Positions 1 to 64,000 of a DNA stretch of 64,000 bases are shown here, piece after piece. Each line of letters begins with the position of its first letter. The stretch's first letter is position 1. The notes under the pieces were generated by a model. The model searched no databases. It worked only from the letters and a program-made list of their open reading frames with translations, and was not told where the DNA came from. The position numbers were made by a program, and so were the translations under genes. The DNA comes from an uncultured Flavobacteriales bacterium (GTDB taxonomy: Bacteria; Bacteroidota; Bacteroidia; Flavobacteriales_D; CAJJDF01): contig CAJJDF010000036.1 in the NCBI GenBank assembly GCA_905182785.1, positions 1 through 64,000 of the forward strand, written 5' to 3'.

Positions 1-97
1 ATAGTTAAAAGTAATTAGTTAAAAGGGAATAGCCAAATGTTATTATTTGAAATTTATCAGTTAATATTTTTAGCTGCATTCAGAATGACAATAAAAA

Positions 98-127
98 AAT
101 AATGGATAATTATAATTATCCATTATT
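98..127 (-). terminator. Intrinsic terminator of the terC-cvfB operon
   Basis: A perfect 30-base palindrome (arms of 15, built on AATAATGGATAATTA) lies 11 bases beyond the stop of the S1-domain gene. Read on the minus strand it is followed by a run of T, the complement of the A run at 93-97. The stem is AT-rich, but its position and the T tract fit a rho-independent terminator. Confidence 0.6.
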
Positions 128-137
128 AATTATAAAA

Positions 138-983
138 TTATTCCTGTCCTTCATTCGCCAAATAAATTCCATCATTTTTCAACCAAATAACTTTTTGCTT
201 GTACAAGCCACCAATAGCTTTCTTGAATGCTTTTTTACTCATTCTTAGCTCTTCGTAAATATCTTCGGGTTTACTTTTGTCAGTAAGTCCAATGTAACCT
301 GCGTCTCCTTTTAAGATGTTCAGTATCTTTTCTTGGTTCTCATCTTGAGCTACATAACCTACTTTTTGTAACGAAACATCAATTTTATTGTCTTCTCTCA
401 ATGTTTTGATGTAACCAGTCGTTTTCTCCCCAATATTTAAATCTCTAAACACTTCGTTTTCGTAGATTAATCCTTTGTACAAGCCATTAATCACACAATT
501 ATATCCCAATGGAGTTCTTTCATAAATGATTAAATCTACTTCTTGTCCATTGGTTAATTCTACCTCTTCATATTCTAGAAAAGTATCAATTTTACTTGAT
601 GCAACCAATCTTTCACTTTCATAATCCAAAAACATAGTAACTACGTAATGTTTCCCCTCACGCATTTTATGTTTCTGCTCTTTAAAAGGAACAAACAAAT
701 CTTTAGGCAAACCCCAATTAAGGAAAGCTCCTACAGAGTTTATGTCATTTACTTGAAGTAAAGCAAACCCATTTAGTTTAATTTTTGGCGTTTGGTTGGT
801 AGCTGTAATTCTATCTTCAGAATCTTTAAAAACAAATACTTCTACTTCGTCACCAATTCCCCAACCTTTTTCAATGTAATTGTTTGGTAATAATACTTCG
901 TTTTCTTCTTCGTCTATTAAGTAAAAACCATTGTCTGTACTTCTCAGAATTGTTAACTTATTTATTTCTCCTAAATTTATCAT
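138..983 (-). CDS. S1-like RNA-binding protein, CvfB/YitL family
   Basis: This 281-residue cytoplasmic protein has the CvfB/YitL layout: S1-like OB folds at about residues 1-60, 65-135 and 145-210, then a C-terminal winged helix (about 220-281) with the typical stretch ending KAIGGLYKQKVIWL. In Gram-positive bacteria CvfB binds RNA and affects virulence gene expression; in Bacteroidota its role is unknown, so a general RNA-binding or translation-related job is inferred. Its ATG overlaps the end of the terC frame by four bases (ATGA), so the two are translationally coupled and share the promoter upstream of terC. A hairpin terminator follows. The family call is firm; the function is not. Confidence 0.82.
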   Translation of the reverse strand: MINLGEINKLTILRSTDNGFYLIDEEENEVLLPNNYIEKGWGIGDEVEVFVFKDSEDRITATNQTPKIKLNGFALLQVNDINSVGAFLNWGLPKDLFVPFKEQKHKMREGKHYVVTMFLDYESERLVASSKIDTFLEYEEVELTNGQEVDLIIYERTPLGYNCVINGLYKGLIYENEVFRDLNIGEKTTGYIKTLREDNKIDVSLQKVGYVAQDENQEKILNILKGDAGYIGLTDKSKPEDIYEELRMSKKAFKKAIGGLYKQKVIWLKNDGIYLANEGQE

Positions 984-1804
984 TGGTCTCTTTGTTTTTC
1001 TTCTTCTTTAATTAATTTTTTCTGGTATCTACCTTGCACCACATCTACAATAACGAGTACTGCTATTACAAAGTAAAAAGTTGTTTTGCTCATAGCGTGG
1101 ATCTGACTTCCAAAGAACTCTAGGTGAGCAAGATGTCCACCTTCAGTAAGTAGCATAATTCCTACAATGAACAGGATAAATAATCCTAAAACTTCATACA
1201 TTCTGTTTTTATTAAGGAACTCAGATACTTTATCAGCCAATAGTAACATCAACATTCCACTTCCTATTATGGCAATAGCCATAATGATAAAAGCAGCTGT
1301 AGAATTTTCTATTTCACTTGTAAGTCCTATTGCAGCTAAGATAGAGTCGAATGAAAAAACTAAATTCATAATCACAATAGAAATAATTACTCCATTAGTA
1401 GATTTTTTTCTTTTTGTTTCGCTCAAATCTTCATCATGAAAATCATTGGCAGATATCATGTGCCATATTTCTTTTATTGCCGTGTAAATAATAAATCCAC
1501 CTCCAGCTAAAACTATAAGGCTATGACCATTAAATGCAAAATAAACAACATTTTCTATTTCTCCCGATAAGAAAGAAAAAGGTTTTTGAAAGAAGCCAAT
1601 CACAGAAATAAGTATAAATAATAAAACAATTCTAAGCACGATTGCGATTAATATTCCAATTTTCCTTACTCTTTTTTGGTCGTCTTTTGGGGCTTTTTTA
1701 GATTCTAACGAAATATATAATAAGTTATCAAACCCAAGCACAGCTTGAAGCATGATAAGCATAAATAAGGTAAAAAGGTTTCCGAGAGTAAATAGTTCCG
1801 CCAT
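980..1804 (-). CDS. TerC/YkoY family integral membrane protein
   Basis: The 274-residue protein has about seven to eight hydrophobic helices. It carries the two family signatures with acidic residues inside membrane segments: F25-D26-N27 near the N terminus and F152-D153-S154 in the second half. TerC proteins act at the inner membrane; members have been linked to tellurite resistance, manganese export and metal loading of secreted enzymes. A metal-efflux role is therefore the best guess, not shown. A charged cytoplasmic loop with a His/Asp/Glu-rich stretch (about 120-134) could bind metal. It is the first gene of a two-gene operon with the S1-domain gene, and a perfect 20-base palindrome lies 7 bases upstream of the start. 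Confidence 0.85.
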   Translation of the reverse strand: MAELFTLGNLFTLFMLIMLQAVLGFDNLLYISLESKKAPKDDQKRVRKIGILIAIVLRIVLLFILISVIGFFQKPFSFLSGEIENVVYFAFNGHSLIVLAGGGFIIYTAIKEIWHMISANDFHDEDLSETKRKKSTNGVIISIVIMNLVFSFDSILAAIGLTSEIENSTAAFIIMAIAIIGSGMLMLLLADKVSEFLNKNRMYEVLGLFILFIVGIMLLTEGGHLAHLEFFGSQIHAMSKTTFYFVIAVLVIVDVVQGRYQKKLIKEEEKQRDQ

Positions 1805-1810
1805 TTTATT

Positions 1811-1830
1811 TTGTAAAAATATTTTTACAA
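1811..1830. promoter_or_regulatory. Palindromic operator candidate upstream of terC
   Basis: TTGTAAAAATATTTTTACAA is a perfect 20-base palindrome between the terC start codon and its putative -7 element, overlapping the latter by three bases. This places it over the expected transcription start, where a repressor would bind. It could also be a chance AT-rich palindrome or an RNA hairpin in the 5' leader. Confidence 0.5.
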
Positions 1831-1835
1831 ATGTA
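1828..1835 (-). promoter_or_regulatory. Bacteroidota -7 promoter element of terC
   Basis: Minus-strand TACATTTG matches the Bacteroidota -7 consensus TAnnTTTG exactly and lies 24 bases upstream of the terC ATG. No clear -33 TTTG is visible. Confidence 0.45.
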
Positions 1836-2106
1836 CTATATAATGAGTGATTAATAAATTAAAGAAGAATCAAATTAATCCTGTGTTTATATACAAGCAA
1901 TATCTTTTTTACATCGAGAGGTCAGGAGGGTGACTATTCATTTGAAAAGACACCCCTATAATCCCCTCAAGGGGATAAATTATTGAATGTCTAAGAAAAA
2001 TATAATATTATTTGTTCTTAACATTTTTTAACGCGACTCTCAGTAATATCATCAAAAATGTACGTTAAATAAATATAAAAAAAATAAACATAAAAATTAA
2101 TTATAA
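1836..2106. other. Intergenic region between terC and htrA (divergent)
   Basis: No gene is visible. The stretch is AT-rich except for 1925-1976, which holds C/G runs and a small hairpin (ATCCCC-TCAA-GGGGAT, 1961-1976). This resembles short C-rich extragenic repeats seen in many flavobacterial genomes. The htrA promoter must lie here but no exact TAnnTTTG box was found. Confidence 0.4.
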
Positions 2107-3558
2107 ATGAACGAAACAATAAAAACAATTGTAATTGCTTTTCTAGGAGGAGCAATGGCATTAGGAGGATATTCTTTACTTCCCCAAGAAAAAAAAATTA
2201 TTAGTGTAGAGAAAGAGCCGGCAATCACATTTGCACAACCTGTGAGTATTGTAGCTGATAGACAAGAAAATACGTTAGATTTTAAATTGGCAGCCAATAA
2301 TTCGCTTAATAGTGTGGTTCATATTAATACAGAAAAAAAAATGCGTAAATTAAGTGAAGAAGAAAAATTATTCCAACAGTTTTACGGCAGTGGAAATGCA
2401 AACCGAAGCCAAAGAGGATCGGGGAGTGGAGTAATAATTTCTAAGGATGGATACATTGTGACCAACAATCATGTAGTAGAAAATGCAGACTATATCAAAG
2501 TTATCTTGAATGATAATAGAGAATATAAAGCAACAATAATAGGAACGGATCCATCAACAGATATGGCTGTATTGAAAATTGAAGAGTCGGATTTGAGTCC
2601 AATTGTAATAGGAAACTCAGACGAAGTAGAAGTAGGAGAATGGGTGTTGGCTGTGGGAAATCCTTTCAATTTAACCTCTACAGTTACTGCAGGAATTGTA
2701 TCTGCAAAAGGGAGAAGTATCAATATTATGCAGAATAACAGTGAGAATAATATTTTTCCAATAGAATCTTTTATCCAAACAGATGCAGCTGTAAATCCAG
2801 GAAATAGTGGAGGAGCATTGGTAAATGCAAAAGGAGAATTGATAGGAATAAATACAGCAATTGCCTCGAGAACAGGTTCGTATTCGGGGTATTCATTCGC
2901 AGTTCCGGTAAATATAATGAAGAAGGTAACGACTGATATAATAAAATATGGAATTGTACAAAGAGGATTTATTGGAGTAGGAATTCAAGAAATGAACCAA
3001 GACTTAGCCGATAAACTAGAAATTGGTAATACAGAAGGTGTTTTTGTAAATGGATTGGCAGAAGGTGGAGCAGCCGAAGAAGCTGGAATTAGAAAAGGAG
3101 ATGTAATATTAAAGATTAACTCAGAGTCAATAAAATCAGTTCCTCAATTACAAGAACAAGTGGGAAGATTTAATCCAGGCGATAAAATTAATGTGTTGGT
3201 TGTGAGAAATGGAAATGAAAAATCTATCCCAGTTACACTAAGAAACCATGATGGAAATACAAAAATGGTAGAAAAACCAAAAAATGATAATCTGTTAGGC
3301 TCTTCATTTGTAATTCCTTCAGAAACAGAAATGAAAAGGCTAAGAATAGCTAATGGAGTTAAAATAGAAAAATTAGGAAAGGGAAAGTTGCAAAAGATTG
3401 GAATCAAAAAAGGATTTATTATCACTAGGGTCGACAAACAAAAAGTAAACTCGGTAGAAGGATTAAAAAAGCAACTAAAAAAAGCTGAAAAAGAAGGCGT
3501 TTTGATAGAAGGTATCTATCCAAACGGAATAAAAGCATATTATGGAATAGGAATGTAA
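2107..3558 (+). CDS. htrA: HtrA/DegP-type periplasmic serine protease with two PDZ domains
   Basis: This 483-residue envelope quality-control protease degrades or refolds misfolded periplasmic proteins. An N-terminal hydrophobic helix (about 7-26) serves as signal or anchor. The trypsin-like domain (about 65-280) has the complete triad: His122 in TNNHVV, Asp152 in STDMAVL and Ser234 in PGNSGGAL. Two PDZ domains follow, about 283-380 (well conserved, GVFVNGLAEGGAAEEAGI) and about 395-483 (more diverged). A flexible linker with Gly/Ser (about 93-107) precedes the catalytic core. It stands alone, divergent from terC, and ends at a shared terminator with the cold-shock gene. Expression is probably stress-controlled, but no regulatory site could be named. 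Confidence 0.95.
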   Translation: MNETIKTIVIAFLGGAMALGGYSLLPQEKKIISVEKEPAITFAQPVSIVADRQENTLDFKLAANNSLNSVVHINTEKKMRKLSEEEKLFQQFYGSGNANRSQRGSGSGVIISKDGYIVTNNHVVENADYIKVILNDNREYKATIIGTDPSTDMAVLKIEESDLSPIVIGNSDEVEVGEWVLAVGNPFNLTSTVTAGIVSAKGRSINIMQNNSENNIFPIESFIQTDAAVNPGNSGGALVNAKGELIGINTAIASRTGSYSGYSFAVPVNIMKKVTTDIIKYGIVQRGFIGVGIQEMNQDLADKLEIGNTEGVFVNGLAEGGAAEEAGIRKGDVILKINSESIKSVPQLQEQVGRFNPGDKINVLVVRNGNEKSIPVTLRNHDGNTKMVEKPKNDNLLGSSFVIPSETEMKRLRIANGVKIEKLGKGKLQKIGIKKGFIITRVDKQKVNSVEGLKKQLKKAEKEGVLIEGIYPNGIKAYYGIGM

Positions 3559-3580
3559 TAAGCTTAAAATTAACCAATAA

Positions 3581-3612
3581 AAAAGGTCGCTTGCAATTAC
3601 AAGCGACCTTTT
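3581..3612. terminator. Bidirectional terminator between htrA and the cold-shock gene
   Basis: A 13-base perfect stem (AAAAGGTCGCTTG with its complement) closes a 6-base loop and is flanked by A on one side and T on the other, so it works for both convergent genes. Confidence 0.85.
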
Positions 3613-3633
3613 TTGTATTATACAATTATGTGT

Positions 3634-3828
3634 TTAGCTAACTACTTTTACATTAACTGCGTTCATTCCTCTTTTTCCTTCTGTCAATTCAAATTCTACT
3701 TCGTCATCTTCTTTAATTTCATCAATTAATCCTGATGTGTGCACGAAATGCTCTTCGTTTGAACCTTCTTCCACTATGAAACCAAATCCCTTAGTTTCAT
3801 TAAAAAATTTTACTTTTCCTGTTTTCAT
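3634..3828 (-). CDS. Cold-shock domain protein
   Basis: A 64-residue single cold-shock domain, close to the length of CspA-type proteins. RNP1 is K13-G-F-G-F-I18 and RNP2 is the F28-V-H30 motif, both with the aromatic residues that stack on single-stranded nucleic acid. Such proteins act as RNA chaperones that melt secondary structure. It is a monocistronic gene, convergent with htrA and sharing its terminator. The sequence cannot show whether this copy is cold-induced or constitutive. Confidence 0.95.
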   Translation of the reverse strand: MKTGKVKFFNETKGFGFIVEEGSNEEHFVHTSGLIDEIKEDDEVEFELTEGKRGMNAVNVKVVS

Positions 3829-3893
3829 TGTATTAATTATTAATTATATATCACGAATATAATCATACTATTCAATCGCACAAGAATATTTTT

Positions 3894-4640
3894 CTATTTA
3901 TTCTGGTATTTATCGAATTGATTAGGTATTAAGTAATTGTCTTTTCCAAATTTTACTAACTCATTTTCATCCTTTAAATTAAATCTTTTATATAGCCTCA
4001 GAAGATTTTGATTGATTTTTTCTATTGGTATATTTAATAGATTAGAAATTTCAGAGTTTTCCTTTTTTTTCTCTAAAAATTCAATTAACTTGATGTCCTC
4101 TAAAGAGATACAGTTATTGAAATTCAGATTTTGATTAATTTCTTCTAGAAATTCATTTTCAACATCACCTTTAAAAGAATATTGTACAATGTCTGTTGTT
4201 TTTAAATCTTTATCAATTTTACTTCTTCCAATAAAAGAAATTATATTTCCATTATTGTCTGTTTGGTATATTTTTATATTAAGTATCGCAGAAGTTTCAA
4301 TTTCTTTGATTTTAATAATGACACTACTTGAAAAATACTCAATAGTATTAGTATATAAAAACAACAGTATACGATCATTATATTCATTAATGAATTCTTG
4401 AAAATACTGAGTAAACATTGAGTTTAAATAATTACTCGTGATATCTTCATCTTTCAAGTTTAAGATTTCAAAACCTTTTGCAAACAAGAGTTTGTTTCCC
4501 TTCAAACTGTAAATCCAAACAACTTCGTCTTCCTCAACTTTAATTAATTCATCTAGTAATTTGTTTTCAATGGAATCCTTCTTGATTTTCGCGTCACTTA
4601 AAAAAGCTTGAGTATATTTACCATTGTATTGAACACTCAT
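3894..4640 (-). CDS. PAS-like sensor with C-terminal LuxR-type HTH
   Basis: The 248-residue protein has no signal peptide or membrane helix. Its middle part (about 30-155) has the pattern of a PAS-like fold, and its C terminus (about 185-240) reads like a LuxR/GerE helix-turn-helix: EISNLLNIPIEKINQNLLRL followed by RFNLKDENELV. It is therefore probably a transcription factor that senses a small ligand or cell state directly. It lacks a receiver domain and no kinase lies nearby. A TTG 24 bases further upstream would extend the frame, but a TAnnTTTG promoter box overlaps that codon, so the ATG at 4640 is preferred. It is divergent from ileS. The family call is moderate because the match is weak outside the HTH. 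Confidence 0.6.
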   Translation of the reverse strand: MSVQYNGKYTQAFLSDAKIKKDSIENKLLDELIKVEEDEVVWIYSLKGNKLLFAKGFEILNLKDEDITSNYLNSMFTQYFQEFINEYNDRILLFLYTNTIEYFSSSVIIKIKEIETSAILNIKIYQTDNNGNIISFIGRSKIDKDLKTTDIVQYSFKGDVENEFLEEINQNLNFNNCISLEDIKLIEFLEKKKENSEISNLLNIPIEKINQNLLRLYKRFNLKDENELVKFGKDNYLIPNQFDKYQNK

Positions 4641-4661
4641 TTTGTTGATTTTTCTTTTAAA

Positions 4662-4669
4662 CAAAGTTA
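4662..4669 (-). promoter_or_regulatory. -7 promoter element of the PAS/LuxR-type gene
   Basis: Minus-strand TAACTTTG fits TAnnTTTG and ends 21 bases before the ATG at 4640. It overlaps the alternative TTG start, which argues against that start. Confidence 0.5.
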
Positions 4670-4864
4670 GTTATACAAATATTAATAGTTAGTATTTAGT
4701 TCCGGATTTCTTTTAAATACTTTACTCGGACCTTTAAAAGGTTTTTTTAATAAATGCGTTTATTTAACAACAATTAAAATGTGTATTTTAACACTTAAAG
4801 TGCTTGTCTAAATTACCCAAAAAATTATTGCTATCAAAAACGACTGTTTTAAATAGCAATTCAT

Positions 4865-4872
4865 TAAATTTG
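4865..4872 (+). promoter_or_regulatory. -7 promoter element of ileS
   Basis: TAAATTTG matches TAnnTTTG and lies 20 bases before the ileS ATG, giving a leader of roughly 15 bases. No Shine-Dalgarno sequence is present. Confidence 0.5.
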
Positions 4873-4892
4873 CCCAAAATATAAAAACCGCA

Positions 4893-7800
4893 ATGGCTAA
4901 TAAATACCCAACTTATAAATCACTTAATTTACCTAATGTTGCTTCTGAAGTATTAGAAAACTGGAAGGATAAAAATGTTTTTAAAGAAAGTATCAGTTCA
5001 AGAGATGAAAATAAGCCTTATATATTTTTTGAAGGACCTCCATCTGCTAATGGATTACCGGGAATTCATCATGTGATGGGTAGAGCTATCAAAGATATAT
5101 TTTGCAGGTATAAAACATTACAAGGTTTTCAAGTAAATAGAAAAGCAGGTTGGGATACACACGGATTACCAGTAGAATTAGGTGTAGAAAAAGCATTAAA
5201 CATTACCAAAGAAGATATTGGCAAGAAAATTACGATTGAAGAATACAACAAAGCGTGTAAGGAGTCGGTAATGAAATATACAGATGTTTGGAATAAACTA
5301 ACTGAACAAATGGGATATTGGGTAGATATGGAAGATCCTTATGTTACTTATGACAATAAATATATAGAATCTGTTTGGTGGATATTGAATGAGATTTACA
5401 ACAAAGATTTAATGTACAAGGGTTATACTGTACAACCTTATTCACCAGCAGCTGGAACAGGACTGAGTTCGCATGAATTGAATATGCCTGGTTGTTACAA
5501 AGATGTGAAAGACACAACTGTAGTGGCACAATTCAAAGTAAAGGATTGTTGCATAGAAAAAGTAACCAAATTTGTAGACGAAGGAAAACAAGCTCACGGA
5601 GATTTATTCTTTTTGGCTTGGACAACCACTCCTTGGACTTTGCCTTCTAATACTGCTTTGGCAGTAGGTAAAAATATTGATTATGTGATTGTTAAATCAT
5701 TTAATCAATATACTTTTGAACCAATAACAGTTGTTTTGGCTGAGAATTTATTAGGAAAACATTTTAGTGCTAAGAATTCAGAATTATTAATTTCTGATTA
5801 TAATGCGGGAGATAAAGCAATTCCTTATGAAGTTATTGGAAAACTTAAAGGAACTGACCTAGAAGGAAGAAAGTACGAGCAATTAATGCCTTTGGCTTTG
5901 CCGCATGAAGATGCAGACAAAGCATTTCAAATTATTATAGGAGATTTTGTAACCACATCAGATGGAACAGGAATAGTTCATATCGCACCTACTTTTGGGC
6001 AAGATGATGCTAAAGTTGCCAAAGATGCTGGAATTCCTCCCATGTTGGTTATGAATGACGAAGGAAAAGCAATTCCTTTGGTTGATTTACAAGGAAGATT
6101 CTTACCGCAATTAGGTAAATATGGCGGTAAATATGTTAAAAATGAATATTATAACGAAGGAGAAGCTCCAGAGAAATCTTTGGATGTAGAAATTGCTATT
6201 GAACTGAAGGAAGAAAACAGAGCTTTTAAAGTAGAAAAATACGAACACTCGTATCCACATTGCTGGAGAACTGACAAGCCAGTATTGTATTACCCTTTAG
6301 ATTCTTGGTTTATAAAGTCTACTCATGCAAAACAAAGAATGCAAGAGTTAAACGAAACGATAAACTGGAAACCAGAATCAACTGGTACAGGAAGATTTGG
6401 CGAATGGCTTAAGAATTTAAATGACTGGAATTTATCCCGTTCAAGGTATTGGGGGATTCCAATACCAATCTGGACAAGTGAAGATAAAAAAGAACAAATT
6501 TGTATTTCGTCTGTAGAGCAATTGAAAGTAGAATGTATTAAATCTATTGAGGCTGGTTTTATGACTGAAAACCCTTTCGATTCATTCGAAATAGGAGACA
6601 TGAGCCAAGAAAACTACGATACGTTTGATTTGCACAAGAATTTTGTGGATTCAGTTATTTTAGTTTCTCCTTCAGGACAACCAATGACTCGTGAAGCAGA
6701 TTTGATTGACGTTTGGTTTGATTCAGGATCTATGCCTTATGCACAATGGCATTATCCATTTGAGAATAAAGAAGAAGTAGAAAACAAATTAAGAAAAGCA
6801 GATTTTATTGCCGAAGGAGTAGACCAAACACGAGGTTGGTTCTTTACTTTACATGCAATTTCAACTATGCTTTTTGATGATGTTGCTTATAAAAATGTAA
6901 TCTCAAACGGATTGGTATTAGATAAAAACGGACATAAAATGTCGAAGAGGTTAGGGAATGGGGTAGACCCGTTTGAAACTTTGGATAAATATGGTCCAGA
7001 TGCTACAAGATGGTACATGATAACTAATGCACAACCTTGGGATAACCTGAAATTTGATACCGAAGGAATTATTGAAACTCAAAGAAAATTTTTTGGTACA
7101 CTTTATAATACTTATTCATTCTTTGCTTTGTATGCAAACATTGATGGATTTAGCTATCAAGAAGCAGAAGTAGAAAACAGACCAGAGATTGACCAATGGA
7201 TTTTGTCGAAGCTAAATACTTTGATAAGTGAGGTTCATACTGCTTACGAATCTTACGAACCAACCAAAGTTGGTAGATTAATTCAAAGCTTTACATTAGA
7301 TCAATTAAGCAACTGGTATGTAAGATTATGCAGAAGAAGATTCTGGAAAGGAGAATATGCAGAAGATAAGGTTTCGGCTTACCAGACTTTGTATACTTGT
7401 TTAGAAACAATTTCGGTTTTGATGTCCCCAATTTCTCCATTTTTTGCAGATAGGTTGTATTTAGATTTAAATAAAGCTTCAGGAAAAAGCGAATTAAATT
7501 CTGTTCATTTGGCTAAATTCCCTACTTCTAAAGAGTTGCTAATTAATGTTGATTTGGAAGAAAAAATGGAAATAGCACAGCAAGTATCTTCTATGGTTTT
7601 GAGTTTGAGACAAACGAATAAATTAAAAGTAAGACAGCCGCTACAAAGAATTATGGTTCCTATCTTGGACTCAAAGTTTGAGTCGCAAATAATGGAAATA
7701 AAAGACATTATTCTTTCAGAAGTAAATGTGAAAGATTTGGAGCTATTGATAGATACAACAGGAGTCTTGGTTAAAAAAGTAAAGCCAAACTTCAAAGTAA

Positions 7801-8303
7801 TTGGTAAGTCGAAAAATAAAAAACACATGAAAGCGATTTCTATCCTGTGTGGTCAAATGAAAGATGACGACATTATAGAGTTAGAAAAGACAAAAGCTTG
7901 GAAAGGAGAAATTAATGGAGAGGTTTTGGAATTAGCAATTGAAAATTTTGAAATCAGTACAGACGATATCCCAGGATGGTTAATTGCTAACAATGGTTCA
8001 TTAACAGTTGCTTTGGATACAGCCTTGAACGAAGAATTGATAAATGAAGGAGTGGCAAGAGAATTGGTAAATAGAATACAGAACCTTAGAAAAGAAAGTG
8101 ATTTTGAAGTGACAGATAGAGTTGCTGTAATTTTTGGTGAAAATGAAGTGATAAAGAAGGCAGTTGAGACAAACAAGGAGTACATAATGTTAGAGACTCT
8201 GACAGATTCAATTAGTTTTTCAAATAATTTAAATGAAAATAACGCAACAGAATTAGAATTTGACAAAGATATTTCTATATTTGTTAGCATTGAAAAAAAA
8301 TAA
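4893..8303 (+). CDS. ileS: Isoleucyl-tRNA synthetase
   Basis: This 1136-residue class I synthetase charges tRNA-Ile. The HIGH signature appears as GIHH at 57-60, after the PPxANG motif, and KMSKR is at 682-686. The CP1 editing domain (about 200-420) holds the TTPWTLPSNTALAVG segment that binds mischarged valine. The C-terminal part (about 1000-1136) belongs to the longer, eukaryote-like IleRS type, which in bacteria is often associated with mupirocin tolerance; that phenotype is an inference. It heads the conserved cluster ileS-dksA-lspA, with only 5 bases before the next gene, so the three are surely one transcript. Confidence 0.97.
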   Translation: MANKYPTYKSLNLPNVASEVLENWKDKNVFKESISSRDENKPYIFFEGPPSANGLPGIHHVMGRAIKDIFCRYKTLQGFQVNRKAGWDTHGLPVELGVEKALNITKEDIGKKITIEEYNKACKESVMKYTDVWNKLTEQMGYWVDMEDPYVTYDNKYIESVWWILNEIYNKDLMYKGYTVQPYSPAAGTGLSSHELNMPGCYKDVKDTTVVAQFKVKDCCIEKVTKFVDEGKQAHGDLFFLAWTTTPWTLPSNTALAVGKNIDYVIVKSFNQYTFEPITVVLAENLLGKHFSAKNSELLISDYNAGDKAIPYEVIGKLKGTDLEGRKYEQLMPLALPHEDADKAFQIIIGDFVTTSDGTGIVHIAPTFGQDDAKVAKDAGIPPMLVMNDEGKAIPLVDLQGRFLPQLGKYGGKYVKNEYYNEGEAPEKSLDVEIAIELKEENRAFKVEKYEHSYPHCWRTDKPVLYYPLDSWFIKSTHAKQRMQELNETINWKPESTGTGRFGEWLKNLNDWNLSRSRYWGIPIPIWTSEDKKEQICISSVEQLKVECIKSIEAGFMTENPFDSFEIGDMSQENYDTFDLHKNFVDSVILVSPSGQPMTREADLIDVWFDSGSMPYAQWHYPFENKEEVENKLRKADFIAEGVDQTRGWFFTLHAISTMLFDDVAYKNVISNGLVLDKNGHKMSKRLGNGVDPFETLDKYGPDATRWYMITNAQPWDNLKFDTEGIIETQRKFFGTLYNTYSFFALYANIDGFSYQEAEVENRPEIDQWILSKLNTLISEVHTAYESYEPTKVGRLIQSFTLDQLSNWYVRLCRRRFWKGEYAEDKVSAYQTLYTCLETISVLMSPISPFFADRLYLDLNKASGKSELNSVHLAKFPTSKELLINVDLEEKMEIAQQVSSMVLSLRQTNKLKVRQPLQRIMVPILDSKFESQIMEIKDIILSEVNVKDLELLIDTTGVLVKKVKPNFKVIGKSKNKKHMKAISILCGQMKDDDIIELEKTKAWKGEINGEVLELAIENFEISTDDIPGWLIANNGSLTVALDTALNEELINEGVARELVNRIQNLRKESDFEVTDRVAVIFGENEVIKKAVETNKEYIMLETLTDSISFSNNLNENNATELEFDKDISIFVSIEKK

Positions 8304-8308
8304 GAGTA

Positions 8309-8698
8309 ATGGCTGATAAAAAAGAAAAAACAAGATACAATGAAGCTGAGCTAGAAGAGTTCAAAACATTGATAGAGAATAAGATTGTAGAAGCTAAATT
8401 TGATTTAGAATTACTAAACAATGAATTGTCGCACAAAGATGAAAATGGAACAGACGATACCAGTAGAACTTTCAACATGATGGAAGATGGTGCTTCGACT
8501 ACTTCTAGAGAAATGAATGCTCAAAAGGCAGCAAGACAAGCAAAGTTCGTAATGAGCCTAGAAAATGCTATTCTTAGAATTAAGAACAAAACATACGGAG
8601 TGTGTAGAGACACAGGAAAATTAATTGACAAAAGAAGATTGATGTTAGTTCCTCACGCTACACTAAGTATTGAAGCTAAAAATGCACAACAAAAATAA
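8309..8698 (+). CDS. DksA/TraR family protein without the zinc-finger cysteines
   Basis: A 129-residue member of the TraR/DksA family. The N-terminal half is a charged helix pair (about 10-85) that in DksA enters the secondary channel of RNA polymerase. The C-terminal zinc-finger region keeps the fold signature YGVC-RDTGKLI-RL but only one of four cysteines remains, so zinc binding is unlikely; this loss is common in Bacteroidota homologues. The conserved ending VPHATLSIEAK is intact. It lies 5 bases after ileS and 6 before lspA, a gene order typical for the phylum. It is likely a regulator of transcription, with or without ppGpp. Confidence 0.85.
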   Translation: MADKKEKTRYNEAELEEFKTLIENKIVEAKFDLELLNNELSHKDENGTDDTSRTFNMMEDGASTTSREMNAQKAARQAKFVMSLENAILRIKNKTYGVCRDTGKLIDKRRLMLVPHATLSIEAKNAQQK

Positions 8699-8704
8699 TA
8701 TTCT

Positions 8705-9325
8705 TTGAAAAAAGTAGCTTTAATTACTTTTCTGATAATATTACTGGATCAAGTAATAAAAATCTACGTAAAATCTAATATGACTATAGGTCAACATGGA
8801 TTTGCTTTTTGGATTTTGGACACTGAATTTGCAGAAAATCCAGGAATGGCTTTTGGAACAACTTTACCAGGTGCTTATGGTAAAATAACGCTTAGTTTGT
8901 TACGAATTGTTGCAATTACAGCTATAATTATTTACATAAAAAAATTACTAACAAAAAAAGCACCTTGGGGATTGCTAATAGCTGTTTCTTGTGTTTTGGC
9001 AGGGGCAATAGGCAATATTTTGGATGGAGCATTTTATGGATTAATTTTTGGAGAAAGTACTTATTGGAAGGTAGCTGAGTTTATGCCAGAGGCAGGAGGA
9101 TACGAATCTTTTATGATGGGCCATGTGGTAGACATGATAAAATTTGATATCACTTTACCGGAATGGTTTCCATTTTGGGGAGGGAAACATGCTTTTCCCT
9201 TTATTTTTAATATTGCTGATGCATCCATAACAATTGGAGTTTCTATTATTCTTATTTGGCATAGAAAACATTTCAGAACTGAAGATTCAAAAGAAGTAAT
9301 TCTTCCTATTTATGAAGAAGAATAA
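8705..9325 (+). CDS. lspA: Lipoprotein signal peptidase (signal peptidase II)
   Basis: This inner-membrane aspartyl protease removes signal peptides from prolipoproteins. It has four hydrophobic helices and the catalytic aspartates Asp143 (GHVVDMIKFD) and Asp172 (FNIADASI); the GNILDG motif at 103-108 is also kept. At 206 residues it is longer than the roughly 160-170 usual in proteobacteria because of an insertion between GNILDG and GHVVD (about 112-138), a feature of Bacteroidota enzymes. Translation appears to begin at TTG, as no ATG retains the first membrane helix. It is coupled to the dksA-like gene 6 bases upstream. Lipoprotein substrates are encoded in this window near 43.2, 48.5 and 63.5 kb. 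Confidence 0.95.
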   Translation: MKKVALITFLIILLDQVIKIYVKSNMTIGQHGFAFWILDTEFAENPGMAFGTTLPGAYGKITLSLLRIVAITAIIIYIKKLLTKKAPWGLLIAVSCVLAGAIGNILDGAFYGLIFGESTYWKVAEFMPEAGGYESFMMGHVVDMIKFDITLPEWFPFWGGKHAFPFIFNIADASITIGVSIILIWHRKHFRTEDSKEVILPIYEEE

Positions 9326-9371
9326 TTTCGTTTTTAATTAATTACTGTATTTTTAATAAAATTTAATCATT

Positions 9372-10820
9372 ATGTTTTTATTGAGTACTCAAGGAATAGA
9401 TCCAAATTATTTATTAATTATAGGAGGTTCGCTTATTGTGATAATTAGTTTTGTTTTCAATTTTGTTTCCAAAAAAACGAATATTCCCAGTGTATTATTA
9501 TTAATGATTTTGGGAGTTGCTTTGCAATTCTTAGTTCCATCTTTGGTTGATAATCCTTTGATTCAAAAATCATTAATTATTGTTGGTAAAATAGGTTTAA
9601 TACTGATTGTTTTGGAAGCTGCACTTGATTTAAAACTGAGTCGAGATAAAGTAGGATTGATTATAAAATCATTTTTAGTTGCACTAATTGCGTTAGTAGG
9701 AAGTTCTCTTTTGATTGCTTTTAGCATTCAGTTTTTTCTGGATTCAAGTTTTTATAACTCATTGGTTTATGCAGTTCCATTATCCATAATGAGCAGTGCC
9801 ATCATTATTCCTAGTGTTAGTTCTTTAGCTGAAGAAAAGAAGGAATTTATGATTTACGAAAGTACTTTTTCTGATATTTTAGGAATTATATTTTTTCAGT
9901 TTTTAACTACAGAAAATGATTTTACTTCTACACAAGATGTAATAATAGGGGTGAGCTCTAACATTGCAATTACAATTGTTGTAGCAATCATCTTTAGTTA
10001 TGTTGCAGTATGGGTTTTTAATCAGTTGACGAGTCACGTAAAATTATTTTTAATTATATCTGTCCTGACTTTAATGTATGGAATAGGATCCGTTTATCAT
10101 CTTTCTTCTTTAATAATAATATTGTTCTTTGGAATTATATTAAATAACGTAGATGTGTTCTTTAGAGGCCCTTTAAAAGGGCTGATTGACAAAGAAAAGC
10201 TAAAGCCAGTATTCCATGAATTTCATATCGTAACCTTAGAGTCAGCCTTCTTTTTAAGAACTTTCTTTTTTGTGATATTCGGACTTACTATTTCATTGGC
10301 ATCCTTAGTAGATTTTCATGTAGCGATTCAAAGTATTGTGTTTGTTGCTATACTTTATATAGTTAGGTTTGTTGTGTTAAAAGTGATACTTTGGAACAAG
10401 GAAATTACCCCTCAGTTATGGATAGCACCAAGAGGATTAATTACAGTATTGTTATTCTACACAATTCCTTTTAAATACTATCTTCCAGGTTTTTATCAAG
10501 GAGTGTTATTGTATGCAATTTTGATTACGAGTGTAATCATGACAATTGCCATGATTAAATCTAGAGGAAAGAAAATATCAGAAATTATGATTAAAGACCT
10601 TAATTTTAATTACATAGAACATGGTGCTGAGAGAGAGCTAGAAGAAGAATTGAGAGAATATTATTCAGAAGAAACGGAAGAATCAGAATTACAATCAGAC
10701 TCTTTAAAAGATATTGTTACGGAAATAGAAGATGCTGTATCTAAGGAGAGTTCTCCAGAAGATATTATTTCCAAAATGGAAGATGCAGATAGCGCTTCTC
10801 CAAAAAAAAAGGATAAATAA
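9372..10820 (+). CDS. Monovalent cation:proton antiporter (CPA family)
   Basis: A 482-residue inner-membrane protein with about twelve to thirteen hydrophobic segments (to about residue 400) followed by an acidic cytoplasmic tail (about 405-482) rich in Glu, Asp and Ser. The pattern, including SAIIIPSVSSLAEEKKEF near the middle helices, fits the Na+/H+ exchanger superfamily. Ion preference cannot be read from the sequence. It follows lspA by 46 bases and may be cotranscribed. The acidic tail may be a regulatory domain. Kef-like K+ transport is the main alternative. Confidence 0.78.
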   Translation: MFLLSTQGIDPNYLLIIGGSLIVIISFVFNFVSKKTNIPSVLLLMILGVALQFLVPSLVDNPLIQKSLIIVGKIGLILIVLEAALDLKLSRDKVGLIIKSFLVALIALVGSSLLIAFSIQFFLDSSFYNSLVYAVPLSIMSSAIIIPSVSSLAEEKKEFMIYESTFSDILGIIFFQFLTTENDFTSTQDVIIGVSSNIAITIVVAIIFSYVAVWVFNQLTSHVKLFLIISVLTLMYGIGSVYHLSSLIIILFFGIILNNVDVFFRGPLKGLIDKEKLKPVFHEFHIVTLESAFFLRTFFFVIFGLTISLASLVDFHVAIQSIVFVAILYIVRFVVLKVILWNKEITPQLWIAPRGLITVLLFYTIPFKYYLPGFYQGVLLYAILITSVIMTIAMIKSRGKKISEIMIKDLNFNYIEHGAERELEEELREYYSEETEESELQSDSLKDIVTEIEDAVSKESSPEDIISKMEDADSASPKKKDK

Positions 10821-11066
10821 TCATGAATTAAGAAGCAGAATTAAATTTCAATGATAAAGACAGTTATAGTAGTTTTTACTATTTTTTGTTTCATTAAAAT
10901 TTATTCAAAGACTAATTGATAGATTTAAAAATACACACCACTATGATAGAATAAGTATAAAGACTGTAAGAAAAATAATATTTTTTAGTAAAATAGAAAC
11001 GATAGAAAAAGATTGTATTTCTATTCCCAATTATTTTTTTATTCAGAAAAGGGTAAAAAATGAGAA

Positions 11067-11990
11067 TCAGGAATTATTTTTTTCTAATTCGGCTCTTTTC
11101 TGTTCCTCTTTTTTAACTATCACAACACCCACAATAATTAACGTAGCAAAGGATATTCCCCAAGAAATAGGTTCGTTAAAATACAATCCCCAAAGGATCG
11201 CTACAACAGGGATAAGGTAAGTTACAGAAGAAGCAAAAACAGAAGTTGTAAGCTTTATTAATTCATTAAAAATAACAAGCGCTATAGCAGTTCCAACTAC
11301 AGCTAGTAAAGCAGTATACCCAATTGCAGGATAATAAATAGGATTACTCACCTTATCAATTACATCTGTGAAACCGAGAGTAATTAGAGAAGGAATTATC
11401 ATAAAAACTAAGGATATAGAAGTGATTGCAAAAGAAGAAACTTCGGTTAGTTTATTTTTTATAATATTTAAACTAAAAGCATAACAAACAGTAGCAGAAA
11501 CAACCATAAGGATAGGAATGAGTTCTATGTCCCCATTTCCGTTATTACTGAAATATATTAAGAAAACTGTTCCAACTAAACCGATAAGAATACCTCCAAT
11601 TGCTTTAGTTGATATCTTGTGTTTAAAAACTAATGTGGCCACAATAACTGAGAATATTGGGACTAATGAATTTAATATTCCTGTTAATGAGCTAGACAGG
11701 GTTTGTTGTGCATGTGTAAATAGTAGGGCAGGGCCAAAATTACCAAGAATACCAACAAGAATTAGAAAAATAGTATGTTTACTAAAAGCAGTTTTAATGT
11801 GTCTAAAAAACACAAAAAGTAGTACAAATCCAGAGATTAATATTCTTAATCCACCAACTTCATTGGCTGTAAGTAAGGGATAATCTTTATTATTATCTAT
11901 AAACATAGCTTTATTCATCAAAATGAATGAGCTTCCCCAAATGATGGCTAATAAAATAAGAAGAAACCAACTTTTAGTTTTGGAATTCAT
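11067..11990 (-). CDS. EamA/DMT family exporter
   Basis: A 307-residue protein with ten hydrophobic helices arranged as two EamA repeats (about 8-145 and 160-292). The first begins with the family hallmark AIIWGSSFILMNKAM, and the second repeat ends with PVVAILWGLYFNEPISW. DMT transporters export amino acids or other metabolites; the substrate cannot be predicted. It lies 32 bases downstream of the DUF4293 gene on the same strand and is probably its operon partner. Confidence 0.85.
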   Translation of the reverse strand: MNSKTKSWFLLILLAIIWGSSFILMNKAMFIDNNKDYPLLTANEVGGLRILISGFVLLFVFFRHIKTAFSKHTIFLILVGILGNFGPALLFTHAQQTLSSSLTGILNSLVPIFSVIVATLVFKHKISTKAIGGILIGLVGTVFLIYFSNNGNGDIELIPILMVVSATVCYAFSLNIIKNKLTEVSSFAITSISLVFMIIPSLITLGFTDVIDKVSNPIYYPAIGYTALLAVVGTAIALVIFNELIKLTTSVFASSVTYLIPVVAILWGLYFNEPISWGISFATLIIVGVVIVKKEEQKRAELEKNNS

Positions 11991-12022
11991 AGTGAGGATT
12001 TAAGAAATGTGAATAGTTAGAA

Positions 12023-12469
12023 TTATCTAATTCTGTCCATTGATTTAATAAGCTTTTCGTCACTTTTTATTGCGCGATTTGCCATTAATAAACAGATAAG
12101 AGCAACAATGGGTAGAAATAGTCCAATCCCGTAATTAATTTCAGTTTTCTCTATGGGCAAATCTGATGCAATATTATTGAAATCAAAAAACATGACAATT
12201 AGAAACACCAGTAGAACAACAAAATTTATTTTGTTTAATAGTTGTTGTCTTTTTCTATTTTTAAAACTTAGTACTGAAAATAGAGCTAAAAGAATAGATA
12301 CAATCACATTGATAAATAAGGGATATAAAATTTTAGGTCCTAATTCAGAATTTGTTAATTCCATCACATTATATTCCATATTTGGATAATAACTAAAAGG
12401 AAAAACAAATAGGAGAGCTAAGCAAATAGTTGAGATGGCTAGATAAACGGATTGGATTCTTTGTATCAT
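12023..12469 (-). CDS. DUF4293 family membrane protein
   Basis: The preferred start is the ATG at about 12469, giving 148 residues beginning MIQRIQSVYLAIS, which is how this Bacteroidota family starts. A TTG at 12592 would add 41 residues that look non-coding. Four hydrophobic segments predict an inner-membrane protein, with a short charged loop KNRKRQQ after the second. The family is commonly found beside rho in Bacteroidota, as here (divergent). Function is unknown. Confidence 0.75.
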   Translation of the reverse strand: MIQRIQSVYLAISTICLALLFVFPFSYYPNMEYNVMELTNSELGPKILYPLFINVIVSILLALFSVLSFKNRKRQQLLNKINFVVLLVFLIVMFFDFNNIASDLPIEKTEINYGIGLFLPIVALICLLMANRAIKSDEKLIKSMDRIR

Positions 12470-12663
12470 TGAAAGATTTTTTGCTAAATTAGAAAAAATA
12501 GTTGTATAATTGTAGGGAAGAAAATAAATGATTGTATTTTCTTTTTTATAAAATGATTTCCATTTTATTTTTTTAACCAAACTAACAAACAAACAAAGGC
12601 ATCACGCCATTTTATTATTTTAATATCATCTAAATAATATCAAGAAATCACAATACATACTAT

Positions 12664-14391
12664 ATGTTCGACATTAAAGAATTAACAGGTAAATTATTAC
12701 CTGAGCTAAAAGAAATTGCTCAAAAATTAAACATCAAAAAAATAAATCTTAAAAAACAAGATTTGATTTACAAAATACTTGATGAACAAGCAGTGAAACC
12801 AATCGTTATCGTAAAAGAAGAGGTGAAAACTGAAAAGAAAGATAAACTAGCTCCAAAATCAAGAGCCGAGAAAAAGCCTATTAAAAATGAAGAGCTTGAG
12901 AATAAAGAAGTAGAGAAAGAGGCGATAAAGGCAGAATCTGACTCCAAACCAAACGAAAAAAGAACTGAATACAAGGAAAAAAGGAATTCTAGAAATCCTA
13001 AGCAGAAAACTTTTCCGGACGATTATGTCCCAACTAAAGCTGATTTGAATAATCCTAACAATCCTTTTTACAAAGGAAATAAGGAAGGTAAAGTGAAAAA
13101 AGAGAAGGATAATTCTAAAGAAAATTCTAGCCCTAAAGAAAACCCTAACCCTAAAGAAAACTCCAGTGAGAAAGAGAATTCTAACAATAGAAAATCGAAC
13201 TCGAACTCGAACAGAAATCAGAATAAATCAAATCAAAATAAAGTAAAGCCAGGGGAAGAGCACGGTTATAATTTTGATAATTTAATCAAGATGGAAGGAG
13301 TACTTGAATTAATGAACGAAGGTTTCGGATTCTTGAGATCTTCAGATTACAATTATTTAAGTTCGCCTGATGATGTTTATGTATCTAACCAACAAGTGAA
13401 ATTATATGGACTAAAAACAGGAGATACTGTTTTTGGATCTATTCGTCCACCCAGAGCTGGAGAAAAATATTTCCCATTATTGAGTGTGGATAAAGTGAAC
13501 GGAAGAGAACCTTCTTTTATTAGAGATAGAGTCCCTTTTGAACATTTAACACCTTTGTTTCCAGATGAGAAACTGAATATTACAGGACATTCTAAGGAAA
13601 CTATGTCTACAAGAATAATGGATTTGTTTGCACCAATTGGTAAAGGACAAAGAGGAATGATTGTGGCACAGCCAAAAACTGGTAAAACAGTTTTATTAAA
13701 AGACATTGCAAATGCAATTGCAGAAAATCACCCAGAGGTTTATTTGATTATTTTATTAATTGATGAAAGACCAGAGGAGGTAACAGATATGGCAAGAAAT
13801 GTAAATGCAGAAGTTGTCTCTTCTACTTTTGATGAGCCAGCAGAAAGACACGTAAAAGTAGCTAACATTGTGCTTGAAAAAGCAAAAAGAATGGTAGAAT
13901 GTGGACATGATGTATGTATTTTATTAGATTCAATCACAAGATTGGCTAGAGCATACAATACAGTTTCTCCTTCTTCAGGTAAAGTTCTTTCTGGAGGGGT
14001 AGATGCAAATGCATTACACAAACCAAAAAGATTTTTTGGAGCTGCTCGTAAGATAGAAAACGGAGGTTCCTTATCTATCATTGCAACTGCATTAACTGAT
14101 ACTGGTTCTAAAATGGACGAAGTAATTTTCGAAGAGTTTAAAGGAACTGGTAACATGGAATTACAATTAGACAGAAAAATTGCTAATCGTAGAATTTATC
14201 CAGCAATAGATATTACTTCATCTGGAACTCGAAGAGAAGACTTACTGATGGGGAAAGAAGAATTGCAGAGAATGTGGATCATGAGAAAATACTTGGCAGA
14301 TATGAACCCAATTGAAGCAATAGAATTCATGAAGGATAGAATGAAGAACACAAAAACGAATGCTGAGTTCTTAGCATCAATGAACGGATAG
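12664..14391 (+). CDS. rho: Transcription termination factor Rho with long disordered insertion
   Basis: Rho is the hexameric RNA helicase that ends transcription. The 575 residues comprise an N-terminal Rho_N helical domain (about 1-40), a low-complexity region (about 45-205) very rich in Lys, Glu, Asn and Ser with repeated PKENS/PKENP units, the OB-fold RNA-binding domain (about 215-290, with GFGFLRS), and the RecA-like motor. Walker A is AQPKTGKT at 335-342 and Walker B lies in [13 protein letters not shown]. The Q-loop and R-loop region ([12 protein letters not shown]) is intact. E. coli Rho has 419 residues; the excess is the insertion, typical of Bacteroidota. It is divergent from the DUF4293 gene. 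A hairpin lies just downstream. Confidence 0.97.
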
Positions 14392-14436
14392 AATTCTAAT
14401 AGTTATCGGAACAAATTCCAAAAAAAACAAACAGCT

Positions 14437-14467
14437 AAAAACCAAATATTTAAAGTATGTGGTTTTT
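14437..14467 (+). terminator. Weak hairpin after rho
   Basis: AAAAACCA and TGGTTTTT form an 8-base stem with a 15-base loop about 45 bases after the rho stop and 20 before the next gene. The large loop makes this a weak candidate; it may attenuate rather than stop transcription. Confidence 0.3.
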
Positions 14468-14487
14468 GGTTATGAAAATTAAAAAAA

Positions 14488-15027
14488 ATGGAAAAGAGAA
14501 GAGTTTCAATTCCGGTTTCACTAGCAGCAATATGGATATTGTTGTTGCTAGTAATGAATAGTTTAAAAGTCCCACATCACTTTAGAATTGGGATTTATTT
14601 GAATTTATTTTTCATTCTTGGTGTAATAATTATTGGATTGTATGTTCAGGTAAAAAAAGACAAAGAATTTCATCCTTTTGTTATTAATTTTAAGAATAGT
14701 CTTAAGAATGCAGGGAAATATATATTGATTGTAGTTGTATTCTTGTTTTGTTACCTAAAATTTATTAACCCTCAGTTTTTAAAAAACCATGTGAAGGCAG
14801 CAATAGAGCAGGCTCTTTCTGTACCGTTTGAAACAATACAAGAGAATAATGCATTTTTTACTGATAAAACAGAAGAAGATTACATTGAGCAAGCAACACA
14901 GTCTTCTGAAATAATGGGAGATACAACAACAGTATTAAGTTTCTATTTTTTAGGAATGTTTCTAATATCAGTTATGTACTCTATTATTGTGCCTTTGTTC
15001 TATAAGAAGATAGTATTAAGGTTGTAA
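14488..15027 (+). CDS. Small membrane protein, DUF4199-like
   Basis: A 179-residue protein with hydrophobic segments at about 10-25, 32-52, 71-90 and 152-175 and a hydrophilic stretch between the third and fourth (about 92-145). Length and layout fit the Bacteroidota DUF4199 family, but the similarity is judged by eye and the name is tentative. It follows rho by 96 bases in the same direction and ends at a strong bidirectional terminator. No function is known. Confidence 0.6.
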   Translation: MEKRRVSIPVSLAAIWILLLLVMNSLKVPHHFRIGIYLNLFFILGVIIIGLYVQVKKDKEFHPFVINFKNSLKNAGKYILIVVVFLFCYLKFINPQFLKNHVKAAIEQALSVPFETIQENNAFFTDKTEEDYIEQATQSSEIMGDTTTVLSFYFLGMFLISVMYSIIVPLFYKKIVLRL

Positions 15028-15060
15028 GGGTTAAGATTAAAGCCTTTCATATTCTAAAAA

Positions 15061-15093
15061 AAAAGCCTCATTCGTAATTCGAATGAGGCTTTT
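15061..15093. terminator. Bidirectional terminator between DUF4199-like and LamG genes
   Basis: A 14-base perfect stem (AAAAGCCTCATTCG) with a 5-base loop, flanked by A and T runs, between convergent genes. Confidence 0.85.
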
Positions 15094-15113
15094 TTATTGT
15101 TTGATAAATTGTT

Positions 15114-16640
15114 TTATTCTTTAATAAATCTTTGTGTTGAAATTCCACTCCCTGTTTCTAACCTTAAGATATAAGTTCCTGTAGCTAATTCAGAAATATC
15201 AATTTGATTAAAGTTTCTGTTTACAACAGTCATTACTTTTCCGGTAACATCTAAAATTTGAATAGTTTGTATTCTTAAATCAGAAGCATTATAACTAATA
15301 AACAAACTATTTTTCACAGGATTAGGATATACTTGGTATAAGTCTCTTAAATTTTCATTTATACTAGCATTGTTAATCGTTATTATAGTACAAGTAGAAG
15401 TATCATAGCAAGTACCTCTATAAACGACACAAGCATAACTCCCTGAAATAGGAGGAGTATAGATTCTTGTAGTTTCACCAATAATAGGAGAATATCCGTT
15501 ATTACAATCTACCCATTGGTGACTTTCCCAAGTATCAGAAGAAGTTAAAGTATTTCCACTTTGAGTTACTGTACTATTATTAGTAGTAATAGTAAGTATA
15601 TATTCAATAAGACTATCACATCCAGTAACAGAAGAAAGAGTGTCATAGTGAGTTCCTGAAGTTGAAATGATTTTCCCAAGCTGAGTAACATAAGTTCCAC
15701 AACCGTTAGCAGTAATAGATTGAGTAATAATTCTAGAAGTGACGGTAATGTCATATTTCACTAAACTATCACAACTTACAGAGTTAGTTAATGTATCGTA
15801 ATATATTCCTGTTGAAGAAAATACCTTCCCGCTAGTTGAAGTATAAGTTACGCAAGTAGAAGCAGTAACTACACTTTTATTTAGTCCAGGTGTTAAAGTT
15901 GGTCCAGCTACATAATTTCTTGTAGTACCAGTAAGTAGAAAGTTTGTAAGTGTACCATCATTGTTTCCAGCATAATCTGCTGTTATTGTTTTTCCAGTGT
16001 TAGTTCCATTAGCAATTCCTTCATTAAATTTATAATAAGCCACTAAACCTGAAGGTAAAGTACAATATTCATCATTTCTTTCAGCACCAACTTGCGCCAA
16101 AGTTCTCGCATAATTATAAAATCTTACTTCGTCAATACTCCCTCTAAATCCGCCTGCTGCATCAATTCTTTTTCCAATTCTTAAATTAGTTAAAGAACCC
16201 GTATTTGTTGTTATGGTTAAATTTCCAGCTACATCTAAAACACTGTCTACATATAAACTATATTCACTTGTAGCAGAAGGGTTATAGACGACTGCAACAT
16301 GGTGCCAGTTCCCATCATTAACAGATATTGTTCCACTTAATCCGTTTCCACCAACTTCTATTCTAAGGGCATTATTAAATAAGACATTAAAAGTAAAACG
16401 ACCTCCAGTTGTAAAAGAACCATAATCTGCTATCACGCCTTGTTTACCACTAGCTGAAGGAACATGATTTGAAGTAGTTTTTATCCAAGCCTCAATTGTT
16501 CTAGCGCCTGTTCCTCCAGAAATTCCAGAGTAAGTTGTTTGAACATGAGTATTTAGACTATCAAAATGAAGAGCTATATTTTGAGAATAAGAAAAACTTG
16601 ATAAATTGATTGTTATAATCAACAAATATATTTTTTTCAT
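15114..16640 (-). CDS. Secreted LamG-domain protein with type IX secretion signal (copy 1)
   Basis: The 508-residue protein has an N-terminal signal peptide ending at SYSQ (about 20), a LamG/concanavalin-like domain (about 21-180, with ARTIEAWIKT and FRGSIDEVRFYNYART), two related units of about 45 residues (about 258-350) with the pattern CxxYxxxxGKxxxxxGxxYDTL-CDSL, an Ig-like segment with paired cysteines (about 355-425), and a C-terminal sorting domain (about 435-508) beginning YQVYPNPVKNSLF and ending TQRFIKE. This tail directs export by the Por/type IX system and surface anchoring. It is probably an adhesin or glycan-binding protein. It lies 18 bases behind its paralogue, with which it forms an operon. 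Confidence 0.85.
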   Translation of the reverse strand: MKKIYLLIITINLSSFSYSQNIALHFDSLNTHVQTTYSGISGGTGARTIEAWIKTTSNHVPSASGKQGVIADYGSFTTGGRFTFNVLFNNALRIEVGGNGLSGTISVNDGNWHHVAVVYNPSATSEYSLYVDSVLDVAGNLTITTNTGSLTNLRIGKRIDAAGGFRGSIDEVRFYNYARTLAQVGAERNDEYCTLPSGLVAYYKFNEGIANGTNTGKTITADYAGNNDGTLTNFLLTGTTRNYVAGPTLTPGLNKSVVTASTCVTYTSTSGKVFSSTGIYYDTLTNSVSCDSLVKYDITVTSRIITQSITANGCGTYVTQLGKIISTSGTHYDTLSSVTGCDSLIEYILTITTNNSTVTQSGNTLTSSDTWESHQWVDCNNGYSPIIGETTRIYTPPISGSYACVVYRGTCYDTSTCTIITINNASINENLRDLYQVYPNPVKNSLFISYNASDLRIQTIQILDVTGKVMTVVNRNFNQIDISELATGTYILRLETGSGISTQRFIKE

Positions 16641-16658
16641 TGTTTAATATTTAGGTTA

Positions 16659-18188
16659 TTATTTTTTTACAAATTTAGAAAAGTAGATTTTTTCGTCAAA
16701 ATTGATCTGTATAACATAGATTCCACTTGTTAGTGATTCAACATTAATATTTTTTCCTACACTTGTTAAATCATTTACTAAAATTCCTGTTGTTGTATAA
16801 ATTTTTATATTTTTTTTCAATAATGGAATCTCAGAATCTATTGTTATCCATTGGTTGCTAGGATTTGGATAAACAGAGAAGAAGTTGTTAAGATCTATTT
16901 CTTCAATATTCGACAAAGCTATATTTATACAATCAGAAGTGTCTAAACAACTCCCACGAGTAACAATTACAGCATAATCTCCAGGCTGTGTTGCAATATA
17001 AAATCTATTTGTTGCACCTATTATAGGTTTAAAGTTACTGTCACATCTTACCCATTGGTGAGCAGCCCATGTATCATAAGAATCCATTCTTCCTCCAACT
17101 CTGAAAACAGAATCATCTACAGGTCCAGAGATAGTAATAATATACTCTACAGTTGTATCACAACCAGAACCAGTTGAAATAGTATCGTAATAAGTCCCTG
17201 AGGTAGTGATTATATTTCCTAATGAAGTTGTATAATTTACACAACCCACATCATTAATTGTATTGCTAATTATAGCAGCAGGAAAGCTAATATTATATCC
17301 TATCAAACTATCACATGGTGTTGAACTCGGTAGCGTATCGTAATATGTTCCAGCTATTGTAATAATACTTCCATTAGGCATAGTATAAGACCCACAAGCT
17401 GATACATTAATAGTATTTACAACCACTCCAGGAACCAATGTTTGACCTGTTACCCAATTTGATGAAGTTCCTGACAATGAAAAATTAACCAATGTACCAG
17501 TATTACTATTTCCAGAATAATCTGTTGCAGTAGTAACAGTTGTATTTACACCTCCAGCAACTCCCTGATTTAGGTTGTAATATGCTTTTACACTAGACGG
17601 TACAGAACACAATTCATTGTTCATATCTGCATTTATATGTGCTTTGGTTCTTGCTACATTCCATATTCTTACTTCATCAATTTTCCCTGGAAAAGTACGA
17701 GTTAAATCATAAGGAGAGGTTCCTAATAATAGATTTATGGTATTTGATCCAGTCATGGTAACCGTCTTAGCTAAAGAATCAGTAACGATTCCGTTTACAT
17801 AAAGCCTTAGATAAGAACCATCATAAGTACCAGCAATATGTTGCCAAGTATTTAGAGTTAATACAGTTGTACTGGATGAAAGTTCATTCCAAGTTCCTGC
17901 TCCAGGACCATTACCAACATTCATATTTAATTTCCCTCCAGCACCTACTCTTAACATGTATCCGGTTCCAGTTCCTTCTTTACTTATTACATTTCCTTGC
18001 CAAATATTGGTTCGCCAGGAAGTAGGATAAATCCAAGCTTCCATAGTTATTGCTGTTCCAGTTATATTAAGTGAAGTTCCAGTTCCACAATTTACATAAT
18101 CGTTAGTTCCGTCAAGGCTTAATGCATTTTGTGAGAAAGAAATAGTTGTAAAAAAGAATATCGATAATGAGAGTAATAATTTTTTCAT
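16659..18188 (-). CDS. Secreted LamG-domain protein with type IX secretion signal (copy 2)
   Basis: A 509-residue paralogue of the preceding protein with the same order of parts: signal peptide ending at SFSQ, LamG domain (about 22-185, with AITMEAWIYPTSW and FPGKIDEVRIWNVART), two Cys-containing repeat units (about 262-352), an Ig-like unit with TWAAHQWVRCDSNF, and a type IX sorting tail beginning FFSVYPNPSNQWI. Conserved repeat and linker positions show that the two arose by tandem duplication and have since diverged considerably. It is the upstream gene of the pair. Surface adhesion or sugar binding is inferred from LamG; no catalytic domain is visible. Confidence 0.85.
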   Translation of the reverse strand: MKKLLLSLSIFFFTTISFSQNALSLDGTNDYVNCGTGTSLNITGTAITMEAWIYPTSWRTNIWQGNVISKEGTGTGYMLRVGAGGKLNMNVGNGPGAGTWNELSSSTTVLTLNTWQHIAGTYDGSYLRLYVNGIVTDSLAKTVTMTGSNTINLLLGTSPYDLTRTFPGKIDEVRIWNVARTKAHINADMNNELCSVPSSVKAYYNLNQGVAGGVNTTVTTATDYSGNSNTGTLVNFSLSGTSSNWVTGQTLVPGVVVNTINVSACGSYTMPNGSIITIAGTYYDTLPSSTPCDSLIGYNISFPAAIISNTINDVGCVNYTTSLGNIITTSGTYYDTISTGSGCDTTVEYIITISGPVDDSVFRVGGRMDSYDTWAAHQWVRCDSNFKPIIGATNRFYIATQPGDYAVIVTRGSCLDTSDCINIALSNIEEIDLNNFFSVYPNPSNQWITIDSEIPLLKKNIKIYTTTGILVNDLTSVGKNINVESLTSGIYVIQINFDEKIYFSKFVKK

Positions 18189-18280
18189 GAGATTTTAATT
18201 AAATAATATTCAAATAAATATACACATTTTTAATAATTTAATCGAACCATCAAAAAATAGTTTTAAGTAAATTTCATATT

Positions 18281-18529
18281 ATGAAAAAGATACGACTTTT
18301 ATTGTTTTTATTACCAACACTAACTTTTGCTCAAAATACGGGATTGCATTTTGATGGATCAGAAGATTATATCAAAACTAGATTTAACGGTATTTCTAGA
18401 AGTGAATCAAGATCAGTTCAAAGTGTAAAGGTACTTTTTCTTCTTCTCTACAATTTTTTGTTGATATGGTAATTGTTAATTTAGAGAATAATTCAGACAG
18501 AAAATTATTAATTGTAAATAAATAATAGT
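18281..18529 (+). pseudogene. Broken LamG/T9SS surface-protein gene
   Basis: A 63-codon frame starting at 18281 encodes a signal peptide (LLFLLPTLTFAQ) followed by NTGLHFDGSEDYIKTRFNGI. This aligns with the N terminus of copy 1 (NIALHFDSLNTHVQTTYSGI) and then loses all similarity after about residue 45. A different frame downstream (about 18427-18528) reads CKGTFSSSLQFFV and on to a terminal LIVNK and stop, which looks like the end of another protein. The locus is therefore best read as a remnant in which the body of a third LamG gene was deleted. Its orientation is opposite to the intact pair. Confidence 0.6.
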
Positions 18530-18540
18530 CAAAATTTTAC

Positions 18541-18563
18541 ATTTCAAAATTTCATTTTGAAAT
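18541..18563. repeat. Perfect short hairpin downstream of rlmA operon
   Basis: ATTTCAAAAT and ATTTTGAAAT form a perfect 10-base stem with a 3-base loop between the LamG remnant and the end of the rlmA-like gene. No T run follows directly on either strand, so a terminator role is uncertain. Confidence 0.4.
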
Positions 18564-18581
18564 ATCAGAGCGAGATTTTTT

Positions 18582-19415
18582 TTATGCTTTTTTAAATACT
18601 GTAATATTAAAATCACAAGTGATAGTAATAGCATTACAATTCTTTATTTTCTCTTGTCCTTCTTTACTCGTATTCCAATAATAAGGAGTCATTTTTAGTA
18701 AATTCTGTAACATCCCAGAATTGTTAATTTCTATTTCAAATGTTTTTCTGTGGGTAGAACTATGAGAAAATGGTTCTCCTGTTTTTTCAATGATATTATA
18801 TTCGTGGGGACGAAAAGAATCGTAAATTAATTCGGCTAATTGCTTCATGTGATTCTTTCCTGGGCTCACTATAATCAAATAGCCTTTATCATTCAAAACT
18901 CTACCGAATTCTTTGGAATCGTTAGGGGAGAAGACTGATAAGATTAAATCTATACTCTCTGTTTTTACGGGTAAATTATAAATGGAACTCACAAAATAAA
19001 AATTCTCTTTGTATTTCCCTGCAGCTTGTTTTATAGCATGTTTAGAAATATCGGTTCCAATAATATTAGATTTTATATTGTTCAAATTATTCAGAGCATT
19101 TTCGGAATAGTAACCTTCCCCACATCCTGAATCTATAGTGTTAATCTCCTCAGAATTAAATTCTAATTCATTCTCAATTACACTCTTTATTTCTTGCATC
19201 AAAGGATCGTAAAATCCCTGTTCTAAAAACTCTCGCCTAGCTTTCACCATCATATCATTATCTCCAGGAGACTTAGATTTTTTATTATTTACTGGTAATA
19301 GATTAAGATATCCTTGTTTTGATAAATCAAAATTATGGTTATTTTCACACACATAACTTCTTTCTTCATTAAAAAAAAGAGAATACTGACAAAAAGGGCA
19401 TTGGATTGGGAGCAT
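18582..19415 (-). CDS. rlmA: RlmA-type 23S rRNA (guanine-N1) methyltransferase
   Basis: The 277-residue protein begins with the zinc-binding module of the RlmA/TlrB family: Cys6, Cys9, Cys23 and His27, followed by FDLSKQGYLNLLPV. The SAM-binding Rossmann domain (about 85-200) contains IDSGCGEGYYSE and the ILSVFSPND segment. RlmA enzymes methylate N1 of a guanine in helix 35 of 23S rRNA (G745 in E. coli). It is the last gene of the operon icmF-tpx-unknown-rlmA, 5 bases after the unknown gene. Exact target position (RlmA-I versus RlmA-II type) cannot be told. Confidence 0.85.
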   Translation of the reverse strand: MLPIQCPFCQYSLFFNEERSYVCENNHNFDLSKQGYLNLLPVNNKKSKSPGDNDMMVKARREFLEQGFYDPLMQEIKSVIENELEFNSEEINTIDSGCGEGYYSENALNNLNNIKSNIIGTDISKHAIKQAAGKYKENFYFVSSIYNLPVKTESIDLILSVFSPNDSKEFGRVLNDKGYLIIVSPGKNHMKQLAELIYDSFRPHEYNIIEKTGEPFSHSSTHRKTFEIEINNSGMLQNLLKMTPYYWNTSKEGQEKIKNCNAITITCDFNITVFKKA

Positions 19416-19420
19416 TCGTA

Positions 19421-20095
19421 TTAATTTATTCTTGAATTATAATCGGTAGTGCTTAGATAAGTTTTACTCATTAAGTATCCTTGTTTTTTTATCTCTTTAT
19501 AAATTTCCTCAATGTTCTCAGGAATTTCTGTTGAAATTAACCAGTTTATATCAAACCCATTTTGTTTTGAAGTACGTATCATATGCTTATTCGAGGAAAA
19601 TAATTTGCCCAGTCTTTCAAGATTCTCCTTGTGCTCAAGGTGATAATCTTCGTGCAGTTTAGTGATACCAATTAATACTTTAAAAGCTTTTGAAACAAAG
19701 TAAATCCCCAATTTTCTCGATTGTCCTGGAGTTGTTTTTTCTAGTTTGGTATTAAAAGTATCTAAAGTTTCAGTTAGCATAACTAAATTAAGATAAGAAT
19801 CACCCAGTTTGTCTTTAGTGATTTTTACGTGTGCTGTAATCAATGTACTCACACTCCTTAATCGTTTCAATAAGTAACTAGGAGAGTATCTTTTAGTAGA
19901 AAAGTAAGCTATTTTATCTTTTATAGTTTTCTCCATCACCAATTGACGTTCATCAACTGATTTATCATCTAGTAATTCAAATTGCAATTTACTACTCAAT
20001 ACCGCATCTTTTTTTAGCAACTGTAAAAGCAGCTTATCTTTTTCGGTTTGAGACAGCTGTAAAACTGCATCTTTAAATTCTTTATTGAATTTCAT
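19421..20095 (-). CDS. Unknown mostly helical protein
   Basis: The 224-residue protein has no signal peptide, membrane segment or motif recognised here. It is predicted to be mainly alpha-helical and is rich in Lys and Leu, with a first helix FKDAVLQLSQTEKDKLLLQLL and a later segment LHEDYHLEHKENLERLGKLF. Its ATG overlaps the tpx stop codon by one base (TAATG), so it is translationally coupled to thiol peroxidase, and it lies 5 bases before the rlmA-like gene. Coupling to tpx hints at a cytoplasmic role but does not define it. Confidence 0.7.
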   Translation of the reverse strand: MKFNKEFKDAVLQLSQTEKDKLLLQLLKKDAVLSSKLQFELLDDKSVDERQLVMEKTIKDKIAYFSTKRYSPSYLLKRLRSVSTLITAHVKITKDKLGDSYLNLVMLTETLDTFNTKLEKTTPGQSRKLGIYFVSKAFKVLIGITKLHEDYHLEHKENLERLGKLFSSNKHMIRTSKQNGFDINWLISTEIPENIEEIYKEIKKQGYLMSKTYLSTTDYNSRIN

Positions 20096-20589
20096 TACAA
20101 TCCTTTCAATGCAGCTTCATAATCTGGTTCATCTACAATATCCTTACATAATTCACTGTAAGTAATAATTCCGTTTTCATCAGTTACCATAACACCTCTC
20201 GCATACAATCCTGCTAAAGCACCTTCTTTCATTTCCATTCCATTATTAGCAATAGACTTATGCCTAAAGTCTGAAGTAGTTACTGCATTCTCTATTCCTT
20301 TGTCTCCACAGAATCTATTTAAAGCAAACGGTAAATCCATTGAAGCAAAGACAAGCATTACATCTTCTCTGTCTTTTAATTTATTAGAAAACTGACCCAA
20401 TTGCATAGCACATACATCTGTATCGACACTCGGAAAAACATTAAATACGACTTTTTTTCCTTTTAAGTCTTCATTAGTCAATTCCGATAAATCAGATTTT
20501 ATCAAACGAATAGTTGGTAGTTTTTCTCCCACTTTAGGGAATTCTCCTTTTGTTGTGATTGGCGTTCCGCCTAGTTTTGTATTACTCAT
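20095..20589 (-). CDS. tpx: Thiol peroxidase (Tpx)
   Basis: The 164-residue atypical 2-Cys peroxiredoxin reduces hydrogen and organic peroxides with electrons from thioredoxin. The peroxidatic cysteine is Cys60 in the context FPSVDTDVCAMQ, and the resolving cysteine is Cys94 in RFCGDKGI, in register with E. coli Tpx. Length is as expected. It follows icmF by 20 bases and overlaps the next gene by one base, within a four-gene minus-strand operon. Confidence 0.95.
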   Translation of the reverse strand: MSNTKLGGTPITTKGEFPKVGEKLPTIRLIKSDLSELTNEDLKGKKVVFNVFPSVDTDVCAMQLGQFSNKLKDREDVMLVFASMDLPFALNRFCGDKGIENAVTTSDFRHKSIANNGMEMKEGALAGLYARGVMVTDENGIITYSELCKDIVDEPDYEAALKGL

Positions 20590-20609
20590 AATTTTATTTT
20601 ATTTAATTT

Positions 20610-23600
20610 TTACATATTTCTCCTATACTGTCCACCCACTTCAAATAATGAATTAGTAATCTGCCCCAAAGAACAGAATTTAGTTGCTTCCATCAGGTAC
20701 TCAAAGATGTTTTCATTTTGGATTGCAGCATTTTGTATTAAATTTATTTGCTCATCTACTTTGTCCTTGTTCGTTTCTTTAAGGTTAGCAAGCATTTCTA
20801 ATTGGTATTTCTTTTCTTTTTCTGAAGCTCTTACAACCTCAGCAGGAACAATAGTAGGCGAACCATTTTTACTCAAGAATGTATTCACACCAATAATTGG
20901 AAATTCTCCATTGTGTTTCAAAGTTTCGTAATACATACTTTCTTCTTGTATCTTACTTCTTTGGTACATTGTTTCCATAGCACCTAAAACTCCTCCTCGT
21001 TCTGTTATCCTATCAAACTCTAGTAATACAGCTTCTTCTACTAAATCGGTTAATTCCTCAATGATAAACGAACCTTGTATTGGGTTTTCGTTTTTCGTTA
21101 ATCCTAATTCCTTGTTAATAATTAATTGAATTGCCATAGCTCTTCTTACAGATTCCTCTGTTGGAGTAGTAATTGCTTCATCATAAGCATTTGTGTGAAG
21201 CGAGTTACAGTTATCATATATTGCATACAAAGCCTGTAGAGATGTTCTTATATCATTAAAATCAATCTCTTGTGCATGTAACGAACGACCAGAAGTTTGA
21301 ATGTGATATTTCAACATTTGTGCTCTTGGGTTGGCTTTGTATTTGTTTTTCATGGCTTTCGCCCAAATTTTTCTAGCCACACGCCCAATCACTGCATATT
21401 CAGGGTCAATCCCATTAGAGAAGAAGAAAGATAAGTTTGGACCAAACTTATTAATGTCCATTCCTCGGCTCAAGTAATACTCTACATAAGTAAATCCATT
21501 CGACAAAGTAAGAGCAAGTTGTGTAATTGGATTTGCTCCGGCTTCGGCAATATGATAGCCCGAGATTGAGACAGAATAAAAGTTTCTTATTTTATTTTCA
21601 ATAAAGTATTCTTGTACATCTCCCATTAGTCGCAAAGCAAACTCTGTAGAGAAAATACACGTATTCTGTGCTTGATCTTCTTTCAAAATATCTGCTTGTA
21701 CCGTTCCTCTAACTTGCATTAAAGTTTCTATTTTTATTCTATTATAAACCTCAGCAGGTAATACTTCATCTCCAGTAACACCAAGTAGCATTAATCCTAA
21801 TCCAGTATTTCCTTCAGGAAGATCACCTTGGTAAGCTGGTCTTTTTGTTCCTGCTTTCTTATACTTTGCTAATATTTTAGATTCAGTTTCTTTTTCTAAA
21901 CCATTCTCTACAATATATTTCTCACAGTTTTGATCAATAGCTGCATTCATAAAGAACCCAAGTAGCATAGGAGCAGGGCCATTAATTGTCATAGATACCG
22001 AAGTCAAAGAATGAGACAAATCAAATCCTGAGTATAATTTCTTCGCATCATCCAAACAACAAATAGAAACTCCTGAGTTTCCTACTTTTCCGTAAATATC
22101 GGGTCTTGGATCTGGATCGTTTCCATACAAGGTTACAGAATCAAAAGCGGTAGAAAGTCTTTTTGCTGGCATTCCGTGACTCACATAATGAAAACGCTTA
22201 TTTGTTCTTTCTGGTCCTCCTTCTCCTGCAAACATTCTTGAGGGATCTTCTCCGGTTCTTTTAAACGGATACAGTCCTGAAGTATAAGGAAATTCTCCCG
22301 GCACATTTTCTTGTAGAATCCAAGTTAATAAATCTCCCCAAGCCTTGTATTTCGGTAATGTAACTTTAGGTATTTGTATATGAGATAAAGATTCAGAATG
22401 CGTTTCAATTTTAATTTTTTTGTCCCTTACTTTAAATACATACAAAGGATCTTGGTATTTTTTAACTTTTTCGTTCCAAGTCAAAATAGATTCCCAATGA
22501 TGGGGGTTTAAGTCCATTTTTATTCTTGCAAATTCTTTCAATAATAAACCAATTAACTCTTTATTATCATCTGTTAAAGTAATTGATTCTTCCTCAATTC
22601 CAATCGTATTTAATAGGGCAGGAGCATTATTGACAGATTCAATAGTCTTGAAAATACCAAATAATCTTTGAGCAATTTCACTTTGTTCTGTTACTTGCTC
22701 GTCATAAGCTCTGTTGCTTTCAGAGATTTCTGATAAATAACGAGTACGAGCGGGAGGAATAACGAATATTTTCTCCGACATCTCATCTGTAATATTAATT
22801 TTAGAAACTAAGTCCTTAGCTTCTGTTTTCTCCACAACCTTATCCATTATAGCTTTGTAAAGCGTATTCATTCCTGGATCATTAAATTGTGAGGCGATTG
22901 TTCCAAAAACTGGTAAATCATCTTGGTGAGTGTCCCACAAATTGTTGTTTCTCATGTATTGCTTTTTTACATCTCTCAATGCGTCAAGCGAACCTCTTTT
23001 ATCAAACTTATTAATGGCAACTAAATCGGCAAAATCAAGCATGTCAATTTTTTCTAATTGTGTTGCGGCTCCAAATTCTGGTGTCATTACATATAACGAA
23101 ACATCTGAGTGATCCATTATTTCCGTGTCAGATTGACCAATTCCTGAAGTTTCAAGAATAATTAAATCAAAATTAGCAGCTTTTAATATTAACAAAGCTT
23201 CAGCAACATGTTTACTCAAAGCAAGATTAGATTGTCTTGTAGCTAATGAACGCATGTAGACTCTATCGTTTTTAATCGAGTTCATTCTTATTCTATCTCC
23301 AAGCAAAGCACCGCCAGTCTTTCTTTTAGAAGGATCTACCGATACAATAGCAATGTTTTTTTCTGGAAAATCGATTAAGAACCTACGCACCAATTCATCT
23401 ACCAAACTGGATTTTCCTGCACCACCAGTTCCAGTAATTCCTAAAATAGGAGTTTTTACTTTCTCAGCTAGTTTATGAACTTGATTCATTACTGTTTGAG
23501 AAGCTTCAGGAAAATTCTCTGCAGCACTTATTAATCTTGCAATAGAAGTTACTTTTCTATCTTTTAAAGTTTTTATTTCTCCATTTAATTTATCCCCTAC

Positions 23601-24038
23601 AGCATAATCACTTTGTTGAACCAAGTCATTTATCATTCCTTGCAATCCCATAGCTCTTCCGTCATCTGGATGGTAAATTCTTGTGATTCCATAGTTTTGT
23701 AACTCTTCAATTTCTGAAGGAAGAATAGTCCCGCCTCCCCCAGCAAAAATCTTAATGTGATTGGCTCCTTTTTCTTTTAGTAAATCATACATGTATTTTA
23801 AATACTCTGTATGTCCTCCTTGGTAAGATGTCATTGCAATGGCTTGTACATCCTCTTGTATTGCACAGTTTACCACTTCTTCCACACTTCTGTCGTGACC
23901 TAGATGAATAACTTCACAACCTGTAGATTGTATAATTCTTCGCATGATATTAATAGCAGCATCATGGCCATCAAAAAGAGAGGCAGCTGTTACAATTCTT
24001 ACTTTATAAGTAGGTTTATAAGGAGTTATCGGTTCCAT
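20610..24038 (-). CDS. icmF: Fused acyl-CoA mutase IcmF (B12-dependent isobutyryl-CoA mutase with G-protein chaperone)
   Basis: IcmF interconverts isobutyryl-CoA and n-butyryl-CoA using adenosylcobalamin. The 1142 residues hold all three modules in one chain: an N-terminal B12-binding domain (about 12-140) with FDGHDAA at 22-28 and AGGGGTI, a MeaB-like GTPase (about 155-440) with Walker [12 protein letters not shown] at 200-210, and the (beta/alpha)8 mutase domain (about 580-1142). The substrate-pocket segment reads [12 protein letters not shown], as in IcmF rather than methylmalonyl-CoA mutase. Adenosylcobalamin synthesis or uptake must occur elsewhere. It leads the operon with tpx; a promoter box is present. 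The phenylalanine-type pocket could also accept related branched acyl-CoAs such as pivalyl- or isovaleryl-CoA. Confidence 0.95.
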
Positions 24039-24064
24039 AGTTTGGTTTCAAAATTTATGTGGTT

Positions 24065-24072
24065 CAAAGATA
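24065..24072 (-). promoter_or_regulatory. -7 promoter element of the icmF operon
   Basis: Minus-strand TATCTTTG matches TAnnTTTG and lies 26 bases upstream of the icmF ATG. A TTTT stands near the -33 position instead of TTTG. Confidence 0.45.
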
Positions 24073-24358
24073 AAAATAATTCAATTAAAACTTCCGTTCT
24101 CGATATACTTTCAATTATTGTTGAAAAATTAAAAGTACTCTTAACCGATAGGTTAATCCAGCTTGTCAATTCAGGTGATTTTCTTTAAGGGAAAAGATGA
24201 GAAAAAGTATCGAGAATGATTTAAATGATTAGATGTTTTAGGTAAATTTTAAGCTTGGCTTAATTATTGAATTAGATAAAGAGTTATTAACGATTAATAG
24301 TTGTTAAAAAAATGCATCAAGTTTCTCAATAAATTTATAAAATACCGTTATTAGTACT
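24073..24358. other. Divergent intergenic region icmF / transglycosylase-like gene
   Basis: No gene, RNA or strong hairpin is seen. A loose inverted repeat (CTCGATATACTTT near 24099 and AAAGTATCGAG near 24204) spans about 115 bases; it is imperfect and its significance is unknown. Confidence 0.3.
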
Positions 24359-25402
24359 ATGATAATGAAGCCGTTTTTAATCATACTTTTTCTATGCATA
24401 TTTGGTTCTTCAAAAAGTCAATTGAACTTTGATTTTGTAGAAGTAAACCATTACGAAGATAGTATTTTCACTTATTTTGTTCCTGATGAACAGCTATTTA
24501 ACGAAGGATGGGATTTGTTGCCACAACCTAGTTTTTGGAAAAAAGTAATGATGCTTTCTCCTGATTCTTGCATTGTAAATGTTGCAGCTACGCGACAAAT
24601 ATTATACTACGAATCTTTTACCCATTGGAAATCACAAACGGAAGAAGAAAAAGACAGTGTGAGAATGGATATACGATTTAATTATTGTTTGGATTCAAAT
24701 GAATTACTTTATATTACTTCAGGTAAAAATCATTTTTATGATTTCAAAAAAGTAATGCCCACACTAAGTAAAGGAATTGAAGTTTTTGAAGAACAAGGAG
24801 TGAATCCTTGGTATGCTCAATCTATTTTATTGATAGAGAGTCCAGGGAAAATACAGTATTCTACTGTGGGGGCTTATGGACCTTTTCAGTTAATGAAATC
24901 TGTTGCAAGAGCTCATGGATTAACAGTAAATAGAAGTCAAGACGATAGGAAAGACTTTGTTTTATCTGCTATTGGTGCTGCCAAATTACTGAAAAAATCT
25001 TGTATTCCTCATGCCAAACGAATATTGGAAAAGCAAACTATTCACTATAATGAAAGTGATTTGTGGTTCAAGCTTTTTGTTTTACACATTTACCACGCTG
25101 GAGCAGGAAATGTAGGGGATTTGATAGAGGAAATGAATCCAGATTTTGGTGGAATTTCGCTCATTAAAGAAATGTGGCAAAACACGTTTGGAGGATTTAA
25201 AAATGCTTCACAAAATTATTCGCAAGTTGCTTTAGCTTCAAACCTTATTTTAGAAGAATTGGTTTATAACGAATGTAATTCAATATACAACTGCAATGAA
25301 TCGATGAATCCTGTTACGGAAGAGTTATTAGAAATAAAACATAAGATTGATGCAATACTCATTCGTGATTCATTGGTGCCAGAAAACAGAAACCCTAAAT
25401 AG
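24359..25402 (+). CDS. Lytic transglycosylase-like (SLT fold) exported protein
   Basis: The 347-residue protein has a signal peptide (about 1-20, ending SKSQ). The SLT-like core (about 140-250) contains LLIESPGKIQYSTVGAYGPFQLM, where Glu160 stands at the position of the catalytic glutamate and GAYGPFQLM matches the GxxGLMQ-type motif. Later IYHAGAGNVGD resembles the family AYNAGxGxV motif. It probably cleaves peptidoglycan glycan strands in the periplasm. ATG codons at 24359 and 24365 are both possible. It lies 11 bases before the Smr gene, suggesting cotranscription. The match is diverged, so the family is likely but the activity is not assured. Confidence 0.75.
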   Translation: MIMKPFLIILFLCIFGSSKSQLNFDFVEVNHYEDSIFTYFVPDEQLFNEGWDLLPQPSFWKKVMMLSPDSCIVNVAATRQILYYESFTHWKSQTEEEKDSVRMDIRFNYCLDSNELLYITSGKNHFYDFKKVMPTLSKGIEVFEEQGVNPWYAQSILLIESPGKIQYSTVGAYGPFQLMKSVARAHGLTVNRSQDDRKDFVLSAIGAAKLLKKSCIPHAKRILEKQTIHYNESDLWFKLFVLHIYHAGAGNVGDLIEEMNPDFGGISLIKEMWQNTFGGFKNASQNYSQVALASNLILEELVYNECNSIYNCNESMNPVTEELLEIKHKIDAILIRDSLVPENRNPK

Positions 25403-25413
25403 TTAAATGTATT

Positions 25414-25929
25414 ATGTATCAAGTAAATGACGAAGTAACATTTTTAGATGAAGTAGGGGTTTATAAAATAATAGAAGTTATTTCTACAGGTATATTTATG
25501 GTAGAAGATGAACATGGATTCGATAGGAAATGTTCTGTAAATGAAATTACTCTATACAAGAAAAATGCTTTTGACGGGGTAGAAATGAAAACCTTTGAAA
25601 ATAGAAATGTAACTGTTAATCCGTTTATTAGTTCTAAAAAGAAAGGGATTCAAGTTCCAGTTATAGATTTACACATGGAAAACTTAATGGATAGCCATCA
25701 TCACATGGCAAATCATCAAATTGTGTTATTTCAATTGGATTATTGTAAGCGAGGTATTGATAAACATATTAACAAAGGAACTAGAGAGTTTGTAATAATT
25801 CATGGAGTTGGAAACGGAAAGTTGAAGGAAGAAGTACGTCATTTACTGCACAGTTACCCATCTTTGAGCTATATGGACGAACATTATTCTGACAGAGGAA
25901 TGGGAGCTACAAAAGTGTTTATAAATTAA
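25414..25929 (+). CDS. Smr-domain protein with N-terminal DUF2027-like domain
   Basis: The 171-residue cytoplasmic protein has a small beta-rich N-terminal domain (about 1-60) of the DUF2027 type found in Bacteroidota, and a C-terminal Smr domain (about 85-171). Smr signatures are VIDLHMENL and FVIIHGVGNGKLKEEVRHLL; the ending GATKVFIN is typical. Smr domains are nucleic-acid endonuclease modules, as in MutS2 and in ribosome rescue factors; which target this stand-alone form has is unknown. It follows the transglycosylase-like gene by 11 bases. Confidence 0.85.
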   Translation: MYQVNDEVTFLDEVGVYKIIEVISTGIFMVEDEHGFDRKCSVNEITLYKKNAFDGVEMKTFENRNVTVNPFISSKKKGIQVPVIDLHMENLMDSHHHMANHQIVLFQLDYCKRGIDKHINKGTREFVIIHGVGNGKLKEEVRHLLHSYPSLSYMDEHYSDRGMGATKVFIN

Positions 25930-25963
25930 CATTGAATTAACGAAGTATTTATAATGTTGTGGT

Positions 25964-25971
25964 TATTTTTG
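25964..25971 (+). promoter_or_regulatory. -7 promoter element of the T9SS protein gene
   Basis: TATTTTTG matches TAnnTTTG 23 bases upstream of the ATG at 25995. Confidence 0.45.
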
Positions 25972-25994
25972 TATAAATAAAAACACAATACATT

Positions 25995-27341
25995 ATGAAA
26001 AAAATATTATTCTCTATTGCAATGTTATGCATTGCCAATTTATCAATCTCTCAAGTCGTTTTTCAAAGCGATTTATCTGCATGGGATACCACAGGAAATC
26101 CAACTGACTTTTTTGGAGGAAGAACAAGCATAGCCGATGCTAATGTAACTGAAGTTACAACTGGTGCAGTACATGGAACTTCTTTTGCTAATGTTATTAA
26201 CTCAGGTACTGGTCACAAAAGATTAACCACACAGGCAATAACTGTAATTCCAGGAGGTAAATACATTATTAACATGTGGATTGCAGGGACAGCTGGAGAT
26301 TTAAGAGTTAACTATTATGATTTAACAAATTCATCTTATGGAACTTATACTTCATATCAAACTATTTCTGGAACTGCTTTAACAATGTATACCGATTCTA
26401 TTACTGTACCTTCAGGTTGTACAAGTATAGAATATATAATGTCAACAAGAAATACTTCAGCATTAGGGTTTGGTTTGGATTCAGTTTCAATTTTTGGTTT
26501 AGTAGGTCCACCACCACCACCACCATCTTATTCTGCAAAGTCAATTTATGAAATTCAGTATACTGCTGATGTAAGTGGAGATTCTCCTTACGAAGATTCT
26601 TTAGTAGAAACTACAGGAGTTGTAACTGCTGCTTATAGAAGTGGATACTGGATTCAAGATTCAGCAGCTGCATGGAATGGAGTTTACGTTTATGATAATA
26701 CAAATACTCCAACAAGAGGAGATAATGTTACTATCAAAGGATTAGTAGCTGAGTATTACGGATTAACTCAAATCAAAAACATTGATACATTAATTACAAA
26801 TTCTACAGGAAACACTCTTCCTGCTGCATTAAGTTTGAATTCTTCAACAATGAAAAACGAAATGTATGAAGGTCTTTTGGCTAAGGCATCTAATGCCAAG
26901 TGTGTAAACGCATCTGCAGGTTATGGAGAATGGGATTATTCTAACGTACCAGGAGATACAGCTGTTGTTGATGATGTAATGTATTTATTTACTTCTACTT
27001 TAGGAACAAGGTATGATGTTACAGGTGTTGTTTATTATAATTTTAACGAATATAAGTTAGAGCCAAGAGATTCATTAGATGTTGTTGCTTCTGTAATTAC
27101 TTCGATCGAAGAAAATGACTTAAAATTCTCTTTATACCCAAATCCAGTAAACTCAATATTCACTCTTTCTGGAGTTAATATAGAAAAAGCTGAAATTTAT
27201 TCAGTGAATGGAAAATTGATTAGAGCTATTTTTTTAAACTCAATCAACAATATTGATGTATCTGATTTAGAAAGTGGAGCTTATATTATTAAAGTAACTA
27301 GCAACAATAAAGTTGGAGTTACAAGATTTATTAAGCAATAA
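25995..27341 (+). CDS. Secreted protein with type IX sorting domain (DUF5689-like OB-fold region)
   Basis: The 448-residue protein has a signal peptide ending near SISQ (about 19), a beta-sandwich N-terminal domain (about 20-170) of carbohydrate-binding type, a proline linker (PPPPPP at about 173-178), then an OB-fold-like domain (about 180-355; YEIQYTADVSGDSPYEDSLV) of the sort found in DUF5689 proteins and in front of extracellular nucleases. A type IX C-terminal sorting domain (about 372-448) starts FSLYPNPVNSIF and ends GVTRFIKQ. No catalytic domain is present. It is followed by a strong terminator. Likely secreted or surface-bound; the ligand is unknown. Confidence 0.8.
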   Translation: MKKILFSIAMLCIANLSISQVVFQSDLSAWDTTGNPTDFFGGRTSIADANVTEVTTGAVHGTSFANVINSGTGHKRLTTQAITVIPGGKYIINMWIAGTAGDLRVNYYDLTNSSYGTYTSYQTISGTALTMYTDSITVPSGCTSIEYIMSTRNTSALGFGLDSVSIFGLVGPPPPPPSYSAKSIYEIQYTADVSGDSPYEDSLVETTGVVTAAYRSGYWIQDSAAAWNGVYVYDNTNTPTRGDNVTIKGLVAEYYGLTQIKNIDTLITNSTGNTLPAALSLNSSTMKNEMYEGLLAKASNAKCVNASAGYGEWDYSNVPGDTAVVDDVMYLFTSTLGTRYDVTGVVYYNFNEYKLEPRDSLDVVASVITSIEENDLKFSLYPNPVNSIFTLSGVNIEKAEIYSVNGKLIRAIFLNSINNIDVSDLESGAYIIKVTSNNKVGVTRFIKQ

Positions 27342-27370
27342 GAGCTCATTATAAACTATAATTAGTTGTC

Positions 27371-27403
27371 AAAAAGTGCTTGTGAATATCACAAGCACTT
27401 TTT
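27371..27403 (+). terminator. Terminator after the T9SS protein gene
   Basis: A 15-base perfect stem (AAAAAGTGCTTGTGA) with a 3-base loop followed by a T run, 29 bases past the stop codon. Confidence 0.85.
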
Positions 27404-27427
27404 TTATGCAAAAGATAAAGTATCTAT

Positions 27428-27435
27428 TAACTTTG
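27428..27435 (+). promoter_or_regulatory. -7 promoter element of the aspartate kinase gene
   Basis: TAACTTTG fits TAnnTTTG and ends only 4 bases before the ATG at 27440. Transcription should start at or just inside the start codon, implying a leaderless mRNA. Confidence 0.5.
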
Positions 27436-27439
27436 AAGT

Positions 27440-28699
27440 ATGAAAGTATTTAAATTTGGAGGCGCTTCTGTCAAAGATGCTGAATCCGTAAGAAATATTG
27501 GGAAGATTTTATCTAATTATTCGAATGAAAAGTTAGTTATTGTTGTTTCGGCAATGGGAAAAATGACCAATGCTTTCGAGTGGTTAATCAATTCTTACTG
27601 CTACAGTCCAAATAAGTTAAAACATTCTCTAAATGAGATAGTTGATTTTCATAATAAAATTCTTTGGGATTTGTTTCCAGATAAATCACACAAGGTTTAT
27701 TCAGAAATCAATGATTTTTTATTTCAGCTGGAAGAGGAGCTAGAAGTTAGTTATGCTAATAAATATACTAAGAACTTCGACAAGACCTATGACAGTTTAG
27801 CTGGATATGGAGAATTAATGTCTACCACAATTATTAGTAATTATCTGAATAATTCTGGAATTCTAAGCACTTGGGTAGATGTAAGGACACTAATAAAAAC
27901 AAATTCGGACTACAGGGAAGCTAAAGTAGATTGGGACGCTTCAAAAATGAAGATTAATGAACTGAAAGAGGAATCAATTATAGTAACTCAAGGGTTTATT
28001 GGAAGTGATTCGGATAACAAAATGACTACTTTAGGTAGAGAAGGTTCAGATTTTTCGGCAGCTATTTTAGGATACTGTTTGGATGCTGAAAGTGTTACGA
28101 TTTGGAAAGATGTAGCTGGAGTTTTAAATGCAGATCCAAAATATTACCCAGAGGCTACAAAAATTGATAAAATGAGCTACCGTGAAGCTCTAGAATTAAG
28201 TTACTATGGAGCTACCGTTATTCATCCTAAAACAATAAAGCCACTGGAAAACAAAGAGATTCCTTTGTACGTGAAATCATTTCTAAATCATGAGGGAGAA
28301 GGTACTGTTGTTCAAAAACTAACTACTTTTGATGCTTTATTACCTTCTTATATTTTTATAGAAGATCAAATTTTAGTTTCAATCTCAACCAAAGATTTTT
28401 CTTTTATCGCAGAAGATAACATGAGTTTTATTTTTGGAGCTTTGTCTAAAGCTAAACTGAAAGTAAATTTAATTCAAAATTCTGCCTTGAGTTTGTCACT
28501 TTGTTTTAAAAATGACGAAAAAAAAGTGGCTCAATTTTTTCATTCAATAAAAGATTCGTTTCTTGCGAGATATAATGAAAATGTTACCTTATTAACTATA
28601 AGACATTACTCGGAAGATGTAATTGATAACATGACAAAAGACAAACAAATTTACCTTGAGCAGAAGACTAGAAACACTGCAAGATTTATACTAAAATAA
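27440..28699 (+). CDS. lysC: Aspartate kinase
   Basis: Aspartate kinase phosphorylates aspartate, the first step towards lysine, threonine and methionine. The 419-residue monofunctional enzyme opens with KFGGASVKDAESV (ATP/substrate binding) and carries TTLGREGSDFSAAILG (about 196-211) and SYYGATVIHPKTIKPL (about 254-269). A C-terminal ACT region (about 300-400) suggests feedback control by an end product. It lacks a fused homoserine dehydrogenase. A terminator immediately upstream isolates it from the T9SS gene, and a promoter box abuts the start codon. It ends 3 bases before the ABC-F gene. Confidence 0.92.
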   Translation: MKVFKFGGASVKDAESVRNIGKILSNYSNEKLVIVVSAMGKMTNAFEWLINSYCYSPNKLKHSLNEIVDFHNKILWDLFPDKSHKVYSEINDFLFQLEEELEVSYANKYTKNFDKTYDSLAGYGELMSTTIISNYLNNSGILSTWVDVRTLIKTNSDYREAKVDWDASKMKINELKEESIIVTQGFIGSDSDNKMTTLGREGSDFSAAILGYCLDAESVTIWKDVAGVLNADPKYYPEATKIDKMSYREALELSYYGATVIHPKTIKPLENKEIPLYVKSFLNHEGEGTVVQKLTTFDALLPSYIFIEDQILVSISTKDFSFIAEDNMSFIFGALSKAKLKVNLIQNSALSLSLCFKNDEKKVAQFFHSIKDSFLARYNENVTLLTIRHYSEDVIDNMTKDKQIYLEQKTRNTARFILK

Positions 28700-28702
28700 A
28701 AC

Positions 28703-30595
28703 ATGAATTACCTCTCAATAGAAAATATATCAAAATCATACGGAATAAGAGTATTGTTTGACGAAGTTACCTTTGGAATAGACAAAGGAGATAAAATTGC
28801 TCTTGTTGCCAAAAATGGGACAGGAAAGTCTACTTTATTGAAAATTATTTGTGGTATAGAAACTGCTGATACTGGTCAAGTTATAATGAGAAATGATACT
28901 ACGGTTGGTTTCTTGGATCAAGCAGACTCTTTCGATAAATATTCAACCATAAAGGAATACATTTTTGATTCTCCTAAATTTAAAATTGTTCAAGAATACG
29001 AAGAATTAGCTGTGAATGCTCCAGAATCGGATGCTTTTCAGGATGCAATGGAAGAAATGAATCGTATTGGTGGTTGGGATGCTGAGCAACAAGCTCAAAA
29101 AATCCTATCAGTTTTAGGTCATCATGATTTTGAAAGAAGTGTAAAAAAAATGTCGGGAGGGGAACACAAAAGATTGGCTTTAGCTAAAGTTTTGTTGAAT
29201 GATCCAGATGTTTTGGTATTGGATGAACCGACCAATCACTTGGATTTAGATATGATTGAATGGTTGGAAGAATATTTGTCACAAAAGAATTTAACCTTGT
29301 TTATGGTTACTCACGACAGGTATTTTTTAGAAAGTATTTGTTCTGATATAATTGAACTGGATGGAGGAGAATGCTACAAATACAAAGGAAATTATTCTTA
29401 TTATTTGGAGAAAAGAGCGGAACGTTTTGCAAGTGATCAAACTACTATTGATAAGGCTAAAAATCTAATGAAGAAAGAATTGGATTGGCTGAGAAGACAA
29501 CCAAAAGCTAGAGGAACTAAGCAAAAAGCAAGAGTTGATGCATTTGGAGCAGTAAAAGAAGCGGCAACAAAAAAGATTGATAATTCTAAATTGGAATTAA
29601 AAGTACTTTCTACTAGGTTGGGTACAAAAATTCTTGAATTTCATAAAGTTTCCAAATCATTTGGAGATAATATAATGCTGGATAAGTTTACTTATAATTT
29701 TAAACGTCATGAAAAGATAGGAATTGTAGGGAAAAATGGAGTAGGGAAGACCACTTTTATTAATATGATAATGGATCAACTAGCTCCTGATTCTGGTAAA
29801 ATTGTAACGGGCGACACGGTAAAGTATGGTTATTACAACCAAAAAGGAATGAAGTTTAAGAAGGGAAAAAAAGTGATAGATATTGTAAAAGATATTGCAG
29901 AAGCTATTCCTCTAGAAAAAGGAAAGTCGATTACGGCTGCTCAGCTGTTGGAAAAGTTTTTCTTCCCTAAAGACATGCATTACCAGCAAGTAGAATTACT
30001 AAGTGGTGGAGAAAAGAAAAGGTTGTATTTGTTGACAATTTTATTAGAAAATCCTAATTTTTTAATTTTAGATGAGCCAACCAATGATTTGGATATCTAT
30101 ACGATACAGGCTTTAGAGAATTTCTTAGATTTATTTCAAGGTTGTTTAATTGTAATCTCTCACGATAGGTATTTTATTGATAAAGTGTGTGATCATATAT
30201 TCTATTTTAAAGGAAAAGGGTTGATTAAAGATATTTTGGGTAATTATACAAAATACAGAGAAATGTTGATTCTCGATAATGAGAAACAAAGAGTTGCCAA
30301 CAGAGAAGAAAAAAGTGACAGAGCTGAGAAATATGAGACTTTGGTAGAAAAAGAAGGAAAGCCAAAGAATAAACCAGCAATAAGTAACAACAAGAGAAAA
30401 GAGTTTATGAAACTTGAGTCTCAAATTGCTAAATTGGAAGCAGATAAAAAGAGCATTACAGAAAAAATGTACGATACAAGCCTAGCTCCAGAAGGCTTAC
30501 AAAAATTATCGGATGACCTTCAAAAAACTAGTGAAACATTAGACGAAAAGTCTTTGGAATGGATGGAGATTGCTGAGATGATGGAAGGGGAGTAA
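28703..30595 (+). CDS. ABC-F family ATPase (Uup/EttA-like)
   Basis: The 630-residue soluble protein has two ABC ATPase domains and no membrane part. The first Walker A is AKNGTGKST at 36-44 with signature MSGGEHKR, and the second Walker A is GKNGVGKTT with signature LSGGEKKR. The interdomain linker (about 235-300) is rich in Lys, as in ABC-F factors that act at the ribosomal exit site, and a C-terminal coiled coil (about 560-625) resembles Uup. Such proteins relieve stalled ribosomes or affect DNA structures. It is coupled to lysC (3 bases). Uup-like is favoured by the C-terminal coiled coil. Confidence 0.88.
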   Translation: MNYLSIENISKSYGIRVLFDEVTFGIDKGDKIALVAKNGTGKSTLLKIICGIETADTGQVIMRNDTTVGFLDQADSFDKYSTIKEYIFDSPKFKIVQEYEELAVNAPESDAFQDAMEEMNRIGGWDAEQQAQKILSVLGHHDFERSVKKMSGGEHKRLALAKVLLNDPDVLVLDEPTNHLDLDMIEWLEEYLSQKNLTLFMVTHDRYFLESICSDIIELDGGECYKYKGNYSYYLEKRAERFASDQTTIDKAKNLMKKELDWLRRQPKARGTKQKARVDAFGAVKEAATKKIDNSKLELKVLSTRLGTKILEFHKVSKSFGDNIMLDKFTYNFKRHEKIGIVGKNGVGKTTFINMIMDQLAPDSGKIVTGDTVKYGYYNQKGMKFKKGKKVIDIVKDIAEAIPLEKGKSITAAQLLEKFFFPKDMHYQQVELLSGGEKKRLYLLTILLENPNFLILDEPTNDLDIYTIQALENFLDLFQGCLIVISHDRYFIDKVCDHIFYFKGKGLIKDILGNYTKYREMLILDNEKQRVANREEKSDRAEKYETLVEKEGKPKNKPAISNNKRKEFMKLESQIAKLEADKKSITEKMYDTSLAPEGLQKLSDDLQKTSETLDEKSLEWMEIAEMMEGE

Positions 30596-30810
30596 ATCAA
30601 TTTCCGAGTTTTTTTTTAGCAATTTTAAGATTTAAGGATTCAATTTAGCTTAGGGAAAGAACTTTTTTACATAAAGTGAGAGGGTGAATAAACACCTACA
30701 ATCATAGATTAATAATAATCAAACTATTCTCAATTTACTGTTTGAAGTTTTCAGAGTCAATCTTTTTCCATATATACTAAATCATTAAGCATTTAAATGA
30801 AAACTCTTTG

Positions 30811-31368
30811 TTAGTTCTCTATCTTAATATGAGGATGAATATTAGATTTAGACTTTATCACTTTTAGTTTTGTAATACTAGCTATCTTGTCATTTTTTAT
30901 AATTATTCCAACTGCCATTGCTATAATAAATATCCAAGGAATAAATTGATAAACAAATAATAGAGCTAAAAATACTCCTTGAGCAAAACCTACAATTTTC
31001 AAACTATTGATATGTAAACGAGGAAAATTTTTGAATTTGATTAAGCTAAATAGAATAGCAAACAGATACACAAGTAGAAAACTATAAAACCAATATTTAA
31101 AAGGGTGAAAAAAATTCCAATGAAAATTAGAAATAGCAATAACGGCTAAGAAATAACACCCAATACTTGCTAATAAATCTAGTTTGTAACCATATTTAGA
31201 AGTCACATTAAGTTTTATGAGTATCCATTTATATATAATATCGATCAAGATACTGATTACAAAAATAATTAGAAATAAAGTCTCCTCATTCTCATACATC
31301 AACAATATTAAAAGAGGAGGAAACATAAGCAGCCTATATACAGAAACTATGTTGGGTAAGTATTTCAT
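30811..31368 (-). CDS. CDP-alcohol phosphotransferase-like membrane protein with degenerate active site
   Basis: The 185-residue protein has six hydrophobic segments and starts like phosphatidyltransferases (MKYLPNIVSVYRLLMFPPLLILL). In this family the catalytic motif is DxxDGxxARx8GxxxDxxxD. Here the segment at about 42-67 aligns with exact spacing as D-IIYK-WILI-G-YKL-D-LLAS. The first Asp, the Gly and the third Asp survive, while the second Asp, the Gly after it, the Ala-Arg pair and the last Asp have become Tyr, Lys, Leu-Ile and Ser. It is therefore probably a catalytically dead relative. Function unknown. It lies downstream of ABC-F and converges with it. Confidence 0.65.
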   Translation of the reverse strand: MKYLPNIVSVYRLLMFPPLLILLMYENEETLFLIIFVISILIDIIYKWILIKLNVTSKYGYKLDLLASIGCYFLAVIAISNFHWNFFHPFKYWFYSFLLVYLFAILFSLIKFKNFPRLHINSLKIVGFAQGVFLALLFVYQFIPWIFIIAMAVGIIIKNDKIASITKLKVIKSKSNIHPHIKIEN

Positions 31369-31436
31369 TGGTTGGTTTATTATATCATTCTGAACTTAAT
31401 TTAAAATCTGTTAGTTAGTTGTTCTTTTTTAAGCAA

Positions 31437-31465
31437 ACAGACCCTGAATCTAGTTCAGGGTCTGT
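31437..31465 (-). terminator. Terminator after the CsgG/LpoB-like outer-membrane protein gene
   Basis: A 12-base perfect stem (ACAGACCCTGAA) with a 5-base loop, 15 bases past the stop on the minus strand. The T tract after it is short and interrupted, so termination may be partial. Confidence 0.6.
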
Positions 31466-31479
31466 CATATTTTTACTGT

Positions 31480-32601
31480 TTACTTCCCCTTTGCATTAAA
31501 TCCAAAGGATATTCCAGCTCTAAAACTTTTCTTCTGCATTACAACAAAAGCATTCACAGGGATATTCAAATCTCCACTTTTTATACTGAAACCTGCACCA
31601 AATAAGAAACCTGCAGTTAATTTCACATTTCCACGGCTATCCATTCTTGTGAACATATCGTTAGGATTTGGAATAGAATCCGTCCATTCGTTACTTCTTT
31701 TCCAATCTCCTCCTTCGTAGTATCCTTCGCTTACTTTGGTAAATCCAAAAGTGGGTCCAAATGCAAATTCAATTCCTGATTTATTATCTCTTAATCCGTG
31801 TAAAATTGTTAAGGAAGGTAAGAACAAACCTTGTTCAAGACCAGTTATTGTAGGGATAAACTCAAATAATCCTTGCACTCTTCCTTGGTTTAAATATTGT
31901 CTTTCAAATTGGTAACCAAATTGAAATAGAGTAGATGAGGCATCAAACCCACCTACAGATTCAGATTCGCTTAATCGACTTCCGTTTTCTCCAAACACAT
32001 GAACCACTCCCATTCTTACTCCAGAAAGATTTAATCTTTTTACGTTAGGATTGTTCACGGGACTTTCTCTGCTTTCTAGTTTCGTCAAATAATCATCTAA
32101 TTGTTTGTCCTTATCAAAGAGATACATATCTTGTAATGTTATTAAAATCATGTTTTTAAGTTGCTCTGGAATATTTTTATATTCCCTTGACTTAGATCGA
32201 GTTATTTTACCTGTTTTTACATCAAATTCTCTAAAAGAAATAATAACGTTCTCTCTCGTTCTTTCCACATAACCACTTAGCATTTTATCTGTTTTTAATA
32301 GTTTTCCTATTTTTTCTAAACACTGAATACTGTAACAAGCGTAAGATAATTTGGACTCAGGTGATTTCTCTGTCTCTTCACTCAAAACATAATTAATATC
32401 TTGGTCGTAGCTTATAGTGTAAACATTCAGTTTGTTCATCAAGTGTCTCGTTAGGTTTCCTGCTTGTTCAGAATTTATCAAGCCTTCCCCTTTTACTTGA
32501 ATATCTAGTACAGTACACGTTTCTTTTATTTCGTTTTGTGCGTAAACAGTAGAATTAAATAATATTACTGTTCCTAGTATTAATTTTTTGATAGTTTTCA
32601 T
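31480..32601 (-). CDS. Exported protein with CsgG/LpoB-like N-terminal domain and C-terminal beta-barrel-like region
   Basis: The 373-residue protein has a signal peptide (about 1-21, ending VYAQ). The N-terminal part (about 25-160) follows the pattern of CsgG/TolB-N/LpoB-like domains: CTVLDIQVKGEGLINSEQAGNLT at the start, ACYSIQCLEKIGKLLKTDKMLSG in the middle, then a short strand with TGKITRSKSREY. The second half (about 190-373) has alternating strands and ends with a typical barrel-like stretch (AFVVMQKKSFRAGISFGFN). It is probably an outer-membrane or periplasmic envelope protein. The family is recognised by pattern only and the function is unknown. Confidence 0.55.
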   Translation of the reverse strand: MKTIKKLILGTVILFNSTVYAQNEIKETCTVLDIQVKGEGLINSEQAGNLTRHLMNKLNVYTISYDQDINYVLSEETEKSPESKLSYACYSIQCLEKIGKLLKTDKMLSGYVERTRENVIISFREFDVKTGKITRSKSREYKNIPEQLKNMILITLQDMYLFDKDKQLDDYLTKLESRESPVNNPNVKRLNLSGVRMGVVHVFGENGSRLSESESVGGFDASSTLFQFGYQFERQYLNQGRVQGLFEFIPTITGLEQGLFLPSLTILHGLRDNKSGIEFAFGPTFGFTKVSEGYYEGGDWKRSNEWTDSIPNPNDMFTRMDSRGNVKLTAGFLFGAGFSIKSGDLNIPVNAFVVMQKKSFRAGISFGFNAKGK

Positions 32602-32765
32602 TACTTTAGTTTTTGTTTTAATTATGAAACAAAATTGAGAAATCTAGTTCAAGTATAAAAGGTAAAATTGAACAATTACTTACATTTTATTTTGGAATAA
32701 AATATTACAAATAACTATTAAATAGAATTTTATTTTAAAATAAACTGACAATAAAAAACAATAAA

Positions 32766-33554
32766 TTGAAGAGTAAAAGACAAGGAAACATAATAAACAG
32801 AGGCATAGGAATCTTTGTTTGGCTATTTTTGATTACTAATTTCTTTTATGTTGCCAATGAATTTTATCCTTTGCGGGATGTCTATGAGAAACTATTTCCT
32901 ATTCATTATAAATCCTACAGTGAGTTTGGAATAAAAATCCCAACCCAATACAAAGTACATGGAATAGATGTTTCTCACCACCAAGGAAGAATAAATTGGG
33001 AAATGGTAAACAAAATGAAAGACAAGGATCTTTCCCTTGATTTCGCTTTTATAAAAGCAACAGAAGGCCTTTCACACAAAGACAGGCGTTTTAAGTATAA
33101 TTGGAAGAATGCAAAATCTCAAAAGATTATAAGAGGAGCCTATCATTATTTCAAACCCAATGTAAAAGCGGTAAAACAAGCCAATCATTTCATAAGAACT
33201 GTAACATTACAAAAAGGAGATTTTCCTCCAGTGATTGATATTGAGGAAAAAGGAAATGTGAGCTCGGCTCAATTGATGAAAGGAATAAAGATATTTGCCG
33301 ATTTAGTCCAAAAATATTACGGAGTAAAACCAATTATTTATACTTATCACGATTTTTACAAACAAAATTTTGACAATACGTTTGATAATTACACACTATG
33401 GATTGCCCATTATTATGTAAAATCACCAGACAGTAAAGCTTGGAATTTTTGGCAACATAACGATAAGGGAACAGTTTCTGGAATTAATACTCCCGTAGAT
33501 TTCAATGTTTTTAATCGAGATTTAGAACAAATGAAGAGAGAATTGATTAAATAA
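32766..33554 (+). CDS. GH25 lysozyme with N-terminal membrane anchor
   Basis: The 262-residue protein starts at TTG and has a short basic N terminus and one transmembrane helix (about 13-31), so it is anchored in the inner membrane facing the periplasm. The GH25 muramidase domain (about 63-255) has Asp68 in GIDVSHHQG and the catalytic pair Asp158 and Glu160 in VIDIE, plus AFIKATEG and GAYHYF. It would cut the beta-1,4 bond between MurNAc and GlcNAc. The gene is monocistronic. It may serve cell-wall turnover rather than attack on other cells, as no secretion beyond the membrane is indicated. Confidence 0.9.
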   Translation: MKSKRQGNIINRGIGIFVWLFLITNFFYVANEFYPLRDVYEKLFPIHYKSYSEFGIKIPTQYKVHGIDVSHHQGRINWEMVNKMKDKDLSLDFAFIKATEGLSHKDRRFKYNWKNAKSQKIIRGAYHYFKPNVKAVKQANHFIRTVTLQKGDFPPVIDIEEKGNVSSAQLMKGIKIFADLVQKYYGVKPIIYTYHDFYKQNFDNTFDNYTLWIAHYYVKSPDSKAWNFWQHNDKGTVSGINTPVDFNVFNRDLEQMKRELIK

Positions 33555-33608
33555 ACTCTTAATAAATAAAAGATTCTAATTTAAATCCAAATTTCGTAAT
33601 TTCGCACC

Positions 33609-34379
33609 ATGATTTTAACCGATACCCACACCCATCTTTACGCGAATCAATTTGATGAGGACCGTGAAGAAATGATAAAGAGATGTTTTGATGATGAAAT
33701 TACTCGTTTGTTTTTACCTAACATTGATACTACTTCTGTAGATGGAATGATGGAGTTGGTATACCAATATCCAGAAAATTGTTTTCCAATGATAGGAATT
33801 CATCCTTGCTCGGTAAACGAGAATTGGAGAAAGGAACTAGATGATTATGTTGAGTTGTTGAAAAAAAATAAGTTCTATGCCATTGGAGAAATAGGGATTG
33901 ATTTGTACTGGGATAAAACAACTTTAGGAATTCAGCAAGCTGCATTTGAAGCGCAAATAATCTTAGCTAAAGAAAAGAAATTACCTATTGTTATTCATGC
34001 TAGAGATAGTTTTGACGAGATTTTCAAAATTGTAGACAAACACAATGATGAAAACTTAACAGGTATTTTTCATTGTTTTACTGGAACAAAAGAACAGGCT
34101 CAAAAAATCATAGGTTACAAAGGATTTATGATTGGAATAGGAGGGGTGGTTACTTTTAAAAATGCTGGATTAGATAAAGTAGTGAAAGAAATTCCTATGG
34201 AACACTTGGTTCTTGAAACTGATTCTCCTTATTTGGCTCCACATCCGTATAGAGGAAAAAGAAATGAATCTTCTTTCTTAAAAGTAATAGCACATAAAAT
34301 TGCAGAAATTCATGAAGTTTCTTTAGAAGAAGTTGCAAACATTACTACAGAGAACAGTAAAGCAATTTTTGGCATATAA
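33609..34379 (+). CDS. tatD: TatD family metal-dependent hydrolase
   Basis: The 256-residue TIM-barrel deoxyribonuclease-like enzyme has the metal ligands of TatD: His7 and His9 in TDTHTHL, Glu in AIGEIGIDLYWD (about 95), His in VIHARDSF, His in FHCFTGT and Asp in LETDSPYLAPHPYRGKRNE. TatD proteins are 3'-5' exonucleases or D-aminoacyl hydrolase relatives acting in DNA repair. It is intact and of normal length. It lies 54 bases after the GH25 gene. Confidence 0.95.
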   Translation: MILTDTHTHLYANQFDEDREEMIKRCFDDEITRLFLPNIDTTSVDGMMELVYQYPENCFPMIGIHPCSVNENWRKELDDYVELLKKNKFYAIGEIGIDLYWDKTTLGIQQAAFEAQIILAKEKKLPIVIHARDSFDEIFKIVDKHNDENLTGIFHCFTGTKEQAQKIIGYKGFMIGIGGVVTFKNAGLDKVVKEIPMEHLVLETDSPYLAPHPYRGKRNESSFLKVIAHKIAEIHEVSLEEVANITTENSKAIFGI

Positions 34380-34441
34380 ATTGTAAGGTTTGTTACGTTA
34401 ACAAGTTGTTACAGTTACGAGAATAAAAAATGAATTTTTCG

Positions 34442-34449
34442 TATATTTG
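34442..34449 (+). promoter_or_regulatory. -7 promoter element of the thioredoxin-like gene
   Basis: TATATTTG matches TAnnTTTG and lies 24 bases before the ATG at 34474. It overlaps an in-frame TTG at 34447, which therefore cannot be the start codon. Confidence 0.5.
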
Positions 34450-34473
34450 AATCATATAAAATATAAATACATT

Positions 34474-34998
34474 ATGAAAATTATTAACATTACTCTAATT
34501 GCTATTCTAGCGTTTGGATTATCAACTAGTTTTACGACTACAAACAAAGAAGCAATCACTGAAAATGTAAACGAATTATCTTGGTTTACAGATTTCCAAA
34601 AAGCAGATGCTGAATCAAAAAAGACGGGAAAGCCTATTTTTGGGTTCTTTACAGGAAGTGACTGGTGTGGATGGTGTACTAGATTAAAAGCGAATGTGTT
34701 TGCAAAAGATGATTTCAAAAAATGGGCGAAAGAAAGCGTTATTTTATTGGAATTAGATTTTCCAAGAAAAAAACAATTGCCAGCAAATATTAAAGCTCAA
34801 AATCAACAATTGGCTCAAGTATTTAAAGTAAGAGGATATCCTACGGTTTGGATATTCAATACAACTAGAAAAGCAGATTCAAAAGAAATAAGCATTAATC
34901 AATGGGGAAAGCTTAGTTATCCTAGAACAGAGGCAGGTAAAGAATCTCAAAAGTTTTTGGCTGATGCAGCAAAAATATTTGCAGCTCAGAAAAAGTAA
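34474..34998 (+). CDS. Periplasmic thioredoxin-fold protein
   Basis: Starting at the ATG at 34474 the protein has 174 residues with a signal peptide (about 1-19) and a thioredoxin-like domain whose active site reads WCGWC, that is CGWC, with the preceding GSD. The rest of the fold ends with RGYPTVWIFNT, the cis-proline motif. It is thus a periplasmic disulfide reductase or isomerase. The N-terminal part with FAGFFTGSDWCGWC resembles DUF255/thioredoxin_7 proteins. The upstream promoter box rules out the longer frame. Confidence 0.82.
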   Translation: MKIINITLIAILAFGLSTSFTTTNKEAITENVNELSWFTDFQKADAESKKTGKPIFGFFTGSDWCGWCTRLKANVFAKDDFKKWAKESVILLELDFPRKKQLPANIKAQNQQLAQVFKVRGYPTVWIFNTTRKADSKEISINQWGKLSYPRTEAGKESQKFLADAAKIFAAQKK

Positions 34999-35066
34999 AT
35001 TTCAATATTATTAAATTTTCTTTAAGACTTTAATCTTTATTTATAATAATTTACTTTTAAGCGATT

Positions 35067-36233
35067 ATGAAATCAAATAAAAATATTTTAGAAGTAGCCC
35101 AAGTTTTTTTTAAGCTTGGGCTTATTGCTTTTGGTGGACCCGCGGCTCATGTTTCTATGATGGAGGATGAAATTGTAACCAAAAGAAAATGGATGGATCG
35201 TCAACATTTTCTAGATTTGATGGGAGCAACCAACCTTATTCCTGGACCCAATTCTACAGAAATGACAATGCATTGCGGTTATCAAAGGGCAGGAGTTATT
35301 GGATTATTTGTAGCAGGTTTTTGTTTTATATTTCCAGCAATTGTTATTACTTGCATTCTTGCATTCCTTTATGTAGAATACGGAACAATGCCACAAGTAG
35401 AGCAATTTGTATTTGGAATTAAACCAGCTGTTTTAGCTATTATTGCAGGAGCTGTCCTCAAGTTAGGTAAAAAAGCACTCAAAAGCTGGGAATTAGGAGT
35501 TTTAGGAGCGTTTGTAATCGCAGCTAGTCTATCAGGAATAAATGAGGTGTTAGCTTTGTTAGGAGCTGGTATTTTAGGTGCAATCATCTTTTATTCTCAG
35601 GAAAAAAAAACAGGAAAGTCTTATAAATCCTTACTTCCTTTTCTCTCTTTAAATTTGACAACAGCTGTAATTGTAAAATCTGCTATTCCTGCAATGAAAG
35701 TATTTTGGATATTTCTTAAAGTTGGAGCTGTATTATATGGAAGTGGATATGTGCTTTTCGCATATTTAGAAGACGAATTAGTTTCTGCAGGTTACATGAC
35801 AATGGCAGAACTGCTAGACGCCATTGCGGTAGGGCAATTTACTCCTGGTCCAGTATTGTCTACGGCAACATTTATTGGGTATCAATTGGCAGGATTTAAG
35901 GGGGCTATGGCTGCTTCTGTTGGTATTTTTCTTCCTTCTTTTGTATTTGTATGGATGCTAAATCCTCTGGTTAAAAAAATGAGAAGTTCTAAGTTCCTAG
36001 GCTATTTCTTGGATTCGGTAAATATTGCAGCTGTTTCAATTATGCTAGCAGTATTATTTACAATGGGAAAAGAAACGATATTTCCAACTCTTAATGAAGA
36101 AATGTTATTCTCTTGGCAAGCATTAGTTATTGCTGCTCTTAGTTTCTTCTTTGTATTTGGTCCAAAGAAACTGAACTCTATGTGGGTTGTAATAGGAGGT
36201 GGATTTTTAGGGTATTTATTGAGTTTTGTTTAA
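35067..36233 (+). CDS. chrA: Chromate transporter (CHR family, long form)
   Basis: The 388-residue protein has two homologous halves of six hydrophobic segments. Each starts with the CHR motif: FFKLGLIAFGGPAAHVSMMEDE with GATNLIPGPNSTEM in the first, and FLKVGAVLYGSGYVLFAYLEDE with AVGQFTPGPVLSTATF in the second. ChrA expels chromate by proton exchange in Proteobacteria; whether this Bacteroidota member does, or handles another anion, is open. It is a single intact gene with no regulator nearby. Confidence 0.92.
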   Translation: MKSNKNILEVAQVFFKLGLIAFGGPAAHVSMMEDEIVTKRKWMDRQHFLDLMGATNLIPGPNSTEMTMHCGYQRAGVIGLFVAGFCFIFPAIVITCILAFLYVEYGTMPQVEQFVFGIKPAVLAIIAGAVLKLGKKALKSWELGVLGAFVIAASLSGINEVLALLGAGILGAIIFYSQEKKTGKSYKSLLPFLSLNLTTAVIVKSAIPAMKVFWIFLKVGAVLYGSGYVLFAYLEDELVSAGYMTMAELLDAIAVGQFTPGPVLSTATFIGYQLAGFKGAMAASVGIFLPSFVFVWMLNPLVKKMRSSKFLGYFLDSVNIAAVSIMLAVLFTMGKETIFPTLNEEMLFSWQALVIAALSFFFVFGPKKLNSMWVVIGGGFLGYLLSFV

Positions 36234-36371
36234 GTTGCTTATTAACTTATCAATGAAATAAACTTTGTTTTGAAAGGCTTAGAAAAAAAATCTAAAAGTT
36301 CTCTATTAATTTGATAATTGATTAAAATTACCTTTCTATTACATCTTTAACTCTAGGCGTTTTTATTGATT

Positions 36372-36965
36372 TTAATAAAATATGTACACAAAAAAAACAG
36401 ATCTATATAGTTTTTCATTTCTATATATCTTTTTATTTAAAATCAAATTTTTATCATAAGTATAATAATGAGTTTCAATATTTCCTATTGCATAGGTTAT
36501 TTCAGAAGAGGTGTGTAATCCTTCTTTATTATAATTTTTACATTCAGAAATGATTGGGTTTTCAGTGTAGAACCCATTGATAAGAAATACGGGCTCTGTG
36601 TTCCTATAACTCTTATAAATTAGATTTCCTTTCTTATTATATTTGTAATTTATTGTAGTAAATGCAGGATTCTCTTTTGTACCCACAGTATCGGTATAAA
36701 TAAATCTATCCCTTTTTTCACCAAGGTTTTTACGCTTTTTTTGGGTTGTTCTATAATTGTATCTTTTCTCAATTATATTCCCATCTGAATTATAAAAATA
36801 ATAATTTAATAATCTAGTATCACTAGATTTTGAGGAATGTAAAATTTCGAAATGCTTTATTTCTTTAATATTATTGAAGGGGCTGATTTCATCAAAATTT
36901 AATTCTTGAGAAAATGAATTCGCAGTAAATACATTTAAAAAGAAAATCAATACAAAAGCTCTCAT
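36372..36965 (-). CDS. Exported protein with YD-type repeats
   Basis: The 197-residue protein has a signal peptide (about 1-20, ending NSFSQ). The mature part contains four diverged units of the pattern YxYNxxGNxIxKxY: YYFYNSDGNIIEKRYNY, YKYNKKGNLIYKSYRN, a KNYNKEGLHTSSEITY and YYTYDKNLILNKKIYR. Such units resemble YD/RHS repeats, which form beta strands and bind ligands or encapsulate toxins. No toxin domain is present. Function unknown; it is likely lineage-specific and its base composition is AT-rich like its surroundings. Confidence 0.6.
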   Translation of the reverse strand: MRAFVLIFFLNVFTANSFSQELNFDEISPFNNIKEIKHFEILHSSKSSDTRLLNYYFYNSDGNIIEKRYNYRTTQKKRKNLGEKRDRFIYTDTVGTKENPAFTTINYKYNKKGNLIYKSYRNTEPVFLINGFYTENPIISECKNYNKEGLHTSSEITYAIGNIETHYYTYDKNLILNKKIYRNEKLYRSVFFVYIFY

Positions 36966-37366
36966 AATAAATAGTTGTTTTTTTAATATTATTTGAATTA
37001 TCTAACGAAGTTGGAATATAAATCAATAGCTGGGAAAAAGTGTGTTTTAGCTTTATATTTCTTCCTGTTTTATGGAAGAAGAGAGGTTTCTGTCTACTTC
37101 ATTTCTTACTAATTATGTTCTTTTTCAAAGATGACAATTTTTCGTTAATTTTAGCTTCATATTTAGTGAAAATTATTTCAATAGTTTTGATTTTAAATTC
37201 TTTGTAATTATTTTTTTAATTAATCTACAGAATCATGTTCTGATTAAACAAAGAATTTATAAATTTAATCAGTAGATAAAAATATCTTTTAAATAAAAAA
37301 ACAAAATGTGTGTTTTCTGATATTAGATTAATATTAAAACAGGAGGTATTTCTGAAGTAATTTACT
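36966..37366. other. Divergent intergenic region, AT-rich
   Basis: About 400 bases with no gene or strong hairpin; very AT-rich with T and A runs. It must carry the promoter for the YD-repeat gene, but no exact TAnnTTTG element was located on the minus strand. Confidence 0.35.
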
Positions 37367-37374
37367 TACTTTTG
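37367..37374 (+). promoter_or_regulatory. -7 promoter element of the DUF2452 gene
   Basis: TACTTTTG matches TAnnTTTG and lies 17 bases before the ATG at 37392. Confidence 0.45.
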
Positions 37375-37391
37375 TTAAACAAAATAGATAA

Positions 37392-37799
37392 ATGCCTAAA
37401 CAAAAAGAAAAAAAGCCGGATCAAGTAGTTTTTAATGAAACAACACAAAGGTATGATGCTGCTATAAAGCAGTATGGGACAAATATTGGTGCTCCAAGTA
37501 TTTCGACTACTAATGTTAAAACTTGGAAGAACGTTGGAATTTCTAAGGTAAATCACTTGCTAAACACGAAGTTTAGCGCAATACAGAAAGAATACGAGCA
37601 ATTATTAGAAGAGCACAAATGGAATGATATTATTTATAATACCGAATATAATTTTGAACCTATTGTTGGTCAAATTTATCATTTATACAACAGAGAAGAC
37701 GGAAGTACTTTTTTAAGTGTAATTGCCCCAGAGACTTTTAAGTATGAATTCATCGGTTCATTTCAGCTTACTTTTGAGCAAGTTTGGAAGAAACTATAA
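37392..37799 (+). CDS. DUF2452 domain protein
   Basis: The 135-residue soluble protein opens with a Lys-rich N terminus and the family signature KPDQVVFNETTQRYDAAIKQYGTNIGAPSI. A helical middle (LLNTKFSAIQKEYEQLLEEH) and a beta-rich end (GQIYHLYNREDGSTFLSVIAPE) follow. DUF2452 is widespread in Bacteroidota and some eukaryotes; its function is not established. A promoter box precedes it and a bidirectional terminator follows it. It is monocistronic. Confidence 0.75.
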   Translation: MPKQKEKKPDQVVFNETTQRYDAAIKQYGTNIGAPSISTTNVKTWKNVGISKVNHLLNTKFSAIQKEYEQLLEEHKWNDIIYNTEYNFEPIVGQIYHLYNREDGSTFLSVIAPETFKYEFIGSFQLTFEQVWKKL

Positions 37800-37826
37800 C
37801 AAGCAATTAAAAATATTTTTCATAAT

Positions 37827-37858
37827 AAAACCTCCTAAATAACTATTTAGGAGGTTTT
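37827..37858. terminator. Bidirectional terminator between DUF2452 and outer-membrane protein genes
   Basis: A 14-base perfect stem (AAAACCTCCTAAAT) with a 4-base loop, flanked by A and T runs, between convergent genes. Confidence 0.85.
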
Positions 37859-37876
37859 AATTTTTTATTGTTAGAG

Positions 37877-38485
37877 TTATAATTTAAATATTAACCCTCC
37901 TTGTGCAACAGATTTAGCCCATCCAAATTCTGCATAGATTCCAATATTATCTGTAAATAAATACCTTACTCCAAAAGTAGTTTCGAATCCAATTGGTATT
38001 CCTGAAATTGAAAAAGTTGCATCTTCTAATCCATTTGGAACACTTGTGTAAAATTCACTATTAGAATAATTGTACCCTAATCCCAATCCATAGTATACAT
38101 CTAACTTGTCATTATCTACAAAATGCCAATTAATCCTTGCATTTGCAGCTAAAGCCATGTATTTGTATCCTTGTTCGTAAGTTTCTGAACCAGATATTAC
38201 ATCCCATTGTACATTAGTATTTACAAAGTTTAGTGAAGCTCCAATTCCAATTTTATCAGAAACAGCATATTCAAATTTTGCATGAATAGGTCCTACTCCA
38301 GTAACTTTATATCCAACCAAAGATTCGTATACTTTAAATAAACTAGCAGATAGATTTGGCCCTCCATATCCTAAACTAATGTACATTTTCTCCTCTTCAA
38401 AAGCCTGAGCATCAGAATTTTTTGGGTTAATCATAAGTATTGTAGCAGTGGCTAAAATAGCAATTTTTTTAAAATTTTTAATCAT
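37877..38485 (-). CDS. Outer-membrane beta-barrel protein
   Basis: The 202-residue protein has a signal peptide (about 1-26, ending NSDAQA). The mature part consists of alternating amphipathic strands separated by turns, as in small eight-stranded barrels (OmpW or OmpA-like); the end AEFGWAKSVAQGGLIFKL has the aromatic-hydrophobic terminal strand. Seven glycine-rich turns with YYGLGLGYNYSNSEFY are typical. It is monocistronic. Ligand and function are unknown. Confidence 0.7.
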   Translation of the reverse strand: MIKNFKKIAILATATILMINPKNSDAQAFEEEKMYISLGYGGPNLSASLFKVYESLVGYKVTGVGPIHAKFEYAVSDKIGIGASLNFVNTNVQWDVISGSETYEQGYKYMALAANARINWHFVDNDKLDVYYGLGLGYNYSNSEFYTSVPNGLEDATFSISGIPIGFETTFGVRYLFTDNIGIYAEFGWAKSVAQGGLIFKL

Positions 38486-38822
38486 GATTTTTATTTTTTA
38501 CGTTTACAATAGTTACAATATAGATTTTTAAATCTTATTTAAGTAATTATTATGTGACTAATTTTTAATAACTTTCGAATCTTTACAGTACATAATATTC
38601 GAAAAAAAACTCCTAAATAAACTGTAAAAGTTTATTTAATCAACCATTGATTAGTCATCCATAACGTTGAATAAAACCAAGTGTAATTAAAATCATTTAT
38701 CTAAAATGAATTCAACCTTGAATAGTGTAAATTAGTTAAGGAAATAGAGTGATTTTGATTAGTAAAATAAAATATTCTCTAACATTAGAAGTTGTTATAT
38801 TTGATTTGCTTAATTATTATTT
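38486..38822. other. Intergenic region, no features
   Basis: Downstream of the SDR gene and upstream of the outer-membrane protein, both on the minus strand. AT-rich, no hairpin with a T tract and no coding frame. A short tandem TTGTAA-type motif sits just upstream of the barrel protein's start (minus strand, about 38500-38518), too weak to call. Confidence 0.3.
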
Positions 38823-39551
38823 TTAATAATCCCTTACATCTACAATACTTCCGTTTTCAATAGAACTGTCATTCTCAATAACAAGAATTTTTATAGCAAC
38901 TTCTTCAGGAGAAACTAGTTCATTATTGGCTTTCATTTCTTTAAATCGTAAGACATTGCTAAAGTTTTCTTCAGATGCATTTCGAATTTCCGTTTGCATT
39001 CCAGTATCCACAATACCCGGATAAATAGCAATTGTATGTACAGGACTTTTTTTATTTTCTTGTTCTAACCCAATTACACTCGTCATTCTATTTACTGCAG
39101 CTTTGGTACTGCAATAAACTGACCAACCATCAATATCACTGTTTGCTGCCCCCGAAGAAATTGTTCTAATCTTACGGTCTATCCCCCAAGATTCAGTTTC
39201 TTTTATAAACATAGAATTTAGCAATAATGGCGCAGTATAATTAATATTTACTGAATTAATAATTATTTGATAATCATTATTTTCTAAATGTTTAATTAAG
39301 CCTAGACTTCCAGCATTATTAAATAAAGTAATGGAAGTTAGAGAAGAGAATTTAGCCTTATTTAATACCGATTTAAAAACTGCTTGCAAGCTCACCAAAT
39401 CAGTCAAATCACATTCTATCTGCTCTATTCCATTTAAGTTGGTTGCTTTTGTTCTAGAAAGTGAAATGACAGCATATCCGTTCTTATAAAATTCTTTGGC
39501 GATTGCATTTCCAATTCCTTTGCTTGCTCCAGTTATAATTATTAATTTCAT
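38823..39551 (-). CDS. Short-chain dehydrogenase/reductase
   Basis: The 242-residue Rossmann enzyme has the NAD(P)-binding motif TGASKGIG at 7-14 and the catalytic YxxxK as YCSTK (in SVYCSTKAAVNRM). The NNAG motif (LFNNAGSLGLI) is intact. The basic residue after the first strand (SLSRT) suggests NADPH. The sequence resembles sepiapterin-reductase-like or benzil-reductase-like members, which act on carbonyls. No operon partner is apparent; it is divergent from dnaX. Confidence 0.85.
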   Translation of the reverse strand: MKLIIITGASKGIGNAIAKEFYKNGYAVISLSRTKATNLNGIEQIECDLTDLVSLQAVFKSVLNKAKFSSLTSITLFNNAGSLGLIKHLENNDYQIIINSVNINYTAPLLLNSMFIKETESWGIDRKIRTISSGAANSDIDGWSVYCSTKAAVNRMTSVIGLEQENKKSPVHTIAIYPGIVDTGMQTEIRNASEENFSNVLRFKEMKANNELVSPEEVAIKILVIENDSSIENGSIVDVRDY

Positions 39552-39680
39552 TTTTTAATTTATTAATTCTTTATAGTCTTTCAAAATTTTTTTTCAAAAA
39601 AAGTTTATTATTTTCAAATTTGTTAATTAAATAAAAGCAAACAGTATTAAATAATTATAGAATAATACTATTTTTACCGT

Positions 39681-41498
39681 ATGAGCGAATTTGTTGTTTC
39701 GGCAAGAAAATATAGACCCAATTCTTTTGATTCTGTTGTAGGACAGAATTCAATTACTTCTACCTTAGAAAACGCTATTTCTTCAGGACAAATGGCTCAA
39801 GCTTATTTGTTTTGTGGACCAAGAGGGGTTGGAAAAACTTCTTGTGCAAGAATTTTTGCTAAGATAATTAACAAAGATTTTATTGCCGAAGGTGAAGATT
39901 TATCTTTTAATGTTTTTGAGCTGGATGCAGCTTCGAATAACTCTGTAGAAGATATTAAAAACATTATGGAGCAGGTTCGTATTCCTCCGCAAATTGGGAA
40001 ATACAAAATATACATTATTGATGAGGTTCATATGTTGTCTTCACAAGCATTCAATGCTTTTCTTAAGACACTAGAAGAACCGCCACCACATGCAATATTT
40101 ATTCTTGCAACTACCGAAAAGCATAAAATTATCCCGACTATCTTATCTAGATGTCAGGTTTATAATTTTAATAGAATCCAAATAGAAGACATGGTTGATC
40201 ATTTGGAGTCAATTGCTAAAAAAGAAGGAATTACCTACGAAAAAGAAGCCTTGTTTGTCATTGCAGAAAAAGCAGACGGAGCACTGAGAGATTCTTTGTC
40301 AATTTTTGATCAAATTGTAAATTTTAGTAATAGAAATATTACTTACAAATCAGTAATTGATAATTTAAATGTACTGGATTACAATTATTATTTCAAATTA
40401 GTAGATTCTATTAATAAAGCAGATATATCTAGCTGTTTATTAATTTTTTCTGATATTTTAAGTCATGGTTTTGATGGGCATCAATTTATAACAGGACTAG
40501 GGAGTCATTTTAGAGATATATTAGTTTCGAAAGATGTTGCAACCATTGAATTATTAGAGGTAAGTGATTCTGTTAAAGAAAAATACATTACACAAAGTAA
40601 ATCCACTGACATTAGGCTTTTGATAAGAGGGCTTGAAATTATAGCAGATTCGGATGCTAATTATAAGATTAGCAAGAACCATCGACTCCTTGTAGAATTA
40701 ACTTTAATTAAATTATGCTCACTTTCTCAAGGTGAGCAAAAAAAAAATCCAGTAATTGAAAAAGAGATTGTTCCTGTAATTTCTGCAGTTCAAAAAAGTT
40801 ATTCTAAACCACAAGACAAAGCTCAATCTACTAAATCTGTAACTGTAACCGAAACTAAAGAAGAAGTAAAGAATCAGTCTTTTTCTTCTCCAGTGACTCT
40901 TGAATCCTCTATAAATTTAGAAAATCTCGAGCCAATTATAGAAAATGAATTTCCTTTAGGGACTGAAGAATCCGAATTGAAAAAAACAAAAATACCTGTT
41001 TCCATAACTGAAGAAAAATTGGTAAAGAGTGTTCCAAAAAAGAAAGTCAAATTTTCAGGATTTTCTATCAATCAAACCATAAAAAAGCAAGCAGAAGAGA
41101 CAGAAGAGGAGGAAAGGAAGGAAAAAGATGCTTTTACTTTCGAAGAATTAATGATTCATTGGAATCAGTTTGCCAAAGATGCAGATAAAAAAAACCGCAA
41201 AACTTTGTTTACAGCTTTAACCAAAACTCAACCTGTTTTGAAAGATGACTTCATGATTATTCATACATTGGACAACAAACCATTGTTTGATAATTTTCTT
41301 AAGGAAAAACAAGATTTTCTTGATTTTTTAAAAAAGAAATTAAATAATTACTCCATTAGTATTCAGTCTAAGTTGGAGAAAAACGAAAGCTCTGAGGTTT
41401 TTTTGTATACAGACAAAGAAAAATTCAAGAAATTTGCCGAAGATCACCCAGAATTACTTTATCTGAAAGATAAACTTCATTTGGATTTTGAGTTTTAG
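39681..41498 (+). CDS. dnaX: DNA polymerase III gamma/tau subunit, zinc-module-free
   Basis: DnaX is the clamp-loader ATPase subunit. The 605 residues contain Walker A GPRGVGKT at 46-53, Walker B IYIIDEVHML and sensor 1 ATTEKHKI. The clamp-loader core ends at about 365 and a disordered acidic/basic linker (about 370-480) leads to a tau-like C-terminal domain (about 485-605). The four-cysteine zinc module, which normally lies between Walker A and the DAASN segment, is missing: IINKDFIAEGEDLSFNVFELDAASN has no Cys. This is seen in several Bacteroidota. The arginine finger SRC is kept. It is monocistronic, with a near-consensus promoter (TATTTTTA) 4 bases before the ATG. Confidence 0.93.
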   Translation: MSEFVVSARKYRPNSFDSVVGQNSITSTLENAISSGQMAQAYLFCGPRGVGKTSCARIFAKIINKDFIAEGEDLSFNVFELDAASNNSVEDIKNIMEQVRIPPQIGKYKIYIIDEVHMLSSQAFNAFLKTLEEPPPHAIFILATTEKHKIIPTILSRCQVYNFNRIQIEDMVDHLESIAKKEGITYEKEALFVIAEKADGALRDSLSIFDQIVNFSNRNITYKSVIDNLNVLDYNYYFKLVDSINKADISSCLLIFSDILSHGFDGHQFITGLGSHFRDILVSKDVATIELLEVSDSVKEKYITQSKSTDIRLLIRGLEIIADSDANYKISKNHRLLVELTLIKLCSLSQGEQKKNPVIEKEIVPVISAVQKSYSKPQDKAQSTKSVTVTETKEEVKNQSFSSPVTLESSINLENLEPIIENEFPLGTEESELKKTKIPVSITEEKLVKSVPKKKVKFSGFSINQTIKKQAEETEEEERKEKDAFTFEELMIHWNQFAKDADKKNRKTLFTALTKTQPVLKDDFMIIHTLDNKPLFDNFLKEKQDFLDFLKKKLNNYSISIQSKLEKNESSEVFLYTDKEKFKKFAEDHPELLYLKDKLHLDFEF

Positions 41499-41521
41499 AT
41501 AAAAACACACCATTATATAAT

Positions 41522-42097
41522 TTGAAAGAACTAATCAAGAAAATAAGAAATAGTATATCCCTTAGCCAAGAAGCAGAGGAATGTCTGTATACCATTTCTA
41601 GAGAAAAAGTTATTTCTAAAGGAGAAATTTTAATTTGTGAAGGGCAAACTGTGAAAAAAACATTTTTTGTAACAGATGGTTGTTTAAGATCTTTCTGTAC
41701 AGATAATAATGGCAAAGAACATACTTTACAATTTGCGATTAAAGATTGGTGGATTAGTGATTTCATTGCAATTTACAATAATGAATTGGCAACACTTACT
41801 GTGGAGAGTATTACGGATTGCAAAGTTATTGAGTTTAACGCTAAAGAACTAGATGAAATTTATACACTTTATCCAGAATTCGAATCTTTTCAGAGAAACA
41901 ACCTAGAACGCCATGTAGTTAGTTTACATAAAAGAATATTAAATCAATTACAACTCACTGCTCCTGAGCGATATGATTTATTTCTAAAGCAATATCCAGA
42001 AATAGAGCAGTATACTCCCAATTATCATATAGCCTCATACTTAGGAATTACGCAACAAAGCTTAAGCCGAATAAGAGTAGAAAGAGCAAAAAAATAG
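41522..42097 (+). CDS. Crp/Fnr family transcription regulator
   Basis: The 191-residue protein (TTG start) has the cyclic-nucleotide-binding jelly roll (about 20-125) with KGEILICEGQTVKKTFFVTDGCLR and a C-terminal winged helix with NYHIASYLGITQQSLSRIRVERAKK (about 165-191). No Cys cluster for iron-sulphur binding is present, so it is not FNR-like; the effector is unknown. It lies upstream of, and in the same direction as, the quinone-oxidoreductase/DJ-1/HchA genes, separated by 77 bases that contain a promoter box and an inverted repeat. It probably controls them, but this is inferred. Confidence 0.82.
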   Translation: MKELIKKIRNSISLSQEAEECLYTISREKVISKGEILICEGQTVKKTFFVTDGCLRSFCTDNNGKEHTLQFAIKDWWISDFIAIYNNELATLTVESITDCKVIEFNAKELDEIYTLYPEFESFQRNNLERHVVSLHKRILNQLQLTAPERYDLFLKQYPEIEQYTPNYHIASYLGITQQSLSRIRVERAKK

Positions 42098-42138
42098 ATT
42101 TCTTACCATAGGGTTATTTTATTCAGGAATCTAATTTC

Positions 42139-42146
42139 TATTTTTG
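42139..42146 (+). promoter_or_regulatory. -7 promoter element of the oxidoreductase-DJ-1-HchA operon
   Basis: TATTTTTG matches TAnnTTTG and lies 28 bases before the ATG at 42175. It gives the three genes their own promoter, separate from that of the Crp-type gene. Confidence 0.5.
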
Positions 42147-42167
42147 TTTCATAATTAATAATGAAAC
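42146..42167. promoter_or_regulatory. Operator-like inverted repeat
   Basis: GTTTCAT and ATGAAAC form perfect 7-base arms separated by 8 bases, directly after the -7 box and before the start codon. A dimeric repressor bound here would block initiation. The Crp-type regulator encoded just upstream is a candidate binder. Confidence 0.5.
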
Positions 42168-42174
42168 AAAAAAA

Positions 42175-43158
42175 ATGAAAGTATTACAAATATCGAAATT
42201 TGGAGAGATTACAGATAGTTTATTCATTAACGAAGTAAATAAACCTACTATTCAGTCTACAGATATATTGGTTGAAGTGAAAGCAGCCTCAATTAATCCT
42301 ATAGATAAAAGTACTGTTCTTGGAAATATGCAAAATATTTTGCCAATTTCCCTTCCGCACACTATTGCTTATGACGTGAGTGGAATTGTTGTAGAAAAAG
42401 GAGAAGAGGTAACCAACTTTGAAATAGGAGATTTAATATATTCTAGAGTTCCTCAAGAACAAATGGGAACAATAGCAGAATTTGTTGCCATAACGAATAG
42501 TGCAGTGTCTAAAAAGCCAGGAAACATTTCTTTTGAAGAAGCTTCAGGTATTCCATTAGCTGGACTAACTGCAATGCAATCTTTGGAATATGCAGGAATC
42601 AAAGAAAATGATAAAATTCTTATTCATGCTGGATCTGGTGGAGTGGGAAGTTTTGCAATTCAATATGCAAAAGCTAAAGGTGCTTATGTGTATACAACTA
42701 CCAGTACAAGTAATGTAGATTGGGTAAAGGAACTTGGAGCTGACAGAGTAATAGATTACAAAACAGAGGACTACAAATCTATTGTAAAAGATGCTGATAT
42801 TGTATTTGATACTCTTGGAAAAAATTATACCCTAGAAGCTTTTGAGGTAATAAAAAAGAGAGGTAAAGTTGTGAGTGTTGTTGGACCAATTGATGAAGAG
42901 ATTGCTAAAATGATTGGAATGGCAGATTATAAGTTACCAGAGGATTTGGCAAAACTTATTGAAGACAAAGAAGCTACTTACAAATTTATTTTTATGCACC
43001 CGAACGGAGAACATTTAAATACAATTAAGACATTAATTGAAGACGATAAAATCAAACCAATTATTGATACTGTTTATCCTTTTGAAAAAAGTATAGAAGC
43101 TTTCACTCATTTAGAATCTGGAAGAGCTAAAGGTAAAATTGTAATTAAAATTAATTAA
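42175..43158 (+). CDS. NADPH quinone oxidoreductase-like (zinc-free MDR family)
   Basis: The 327-residue medium-chain dehydrogenase/reductase lacks the catalytic and structural zinc cysteines of alcohol dehydrogenases and resembles quinone oxidoreductases and alkenal/enoyl reductases. The GroES-like half (about 1-130) has AASINPIDKSTV and IAYDVSGIVVEKG; the Rossmann half contains LIHAGSGGVGSFAIQYAKAKG (about 154-174). It would reduce quinones or reactive alpha,beta-unsaturated carbonyls. It is the first gene of a three-gene operon with two DJ-1-superfamily genes. Confidence 0.87.
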   Translation: MKVLQISKFGEITDSLFINEVNKPTIQSTDILVEVKAASINPIDKSTVLGNMQNILPISLPHTIAYDVSGIVVEKGEEVTNFEIGDLIYSRVPQEQMGTIAEFVAITNSAVSKKPGNISFEEASGIPLAGLTAMQSLEYAGIKENDKILIHAGSGGVGSFAIQYAKAKGAYVYTTTSTSNVDWVKELGADRVIDYKTEDYKSIVKDADIVFDTLGKNYTLEAFEVIKKRGKVVSVVGPIDEEIAKMIGMADYKLPEDLAKLIEDKEATYKFIFMHPNGEHLNTIKTLIEDDKIKPIIDTVYPFEKSIEAFTHLESGRAKGKIVIKIN

Positions 43159-43178
43159 CTAATAATAAAATCAAAAAT

Positions 43179-43973
43179 ATGAATCCAATAAAAATATCGA
43201 TAATGGCATTGGCATTAACATTGCTGTCGGCTTGTGGAAATAATTTAGAAGAAAACAATAAAACAGAAAATAACAAGGTAGAGACTTCAACCATTAAAAA
43301 AGTTTTGTTCGTTTTGACCAGTCACGAAGACCTAGGAGAAACAGGACATAAAACAGGATTTTGGTTGGAAGAATTTTCAGATCCTTACTACTTATTAACT
43401 GATGCAGGAGTTGAAATTACTTTAGCTTCACCAAATGGAGGAAGACCACCAATGGATCCAAATAGTGATTCAGAAAATTTTCAGACTGAAGGGACAAAAC
43501 GTTTTAAAAAAGATACTATAATGCAGGAGCTATTATCCAATACTGTAAAATTGGAAACTATTAATACAGATGATTATGACGCAGTCTATTATCCTGGTGG
43601 ACATGGACCATTATGGGATTTGGCAAATGACAAAAATTCCATTGCATTATTAGAAGCTTTTTTCAAATCAAACAAAACTATAGCTGTTGCTTGCCATGGT
43701 CCAGCAATTTTTAAGAATACCAAAAAACAAGATGGGACTCCATTGGTAAAAGGGTTAAAAGTAACAGGTTTTTCAAATTCGGAAGAAACTATTTCTGGAT
43801 TAAATGAAGTTGTTCCTTTTTTAGTGGAAGATATGCTTATCGAAAATGGAGGAATTTATTCAAAAGGTGCTGATTGGACTCCTCATGTGGTAGAAGATGG
43901 TTTATTAATAACTGGACAAAATCCAGCATCAGCAAAGTTTGTTGCAGAAAAATTACTTGAAAAATTAAACTAA
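43179..43973 (+). CDS. DJ-1/PfpI family lipoprotein (putative glyoxalase-like)
   Basis: The 264-residue protein has a lipoprotein signal with lipobox LLSAC and acylated Cys19 (followed by GNN, an Asn-rich linker), so it is anchored to a membrane in the envelope. The DJ-1/PfpI domain (about 40-264) has the nucleophile Cys172-His173 in AVACHGPAIF and a conserved Glu64 in TGFWLEEF. DJ-1 proteins act as glyoxalases or deglycases and redox sensors. The YYPGGHGPLWDL motif is typical of the Hsp31-like branch. It follows the oxidoreductase by 20 bases and precedes HchA by 39 bases. Confidence 0.87.
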   Translation: MNPIKISIMALALTLLSACGNNLEENNKTENNKVETSTIKKVLFVLTSHEDLGETGHKTGFWLEEFSDPYYLLTDAGVEITLASPNGGRPPMDPNSDSENFQTEGTKRFKKDTIMQELLSNTVKLETINTDDYDAVYYPGGHGPLWDLANDKNSIALLEAFFKSNKTIAVACHGPAIFKNTKKQDGTPLVKGLKVTGFSNSEETISGLNEVVPFLVEDMLIENGGIYSKGADWTPHVVEDGLLITGQNPASAKFVAEKLLEKLN

Positions 43974-44012
43974 AAAACCAATCATTAATTACAAATTATT
44001 AAAACATAAATC

Positions 44013-44867
44013 ATGCTTAAAAAAATGTTAGGACTTGCTCCAAAATTAGAGTCAGATGGATCTTATAGTCCATCAAAAATTGCAATTAAATTAGGAACTG
44101 TAGACAAAACAGATTACCAAAAAGTTGATTACGAAAAATACAAAGGAAAAAAATCTAAAATTTTAGTGATTTTTACCGAACAGAAAAACTTAAAAATGAA
44201 AAATGGTAAATTTTTTTCTACCGGAAACCACCCGGTAGAAGCTTTATTGCCAATGCTACATTTACAGAATGCAGGTTTCGAATTTGAGATTGCAACTCCT
44301 ACAGGAAAACCAGTGGTATTTGAAATGTGGGCTTTTCCAGAAAAAGATGATCATGTAAAAGCAATATACAATGAGCTGAAACCGAGATTTGAAAATCCAA
44401 AAAAACTACAAGATTTTGTTGACTCTTCAATGACAGAGACGGAATCTTATGGAGCTGTTTTTATTCCTGGAGGACATGGAGCTATGTTGGGAATTCCCGA
44501 AGACAAAAATGTTGGTAAAATATTAAACTGGGCTCACGAAAATGAATTGTTTACAATTACATTATGTCACGGACCTGGTTCATTACTAACAACAACACTT
44601 AATAATCAAAAATTCTTTTATGAAGGTTATAACATGGCAGTGTTTCCAGACTCAGTAGATAATAAAACTCCAATGATTGGATATTTACCAGGACAGATGC
44701 CATGGGGATTGAGTGAAAAACTAAAAAGCCTTGGTGCAAAATTAGTAAATAAAAAAGGAGATGATACAACCTGTATAGATAGAAGGTTAATTACTGGTGC
44801 AAGTCCATTGGCTTCAAATAATTTGGGAATATTGGCGGCAGAGACTTTATTGAAAGAATTGAAATAA
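44013..44867 (+). CDS. hchA: Hsp31/HchA glyoxalase III and chaperone
   Basis: HchA converts methylglyoxal to lactate without cofactors and has holdase and deglycase activity. The 284 residues match the E. coli protein in length (283), and the catalytic residues stand at the same numbers: Glu77 in GNHPVEALL, Cys185-His186 in TLCHGPG, and Asp213 in AVFPDSVD. No signal peptide is present, so it is cytoplasmic, complementing the lipoprotein paralogue upstream. It ends at a strong terminator. Confidence 0.93.
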   Translation: MLKKMLGLAPKLESDGSYSPSKIAIKLGTVDKTDYQKVDYEKYKGKKSKILVIFTEQKNLKMKNGKFFSTGNHPVEALLPMLHLQNAGFEFEIATPTGKPVVFEMWAFPEKDDHVKAIYNELKPRFENPKKLQDFVDSSMTETESYGAVFIPGGHGAMLGIPEDKNVGKILNWAHENELFTITLCHGPGSLLTTTLNNQKFFYEGYNMAVFPDSVDNKTPMIGYLPGQMPWGLSEKLKSLGAKLVNKKGDDTTCIDRRLITGASPLASNNLGILAAETLLKELK

Positions 44868-44894
44868 AAACACTAGAGAACAAAAATTAAGCAC

Positions 44895-44932
44895 AAAAAA
44901 AAAGGTCTATTCAATGAATAGACCTTTTTTTT
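44895..44932. terminator. Bidirectional terminator between hchA and the HU gene
   Basis: A long stem (arms built on AAAAAAAAGGTCTATT and its complement, loop about 5 bases) flanked by A and T runs, between convergent genes. Confidence 0.85.
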
Positions 44933-44945
44933 ATTAAACTAATTA

Positions 44946-45218
44946 CTAGTTTACGTTTTTTGCTAATTCAGAACCAGCTTTAAACTTTACTACATTTTTA
45001 GCAGCAATTTGGATTTCTTTTCCAGTTTGTGGGTTTCTTCCAGTTCTTGCAGCTCTGTTAGCTACTGAAAAAGTTCCCCATCCTACTAATGATACTTTAT
45101 CTCCTTTTTTCAAAGTTCCTGAAGTAGCATCCATAAATCCTTCTAAAGCTCTTTTTGAATCTGCTTTACTTAGTCCTGAGTTAGATGCCATTGCATCAAT
45201 TAAATCTGTTTTGTTCAT
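44946..45218 (-). CDS. HU family DNA-binding protein
   Basis: The 90-residue HU subunit starts [28 protein letters not shown] and has the core [22 protein letters not shown], with the beta arm containing the DNA-contacting proline and arginine residues. It is a nucleoid architectural protein. The gene is monocistronic, with one of the clearest promoters in the window. Confidence 0.95.
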
Positions 45219-45269
45219 TTTCTTCTTTTTTAAATGATTAATATATTAGCTAACCCTCGTTAACTATAA

Positions 45270-45299
45270 CAAATATATACGATTATTGCTACAAACCAA
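45270..45299 (-). promoter_or_regulatory. Promoter of the HU gene (-33 and -7)
   Basis: On the minus strand TTGG (45296-45299) precedes TATATTTG (45270-45277) with about 18-20 bases between, matching the Bacteroidota layout TTTG-N19-20-TAnnTTTG. The leader is about 45 bases long. Confidence 0.55.
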
Positions 45300-45503
45300 G
45301 CGCAGCAAGGGTTTATGTTAATAAAAGTATAGAAATGTTAATAAAAGTGCCCATTTTGGGGCTTTTTAGTGTTTTTTAATGCATTTTTTATCTAAAATAT
45401 TAATTAGTAAAGAACTATTAAACTTAATTCATTTTAAAATATAGCTTGTGCAGGGCTTAGGATTTAATTACTTTTATTAAATCACAGATTTAATAGATAA
45501 ACT

Positions 45504-46121
45504 ATGTCCATTACTTTAATAATTATAATTTTTACGGTAGCAGTTTCGCTTTATGCTTCAGAAAACCCAGAATTTAGACAAAAATTACTTTTTAATCCTT
45601 ACAGTGTAGTTCACCAGAATAAGTTATATAAAATATTCACTCACGCATTTATTCATGCCGATTTAATGCATTTGGGTATTAACATGTATGTTCTTTACAG
45701 TTTTGGTCAATATTTAGAGAGTATGTTTATACGAATGTTTGGAGAAATAGGATTACTATATTTCATACTTCTATATATAGGAGGAATTCTTTTCGCTACT
45801 TTACCATCATTAAGAAAACACAAGGACAATCCTCATTATAACTCTTTGGGAGCTTCTGGTGCAGTTTCTGCCGTGTTATTCTCCTTTATTGTATTAAACC
45901 CAATGGCTCAACTTGGTTTATTTGCAATTATACCTTTAAATGCAACTTTATTTGGTGTGTTATATATAGGTTACGAAATGTACATGAATAAAAAAGGAAG
46001 AACGAATATTGCACATGATGCACATTTATTAGGAGCAGCTTTTGGAATTATTTTCACAATTATTTTAAGTCCTTCCAATGTTATTAGTAACTTTATTCAA
46101 GAAATTTCAACAATAATATAA
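45504..46121 (+). CDS. Rhomboid family intramembrane serine protease
   Basis: The 205-residue membrane protein has six hydrophobic helices. The catalytic Ser118 lies in SLGASGA and the catalytic His174 in HDAHLLGAAFG, and HADLMHLGINMYVLYSFG (about 51-68) holds the conserved histidine and asparagine. It cleaves transmembrane substrates; these are unknown. It lies 15 bases before the class IV aminotransferase gene and probably shares its mRNA. Confidence 0.92.
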   Translation: MSITLIIIIFTVAVSLYASENPEFRQKLLFNPYSVVHQNKLYKIFTHAFIHADLMHLGINMYVLYSFGQYLESMFIRMFGEIGLLYFILLYIGGILFATLPSLRKHKDNPHYNSLGASGAVSAVLFSFIVLNPMAQLGLFAIIPLNATLFGVLYIGYEMYMNKKGRTNIAHDAHLLGAAFGIIFTIILSPSNVISNFIQEISTII

Positions 46122-46136
46122 AACAGCAGCACGAAA

Positions 46137-46997
46137 TTGAGTACAGATTTAATTTATAATGGTGAGTTTTTCCCTTCGGATAAACCAATTCTTTCTATCA
46201 ACAATAGATCCTTTAGGTATGGGGATGGATTATTTGAAAGCATAAGGGTTATAAACGGAGAGGTGTATAATTTTCATGCTCATTTTTCCCGACTTAGTGA
46301 GGGAATGAAAGTATTTATGATTGAAATTCCAGAATATTTTACAATTAATTATTTCAATAATCAAATAAAAAGCTTACTACAACACAATGGAATTCATAAT
46401 GGAGGTAGAGTAAAATTAACTATTTACAGAAAAGGGGAAGTTGCTTCTTATTTTTCTGAAACCAATGAGCCGGGCTTTATTATTGAAGCAGAGCCTTTTC
46501 CTAATAATGATTTTATTCTTAATCCTGAAGGAATAGACATTGATGTTTACCGAGACATGATGAAACCTAATAACAAGTTTTCGTCTTTTAAAACTACAAA
46601 CGCATTCTTTTATGTTAACGCAATTATAGATGCAAAACAAAAAGGATTAGGCGATAATTTATTAATAAATGAAAGTAATAACATTATTGAATCTACCAAT
46701 TCCAATTTTTTCATAGTAAGTAATGGAGTGTTATATACACCTCCTTTGGCTTCGGGTTGTGTAGGGGGTACTATGAGGATGAAAATCATAAATCTTGCTC
46801 TTGAGAACGGAATAAAGATTTATGAAAGCCCAATTATTGCGGGTCATCTTTTATCGTGTGATGAAATTATTCTAACTAATGCAATTCAAGGAGTGAAGTG
46901 GGTGAGGAGTTATAAAACAAAACGTTTCTTTCACAAAACGTCTGATAAATTGATAGAGTTATTAAATTACGATACTAAAGCTGTGATTCAGGATTAA
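46137..46997 (+). CDS. Class IV aminotransferase (PabC/BCAT/D-aminotransferase fold)
   Basis: The 286-residue PLP enzyme starts at TTG. The Schiff-base lysine is Lys152 in SFKTTNAFFYV, and the fold-type IV motifs RYGDGLFESIRVINGEVY (about 27-44) and ESTNSNFFIV (about 185-195) are present. Members are aminodeoxychorismate lyases, branched-chain or D-amino acid aminotransferases. The short length and FESIRV motif are compatible with PabC, but no pab gene is adjacent, so the substrate stays open. The last four bases overlap the YqgE gene end to end. Confidence 0.87.
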   Translation: MSTDLIYNGEFFPSDKPILSINNRSFRYGDGLFESIRVINGEVYNFHAHFSRLSEGMKVFMIEIPEYFTINYFNNQIKSLLQHNGIHNGGRVKLTIYRKGEVASYFSETNEPGFIIEAEPFPNNDFILNPEGIDIDVYRDMMKPNNKFSSFKTTNAFFYVNAIIDAKQKGLGDNLLINESNNIIESTNSNFFIVSNGVLYTPPLASGCVGGTMRMKIINLALENGIKIYESPIIAGHLLSCDEIILTNAIQGVKWVRSYKTKRFFHKTSDKLIELLNYDTKAVIQD

Positions 46998-47602
46998 TTT
47001 AATAAAGGATTTGCTGGAAAATTAGAGATGACTCTGTGTCTGTCGCTCATTTTTTCCAAAGTTTTTTTCCAAATATCTTCTTCTTGATAATTCATTAGCG
47101 TAGAGTCAGAGATATTTCCTACAAACCAACTATTTCTTATCAATTCCTCTTGTAATTGGCCTTTAGTCCATCCAGAGTATCCCAAAAAGAACCTGATTTC
47201 ATTGTGGTCGATCAAGTTTATTTTGATTAGATTGGCAATCGCATCAAATTCTTCTCCATTTCCTAAGTATATAGTATCATTCACTTTTATACTGTTAGGA
47301 ATTAAGTCGGGGCGAGTATGGATGTAATATATACTTTCTGTATCCATTGGTCCACCAATGCTTATTTTGAATTTTGAACAATTAATTTTTTCAAATTGAT
47401 TCATAAAATCTGCCAATGTTTCATGTATGAAATGATTTAAAACCAACCCAAATCCTCCTTTTTTATTGATTTCACATAAAAAAACTACCGATTTAGAAAA
47501 GTAATCGTCATTGATAAATGGATCAGAAATAAGCGCACGGCCTTTTTCTAAACTCAAAGAGTTAAGATTGTTAAATTCAAATAGTTCTTTTATAATTTCC
47601 AT
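46994..47602 (-). CDS. YqgE/AlgH family protein
   Basis: The 202-residue soluble protein has the family core KGRALISDPFINDDYFSKSVVFLCEI and GGFGLVLN, SIGGPMDTESIYYIHT and FFLGYSGWTKGQLQEEL. YqgE/AlgH proteins are widespread; no biochemical role is certain. It is last in a minus-strand cluster holA-lipoprotein-thioredoxin-yqgE, 27 bases after the thioredoxin gene, and converges with the aminotransferase gene. Confidence 0.9.
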   Translation of the reverse strand: MEIIKELFEFNNLNSLSLEKGRALISDPFINDDYFSKSVVFLCEINKKGGFGLVLNHFIHETLADFMNQFEKINCSKFKISIGGPMDTESIYYIHTRPDLIPNSIKVNDTIYLGNGEEFDAIANLIKINLIDHNEIRFFLGYSGWTKGQLQEELIRNSWFVGNISDSTLMNYQEEDIWKKTLEKMSDRHRVISNFPANPLLN

Positions 47603-47629
47603 ATTCCTTATGAATATAGTTAAAATAAA

Positions 47630-48169
47630 CTATTTGCTGTAATTAGAGCTGTATTTTTTTGCTTGAATTATAGCAATGAGATCTTTTTCAAGAGATTCTA
47701 CAGGGGTTTCTATAATTCTATTTACTTCTATGCCATTTTGGTATAGAATGAAAGTAGGGACATGATGAATATTCATTCCTTTTTCTAGATTTTTAGGAGA
47801 TTTTTTATTTTTATCCAAACCTATGGTTTCAATATTGGTTACATTCAAGAAACTCATAATGCTATAAAATCTAGGAACTTCTCTTCGGCTATCGCTACAC
47901 CATGTACCTAAAAATATTTTTACAGAAAGAGCTTCTATTCTTTCAGGATTATTTTCGAAATCTGCCAAAGTTTCAACATCTACCAAATAGCTACCAACTT
48001 CTTTGTTATACCAATTGGCATGTTCACTTTGCTGTATTTGTTGCTGAGTGATTATTCCAATCAAATCATTTGAAAAATTAGATTGGTGTTTCGTAACTGT
48101 GAAACAACTCGTTATTGCCAAAAATAAAACAGAACTACTCAAAAAAACTTTCATTGATACTTTTAACAT
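47630..48169 (-). CDS. Thioredoxin-like lipoprotein-type protein
   Basis: The 179-residue protein has a signal sequence with a lipobox-like LAITSCF (Cys22), so it is likely a lipoprotein. The thioredoxin-like domain (about 65-175) has the active-site context TWCSDSRREVPRFY, where the second cysteine is replaced by Ser-Arg: the motif is C-S-D-S instead of CxxC. It is therefore probably not a normal dithiol oxidoreductase. VPTFILYQNGIEVNRI is the cis-proline region. It overlaps the preceding lipoprotein gene by 35 bases. Confidence 0.75.
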   Translation of the reverse strand: MLKVSMKVFLSSSVLFLAITSCFTVTKHQSNFSNDLIGIITQQQIQQSEHANWYNKEVGSYLVDVETLADFENNPERIEALSVKIFLGTWCSDSRREVPRFYSIMSFLNVTNIETIGLDKNKKSPKNLEKGMNIHHVPTFILYQNGIEVNRIIETPVESLEKDLIAIIQAKKYSSNYSK

Positions 48170-48518
48170 AAGGTTTTTTTGAAATTTCTATTAATATTTT
48201 TTTATAATCTTTATTTCCAGTTTCACCAATACACAAAATCTCGTCTTTACCACAACCAATTATTCCTTTAGATGATTTGTAGATAGCAATAGTTTCGTCT
48301 ATTGCCTTTATTTCATTCAGATTTGCTTTATTGTTTGGAATACAGAATTCATAAGCTAGAGAATTTCCTCTATTTTTTATCAGCCCTTTTTTATCTAATT
48401 TAGAAAAAGAAAAATTCATTTTTTCTTCGGCATTTTTTTTAGATTTTGACTTAAATATAGAACAACTCACAAAAAGTGAAATGAGGATTAAGGCAAAGGT
48501 TAATTTAATTATTTTCAT
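48135..48518 (-). CDS. Small lipoprotein
   Basis: The 127-residue protein has a signal sequence with lipobox FVSC (Cys19), then a basic linker. The rest shows no recognised domain; it holds several Cys (about 59, 87 and 94), including GCGKDEILCIGETG. The gene overlaps the downstream thioredoxin-like gene by 35 bases in another frame, so both are translated from one mRNA. Function unknown. Confidence 0.65.
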   Translation of the reverse strand: MKIIKLTFALILISLFVSCSIFKSKSKKNAEEKMNFSFSKLDKKGLIKNRGNSLAYEFCIPNNKANLNEIKAIDETIAIYKSSKGIIGCGKDEILCIGETGNKDYKKILIEISKKPYVKSINESFFE

Positions 48519-48562
48519 TTTATGATATTTTAAAATTTAGAATTTATGACAAACTGTGTCTA

Positions 48563-49567
48563 TTAATGCATTATTTTAAATATAAGCTCTTTAAGTAAAT
48601 CAGATTGAGTAGCTGAAGAATTATTTACTCCTTTCGATTTTAAGTCTGACTCTCTAAGGTAACCAATAATCTTGACTAATTTGGAAGGCGAATAATTTCT
48701 TGTAGCGATTTTATAATCCTTCAAAAAATAAGGATTCACACCAGTTTCTCTTGCAAGGATTCCATCATTTCCTTTGTTTTTTGAAAACTGAACTGTTATT
48801 ACTTTAGAAAAATAAGAAAACAAAAAACCAACAGTTAATACTAAGGGATGAGCTTTTTCATTTTTACTAAAATAGTTGATAATCGTATTGGCTTTCAATA
48901 CATCTTTCGTTCCAATAGCAGTCTGTAGTTCAAATATGTTATAGTCTTTACTTATTCCAATGTTGTCTTCTATTACAGTCCCGCTTATTTCTACCCCTGG
49001 TTTTATTACAACCTTTAGTTTTTCTAATTCTTTTTCTATTTTACCCAAGTCATTTCCCAAATATTCAGAAAGTAACAATGCATTCTTTTGATTAATCATG
49101 AATCCGAAACTCTTTACTTTTTCAATAATCCAATCGGGTAATTTCCAGTCTTTTATTTTATCTGCGACTAGAAACACCGAATTTTTTGCAAGTAATTTTC
49201 CAACAGCCTTCCGTTTGTCTATTTTCTTGTATTTATAACAAAAAACAAGTAGAGTAGAGGGTTGAGGGTTTTTTATGTAATCCTCAAAATCACCAATATC
49301 TTTAGCTAAATGTTGCGCTTCTTTTATTATCACAACTTGTTTTTCGCTCATCATAGGGAATCGCTTACACGTTTCTAGGATAGAGGAAATTTTGGCATCT
49401 TTTCCGTAAAAAATAGTTTGATTAAAATCACGCTCATGTTCTGCAAGCACATTGCGTTCAATGTATTCAGATATTTTATCAATAAAATAAGGTTCCTCTC
49501 CTGATAAAAAGTAGACAGGTTGGAACTTTTTTTGTTTTAATTCTGATATGATTTTTTCGTAGCTCAT
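48563..49567 (-). CDS. holA: DNA polymerase III delta subunit
   Basis: The 334-residue clamp-loader subunit opens the beta clamp during replication. It shows the family pattern, with PVYFLSGEEPYFIDKIS at the N terminus and the helical C-terminal collar domain. The ATG at 49567 is chosen over an in-frame TTG at 49573, because a TAnnTTTG promoter box ends just upstream. It heads the minus-strand cluster with the lipoprotein, thioredoxin-like and YqgE genes. Confidence 0.92.
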   Translation of the reverse strand: MSYEKIISELKQKKFQPVYFLSGEEPYFIDKISEYIERNVLAEHERDFNQTIFYGKDAKISSILETCKRFPMMSEKQVVIIKEAQHLAKDIGDFEDYIKNPQPSTLLVFCYKYKKIDKRKAVGKLLAKNSVFLVADKIKDWKLPDWIIEKVKSFGFMINQKNALLLSEYLGNDLGKIEKELEKLKVVIKPGVEISGTVIEDNIGISKDYNIFELQTAIGTKDVLKANTIINYFSKNEKAHPLVLTVGFLFSYFSKVITVQFSKNKGNDGILARETGVNPYFLKDYKIATRNYSPSKLVKIIGYLRESDLKSKGVNNSSATQSDLLKELIFKIMH

Positions 49568-49574
49568 TCTCAAA

Positions 49575-49582
49575 CAAAGTTA
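49575..49582 (-). promoter_or_regulatory. -7 promoter element of holA
   Basis: Minus-strand TAACTTTG matches TAnnTTTG and ends 7 bases before the holA ATG, implying an mRNA with almost no leader. Confidence 0.5.
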
Positions 49583-49643
49583 TCAAAAATGAGATATTAA
49601 TTAAAGTTTTCGTCACAATAAAAAAACTTCTCAAAGTGTTTTG

Positions 49644-49651
49644 TATTTTTG
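49644..49651 (+). promoter_or_regulatory. -7 promoter element of recN
   Basis: TATTTTTG matches TAnnTTTG and ends 4 bases before the ATG at 49656. The longer frame from TTG at 49641 would begin inside the promoter and is rejected. Confidence 0.5.
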
Positions 49652-49655
49652 TGTT

Positions 49656-51308
49656 ATGCTTTCCAAAATAAAAATAAAAAACTACGCGCTTATCAATAAG
49701 TTAGAAGTTTCATTTGACAAAGGTTTTTCTTCTATAACTGGAGAAACAGGAGCTGGTAAATCTATTATTTTAGGTGCTTTAGGTTTAACTTTAGGACAAA
49801 GAGTAGATACTACTGTACTGAAGGATACAGAATCAAAATGCATTATAGAAACTTGGTTTAATATTAAAAACTTAAATCTGAATTCTTTTTTTAGTGAAAA
49901 TGAATTGGATTATGAAGATGAAACCATTCTGAGAAGAGAGATTTTACCTTCTGGTAAATCTAGAGCTTTTGTAAATGATACGCCTGTTTCTCTTTTGGTT
50001 CTAAAATCACTAAGTGAAAACTTAATAGATGTTCATTCACAACATCAAACTTTATTGTTAAATGATTCGCATTTTCAATTGAAATTAATTGATACAAATG
50101 CTAATAATAGTGGTTTATTGACTACTTATTATACTTTTTACAAACAATTTACTTTAGTTAGTAACGAACTAGAAACTTTAAAGAATCAAGAACAAAAGCT
50201 AAAATCAGACAGTGATTATTTTCAGTTTCAATACAATGAATTGGAGGTTGTAGGCCTCGAAAATATTGATGAAAATGATTTGCAAGAAGAGTTAGATTTA
50301 TTGAATAATGCCGAAGAAATAAAATTTAATTTCACTAACACGATAGATTTATTGGACAGTGACAATGGAATTATTTCTAAACTAAAAGAGGTAGAAAATT
50401 CATTGATGAAAATTTCATCTACGAGTAATAAAACCAAAGAAATTCAAGAGAGATTATCTTCTATATTAATCGATTTACAAGACGTTCAGAACGAAATTGA
50501 GGAAACTGACGAAGAGGTTATTTTTGATCAAGAAAGAATCAATTTATTGACGGAAAAGTTAAACGTTATTAATAATCTACATCAAAAGCACAGCACAAAT
50601 TCTGTGAGTGAACTGATTGAAATAAAAGAAAAGATTGAGAACAATTTATTGCTTGTAAATAATTTTGAGATTGAAATAGAAAAGTTGGAAGCACAAAAAG
50701 TATCAATTCTTAAAGAATTAAATTCGGCTAGTACTTTATTGAGTAAATCAAGAAAGAGTGTAGTTGCATCTATTGAGAAAGAAATGAAAGAAATGTTGAG
50801 TGAATTGGCAATGAAAGATGCTGAATTGAAAATTGAAATTACAGAAAAAGACACTTATTCATTTTCTGGAAAAGACCAAGTAAACTTTTTATTTAAAGCA
50901 AACAAAGGAGGAAGTTTTAATGCGATACAAAAAGTAGCTTCTGGAGGTGAATTATCTCGTTTGATGCTTTGTATTAAAACCAATTTGGCTTCAAAAAAAC
51001 AATTACCAACCTTAATTTTTGATGAAATTGACACTGGAGTTTCTGGAGATATTGCCTCTAAAATGGGCGATATGATGAATAAAATAGGAGAAAGTACTCA
51101 AGTAATTTCTATTACTCATTTACCACAGATTGCAGGAAAAGGGAATTCTCATTACAAAGTATACAAAGAGGTAGAAGGTGAAACCACGCATACAAAAATG
51201 CAGAAATTAACGAACGAAACTAGAATAGTGGAATTGGCGAAAATGTTAAGTGGAGCTTCTGTAACGGATGCTGCTTTGGCAAATGCTAAGACTTTGTTGA
51301 ACAATTAA
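49656..51308 (+). CDS. recN: DNA repair protein RecN
   Basis: RecN is an SMC-like ATPase in double-strand-break repair. From the ATG at 49656 it has 550 residues: Walker A GETGAGKS at 29-36, a coiled coil of about 300 residues (about 155-365), and the C-terminal ABC part with signature ASGGELSRLML, Walker B LIFDEIDTGVSG and the H-loop SITHLPQIAGKG. Its 3' end overlaps the convergent esterase gene by 4 bases. Confidence 0.96.
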   Translation: MLSKIKIKNYALINKLEVSFDKGFSSITGETGAGKSIILGALGLTLGQRVDTTVLKDTESKCIIETWFNIKNLNLNSFFSENELDYEDETILRREILPSGKSRAFVNDTPVSLLVLKSLSENLIDVHSQHQTLLLNDSHFQLKLIDTNANNSGLLTTYYTFYKQFTLVSNELETLKNQEQKLKSDSDYFQFQYNELEVVGLENIDENDLQEELDLLNNAEEIKFNFTNTIDLLDSDNGIISKLKEVENSLMKISSTSNKTKEIQERLSSILIDLQDVQNEIEETDEEVIFDQERINLLTEKLNVINNLHQKHSTNSVSELIEIKEKIENNLLLVNNFEIEIEKLEAQKVSILKELNSASTLLSKSRKSVVASIEKEMKEMLSELAMKDAELKIEITEKDTYSFSGKDQVNFLFKANKGGSFNAIQKVASGGELSRLMLCIKTNLASKKQLPTLIFDEIDTGVSGDIASKMGDMMNKIGESTQVISITHLPQIAGKGNSHYKVYKEVEGETTHTKMQKLTNETRIVELAKMLSGASVTDAALANAKTLLNN

Positions 51309-51946
51309 ATCTGACTAAAAAGTTTTTGTAGCGGTTCTTCATAAATTTTATGTCCACCGTTAAATTCTATAAAATCGGGATGAATGTCTTTTTTATTTAA
51401 AGTGGATTCCAATTCTATTATTTTTACTTTAGAATAATATTCGTCCTCATTTCCAAACAAATATTGAAAAGGAATAGTTTTAAAAATATTTTCTTCCAAA
51501 ACATCCATAGGAAAACTTCCTGACCATAAAATTAAACGCTCACAATCAATTTTATAATTTTTTTGGGAAATCCATCTAGAAATTGTAGAAGAGCCTTGAG
51601 AAAAGCCAAAAGCGATAATCTTAACGTTCTTATTCTTTTCTTTTATCATTTCATAAACTTGATTCAGGTAATTAATATAATCCTCAATTTCTGACTCTCT
51701 ATCGTCTTTTGTCATCCAAGAAGCCACAACTCTTCCGTTCATTCCATTCCAATAAAATTTATTGAGAGCTTCTGGTACAATCACTGTTCTGTGTTCGTTA
51801 CTTATTCCTTCAAATTTCTTTATAAAAAACTTTCCCAACTGAGCATAACCGTGGCAAGAAATTACTACCTCCTTAGTGTTTTTCGTAATTTCATTAGTTA
51901 AATATACTCTAGCTGTTTTACTTGTTTTTATTTTAATTTCATTCAT
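51305..51946 (-). CDS. Alpha/beta hydrolase (phospholipase/carboxylesterase type)
   Basis: The 213-residue protein has the nucleophile elbow GFSQG (in AFGFSQGSSTISRW, about 118), the catalytic His in GGHKIYEE near the C terminus, and an Asp likely in the FGNEDEYY segment. It resembles small carboxylesterases/phospholipases (YpfH family). No signal peptide, so it is cytoplasmic. Substrate unknown. It converges with recN. Confidence 0.83.
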   Translation of the reverse strand: MNEIKIKTSKTARVYLTNEITKNTKEVVISCHGYAQLGKFFIKKFEGISNEHRTVIVPEALNKFYWNGMNGRVVASWMTKDDRESEIEDYINYLNQVYEMIKEKNKNVKIIAFGFSQGSSTISRWISQKNYKIDCERLILWSGSFPMDVLEENIFKTIPFQYLFGNEDEYYSKVKIIELESTLNKKDIHPDFIEFNGGHKIYEEPLQKLFSQI

Positions 51947-52049
51947 CTTATTGGATGTGTATTATTTTATGTGTTAATGATAGGTTATTTTTTGGTAAAT
52001 ACGAATACAAGGTGTTTATTTGTGTTCTCAAATTAAAAAAAAATCAAGT

Positions 52050-52448
52050 ATGAATATTGATGGTATTATTTCAATCTCTGGAAAACCAGGATTATTTAAA
52101 GTGGTTTCTCAAGCAACAAACAGAATTATTATTGAAGACATAGAGACAAACAAGCGTAGGCCTGCTTTTGGAACTAGCAAAGTAATTTCTTTGGCTGATA
52201 TTACAATATTTGGACATGCAGAAGATTTGAACCTGGGAGAAGTATTTCAAAAGATATACGACAAGGAGGAAGGAAAAGCTTCAAAACCACATAATACGGA
52301 ATCTCAAGAGTTAAGAGATTATTTTGAAACTGTGTGGGAAGATTATAATGACGAAGAAGTGAAAGATCACGATATTAAGAAAATTTTCCAGTGGTACAAT
52401 TTATTGATCAAACACAACTTGTTAGTAGTTAAAAGCGAAGAAGAATAA
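52050..52448 (+). CDS. DUF5606 domain protein
   Basis: The 132-residue protein starts at the ATG at 52050, where the family typically begins (MNIDGIISISGKPGLFKVV). It has a small beta-rich N-terminal domain (about 1-65) and a charged helical end (about 80-125, with RDYFETVWEDYNDEEVKDHDIKKIFQWYNLL). DUF5606 is found in Bacteroidota; the N-terminal part resembles a KOW/SH3-like RNA- or protein-binding fold. Function unknown. It is convergent with lptB, one base apart. Confidence 0.75.
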   Translation: MNIDGIISISGKPGLFKVVSQATNRIIIEDIETNKRRPAFGTSKVISLADITIFGHAEDLNLGEVFQKIYDKEEGKASKPHNTESQELRDYFETVWEDYNDEEVKDHDIKKIFQWYNLLIKHNLLVVKSEEE

Positions 52449-52449
52449 A

Positions 52450-53184
52450 TTACAAAGTTTTTTCTCTAAAGATGAAGTTTTGACCTAGATAGACTTTTCT
52501 TACCGTTTCATCTTCTACCAATTCTCTTGGTTTACCTGCTTTTAAGATGTTTCCTTCAAACATTAAATAAGTACGGTCAGTAATAGCAAGAGTTTCTTGA
52601 ACATTATGATCTGTAATTAAAACTCCAATATTTTTTTGTTTCAGTTTAGATATAATATTTTGAATATCTTCTACTGCAACAGGGTCTACACCAGCAAATG
52701 GCTCATCCAGTAATATGAATTTAGGGTCAGATGCTAAAGCTCGAGCAATTTCTACTCTTCTTTTTTGTCCTCCAGAAAGTGATTGTCCCATAGTTTTTTT
52801 ATGCTCTGTCAATCCAAATTCATCTAGTAACTCTTCCAATCTTTCTTTTCTTACATTCTTATCTTTAATAGATAATTCAAGAATTGCCATGATGTTATTC
52901 TCCACTGTTAAATTCCTAAACACAGAAACTTCTTGAGGTAAATAGCCAATTCCCATTTGTGCTCTTTTATACATTGGATAAGAAGTAATGTCCTTGTTAT
53001 TAAACATAACTGTTCCAAAATTTGGACGAACTAACCCTACAATCATATAAAAGCTAGTTGTTTTTCCGGCTCCGTTAGGTCCCAAAAGACCTACTATTTC
53101 CCCTTGGTTTACTTCAAGAGAAATGTCTTTTACAACTTCTTTTCCATTGTATATTTTCTTAAGGTTACTAGCTATTATTTTCAT
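52450..53184 (-). CDS. lptB: LPS export ABC transporter ATPase
   Basis: LptB powers extraction of lipopolysaccharide from the inner membrane through the Lpt bridge. The 244-residue ATPase has Walker A GPNGAGKT at 35-42, signature LSGGQKRR, Walker B FILLDEPFAGVDP and the LptB-typical GIGYLPQEVSVFRNLTVENN. It follows the DUF5686 gene by 9 bases in a minus-strand operon with tatC. The permease partners (LptF/G) are not in the window. Confidence 0.95.
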   Translation of the reverse strand: MKIIASNLKKIYNGKEVVKDISLEVNQGEIVGLLGPNGAGKTTSFYMIVGLVRPNFGTVMFNNKDITSYPMYKRAQMGIGYLPQEVSVFRNLTVENNIMAILELSIKDKNVRKERLEELLDEFGLTEHKKTMGQSLSGGQKRRVEIARALASDPKFILLDEPFAGVDPVAVEDIQNIISKLKQKNIGVLITDHNVQETLAITDRTYLMFEGNILKAGKPRELVEDETVRKVYLGQNFIFREKTL

Positions 53185-53193
53185 AGAGTTGGA

Positions 53194-55683
53194 TTAAAAT
53201 TCGAATTGTAGCTTTGCTCTAATTCCAAAACGAAGAACGTTAATATTAGTCGATTTATTGTCAAGGTAAGATAATCGCCACAATGCATCTATTCTTATCA
53301 CTTTAAATATATTTTCTACTCCTGCACTTACCTCCATATAAGGCTTTCTGGTAAGAGAGGAACTGAAATTCGGTAAATCTAGTACTTGAGAATGCTTGTC
53401 GTTTAATCTTCCATAGACAACTTTGGCAGTAACTAACTCCCTCCATTTTAACCTTCTCAACAATGGAATTCTATTCAAAAATAATCCGCCAAAATAATGT
53501 GCCATAGAAAGTGAAGCATATTCATCACTCATAAATTCCCCTATGTTCATTGCATTGAAGTCTGTTAATGAATAGCCATATGTTTCGTTACCCTGATGAA
53601 CGAATAAAAAAGGATAAGGAACTGCTCCCCAAATTTTTCCTGCTTCAATAGAATACTTAAAGTAACCAAGGTATCCAAAAAACAACTTATCTGTTACGTT
53701 TAGTTTTACTTTTTGATAGTTGTAATTACTATTAAAGAAACCTTTTACACCAATATCAACATTTAAATTAACTATTGGAGAAGTGGATCCTAAACTTATC
53801 CGATTAAATTCGCCTGAAACAAATTTCTCATCTTTTGCAAACCTCATCCCAAATGATACTTGAGTGTTTTGTATACTTTTATAGTTAAATCTAGTAGAAT
53901 TTGTTGTTTTAGAAAATGAAATAACATTTCCTAAAGCTTCCATGTTATAAGATTCAATAGAAATTGTATTGGCCAATCCCTCAAACCATTCGTGGTAATA
54001 CTCTACTTTTGCACCTTCAATATTCAGTAATTTATTGTAAGGGTTTCTTCTAAAAAAAGAAGAGATTATAGATTGATTATAGTTGTCAAAGAAATCACGG
54101 TCAAATTGTTTTACTTCATTGATGTATTTAATATCCATCATTCTTCTTGGAGACTTTGTTTTGGTAACAAAAAACTTTGTGCCTAATTCATATTTCCAAT
54201 TCTCGTCAGTAAGTCCATAAGCTGCATGACCTTTGAACATAATCTTTTTACTAAACTTATTACTAGTTTGCAATCCCAGTGAGAATCTATGACCTTCTAT
54301 CGGATTAAAACTATACAAAGAGGAGTATGGACCAATTTCAATTGGACCAATTATTTTATAACCAGTAACTAAAGTTTGAATTACATCAATATAGGTTTTT
54401 ATTACAGGTAAATCTTTTATCGTATCTATCATGTGATAGATTTTGTTTTCTTTGTCAGATAATTTCACGTGTCTTTTGTCCTGCCAAAATTTATCAGACA
54501 TTACTTGTGCACTTTCTTTCACAGAGATATTATTCCCATCAGTATAAAATGATTCTTCTTTTGGTTTATTTATTACAAAATCTTTGTAAGAAGTAGTTTT
54601 TCTTCCATAAAACCCTTTTTGTTTATCGCTTTCAAGAGGATTTATATCGGCAACAGTTTCGTCTAAAACCATCATCCAAACCTCGTTTTCAACTTGCTCA
54701 AAGGTTTGTTTTAGTTTGTAGCTATTAATGTAATTAATATTAGCAGATTCAGAGATTTCAGCTTCTATTACTTTTATAGCAAAGGTGGTGTCGTTTATCC
54801 ACATTTCTCCAGTAAAAGCTAAATCACTTTTCCTTTTTGGGATAAACTTAATTTTGTAACACCAGCTTTTATCAATGAATGCACTATCCGTTAAATAGGT
54901 TTTATAATGCAAAAGCATGTTGTTGTTTGTAGGACTTATAAATTGCCTTCCAAATATGTAAATAGTATTGTCATAAATGTTTGAGTTCTGATACATATCA
55001 CCTAAGTATTGTGAAATGGATTCATTTTCTGGTCCAGAAATTTTGGTAGCTTTTATTATTTCTTTTTTGTGTTTTGGATTTTTGGAATAATAATAATCAG
55101 ATAAGGATTCAATGATAAAAATCGGTAAATAAGGCTTGTCATCAGTAGAGTCTATCATGTCAAACACAAAATCAAACTTTCTGAATGCCTTTCTATTCAT
55201 GAATTTTTCATCCAAGTTATTGATATCAAATTCTATTTTATTATAGACTTCATATTCGTAGGCATCTAGCTTAACTCTGTTGTTAATTTTTTTATTTGCA
55301 ATCATTTGCCTAATAATTGCATGAGCTGGATTTTCATCCTTTTTGGATCCTACAATTTCAAACTCTTTCAGCATCATGTCAGAAGAAATCATCTCAACGT
55401 TTATTACTTGTGATTTATCTTGCTTTATGTATTTAATATAAGGGTTATAACCTAAGAAGGTAACCAATAGTGTATCAGAAGAATAATAGGATTCTAACCT
55501 ATATTTCCCATCAATGTCTGTAGTGGTTCCTGTTTTAGTTCCTTTGAATGAAACAGTAGCAAAAGGAACAGTTTCTTTTGTTGTTGCATCAATTACAGTT
55601 CCACTCACAATCGTTTTTTGGCCAATTGATAAATTAGCAATCAAAATATACACTGCAATTGAACATAATTTGATTAGACTCAT
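53194..55683 (-). CDS. Large outer-membrane protein with carboxypeptidase-like domain and barrel (DUF5686 family)
   Basis: The 829-residue protein has a signal peptide (about 1-21), a carboxypeptidase-D-like regulatory domain (about 25-105; SGTVIDATTKETVPFATVSF and GTTTDIDGKYRLESYY, as in TonB-dependent receptors), and a long region ending in beta strands (KLQFEF) that resembles an outer-membrane barrel. It lacks the plug domain of a SusC-type receptor. DUF5686 proteins are found in many Bacteroidota. Its ATG overlaps the tatC stop by 4 bases and lptB follows by 9 bases, so it is embedded in an operon for protein export and LPS transport. A role in outer-membrane biogenesis is inferred. Confidence 0.82.
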   Translation of the reverse strand: MSLIKLCSIAVYILIANLSIGQKTIVSGTVIDATTKETVPFATVSFKGTKTGTTTDIDGKYRLESYYSSDTLLVTFLGYNPYIKYIKQDKSQVINVEMISSDMMLKEFEIVGSKKDENPAHAIIRQMIANKKINNRVKLDAYEYEVYNKIEFDINNLDEKFMNRKAFRKFDFVFDMIDSTDDKPYLPIFIIESLSDYYYSKNPKHKKEIIKATKISGPENESISQYLGDMYQNSNIYDNTIYIFGRQFISPTNNNMLLHYKTYLTDSAFIDKSWCYKIKFIPKRKSDLAFTGEMWINDTTFAIKVIEAEISESANINYINSYKLKQTFEQVENEVWMMVLDETVADINPLESDKQKGFYGRKTTSYKDFVINKPKEESFYTDGNNISVKESAQVMSDKFWQDKRHVKLSDKENKIYHMIDTIKDLPVIKTYIDVIQTLVTGYKIIGPIEIGPYSSLYSFNPIEGHRFSLGLQTSNKFSKKIMFKGHAAYGLTDENWKYELGTKFFVTKTKSPRRMMDIKYINEVKQFDRDFFDNYNQSIISSFFRRNPYNKLLNIEGAKVEYYHEWFEGLANTISIESYNMEALGNVISFSKTTNSTRFNYKSIQNTQVSFGMRFAKDEKFVSGEFNRISLGSTSPIVNLNVDIGVKGFFNSNYNYQKVKLNVTDKLFFGYLGYFKYSIEAGKIWGAVPYPFLFVHQGNETYGYSLTDFNAMNIGEFMSDEYASLSMAHYFGGLFLNRIPLLRRLKWRELVTAKVVYGRLNDKHSQVLDLPNFSSSLTRKPYMEVSAGVENIFKVIRIDALWRLSYLDNKSTNINVLRFGIRAKLQFEF

Positions 55684-56489
55684 TTTATGGCTTCTTTTTT
55701 TATTACTCTTTTACTAATAATAATACTTATTTCATATAAAATAAAGACAGGAACTGCAACTATAACTTGACTTACAAAATCAGGTGGTGTAATAATTGCT
55801 GCCAAGACTAAAATTGCAACCAACACATGTTTTCTGTATTTTTTCAATATTTCTGGATTTACTATACCCAATTTACTAAATAAGTAAACAGCAATAGGTA
55901 ACTGAAATAGTATACTACATCCCAATACAGGATTTATTATGTACTTATAATAAGAAGTTATAGAAGGAATTTTCCCTTCTTTTCCTAAGTTAAAAGGATC
56001 ATAATTACCAAAAAAATTGATACATAATGGAGAAACCATAAAGTAACCAAAGAAAATACCTAGAAAAAGAAGAATAAACACATAAAGCCCAAATCCCCTA
56101 ACAGCTTTTATTTCTTGAATTTTTAATCCAGGCTTAATAAATCGCCAAATTTGATAGATAATCCATGGAATAGAAACAATAATTCCTCCTACAATAGAAA
56201 ACCACATGCTTAATGAAAACTGTTGTCCCAATCCATCTTCTCTTAAGGAAACAGGTATGTCATTACAAAAATCACTTTCCATATTCATGAATTGAGATAC
56301 GTTACAAAACATTTTATAAGTAGGAAATTCTTTGTATAGCATTGATTTTAAGATCAACTCAGAGAGAGGTTCAAAAAAAATAAAGATTAACACGGCAAAT
56401 AATAGAACAGGAATTACAGATTGTATAATCCTAATTCTTAATTCAGACAGGTGATCTATGAACGAAGGGGCTTCTTTTTTTTCTTCCAT
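55680..56489 (-). CDS. tatC: Sec-independent protein translocase TatC
   Basis: TatC is the twin-arginine receptor and pore core. The 269-residue protein has six hydrophobic segments and starts at the ATG at 56489 (MEEKKEAPSFIDHLSELRIRI), where FIDHLSELR is the family signature. An insertion of about 30 residues in the first periplasmic loop (about 55-85, with two Cys) is longer than in E. coli. A promoter box ends 7 bases before the start. It is the first gene of tatC-DUF5686-lptB. Confidence 0.93.
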   Translation of the reverse strand: MEEKKEAPSFIDHLSELRIRIIQSVIPVLLFAVLIFIFFEPLSELILKSMLYKEFPTYKMFCNVSQFMNMESDFCNDIPVSLREDGLGQQFSLSMWFSIVGGIIVSIPWIIYQIWRFIKPGLKIQEIKAVRGFGLYVFILLFLGIFFGYFMVSPLCINFFGNYDPFNLGKEGKIPSITSYYKYIINPVLGCSILFQLPIAVYLFSKLGIVNPEILKKYRKHVLVAILVLAAIITPPDFVSQVIVAVPVFILYEISIIISKRVIKKEAIK

Positions 56490-56495
56490 TAAGAA

Positions 56496-56503
56496 CAAAA
56501 ATA
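56496..56503 (-). promoter_or_regulatory. -7 promoter element of the tatC operon
   Basis: Minus-strand TATTTTTG matches TAnnTTTG and lies 6 bases before the tatC ATG, implying a leaderless or nearly leaderless mRNA. Confidence 0.45.
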
Positions 56504-56571
56504 AAACATATTTTGATTTTTTAACTATTAACTTATGAATAGAATAAATTTCATATCTTTTATTTGTTTTT

Positions 56572-56603
56572 TTTGATATGCCGAATAAGTTATTTTATAT
56601 TTA
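56572..56603 (+). promoter_or_regulatory. Promoter of recQ (-33 and -7)
   Basis: TTTG (56572-56575) and TATATTTA (56596-56603) are 20 bases apart; only the last base of the -7 element departs from TAnnTTTG. The recQ ATG is 27 bases downstream. Confidence 0.5.
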
Positions 56604-56630
56604 GATAACCAAAAAAATGAAAAAGGCATT

Positions 56631-58814
56631 ATGTCTATATCTACCAAGATTGACCTGAAAGAAAGATTAAAATTTTATTTTGGATTTGATAAATTCAAAG
56701 GAGAGCAAGAAGAAATAATTAAAAGTGTGTTAGGTAAGAAAGACACCTTTGTAATTATGCCCACAGGAGGAGGAAAATCGATGTGTTATCAACTCCCGGC
56801 CTTAATTCAAGGAGGGACAGCAGTCATAGTATCTCCACTTATTGCTTTGATGAAAAATCAAGTGGATGCCATTAGGCAATTCTGCCAAGATGATTCCATT
56901 GCACATTTTTTAAACTCATCCCTTAATAAAGGGGATGTGCAAAGAGTAAAAGATGATGTGACTGCAGGAAAAACAAAACTATTATATGTTGCTCCAGAAT
57001 CTTTAACAAAACAAGAGTATATAGATTTTTTAAGAGAATCGGGTGTGTCTTTTTTCGCAATAGATGAAGCGCATTGTATTTCGGAGTGGGGACACGATTT
57101 TAGACCTGAATATAGAAGACTAAAGGAAATAATGTCTGCTATAGCTGATGTTCCTGTAATGGCTTTAACTGCAACTGCTACACCAAAAGTACAGATAGAT
57201 ATTCAGAAAACATTGGGCATGAAAGATGCCAATGTTTTTAAATCTTCTTTTAATAGAGGAAATCTTTACTATGAGGTAAGACCAAAACAAAATGTTGAAA
57301 AACAAATTGTACAATATGTAAAACAACACGAAGGTAAATCTGGAATAATATACTGCTTGAGTAGAAAAATGGTAGAGAAATTTGCCGAGTTATTACAAGT
57401 AAACGGTATCAAAGCATTGCCTTATCATGCAGGTTTAGATTCCAAAACTAGAGCAAAACATCAAGATATGTTCTTGATGGAAGATGCAGATGTTATAGTT
57501 GCAACCATTGCTTTTGGAATGGGAATAGATAAGCCAGATGTGAGGTTTGTAATTCACCATGATATTCCAAAAAGTATAGAGGGTTTTTACCAAGAAACTG
57601 GGAGAGCTGGAAGGGATGGAGGAGAGGGGAATTGTATTTCTTTTTATAGTTATAAAGATGTAGAGAAATTAGAGAAGTTCCTACAAGGAAAAGCTGTATC
57701 AGAACAAGAAATAGGGAGACAATTGTTAAATGATATAGTTTCATTTTCTGAGACTTCTGTATGTAGAAGAAAATTTATTCTACATTATTTTGGAGAAGAT
57801 TATGATGTAAAAGCGTGTGATGAAAAGTGTGATAATTGTGCTAATCCTAAAGAGAAATTTGAAGGAAAAGAATTAGTGCAAAAACTATTAAAAACAGTAT
57901 TAGCTTTAAACCAAAAACACAAATCAAATCACATTGCAGATGTAGTTGCAGGACAATTAAACAATGAAATAACTAATTACAAACACAATCATTTGGAGGT
58001 GTTTGGGATCGGGAAAGATAGAGATACAAACTCCTGGAATTCAATAATTAGACAAGCCGTACTTCAAGAGTTTATCCGTAAAGAAGTTGAGTCTTATGGG
58101 ATAATAAAAGTAACTCAAAAAGGACAAGATTTTTTAAAAAACCCAAAGTCCGTTTCTTTTTTCAAAGAAAGAGATTACAGTGATTTATCTGGACCAATTA
58201 TACAAGATTCTAAAAACACGGTGGTAGATGAAAACTTATTCGTTTTACTAAAAGAGCTTACAAAACAAGTCTCTAAAGAAAAACAAATCCCACCTTTTGC
58301 GATATTCCAACAGCCATCCTTACAAGAAATGTGTTTGTATTATCCATTAACAATGGAGGAACTAAAAAACATCAGTGGAGTAGGTAATGGGAAAGCTAAG
58401 AGATTTGGGCAGCCTTTCTTGGATATTATTGCTAAATACGTAAATGAAAATGACATTGAAAGACCTTCAGATTTTGTTGTGAAATCAGTTGCTAATAAAT
58501 CTGCTCTCAAGATTCATATCATTACTAGTATTGATAAAAAAAGTAATTTAGAAGATATTGCTAGTCAAAACAACATAAAATTTAATGAATTAATCACTGA
58601 GATTGAAACCATTGTGAATTCAGGAACCAAAATCAATTTGAATTATTTCATTGATGAAATGTTAGGAGAAGAAGAGCAAGAAGAAATATTTGATTACTTT
58701 ATGGAGGCAGAATCGGACTCTATAGATGCAGCTTATGAAGAGTTTGAAGAAGAATACGAAGAAGAAGAATTGAGGTTGATGAGAATTAAATTCTTATCGG
58801 AAGTAGCTAATTAA
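56631..58814 (+). CDS. recQ: ATP-dependent DNA helicase RecQ
   Basis: The 727-residue 3'-5' helicase acts in recombination and fork repair. Walker A MPTGGGKS is at 43-50, the DEAH box at 145-148 (FAIDEAHCISEWGHDFRPEY), and helicase motif VI QETGRAGRDG is present. The four zinc-binding cysteines follow (CRRKFI and CDEKCDNC), then the winged helix (RQC, about 430-510) and an HRDC domain (about 530-615), and an acidic tail (about 680-727). The long form is typical for Bacteroidota. Confidence 0.96.
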   Translation: MSISTKIDLKERLKFYFGFDKFKGEQEEIIKSVLGKKDTFVIMPTGGGKSMCYQLPALIQGGTAVIVSPLIALMKNQVDAIRQFCQDDSIAHFLNSSLNKGDVQRVKDDVTAGKTKLLYVAPESLTKQEYIDFLRESGVSFFAIDEAHCISEWGHDFRPEYRRLKEIMSAIADVPVMALTATATPKVQIDIQKTLGMKDANVFKSSFNRGNLYYEVRPKQNVEKQIVQYVKQHEGKSGIIYCLSRKMVEKFAELLQVNGIKALPYHAGLDSKTRAKHQDMFLMEDADVIVATIAFGMGIDKPDVRFVIHHDIPKSIEGFYQETGRAGRDGGEGNCISFYSYKDVEKLEKFLQGKAVSEQEIGRQLLNDIVSFSETSVCRRKFILHYFGEDYDVKACDEKCDNCANPKEKFEGKELVQKLLKTVLALNQKHKSNHIADVVAGQLNNEITNYKHNHLEVFGIGKDRDTNSWNSIIRQAVLQEFIRKEVESYGIIKVTQKGQDFLKNPKSVSFFKERDYSDLSGPIIQDSKNTVVDENLFVLLKELTKQVSKEKQIPPFAIFQQPSLQEMCLYYPLTMEELKNISGVGNGKAKRFGQPFLDIIAKYVNENDIERPSDFVVKSVANKSALKIHIITSIDKKSNLEDIASQNNIKFNELITEIETIVNSGTKINLNYFIDEMLGEEEQEEIFDYFMEAESDSIDAAYEEFEEEYEEEELRLMRIKFLSEVAN

Positions 58815-58844
58815 TAGAAAAAAACAGTTATATATAATAATTCA

Positions 58845-60932
58845 ATGAAGGAAACAGTTGCAGAAAAGAAAATTGTGAAGAAAGAAATCCCTAAAAAAAC
58901 GCTTTTAAAAGCTTATGAGTTAATGTGCACTGCCATCTCTATGACAGAGTTGTTTGAAGAGAATAAAGCGGTCACAAGTAAATATGTACACGCAACCTCT
59001 AGAGGACATGAAGCAATTCAATTAGCAGTTTCTATGCAATTGAAACCTTGCGATTATGTTACTCCTTATTACAGGGATGATTCTATTTTACTTGGAATTG
59101 GAATGAAACCGTATGATTTAATGTTGCAATTGTTGGGAAAAAGAGACGATCCATTTTCAGGAGGAAGAACTTATTATTCTCACCCCAGTTTAAAAGATGA
59201 TGACAAACCAAAAATTCCTCACCAATCTTCAGCAACAGGAATGCAAGCTATTCCTGCAACAGGATTGGCAATGGGAATTCAATATTTAGAAAATCAAAAA
59301 TTAAATAAAAATGACGACAAAGCGATTGTAGTTTGTTCATTAGGTGATGCTTGTATTACAGAAGGAGAAGTTTCTGAAGCTTTTCATATGGCTGCTTTGA
59401 AACAATTGCCAATTATATTTTTGGTGCAAGATAACGAATGGGATATTTCTGCTCATGCGAGTGAAATAAGAACAGGAAATGCCTATGATTATGCTCAAGG
59501 TTTCCCTGGATTAGAAGCAATCACTATTGACGGAACCGATTTTATGAATTCGTATTCCGTTTTGGAAGAAACGATAGAAAAAGTAAGAACAGAAAGAAGA
59601 CCTTTTTTGATTCATGCAGAAGTTCCTTTATTAAATCATCATACTTCTGGAGTGAGAATGGAATGGTATAGAGATGATTTGAAAGAACAGAGAAAAAGAG
59701 ATCCTTTCCCAAAACTTAAAGCTCAATTAAAAGAAAATGGAATTGGCATTGCAGATTTAATAAATCTAGAAGCAAAAGCAAAGAAAACTGTAGAAGAGGA
59801 TTACCAATTAGCTTTAAAACAAGAAGAACCAAGACCAGAAGATTTATTTACACATGACTTTGCTCCAACTCCAATAACGGAGGAAAAAGGAGAAAGAGAG
59901 CCCAAAGGAAAAGAAGCAACTGTAATGGTAGACAGTGCCTTGTTTGCAGTTCAAGAATTGATGGCAAAACATCCAGAGTGTTTACTTTACGGACAAGATG
60001 TAGGAGCAAGGCTTGGTGGAGTATTTAGAGAAGCGGCTACATTGGCACAAAAATTTGGAGACGACAGAGTATTTAATACGCCAATACAAGAAGCATTTAT
60101 TATAGGAAGTACAGTAGGAATGTCTGCTGCTGGTACAAAACCAATTGTAGAAGTACAATTTGCCGATTACATTTGGCCTGGACTAAATCAATTATTTACA
60201 GAAGTAAGCCGATCTTGTTATTTATCGAATGGAAAATGGCCAGTGAGTTCTATTTTAAGAGTTCCAATTGGAGCTTACGGAAGTGGAGGTCCTTACCATT
60301 CATCTAGTGTAGAATCTGTTTTAGCAAACATTAGAGGAATAAAAATAGCTTACCCAAGTACAGGAGCTGATTTGAAAGGATTGATGAAAGCAGCTTATTA
60401 CGATCCAAATCCTTGTGTGATGCTAGAACACAAAGGATTGTATTGGAGTAAAATAAAAGGTACAGAAGGAGCAAAAACAATAGAACCAGATGAAGATTAC
60501 ATTATTCCTTTTGGAAAAGGAAGAGTAGTTCTTGAAGCAGGAAAAAAAGAACTAGAAAGTGGAAACTCAATGGCTATTATTACTTATGGAATGGGGGTTT
60601 ATTGGGCTACTGAAGCAGCAAAAAAACACAAAGGAAAAGTAGAAATAATTGACCTAAGAACAATTTATCCATTGGATGAAGAATTGGTGATTTCTACAGC
60701 TAAAAAACATGGGAAATGTATTGTTGTTACTGAAGAACCCAAAGGAAATGGCTTTTCTCATAGGATAGCTTCATTTATTACAACAAATTGTTTCAAATAT
60801 TTAGATGCTCCAGTAGAAGTAATTGGTTCAGAAAATATGCCTGCAATTCCATTAAATTCTATCTTAGAGGCGACTATGATTCCTAATGCAAATAAAGTTT
60901 CTGAAGCGATAAAATCAATGTTAAGCTATTAA
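58845..60932 (+). CDS. Fused alpha-beta 2-oxoacid dehydrogenase E1 (branched-chain or related)
   Basis: The 695-residue chain joins the thiamine-dependent E1 alpha and beta subunits. The alpha part (about 15-350) has SRGHEAIQLAVSMQ, YYRDDSILLGIGM and the TPP-binding segment SLGDACITEGEVSEAFHMAALKQLP (GDA...E). The beta part (about 365-695) has LYGQDVGARLGGVFREA, NTPIQEAF and the C-terminal transketolase domain. The sequence is closer to branched-chain 2-oxoacid dehydrogenase E1 than to E. coli-type pyruvate dehydrogenase. E2 and E3 are not in the window. It follows recQ by 30 bases, with no clear promoter. Confidence 0.9.
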   Translation: MKETVAEKKIVKKEIPKKTLLKAYELMCTAISMTELFEENKAVTSKYVHATSRGHEAIQLAVSMQLKPCDYVTPYYRDDSILLGIGMKPYDLMLQLLGKRDDPFSGGRTYYSHPSLKDDDKPKIPHQSSATGMQAIPATGLAMGIQYLENQKLNKNDDKAIVVCSLGDACITEGEVSEAFHMAALKQLPIIFLVQDNEWDISAHASEIRTGNAYDYAQGFPGLEAITIDGTDFMNSYSVLEETIEKVRTERRPFLIHAEVPLLNHHTSGVRMEWYRDDLKEQRKRDPFPKLKAQLKENGIGIADLINLEAKAKKTVEEDYQLALKQEEPRPEDLFTHDFAPTPITEEKGEREPKGKEATVMVDSALFAVQELMAKHPECLLYGQDVGARLGGVFREAATLAQKFGDDRVFNTPIQEAFIIGSTVGMSAAGTKPIVEVQFADYIWPGLNQLFTEVSRSCYLSNGKWPVSSILRVPIGAYGSGGPYHSSSVESVLANIRGIKIAYPSTGADLKGLMKAAYYDPNPCVMLEHKGLYWSKIKGTEGAKTIEPDEDYIIPFGKGRVVLEAGKKELESGNSMAIITYGMGVYWATEAAKKHKGKVEIIDLRTIYPLDEELVISTAKKHGKCIVVTEEPKGNGFSHRIASFITTNCFKYLDAPVEVIGSENMPAIPLNSILEATMIPNANKVSEAIKSMLSY

Positions 60933-60987
60933 CAATACATAGTTAAGAATACATTTCAAAACACTAATCTTCAAGTGATATTACTAC

Positions 60988-60995
60988 TATATTTG
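60988..60995 (+). promoter_or_regulatory. -7 promoter element of the unknown gene at 61016
   Basis: TATATTTG matches TAnnTTTG and lies 20 bases before the ATG at 61016. Confidence 0.45.
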
Positions 60996-61015
60996 AATTA
61001 TTACTTTATACAATT

Positions 61016-61558
61016 ATGTTAAGAACAATTTTTAAAAAGAAGGTAAATGAAGATAAACTTGCAAACGTGCTTATTAATTCACTTTTGCATGCAATGGAAG
61101 TTGGCTTCAAGGATATTTCTGAGTTAATAAATAATGACAGAGATTTTGTCATTCAACCCAATATTAAAGAATCAGATTACGACAGATTTTTGTTAATTCT
61201 CTTTGTTGGGAATCTTAAAATAATGGAAAGTAGACTTAATGGCGACCAACCAGATAGGTTAAAAGAATTATTGATAGATAAATTTTCTAATCTTTATGAT
61301 TTGAAAGTAGTAGAAACAAAACGCCATATTAAAGAATACGCGACTTACATGGGAAGGATTAATTATCCTTCCAAAAATGTATTGTATGCCATGTCAAAAG
61401 CAGTTTTTCATAAGTACAATTTAGCCTCTTATCAGGAAGAATATTTTAGAGATTTAAATTCTCCAAACCCTAAGTTCCTAAAACGATTGAATAAAATTGT
61501 AGAGAATTTTATTTGGGATTGGGATTACTTTTTATCTAAGTACAATTTTGTGAGTTAA
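61016..61558 (+). CDS. Unknown protein
   Basis: The 180-residue soluble protein has no recognised domain. It appears mostly helical, with a Lys-rich N terminus and a C terminus rich in Trp and Phe (VENFIWDWDYFLSKYNF). It has its own promoter box and no operon partner. The middle segment FLLILFVGNLKIMESRLNGDQPDRLKELLIDKF could be an amphipathic helix pair. No function is proposed. Confidence 0.65.
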   Translation: MLRTIFKKKVNEDKLANVLINSLLHAMEVGFKDISELINNDRDFVIQPNIKESDYDRFLLILFVGNLKIMESRLNGDQPDRLKELLIDKFSNLYDLKVVETKRHIKEYATYMGRINYPSKNVLYAMSKAVFHKYNLASYQEEYFRDLNSPNPKFLKRLNKIVENFIWDWDYFLSKYNFVS

Positions 61559-61660
61559 ATCAAACGAAAGTTAAATTTATCCAAATAATGAACTGTAATT
61601 TCATTTCTTTTGTTGAGAATAGAAATTTTTAGTAGTTGTATTACAGAGTATTAAAATAAA

Positions 61661-62851
61661 TTACAGCTCTTTAGCTAATTTTTTTCCCATACTCATGCAT
61701 CCTTGTAATAAGTAACCGCCAGTGGGAGCATCCCAGTCTAGCATTTCTCCTATTACATAATGATTGGGTAATTCTTTCAACTCAAAATTATCGGTTATAG
61801 CATCCAAAGGAATTCCTCCTACTGTTGAGATGGCTTTGTCTATTTCTTCCAATTCTAAAACTTTTATTGGTAAGTTTTTTATGTGTTTGGCTAAGAAATG
61901 AGAATCCATAAACTCCTCTTTGTCACAACTTCTCTTTATCAAATCAAACATAGGTTTGGATAACTTCAGTTGCCATATCAAATGCTCACTCCAGGAGTTC
62001 TTTTTCTTAGAACTGTGCATCTTTCTTAGTAAAGACTCTATAGATGTAGTTGGTTTTAAATCTATAAATATTTTAGCATCTCCAAATTCATCTAATTCTT
62101 TTCTTATTGCTGGGCTCAAAGCATACACAGCACTTCCTTCTAGTCCTTTTTTTGTGATGATTACATCTCCTTTTTTGGATAAATCACCACAAGAAATTGA
62201 AATTCCTTTCAGTGGAAGGCCTTCATTTTGATTAGCAAATTTCTCTTTCCATTTCACTTCCACGCCACAATTGGAGGGAGAAAACGGAATGGTTTTAATT
62301 CCTTTTTCTTCAAAGTGGGAAAGCCAAGAACCATCAGATCCAGTAATTTTCCAACTTGCACCTCCCAGTGCAAAGACTACTTTATCGGCTTTAATGATTG
62401 TTTCTCCTTCTGGCGTATCAAATTTCAACCCTTCTTCGGCAAATCCTTGCCAAGTATGGTTGTATTTAATAACAACCTTGTTTGCAGTCAATTTATCTTC
62501 AAATGCTTTTAAAACCTGAATAGGTTTAATTGGTTTTACAGGAAAAATACGCTTGCTACTTCCCGCGTAAGTTTCTATTCCTTCCTTTTTTAACCAATCA
62601 ATAAAATCTTGGTTTGTAAATTCATCCAAACTATTAAAAATAGGAGCAGAGGCAATGTATTTGGATTTCATTTCTTTTATTTCACTGGCGTGAGTTAAGT
62701 TAAATCCTCCTTTTCCTGCTACCAAAAACTTACGTCCCAAACCTTTGTTGCGTTCATAAATGGTTACATCATATTTAGATGTATCTAACTCACAAGCAAA
62801 TATTAAAGCTGCCGAACCTCCACCAATTATTGCAATACTTTGTTTTCCCAT
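61661..62851 (-). CDS. HI0933/BaiN-type flavoprotein (NAD(P)/FAD-dependent oxidoreductase)
   Basis: The 396-residue protein has the N-terminal dinucleotide-binding motif IIGGGSAALIFACEL, the family-typical KFLVAGKGGFNLTHAS, and a C-terminal FAD segment TGGYLLQGCMSMGKKLA. It belongs to the HI0933-like flavoproteins (BaiN/RdsA clade). Activity is unknown; the clade includes enzymes acting on unsaturated steroid or other substrates and a ribosome-assembly linked member. Its ATG overlaps the last base of the upstream deformylase stop codon, showing translational coupling. Confidence 0.88.
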   Translation of the reverse strand: MGKQSIAIIGGGSAALIFACELDTSKYDVTIYERNKGLGRKFLVAGKGGFNLTHASEIKEMKSKYIASAPIFNSLDEFTNQDFIDWLKKEGIETYAGSSKRIFPVKPIKPIQVLKAFEDKLTANKVVIKYNHTWQGFAEEGLKFDTPEGETIIKADKVVFALGGASWKITGSDGSWLSHFEEKGIKTIPFSPSNCGVEVKWKEKFANQNEGLPLKGISISCGDLSKKGDVIITKKGLEGSAVYALSPAIRKELDEFGDAKIFIDLKPTTSIESLLRKMHSSKKKNSWSEHLIWQLKLSKPMFDLIKRSCDKEEFMDSHFLAKHIKNLPIKVLELEEIDKAISTVGGIPLDAITDNFELKELPNHYVIGEMLDWDAPTGGYLLQGCMSMGKKLAKEL

Positions 62852-63516
62852 TACTTTTGTTTTTCTTTTCTCAATCGTTCTTCTGCTTCCTCAATCTCAA
62901 TATCCAGATGATCGGTAAATAAAATTCCGTTCAAATGATCTATTTCATGCTGAAAAATGACAGCTGTAAATGCCTCAATCATTTCTATTTCGTGTGTTCC
63001 ATCTAGTTTTTCGTATTCCAATAAAATCGCATAAGCTCTATTCTTGGTTGTGTCCATTTTATCTGGAATAGAAAGACACCCTTCTAAACAAAACTGAGTC
63101 TTTTTAGAATATTGTTTTATTGTAGGATTAATATAAGTTTCGAAAGGAAAACCCTCTTTGTCATACCTTTGCACTACAATCATGTTTTTAAGAATCCCTA
63201 CTTGTGGTGCCGCAATTCCTACTCCAGCATGGGCAGGATCTTGTACTGTAGAAAGTAACCTTTGCGACAATAGTTTTGTCGTCTCTAAGTCTTTATTCAG
63301 ATTAATGCGATTACTTTTCGTTCGCAATAAAATAGAATCTTGCTTATTGGTAATTAAAAAAATACGCATTGGATCATCTGATTTCCCAGTATTGATTAAC
63401 TCCTTTTGTGAATTTGTATAGTTATTATACTCCCAACTGATGTCATTTGCTTTTTTCTGAGTTACACAAGAAAAAACAAGCAGGAGGGAAGTGCAAGAAA
63501 TTAAGAAAAGTCTCAT
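62851..63516 (-). CDS. Peptide deformylase with lipoprotein signal peptide
   Basis: The 221-residue protein has all three deformylase motifs: GVGIAAPQ (98-105), EGCLSIP with Cys147, and HEIDH with His190, Glu191 and His194. A metal-binding active site is thus intact. However, it begins with a hydrophobic signal sequence and lipobox LVFSC (Cys17), followed by a linker (about 20-45), so the enzyme is predicted to be lipidated and exported. Normal Def is cytoplasmic and acts on nascent chains, so its substrate there is unclear. It is coupled to the downstream flavoprotein gene. The housekeeping def gene must lie elsewhere. A second start further in that omits the signal is not apparent. Confidence 0.85.
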   Translation of the reverse strand: MRLFLISCTSLLLVFSCVTQKKANDISWEYNNYTNSQKELINTGKSDDPMRIFLITNKQDSILLRTKSNRINLNKDLETTKLLSQRLLSTVQDPAHAGVGIAAPQVGILKNMIVVQRYDKEGFPFETYINPTIKQYSKKTQFCLEGCLSIPDKMDTTKNRAYAILLEYEKLDGTHEIEMIEAFTAVIFQHEIDHLNGILFTDHLDIEIEEAEERLRKEKQK

Positions 63517-63763
63517 TGTGGTTTTGTTTGATGCGAAGATAAGGAAAAGTTTGTTCTACACCTTATGTGGGAGTAAAAACGGAATTAAAACAACTTTGTT
63601 GAATCCAATTAAAAACAAACGGACTGCACTTTTTCCTGATAAGGAATATTTTAATTTAGGAACAGATAATTCAATTACAATAAACCCTAAAAATAAGATT
63701 ATCAACAGTAGTGTTGCAAATAATTACAACACAGTTACCTTGGGCTGCTAAAACGATGATGAG
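63517..63763. other. Intergenic region upstream of the deformylase
   Basis: No gene is supported; a plus-strand open frame crosses it but overlaps the deformylase gene and its translation resembles nothing. It should hold the deformylase promoter, but no exact TAnnTTTG element was found on the minus strand. Confidence 0.35.
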
Positions 63764-63894
63764 GCATAACGGTTAGCATATGAAAAGTAGGTGCTTTATA
63801 AGCATCAAACTTTCGGTTAAACACGAACTATCGTACGAGCCACAAGCTTTGATTTCATGACTGTTTCGCCTATTTTTTATATGCAGTGTTGGCA
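63764..63894 (-). repeat. attC-like palindromic element (integron-cassette-type recombination site)
   Basis: The 131-base element has inverted ends: GCATAAC (63764-63770) and GTTGGCA (63888-63894) as outer boxes, with inner boxes AGCATAT (63775-63781) and ATATGCA (63879-63885). A 19-base imperfect stem (63775-63793 with 63867-63885; one mismatch, three G-T pairs) follows, and a second short stem (ATCAAA 63804-63809 with TTTGAT 63848-63853) lies inside. The layout R-L-stem-L-R and the length fit attC sites. The boxes depart from the classic RYYYAAC/GTTRRRY consensus, so this is likely but not certain. It begins 15 bases after the stop of the YwqK-like gene. Confidence 0.5.
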
Positions 63895-63909
63895 AATCGT
63901 TTTATCATA

Positions 63910-64000
63910 TTAAAAATTTTCCGTTTTTATAAATTTTCCGTTTTCATCATAGTATTTCCATTCACCAGTTGGTTCTCTATTTTCATATTTTCCAATGACT
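63910..64000 (-). CDS. Partial YwqK/MORN-like repeat protein (3' end only)
   Basis: The minus strand reads, in the frame from 63999 to the stop at 63910-63912, 29 residues: VIGKYENREPTGEWKYYDENG and then KFIKTENF. This is the Gly-Trp-Tyr repeat of YwqK-type (toxin_YwqK/MORN-like) proteins, G-x-W-K-Y-Y-D-E-N-G. The 5' part lies outside the window. The gene sits directly beside the attC-like element, in the position of a cassette gene. Confidence 0.7.
   Translation of the reverse strand, partial: VIGKYENREPTGEWKYYDENGKFIKTENF

What the first reader, a model, noticed from the sequence alone, without database searches (positions are those of the whole stretch)
62851..63516. Peptide deformylase that appears to be an exported lipoprotein
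All catalytic residues are intact (Cys147, His190, Glu191, His194), yet the protein begins with a signal sequence and lipobox LVFSC. Deformylase normally works on nascent chains in the cytoplasm. An envelope form would need formylated peptides outside the cytoplasm, for example for secreted or released formyl peptides, or it may have another role. It is translationally coupled to an HI0933-type flavoprotein.
Basis: partly seen in the sequence, partly recalled or inferred. Interest (0 to 1): 0.65.

Follow-up and report, generated by a model that had tools for sequence, protein, structure and literature searches.

The report
Exported lipoprotein peptide deformylase family
This gene encodes a second peptide deformylase, an enzyme normally tied to the ribosome inside the cell, that carries a lipoprotein export signal; relatives across one bacterial phylum keep both the export signal and almost always the full active site, so it very probably removes formyl groups outside the cytoplasm.

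Summary
ORF 62851-63516(-), 221 aa, is a peptide deformylase (PF01327, 113 bits) with intact motifs, preceded by a signal sequence and lipobox (LVFSC, Cys17). The genome has a separate canonical, signal-free def. By a simple lipobox rule 86 of 86 fetched accessory homologues carry the signal and 0 of 31 canonical Bacteroidota PDFs do; Cys17 and the catalytic residues are invariant; the family is a separate clade from the canonical PDFs of the same order (100/100). It lacks the basic C-terminal tail of canonical PDFs. In another family of the same class the orthologues swapped the lipobox for an ordinary signal peptide (35 of 35), and 21 of 35 also replaced the metal-ligand Cys by Asp (EGDLS). 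Export is kept while the signal type changes, which argues for a real extracytoplasmic role. No paper in the searchable library names an exported PDF. Best reading: a periplasm-facing lipoprotein deformylating fMet peptides or fMet N-termini. Location is well supported by sequence but untested at the bench; substrate and role are inferred. The link to the flavoprotein is only genus-wide.

The parts
62851..63516 (-). exported lipoprotein peptide deformylase, 221 aa
   Evidence: PF01327 113.3 bits over cut-off 22.8
63534..63541 (-). TATCTTCG, resembles the Bacteroidota -7 promoter element TAnnTTTG; 17 nt before the ATG
   Evidence: read from sequence; TATCTT[TC]G lies 14-17 nt before the ATG in all four genus members whose other upstream bases differ; consensus from memory
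63469..63516 (-). signal peptide, residues 1-16
   Evidence: Arg2, hydrophobic core; between genus members codon position 2 changes least (0.55/0.31/0.62 at positions 1/2/3)
63466..63468 (-). lipobox Cys17, predicted lipidation site
   Evidence: invariant in 47 of 47 and 83 of 83 homologues
63370..63465 (-). linker residues 18-49 with a short helix (35-42); no acidic surface-export signal after Cys
   Evidence: model; 0 of 83 have two or more acidic residues at +2 to +6
63367..63369 (-). Met50, first residue of the PDF core; the only plausible internal start
   Evidence: 98% Met in lipo clade, but Leu/Phe/Met 17/10/8 in the type-I-signal relatives
63202..63225 (-). motif I GVGIAAPQ, residues 98-105
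   Evidence: GxGIAA.Q invariant in 83
63070..63084 (-). motif II EGCLS, metal ligand Cys147
   Evidence: invariant in 83
62926..62952 (-). motif III QHEIDHLNG, metal ligands His190 and His194, catalytic Glu191
   Evidence: QHEIDH invariant in 83
62854..62904 (-). short C-terminal tail; the long basic tail of canonical PDFs is missing
61661..62851 (-). HI0933/TIGR03862-type flavoprotein, TAATG overlap with the PDF gene; neighbour only in this genus
8723..9256 (+). lipoprotein signal peptidase LspA (needed to mature such a lipoprotein)
   Evidence: PF01252 101.9 bits

Best explanation
The gene encodes an extracytoplasmic, lipid-anchored peptide deformylase that works in addition to the cytosolic one. 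Sec exports it, Lgt and LspA lipidate and cut it at Cys17, and it stays membrane-anchored facing the periplasm (no surface-export signal). A flexible linker then presents a metal-dependent PDF core that removes the formyl group from formyl-Met N-termini arriving there: fMet peptides taken up or released by cell turnover, or fMet N-termini of membrane proteins that face outward and escaped the ribosomal PDF. Unblocked termini can then be processed by aminopeptidases. Shown by sequence: intact active site, conserved export signal, separate canonical def, no basic tail. Inferred: anchoring membrane, deformylase activity in place, substrate and benefit.
For: Lipobox in 86/86 accessory homologues, 0/31 canonical PDFs. 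Active-site residues 100% conserved in 83. Separate clade from canonical PDFs of the same order, 100/100, and 97/95 with plasmid and phage PDFs included. In family f16, 35/35 read orthologues have a type-I signal instead; 21/35 have Asp for the metal-ligand Cys, nested inside the exported clade. Promoter-like element upstream of the signal-bearing ATG in all four genus members. Basic tail missing; that tail binds the ribosome in E. coli (PMC12690207). Model pLDDT 92.7 matches class I type b PDFs, target TM up to 0.92. LspA, Lgt and a contig-cut Fmt in the genome. A canonical PDF is also matched in each of the 7 phylum-sample genomes with the exported form. fMet N-termini can escape cytosolic PDF (PMC5454389).
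Against: No biochemical or localisation data. Signal calls rest on a home-made rule, not SignalP. The metal-binding Cys of a cytosolic PDF is easily modified (S-nitrosylation of Cys90, PMC7683392), a liability outside the cytoplasm, though the Asp variants may be an answer to that. No neighbouring gene points to a substrate. Released signal peptides keep their N-terminus on the cytoplasmic side, so they are not obvious substrates (general knowledge).
Confidence: 0.72

Rival explanations
1. Exported, but the PDF core has taken another job: it hydrolyses a different N-formyl or amide substrate in the envelope rather than formyl-Met peptides.
For: Substrate-contact positions differ from canonical PDFs: column 97 (E. 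coli numbering) is Arg in 30/31 canonical but Met here and only 37/83 Arg in the family; column 86 is mostly Cys or Val instead of Phe. In about 50 Flavobacteriaceae loci the gene follows mrdA-rodA or rodA, cell-wall elongation genes (the two sets may overlap).
Against: All three catalytic motifs are intact and invariant; hydrophobic pocket character is kept; the rodA neighbour is limited to one family.
Confidence: 0.17
2. It is a decoy or inhibitor-tolerant PDF: its value is binding or surviving natural PDF inhibitors such as actinonin.
For: Accessory PDFs lower actinonin susceptibility through R97Y, helped by L125F (PMC12690207); this protein has Met at 97 and the family has Phe at 125 in 82/83.
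Against: Those PDFs work in the cytosol and are tolerant because they bind the drug poorly, the opposite of a decoy; an exported enzyme cannot replace the blocked cytosolic one.
Confidence: 0.07
3. The real start is Met50 and the protein is a cytosolic accessory PDF; the upstream codons are not translated or are cut off unused.
For: Met50 sits where canonical PDFs begin and is 98% conserved in the lipo clade.
Against: Lipobox Cys invariant, upstream helix conserved, promoter-like element before the upstream ATG, Met50 replaced in most type-I-signal relatives, type-I signal substituted for the lipobox.
Confidence: 0.04

Closest known systems
Class I type b peptide deformylase (PF01327; e.g. Acinetobacter baumannii 6jf3-6jf8, Thermotoga maritima 1lme)
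   Same: fold (target TM 0.82-0.92, about 30% identity), metal ligands, catalytic Glu, all three motifs
   Different: signal peptide and lipobox, 30-residue linker, no basic C-terminal tail, changed 86 and 97 columns
Accessory PDFs (Vibrio Def2, integron and plasmid PDFs; PMC12690207)
   Same: extra def beside the housekeeping one, altered inhibitor-contact residues and C-terminal region
   Different: no export signal is mentioned for those; this one is exported, and plasmid/phage searches returned only matches under 60% identity, those read being ordinary PDFs
Periplasmic acylpeptidyl-oligopeptidase and dipeptidyl-peptidases of Porphyromonas gingivalis (PMC8048996)
   Same: works-like comparison: periplasmic handling of N-blocked peptides in Bacteroidota
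   Different: serine exopeptidases of another fold (general knowledge), no deformylation

Membership tests
Peptide deformylase (PF01327) | profile match above the curated cut-off | tested here: met
   113.3 bits against 22.8; NCBIfam equivalog TIGR00079 just missed, 102.6 against 103.95
Peptide deformylase (PF01327) | motifs I, II, III with Cys/His/His ligands and Glu | tested here: met
Peptide deformylase (PF01327) | PDF fold | tested here: met
Peptide deformylase (PF01327) | removal of formyl from formyl-Met peptides | not testable with these tools
   needs enzyme assay
Canonical ribosome-associated Def | basic C-terminal tail as in canonical Bacteroidota PDFs, and no signal sequence | tested here: not met
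   tail 12 aa net 0 against 35 aa net +9; signal present
Bacterial lipoprotein | positive n-region, hydrophobic core, lipobox ending in Cys, conserved | tested here: met
   rule-based, not SignalP
Bacterial lipoprotein | processing enzymes in the genome | tested here: met
   LspA and Lgt
Bacterial lipoprotein | lipidation and membrane location | not testable with these tools
   needs fractionation or labelling
Surface-exposed Bacteroidota lipoprotein (LES) | K-(D/E)2 or S-D-D-type acidic motif just after Cys (PMC5080379) | tested here: not met
   CVTQKKA here; 0 of 83 have two acidic residues at +2 to +6

The most novel reading that the evidence does not exclude
Bacteroidota carry a dedicated extracytoplasmic deformylation branch: a clade of exported PDFs, lipid-anchored in most lineages, soluble in one, with an oxidation-proof Asp metal site evolved in part of the latter, acting on formyl-Met termini that never meet the ribosomal enzyme.
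Probability: 0.55. Interest if true: 0.8.

Novelty: new variant of a known kind. Interest (0 to 1): 0.68.

Why it matters
Deformylation is taught as a co-translational cytosolic step. A conserved exported PDF would mean that formyl-Met termini are a real substrate pool outside the cytoplasm, a question PMC5454389 leaves open (the role of retained formyl groups on membrane or periplasmic proteins is not known). It would also affect how PDF counts per genome are read, how PDF inhibitors behave in Bacteroidota, and how formyl-peptide signals released by these bacteria are controlled. The Asp-ligand variants offer a natural test of what the Cys ligand is needed for.

Tried and rejected
Functional link to the HI0933 flavoprotein: rejected as general, it is the neighbour only in the window's genus. 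Operon logic elsewhere: mrdA-rodA upstream in 27 named loci, and rodA upstream in 22 of 30 sampled Flavobacteriaceae genomes, but no conserved partner in other groups. Spread on plasmids or phages: only matches under 60% identity; the Sinorhizobium hit that seemed to cover residues 2-204 is an ordinary signal-free PDF. Internal start at Met50: see rivals. Literature phrases for secreted, periplasmic, exported or lipoprotein deformylase: no paper. Two lipobox calls in the type-I group (L202, L212) are artefacts of the rule; L182 was missed by it but reads as LILGC; L186 has a disrupted N-terminus. Two genome searches failed on their arguments and gave nothing.

Full report
Observation. The ORF at 62851-63516 on the minus strand is as described: 221 aa from an ATG, with GVGIAAPQ, EGCLS and QHEIDHLNG and the residues Cys147, His190, Glu191 and His194 in place. 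It matches PF01327 at 113.3 bits. The N-terminus, MRLFLISCTSLLLVFSC, reads as a lipoprotein signal with Cys17 as the lipidation site. The genome (2.32 Mb, 73 contigs, listed as 100% complete) has exactly one other PDF match, a canonical 195-aa protein without signal, next to a RuvX-like gene.

Is the signal real? A lipobox rule alone is weak: it fires on 5 of 54 window ORFs, one of which is clearly the FAD-binding fold of the flavoprotein. The family settles it. One genome scan returned 80 homologues; with those fetched from related genomes, 86 of 86 accessory ORFs recovered by the motif search satisfy the rule and none of 31 canonical Bacteroidota PDFs does. A few loci (for example L075, with EACLS) fell outside the motif search but also show a lipobox. 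The lipidation Cys is invariant in 47 aligned rows and in 83, while the surrounding signal and linker vary freely. In the four genus members the second codon position changes least in the signal region, and a TATCTT[TC]G element sits 14-17 nt before the signal-bearing ATG although the rest of the upstream sequence differs; it looks like the Bacteroidota -7 promoter element (from memory). One caveat: the 80 loci are the best hits of a scan, so they are biased towards full-length relatives, and a few loci are the same gene fetched twice; the profile searches below do not depend on that.

A separate family. A maximum-likelihood tree puts 83 lipo-PDFs on one side of a branch with 100/100 support against 31 canonical PDFs. 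A profile of the family separates cleanly in a sample of 297 genomes of the phylum: seven matches of 160 to 325 bits, all others below 117 bits, and each of the seven genomes also has a canonical match. It occurs in 30 of 201 genomes of family f17 and 59 of 120 genomes of another family of the class, f16. Named members include Leeuwenhoekiella, Reichenbachiella, Tamlana, Algibacter, Saprospiraceae, Cyclobacteriaceae and Ignavibacteria. A Neomarinimicrobiota MAG hit (L055) groups with Bacteroidota and may be a binning error or a transfer.

The most telling comparison is f16. All 35 ORFs read there carry a type-I signal peptide (ends such as NAQ, FAQ, FSQ) in place of the lipobox, and 21 of 35 have Asp instead of Cys as metal ligand, EGDLS, with the remaining motif residues kept. 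In a second tree, with plasmid and phage PDFs as outgroups, lipo and type-I forms together form one group (97/95) and the Asp forms are one nested group (98/87). Export is kept although the sorting signal changed. In these relatives the core residue matching Met50 is Leu, Phe or Met (17, 10, 8), so it is not a start codon in most of them.

Adaptation of the core. The canonical PDFs of the same order end in a tail of median 35 aa and net charge +9; the exported ones have 12 aa and net charge 0. In E. coli that C-terminal region binds the ribosome (PMC12690207). The model (pLDDT 92.7) matches class I type b PDFs. Column 97 is Met here where canonical PDFs have Arg, and column 125 is Phe in 82 of 83; in Vibrio, R97Y and L125F weaken actinonin action (PMC12690207), so reduced inhibitor affinity is a fair guess, not a result.

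Where it sits. No acidic surface-export signal follows the Cys in any of 83 members (signal defined in PMC5080379), so a periplasm-facing anchor is most likely. LspA, Lgt and a contig-cut Fmt are present.

What it does. Membrane proteins with outward N-termini can keep formyl-Met because SRP shields them from the cytosolic enzyme (PMC5454389), and Bacteroidota such as P. gingivalis process N-blocked peptides in the periplasm by other enzymes (PMC8048996). An exported deformylase fits both. Neighbouring genes do not decide: the flavoprotein is a genus-level neighbour, and mrdA-rodA upstream is limited to Flavobacteriaceae and close relatives.

Known or new. No paper in the library uses the obvious names for an exported PDF, and the 2025 survey of accessory PDFs does not mention lipoproteins or Bacteroidota in its text. 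Subscription journals are not covered, so novelty is probable rather than proven. I file it as a new variant of a known kind: PDF by fold and motifs, but not the ribosome-tied cytosolic type.

Noticed in passing
L117 around 5575-6030 (+); L119 around 3318-3731 (-): A second, very divergent group of PDF-like lipoproteins (lipobox FQSC / LQCC) with HGCL in place of EGCL and HEYRH or HEFKH in place of HExDH; long C-terminal extension. Possibly inactive or repurposed exported PDFs; outside the main exported clade in the tree.
   Followed up: partly
L125-L129 and L200-L216 except L203 (family f16): Exported PDFs with the metal-ligand Cys replaced by Asp (EGDLS), most other motif residues kept.
   Followed up: partly
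L061, L066, L069, L071, L074, L078-L081, L084, L085, L087-L089, L091, L095, L097-L103, L106, L109-L111: Exported PDF gene directly downstream of mrdA and rodA in many Flavobacteriaceae, usually within about 30 bp, with gldC- and gldB-like genes often following in the opposite direction (names from sequence recognition, not searched).
   Followed up: partly
window 61016-61558 (+): 180-aa protein without assigned function, conserved next to this locus in the genus.
   Followed up: no
window 47630-48518 (-): Two adjacent small predicted lipoproteins (ITSC and FVSC lipoboxes).
   Followed up: no

Follow-up and report, generated by a model that had tools for sequence, protein, structure and literature searches.

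Integrons, such as those of VchIntIA (structure 2A3V) and IntI1, are built from a tyrosine recombinase (IntI), an attI site and attC sites. Next to the recombinase is an array of small cassettes, all on one strand, in which each gene is followed by a site. Cassettes have a G^TT boundary, the R'' and R' boxes are complementary within a cassette, and an unpaired, asymmetric spacer separates the R and L arms. Toxin-antitoxin pairs and resistance genes are among the cassettes carried, and clusters without a recombinase (CALIN) also occur. XerA, in comparison, resolves chromosome dimers at dif. Like other simple Xer-like enzymes (NCBIfam NF040815, 'site-specific tyrosine recombinase/integron integrase'), it has no IntI insert. 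The literature calls the additional domain of IntI necessary or essential (Messier & Roy 2001, as cited in PMC2426708; PMC8138268). An extrahelical G, in the L'' arm of attC, is reported to be absolutely conserved and to give strand choice (PMC2727003). According to surveys, integrons are few in Bacteroidota (PMC9024848; the phylum is also listed in PMC8618304), and IntegronFinder 2 found one complete integron in Bacteroidetes proper, in Salinibacter (PMC9024848). A gene named 'xerD', or TnpF, has been noted next to tet(X) in Acinetobacter and Bacteroidota elements. No integron was found there; the gene was described as an isolated neighbour and its role was left open (PMC7473080; PMC11194056).

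The DNA analysed here (the window, 64,000 nucleotides) is from contig C36 in the genome (2.32 Mb, 73 contigs) of an uncultured Flavobacteriales bacterium. The contig ends at position 64038, 38 bases beyond the window. We propose that a palindrome at positions 63764-63894 is, very probably, the cassette-end (attC-like) site of an integron-like system by which Bacteroidota capture genes. Reading the + strand, boxes GCATAAC (63764-63770) and GTTGGCA (63888-63894) enclose inner arms GCATATGAAAAGTAGGTG (63776-63793) and CGCCTATTTTTTATATGC (63867-63884). Together, the arms form an 18-bp stem that includes three G.T wobbles; an extra A/A mismatch extends the stem to 19 bases. Hence, the boxes and 19-base stem of a preliminary description, made from this DNA alone, can be read directly and are real. 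The outer boxes were also described as paired. They are present but pair weakly (TAAC with GTTG), as fits two boxes that belong to different cassettes.

Next to the palindrome is the 3' end of a MORN_2/YwqK-like gene (63910-64000, minus strand; Pfam PF07661, E = 1.9e-9), which runs off the contig. The gene ends ..GEWKYYDENGKFIKTENF, and its stop codon (63910-63912) is 15 bases ahead of the R'' box, in agreement with the proposal of an attC-type site directly behind a YwqK-like cassette gene. Since the MORN_2 gene and its stop have this placement on the minus strand, we take that strand to be the cassette strand. The attC-like site then covers about 63765-63894 (minus strand) and scores 121 bits with our covariance model. 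From the gene stop, the order is R'' (TGCCAAC, 63888-63894), ACT, the L'' arm GCATATAAAAAATAGGCG (63867-63884), a variable part, the partner L' arm CACCTACTTTTCATATGC (63776-63793), TAACC and R' (GTTATGC, 63764-63770). R'' is part of the MORN cassette, and its AAC is invariant across the site family; L'' and L' make up the covarying 18-bp stem. The likely crossover, G^TT in R', is between 63770 and 63769, a position deduced from cassette boundaries in the arrays of relatives and from a tet(X) cassette found in three contexts. The flank past R' (63517-63763, no strand assigned) could be host DNA or the beginning of a cassette that once came next, and has no convincing gene. An open reading frame here (63491-63751, + strand) was considered as a gene; it overlaps with the deformylase gene and is probably not a true gene.

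By itself, the element folds weakly (+ strand z = -1.8, with 12 of 200 shuffles equally good). Conversely, a nucleotide profile for which all sites of this genome were left out gave a single match in the window, at 63766-63893, with E = 1e-28. Note that E-values from our model R1 are partly circular, because the window and relative sites were used in training; this leave-this-genome-out profile counters the problem. We therefore regard homology, not folding, as decisive for whether the window site is real. Rfam contained no fitting family for the window element (best match AaHKsRNA20, E = 1.1) and none for the arrays in relatives.

The element belongs to a widespread family. BLAST searches of 150 genomes of the order, with a relative's copy, identified 70-93% identical elements in 26, spanning several families. 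Between bacterial families, identity can exceed 90%, an indication of horizontal movement. The covariance model detected sites in 139 of the 297 sampled genomes of Bacteroidota, representing 83 of 141 genera. This survey scored 11 candidates per genome, so site counts are lower bounds; full scoring gave 47 sites in one genome. In the alignment, AAC is invariant at the left, GTT is nearly invariant at the right, and the spacers are 3 and 5 (rarely 6) bases. The stem, of 16-18 bp, has diverged with its pairing maintained. Thus, 12 of 22 pairs were altered on both sides, compared with 6.0 in shuffles (0 of 500 shuffles did as well), and the stem covariation score was 0.218 versus 0.077. The 18-column L stem has no bulge in 28 of 30 sites, and a one-base gap in L'' in the other 2. 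Hence, these sites differ from attC in lacking the extrahelical G. Instead, an A.C pair on the cassette strand (G.T on the bottom strand), at columns 22/109, is invariant in all 30. Of 184 sites, 154 are predicted to fold more stably as the bottom strand; this energy prediction amounts to ~2 kcal/mol on average. Some sites are of a longer type, ~190 nt, in which the variable part contains an insertion (L014:2374-2562, L063:1603-1797 and L062:13635-13829). Separately, the start of a group II intron (RF02001, 43.7 bits) is found in genome G005 (L020:4361-4725), ~170 bases past a site and at a contig end. Group IIC introns target attC sites, and the location recalls this behaviour.

Logically, if these sites end cassettes, the DNA on either side should reflect it. 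All 34 loci with at least 3 sites carry every site on one strand, so array polarity can be seen directly. An integron array is defined by two or more cassettes, in one orientation, that are within 4 kb of each other, and these loci fit that definition. Median spacing is 900 bp, and the longest open reading frame is on the site strand in 107 of 125 intervals between sites. The bases after GTT, at the cassette start, are the reverse complement of those before AAC, at the cassette end. For consecutive sites, all 5 tested bases agree in 67 of 102 pairs, a rate lowered by intervening sites that the model missed. The same match is seen in 2.4% of non-consecutive pairs (permutation 0/20000). Usually, the match extends over seven bases (N7) and is followed by a constant A/G difference, again a G.T on the bottom strand. 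Judged by these sequences, the sites delimit cassettes that begin G^TT-N7 and end with the inverse N7-AAC, followed by a palindromic site of 130 nt (sometimes ~190 nt). The complete genome G007 contains an exact tandem duplicate of one cassette, gene plus site. Several G007 cassettes resemble anti-phage defence genes: UzuA (E = 3e-95; L063:8993-9796), a PDC-S36-like gene (L063:112-888) and a Dam-type methylase (L062:13904-15000). An erm(F) gene (L063:7715-8515) lies amid the cassettes, on the strand opposite to the array.

Clinically important resistance genes are carried in the same way. In Riemerella anatipestifer plasmid pRCAD0416RA-1, a site stands behind each of aph(3'), a phosphotransferase gene, estT, tet(X), blaOXA, a toxin-antitoxin pair and a second tet(X), and all have one direction. 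A Riemerella plasmid HTH/RelE toxin-antitoxin pair (L077:15589-16261) is a cassette with matching ends; large chromosomal integrons likewise hold toxin-antitoxin cassettes. The Myroides plasmid p63039 similarly has sites behind blaMYO-1, blaOXA and a GNAT gene.

We also noticed a short dyad, often located after the recombinase stop codon, with GTT directly next to it. In one clade this takes the conserved form GGATATA..TATATCCAATT|GTT. The start of the first cassette matches R'' of the first site at 7 of 7 bases in 9 of 23 loci, compared with 3 of 506 other combinations. We take the dyad to be a putative attI equivalent. Most informative is the tet(X) cassette, which starts GTTATGTGCCATTTTTGAATGACAATGCGAATAGATA. 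On the Riemerella plasmid, two different sites precede this start, and on pHH1107 it comes after an attI-like dyad; the junction is always at GTT. One junction point in three contexts is our best evidence for a G^TT exchange. The pHH1107 dyad follows a truncated recombinase, TnpF, which falls inside the array recombinase group of our tree. Hence, what was an isolated and unexplained neighbour in earlier reports appears here as a truncated array recombinase plus its first cassette, with tet(X3) starting at the attI-like G^TT junction. Behaviour of tet(X) as a cassette would directly answer the question, raised in PMC7473080, of whether the neighbouring XerD mobilises tet(X).

Recombinase genes stand at the heads of the arrays. 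In G007, a 381-residue tyrosine recombinase is encoded directly ahead of the array and co-oriented with it. Homologues head arrays in the same orientation in G345 (two arrays), G341, G154, G204, G373, G265 and G333, and divergently in G187, G329, G193 and G322. In total, at least 13 arrays in the sampled genomes begin beside a tyrosine recombinase, mostly 0.5-5 kb away, and the array always points away from it. We also inspected 80 named recombinase loci as an independent set; here, 48 of 50 detected sites were downstream and on the recombinase strand. The site-bearing loci number 16 and are all from Bacteroidota (e.g. Winogradskyella, Algibacter, Zunongwangia, Arundinibacter and Flavobacterium). 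No site was found at any of ~34 named loci from other phyla, where our Bacteroidota-trained model would miss divergent sites. Arrays in G417, G309 and G287 are accompanied by no recombinase of the family at E <= 1e-40.

These enzymes share catalytic residues with XerA and differ from it in their position at the head of cassette arrays. The ~42-residue IntI insert is absent from 15 of 15 array recombinases. Consistent with this, the conserved lysine box is 64-65 residues from HxLRH, rather than 106 as in IntI1, and alignment with 2A3V places 21 residues opposite 64. Their best family match is NF040815 (198-236 bits, around the cut-off of 220), and TIGR02249 scores (188-211 bits) are under the cut-off of 265. 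Note that TIGR02249, tried as an integrase probe, matched nearly every genome and 14 of 14 controls; only its cut-off is informative. In the tree, array recombinases are apart from IntI1, a Kuenenia IntI and E. coli XerD. An AlphaFold model of the G007 enzyme (mean pLDDT 80, pTM 0.55) has as nearest folds the Vibrio integron integrase 2A3V and, about tied with it, archaeal XerA (XerA/XerC-like). Since the two are about equal, the modelled fold leaves membership undecided. Many array recombinases have an extra N-terminal alpha/beta domain of ~100 residues, with W..W motifs (L062:11379-11700 and homologues), that is confidently folded in the model. A Pfam search with this domain gave nothing above cut-off. 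Three loci, from Anaerophaga, Bacteroidetes GWF2 and Alkalitalea (L184, L187 and L191), encode recombinases of 675-718 residues with an apparent second, degenerate unit before the active one. These are possibly covalent pseudo-dimers.

We infer that the array recombinase is the catalyst. It would cut R' at G^TT, with the folded bottom strand as the probable substrate, and join cassettes to attI or to other sites, with excision, capture and shuffling as in integrons. The system would thus be integron-like in how it works, yet by the defining features tested it is not an integron of the known kind.

Could divergent attC sites be moved by a conventional IntI, with the Xer-like recombinase an incidental neighbour? 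The G^TT boundary and R''/R' logic are alike, spacing and bottom-strand bias are similar, and 2A3V is the closest solved fold, about level with archaeal XerA. However, no IntI exceeded the curated cut-off in any of the 150 genomes of the order, and the array recombinases lack the insert that such an enzyme should have. Adjacency and array polarity, consistent at 13 loci or more, also argue against an incidental neighbour. Together with the absent extrahelical G, this renders an ordinary integron unlikely. One suggestion of the preliminary description was a cluster of attC sites without an integrase. The attC-type, CALIN-like character of the site holds. The site does not belong to an ordinary CALIN of a known integron, because the extrahelical G is missing from the sites and the IntI domain from the partner recombinases.

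The alternative suggestion was a Bacteroidota mobile repeat that mimics attC. The sites are indeed widespread in Bacteroidota, and mobile; mere mimicry does not fit the cassette boundaries, the attI-like site and the adjacent recombinase in relatives. Similarly, a palindromic mobile repeat (REP/MITE-like), or a transcription terminator that is behind genes by chance, would account for a long palindrome, mostly close after stop codons, and for the many dispersed copies in G000. Neither predicts a match between the flank beyond one copy and the inverse of the sequence preceding the following copy, nor duplication of whole units, one-strand arrays, and a recombinase with an attI-like site at the array head. 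We consider this very improbable. Equally, modules might be moved by chromosomal XerC/XerD at dif-like sites, like the pdif modules of Acinetobacter. This draws on the Xer-like nature of the array recombinases, and on the 'xerD' genes reported beside tet(X) (PMC7473080; PMC11194056). Our sites, however, are structured palindromes of 130 nt with variable outer boxes, and arrays hold many of them. A dif site is 28 bp. Furthermore, the tree separates the array recombinases from E. coli XerD, and at E <= 1e-40 none was found in the window's genome, despite its XerC/D-like hits. This explanation is extremely improbable. An integron-like system, with its own Xer-derived recombinase, remains our preferred reading.

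How, then, did the site come to be in the window? The absence of an integrase from the window, remarked on previously, holds, and no recombinase of the array family was found in the whole genome at E <= 1e-40. At least 15 sites, at E below 0.002 with the covariance model, are scattered across many contigs. Hence, the element is not single-copy, and real cassette arrays are present in relatives. A further MORN-linked copy is on contig C37 and a third MORN-linked end, decayed, is on C38. Besides the window's, two MORN_2 gene ends with decayed sites behind them were noted in this genome at L014:6060-6380 and L013:1-373, and contigs C36 and C37 both break within MORN repeats. An initial DNA search of this genome mainly recovered the MORN 3' end, not the site. 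Note that one site is visible in the window and that the 5' end of its MORN cassette is off the contig. The window edge had been suggested as the start of an array; rather, the site is the downstream end of the MORN cassette. Because the genome has no recombinase of the array family, this cassette end may be a dispersed, CALIN-like remnant. Alternatively, the recombinase that moved the cassette may have acted in trans or have since disappeared from the genome. At the deformylase locus, comparison revealed no clean empty site: G002 and G003 align only up to the gene, and G003 has a different neighbour.

We found no earlier description of these arrays in the literature searched; preprints and subscription papers were outside the search, and a prior report is possible. 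Our data suggest that Bacteroidota probably have their own integron class. This would combine an Xer-derived recombinase, without the IntI domain and often co-oriented with its array, with an attI-like dyad right behind the recombinase stop and hairpin sites of different anatomy. It would be the phylum's main gene-capture platform, with sites in roughly half of the genomes sampled, and the origin of mobile tet(X), blaMYO-1, estT and related genes. If so, most cassette arrays of Bacteroidota escape surveys that use IntI and classical models of attC. Cassette capture at folded sites would be possible without the additional domain held essential for integron activity, and how a strand is chosen without an extrahelical base would become a question in its own right.
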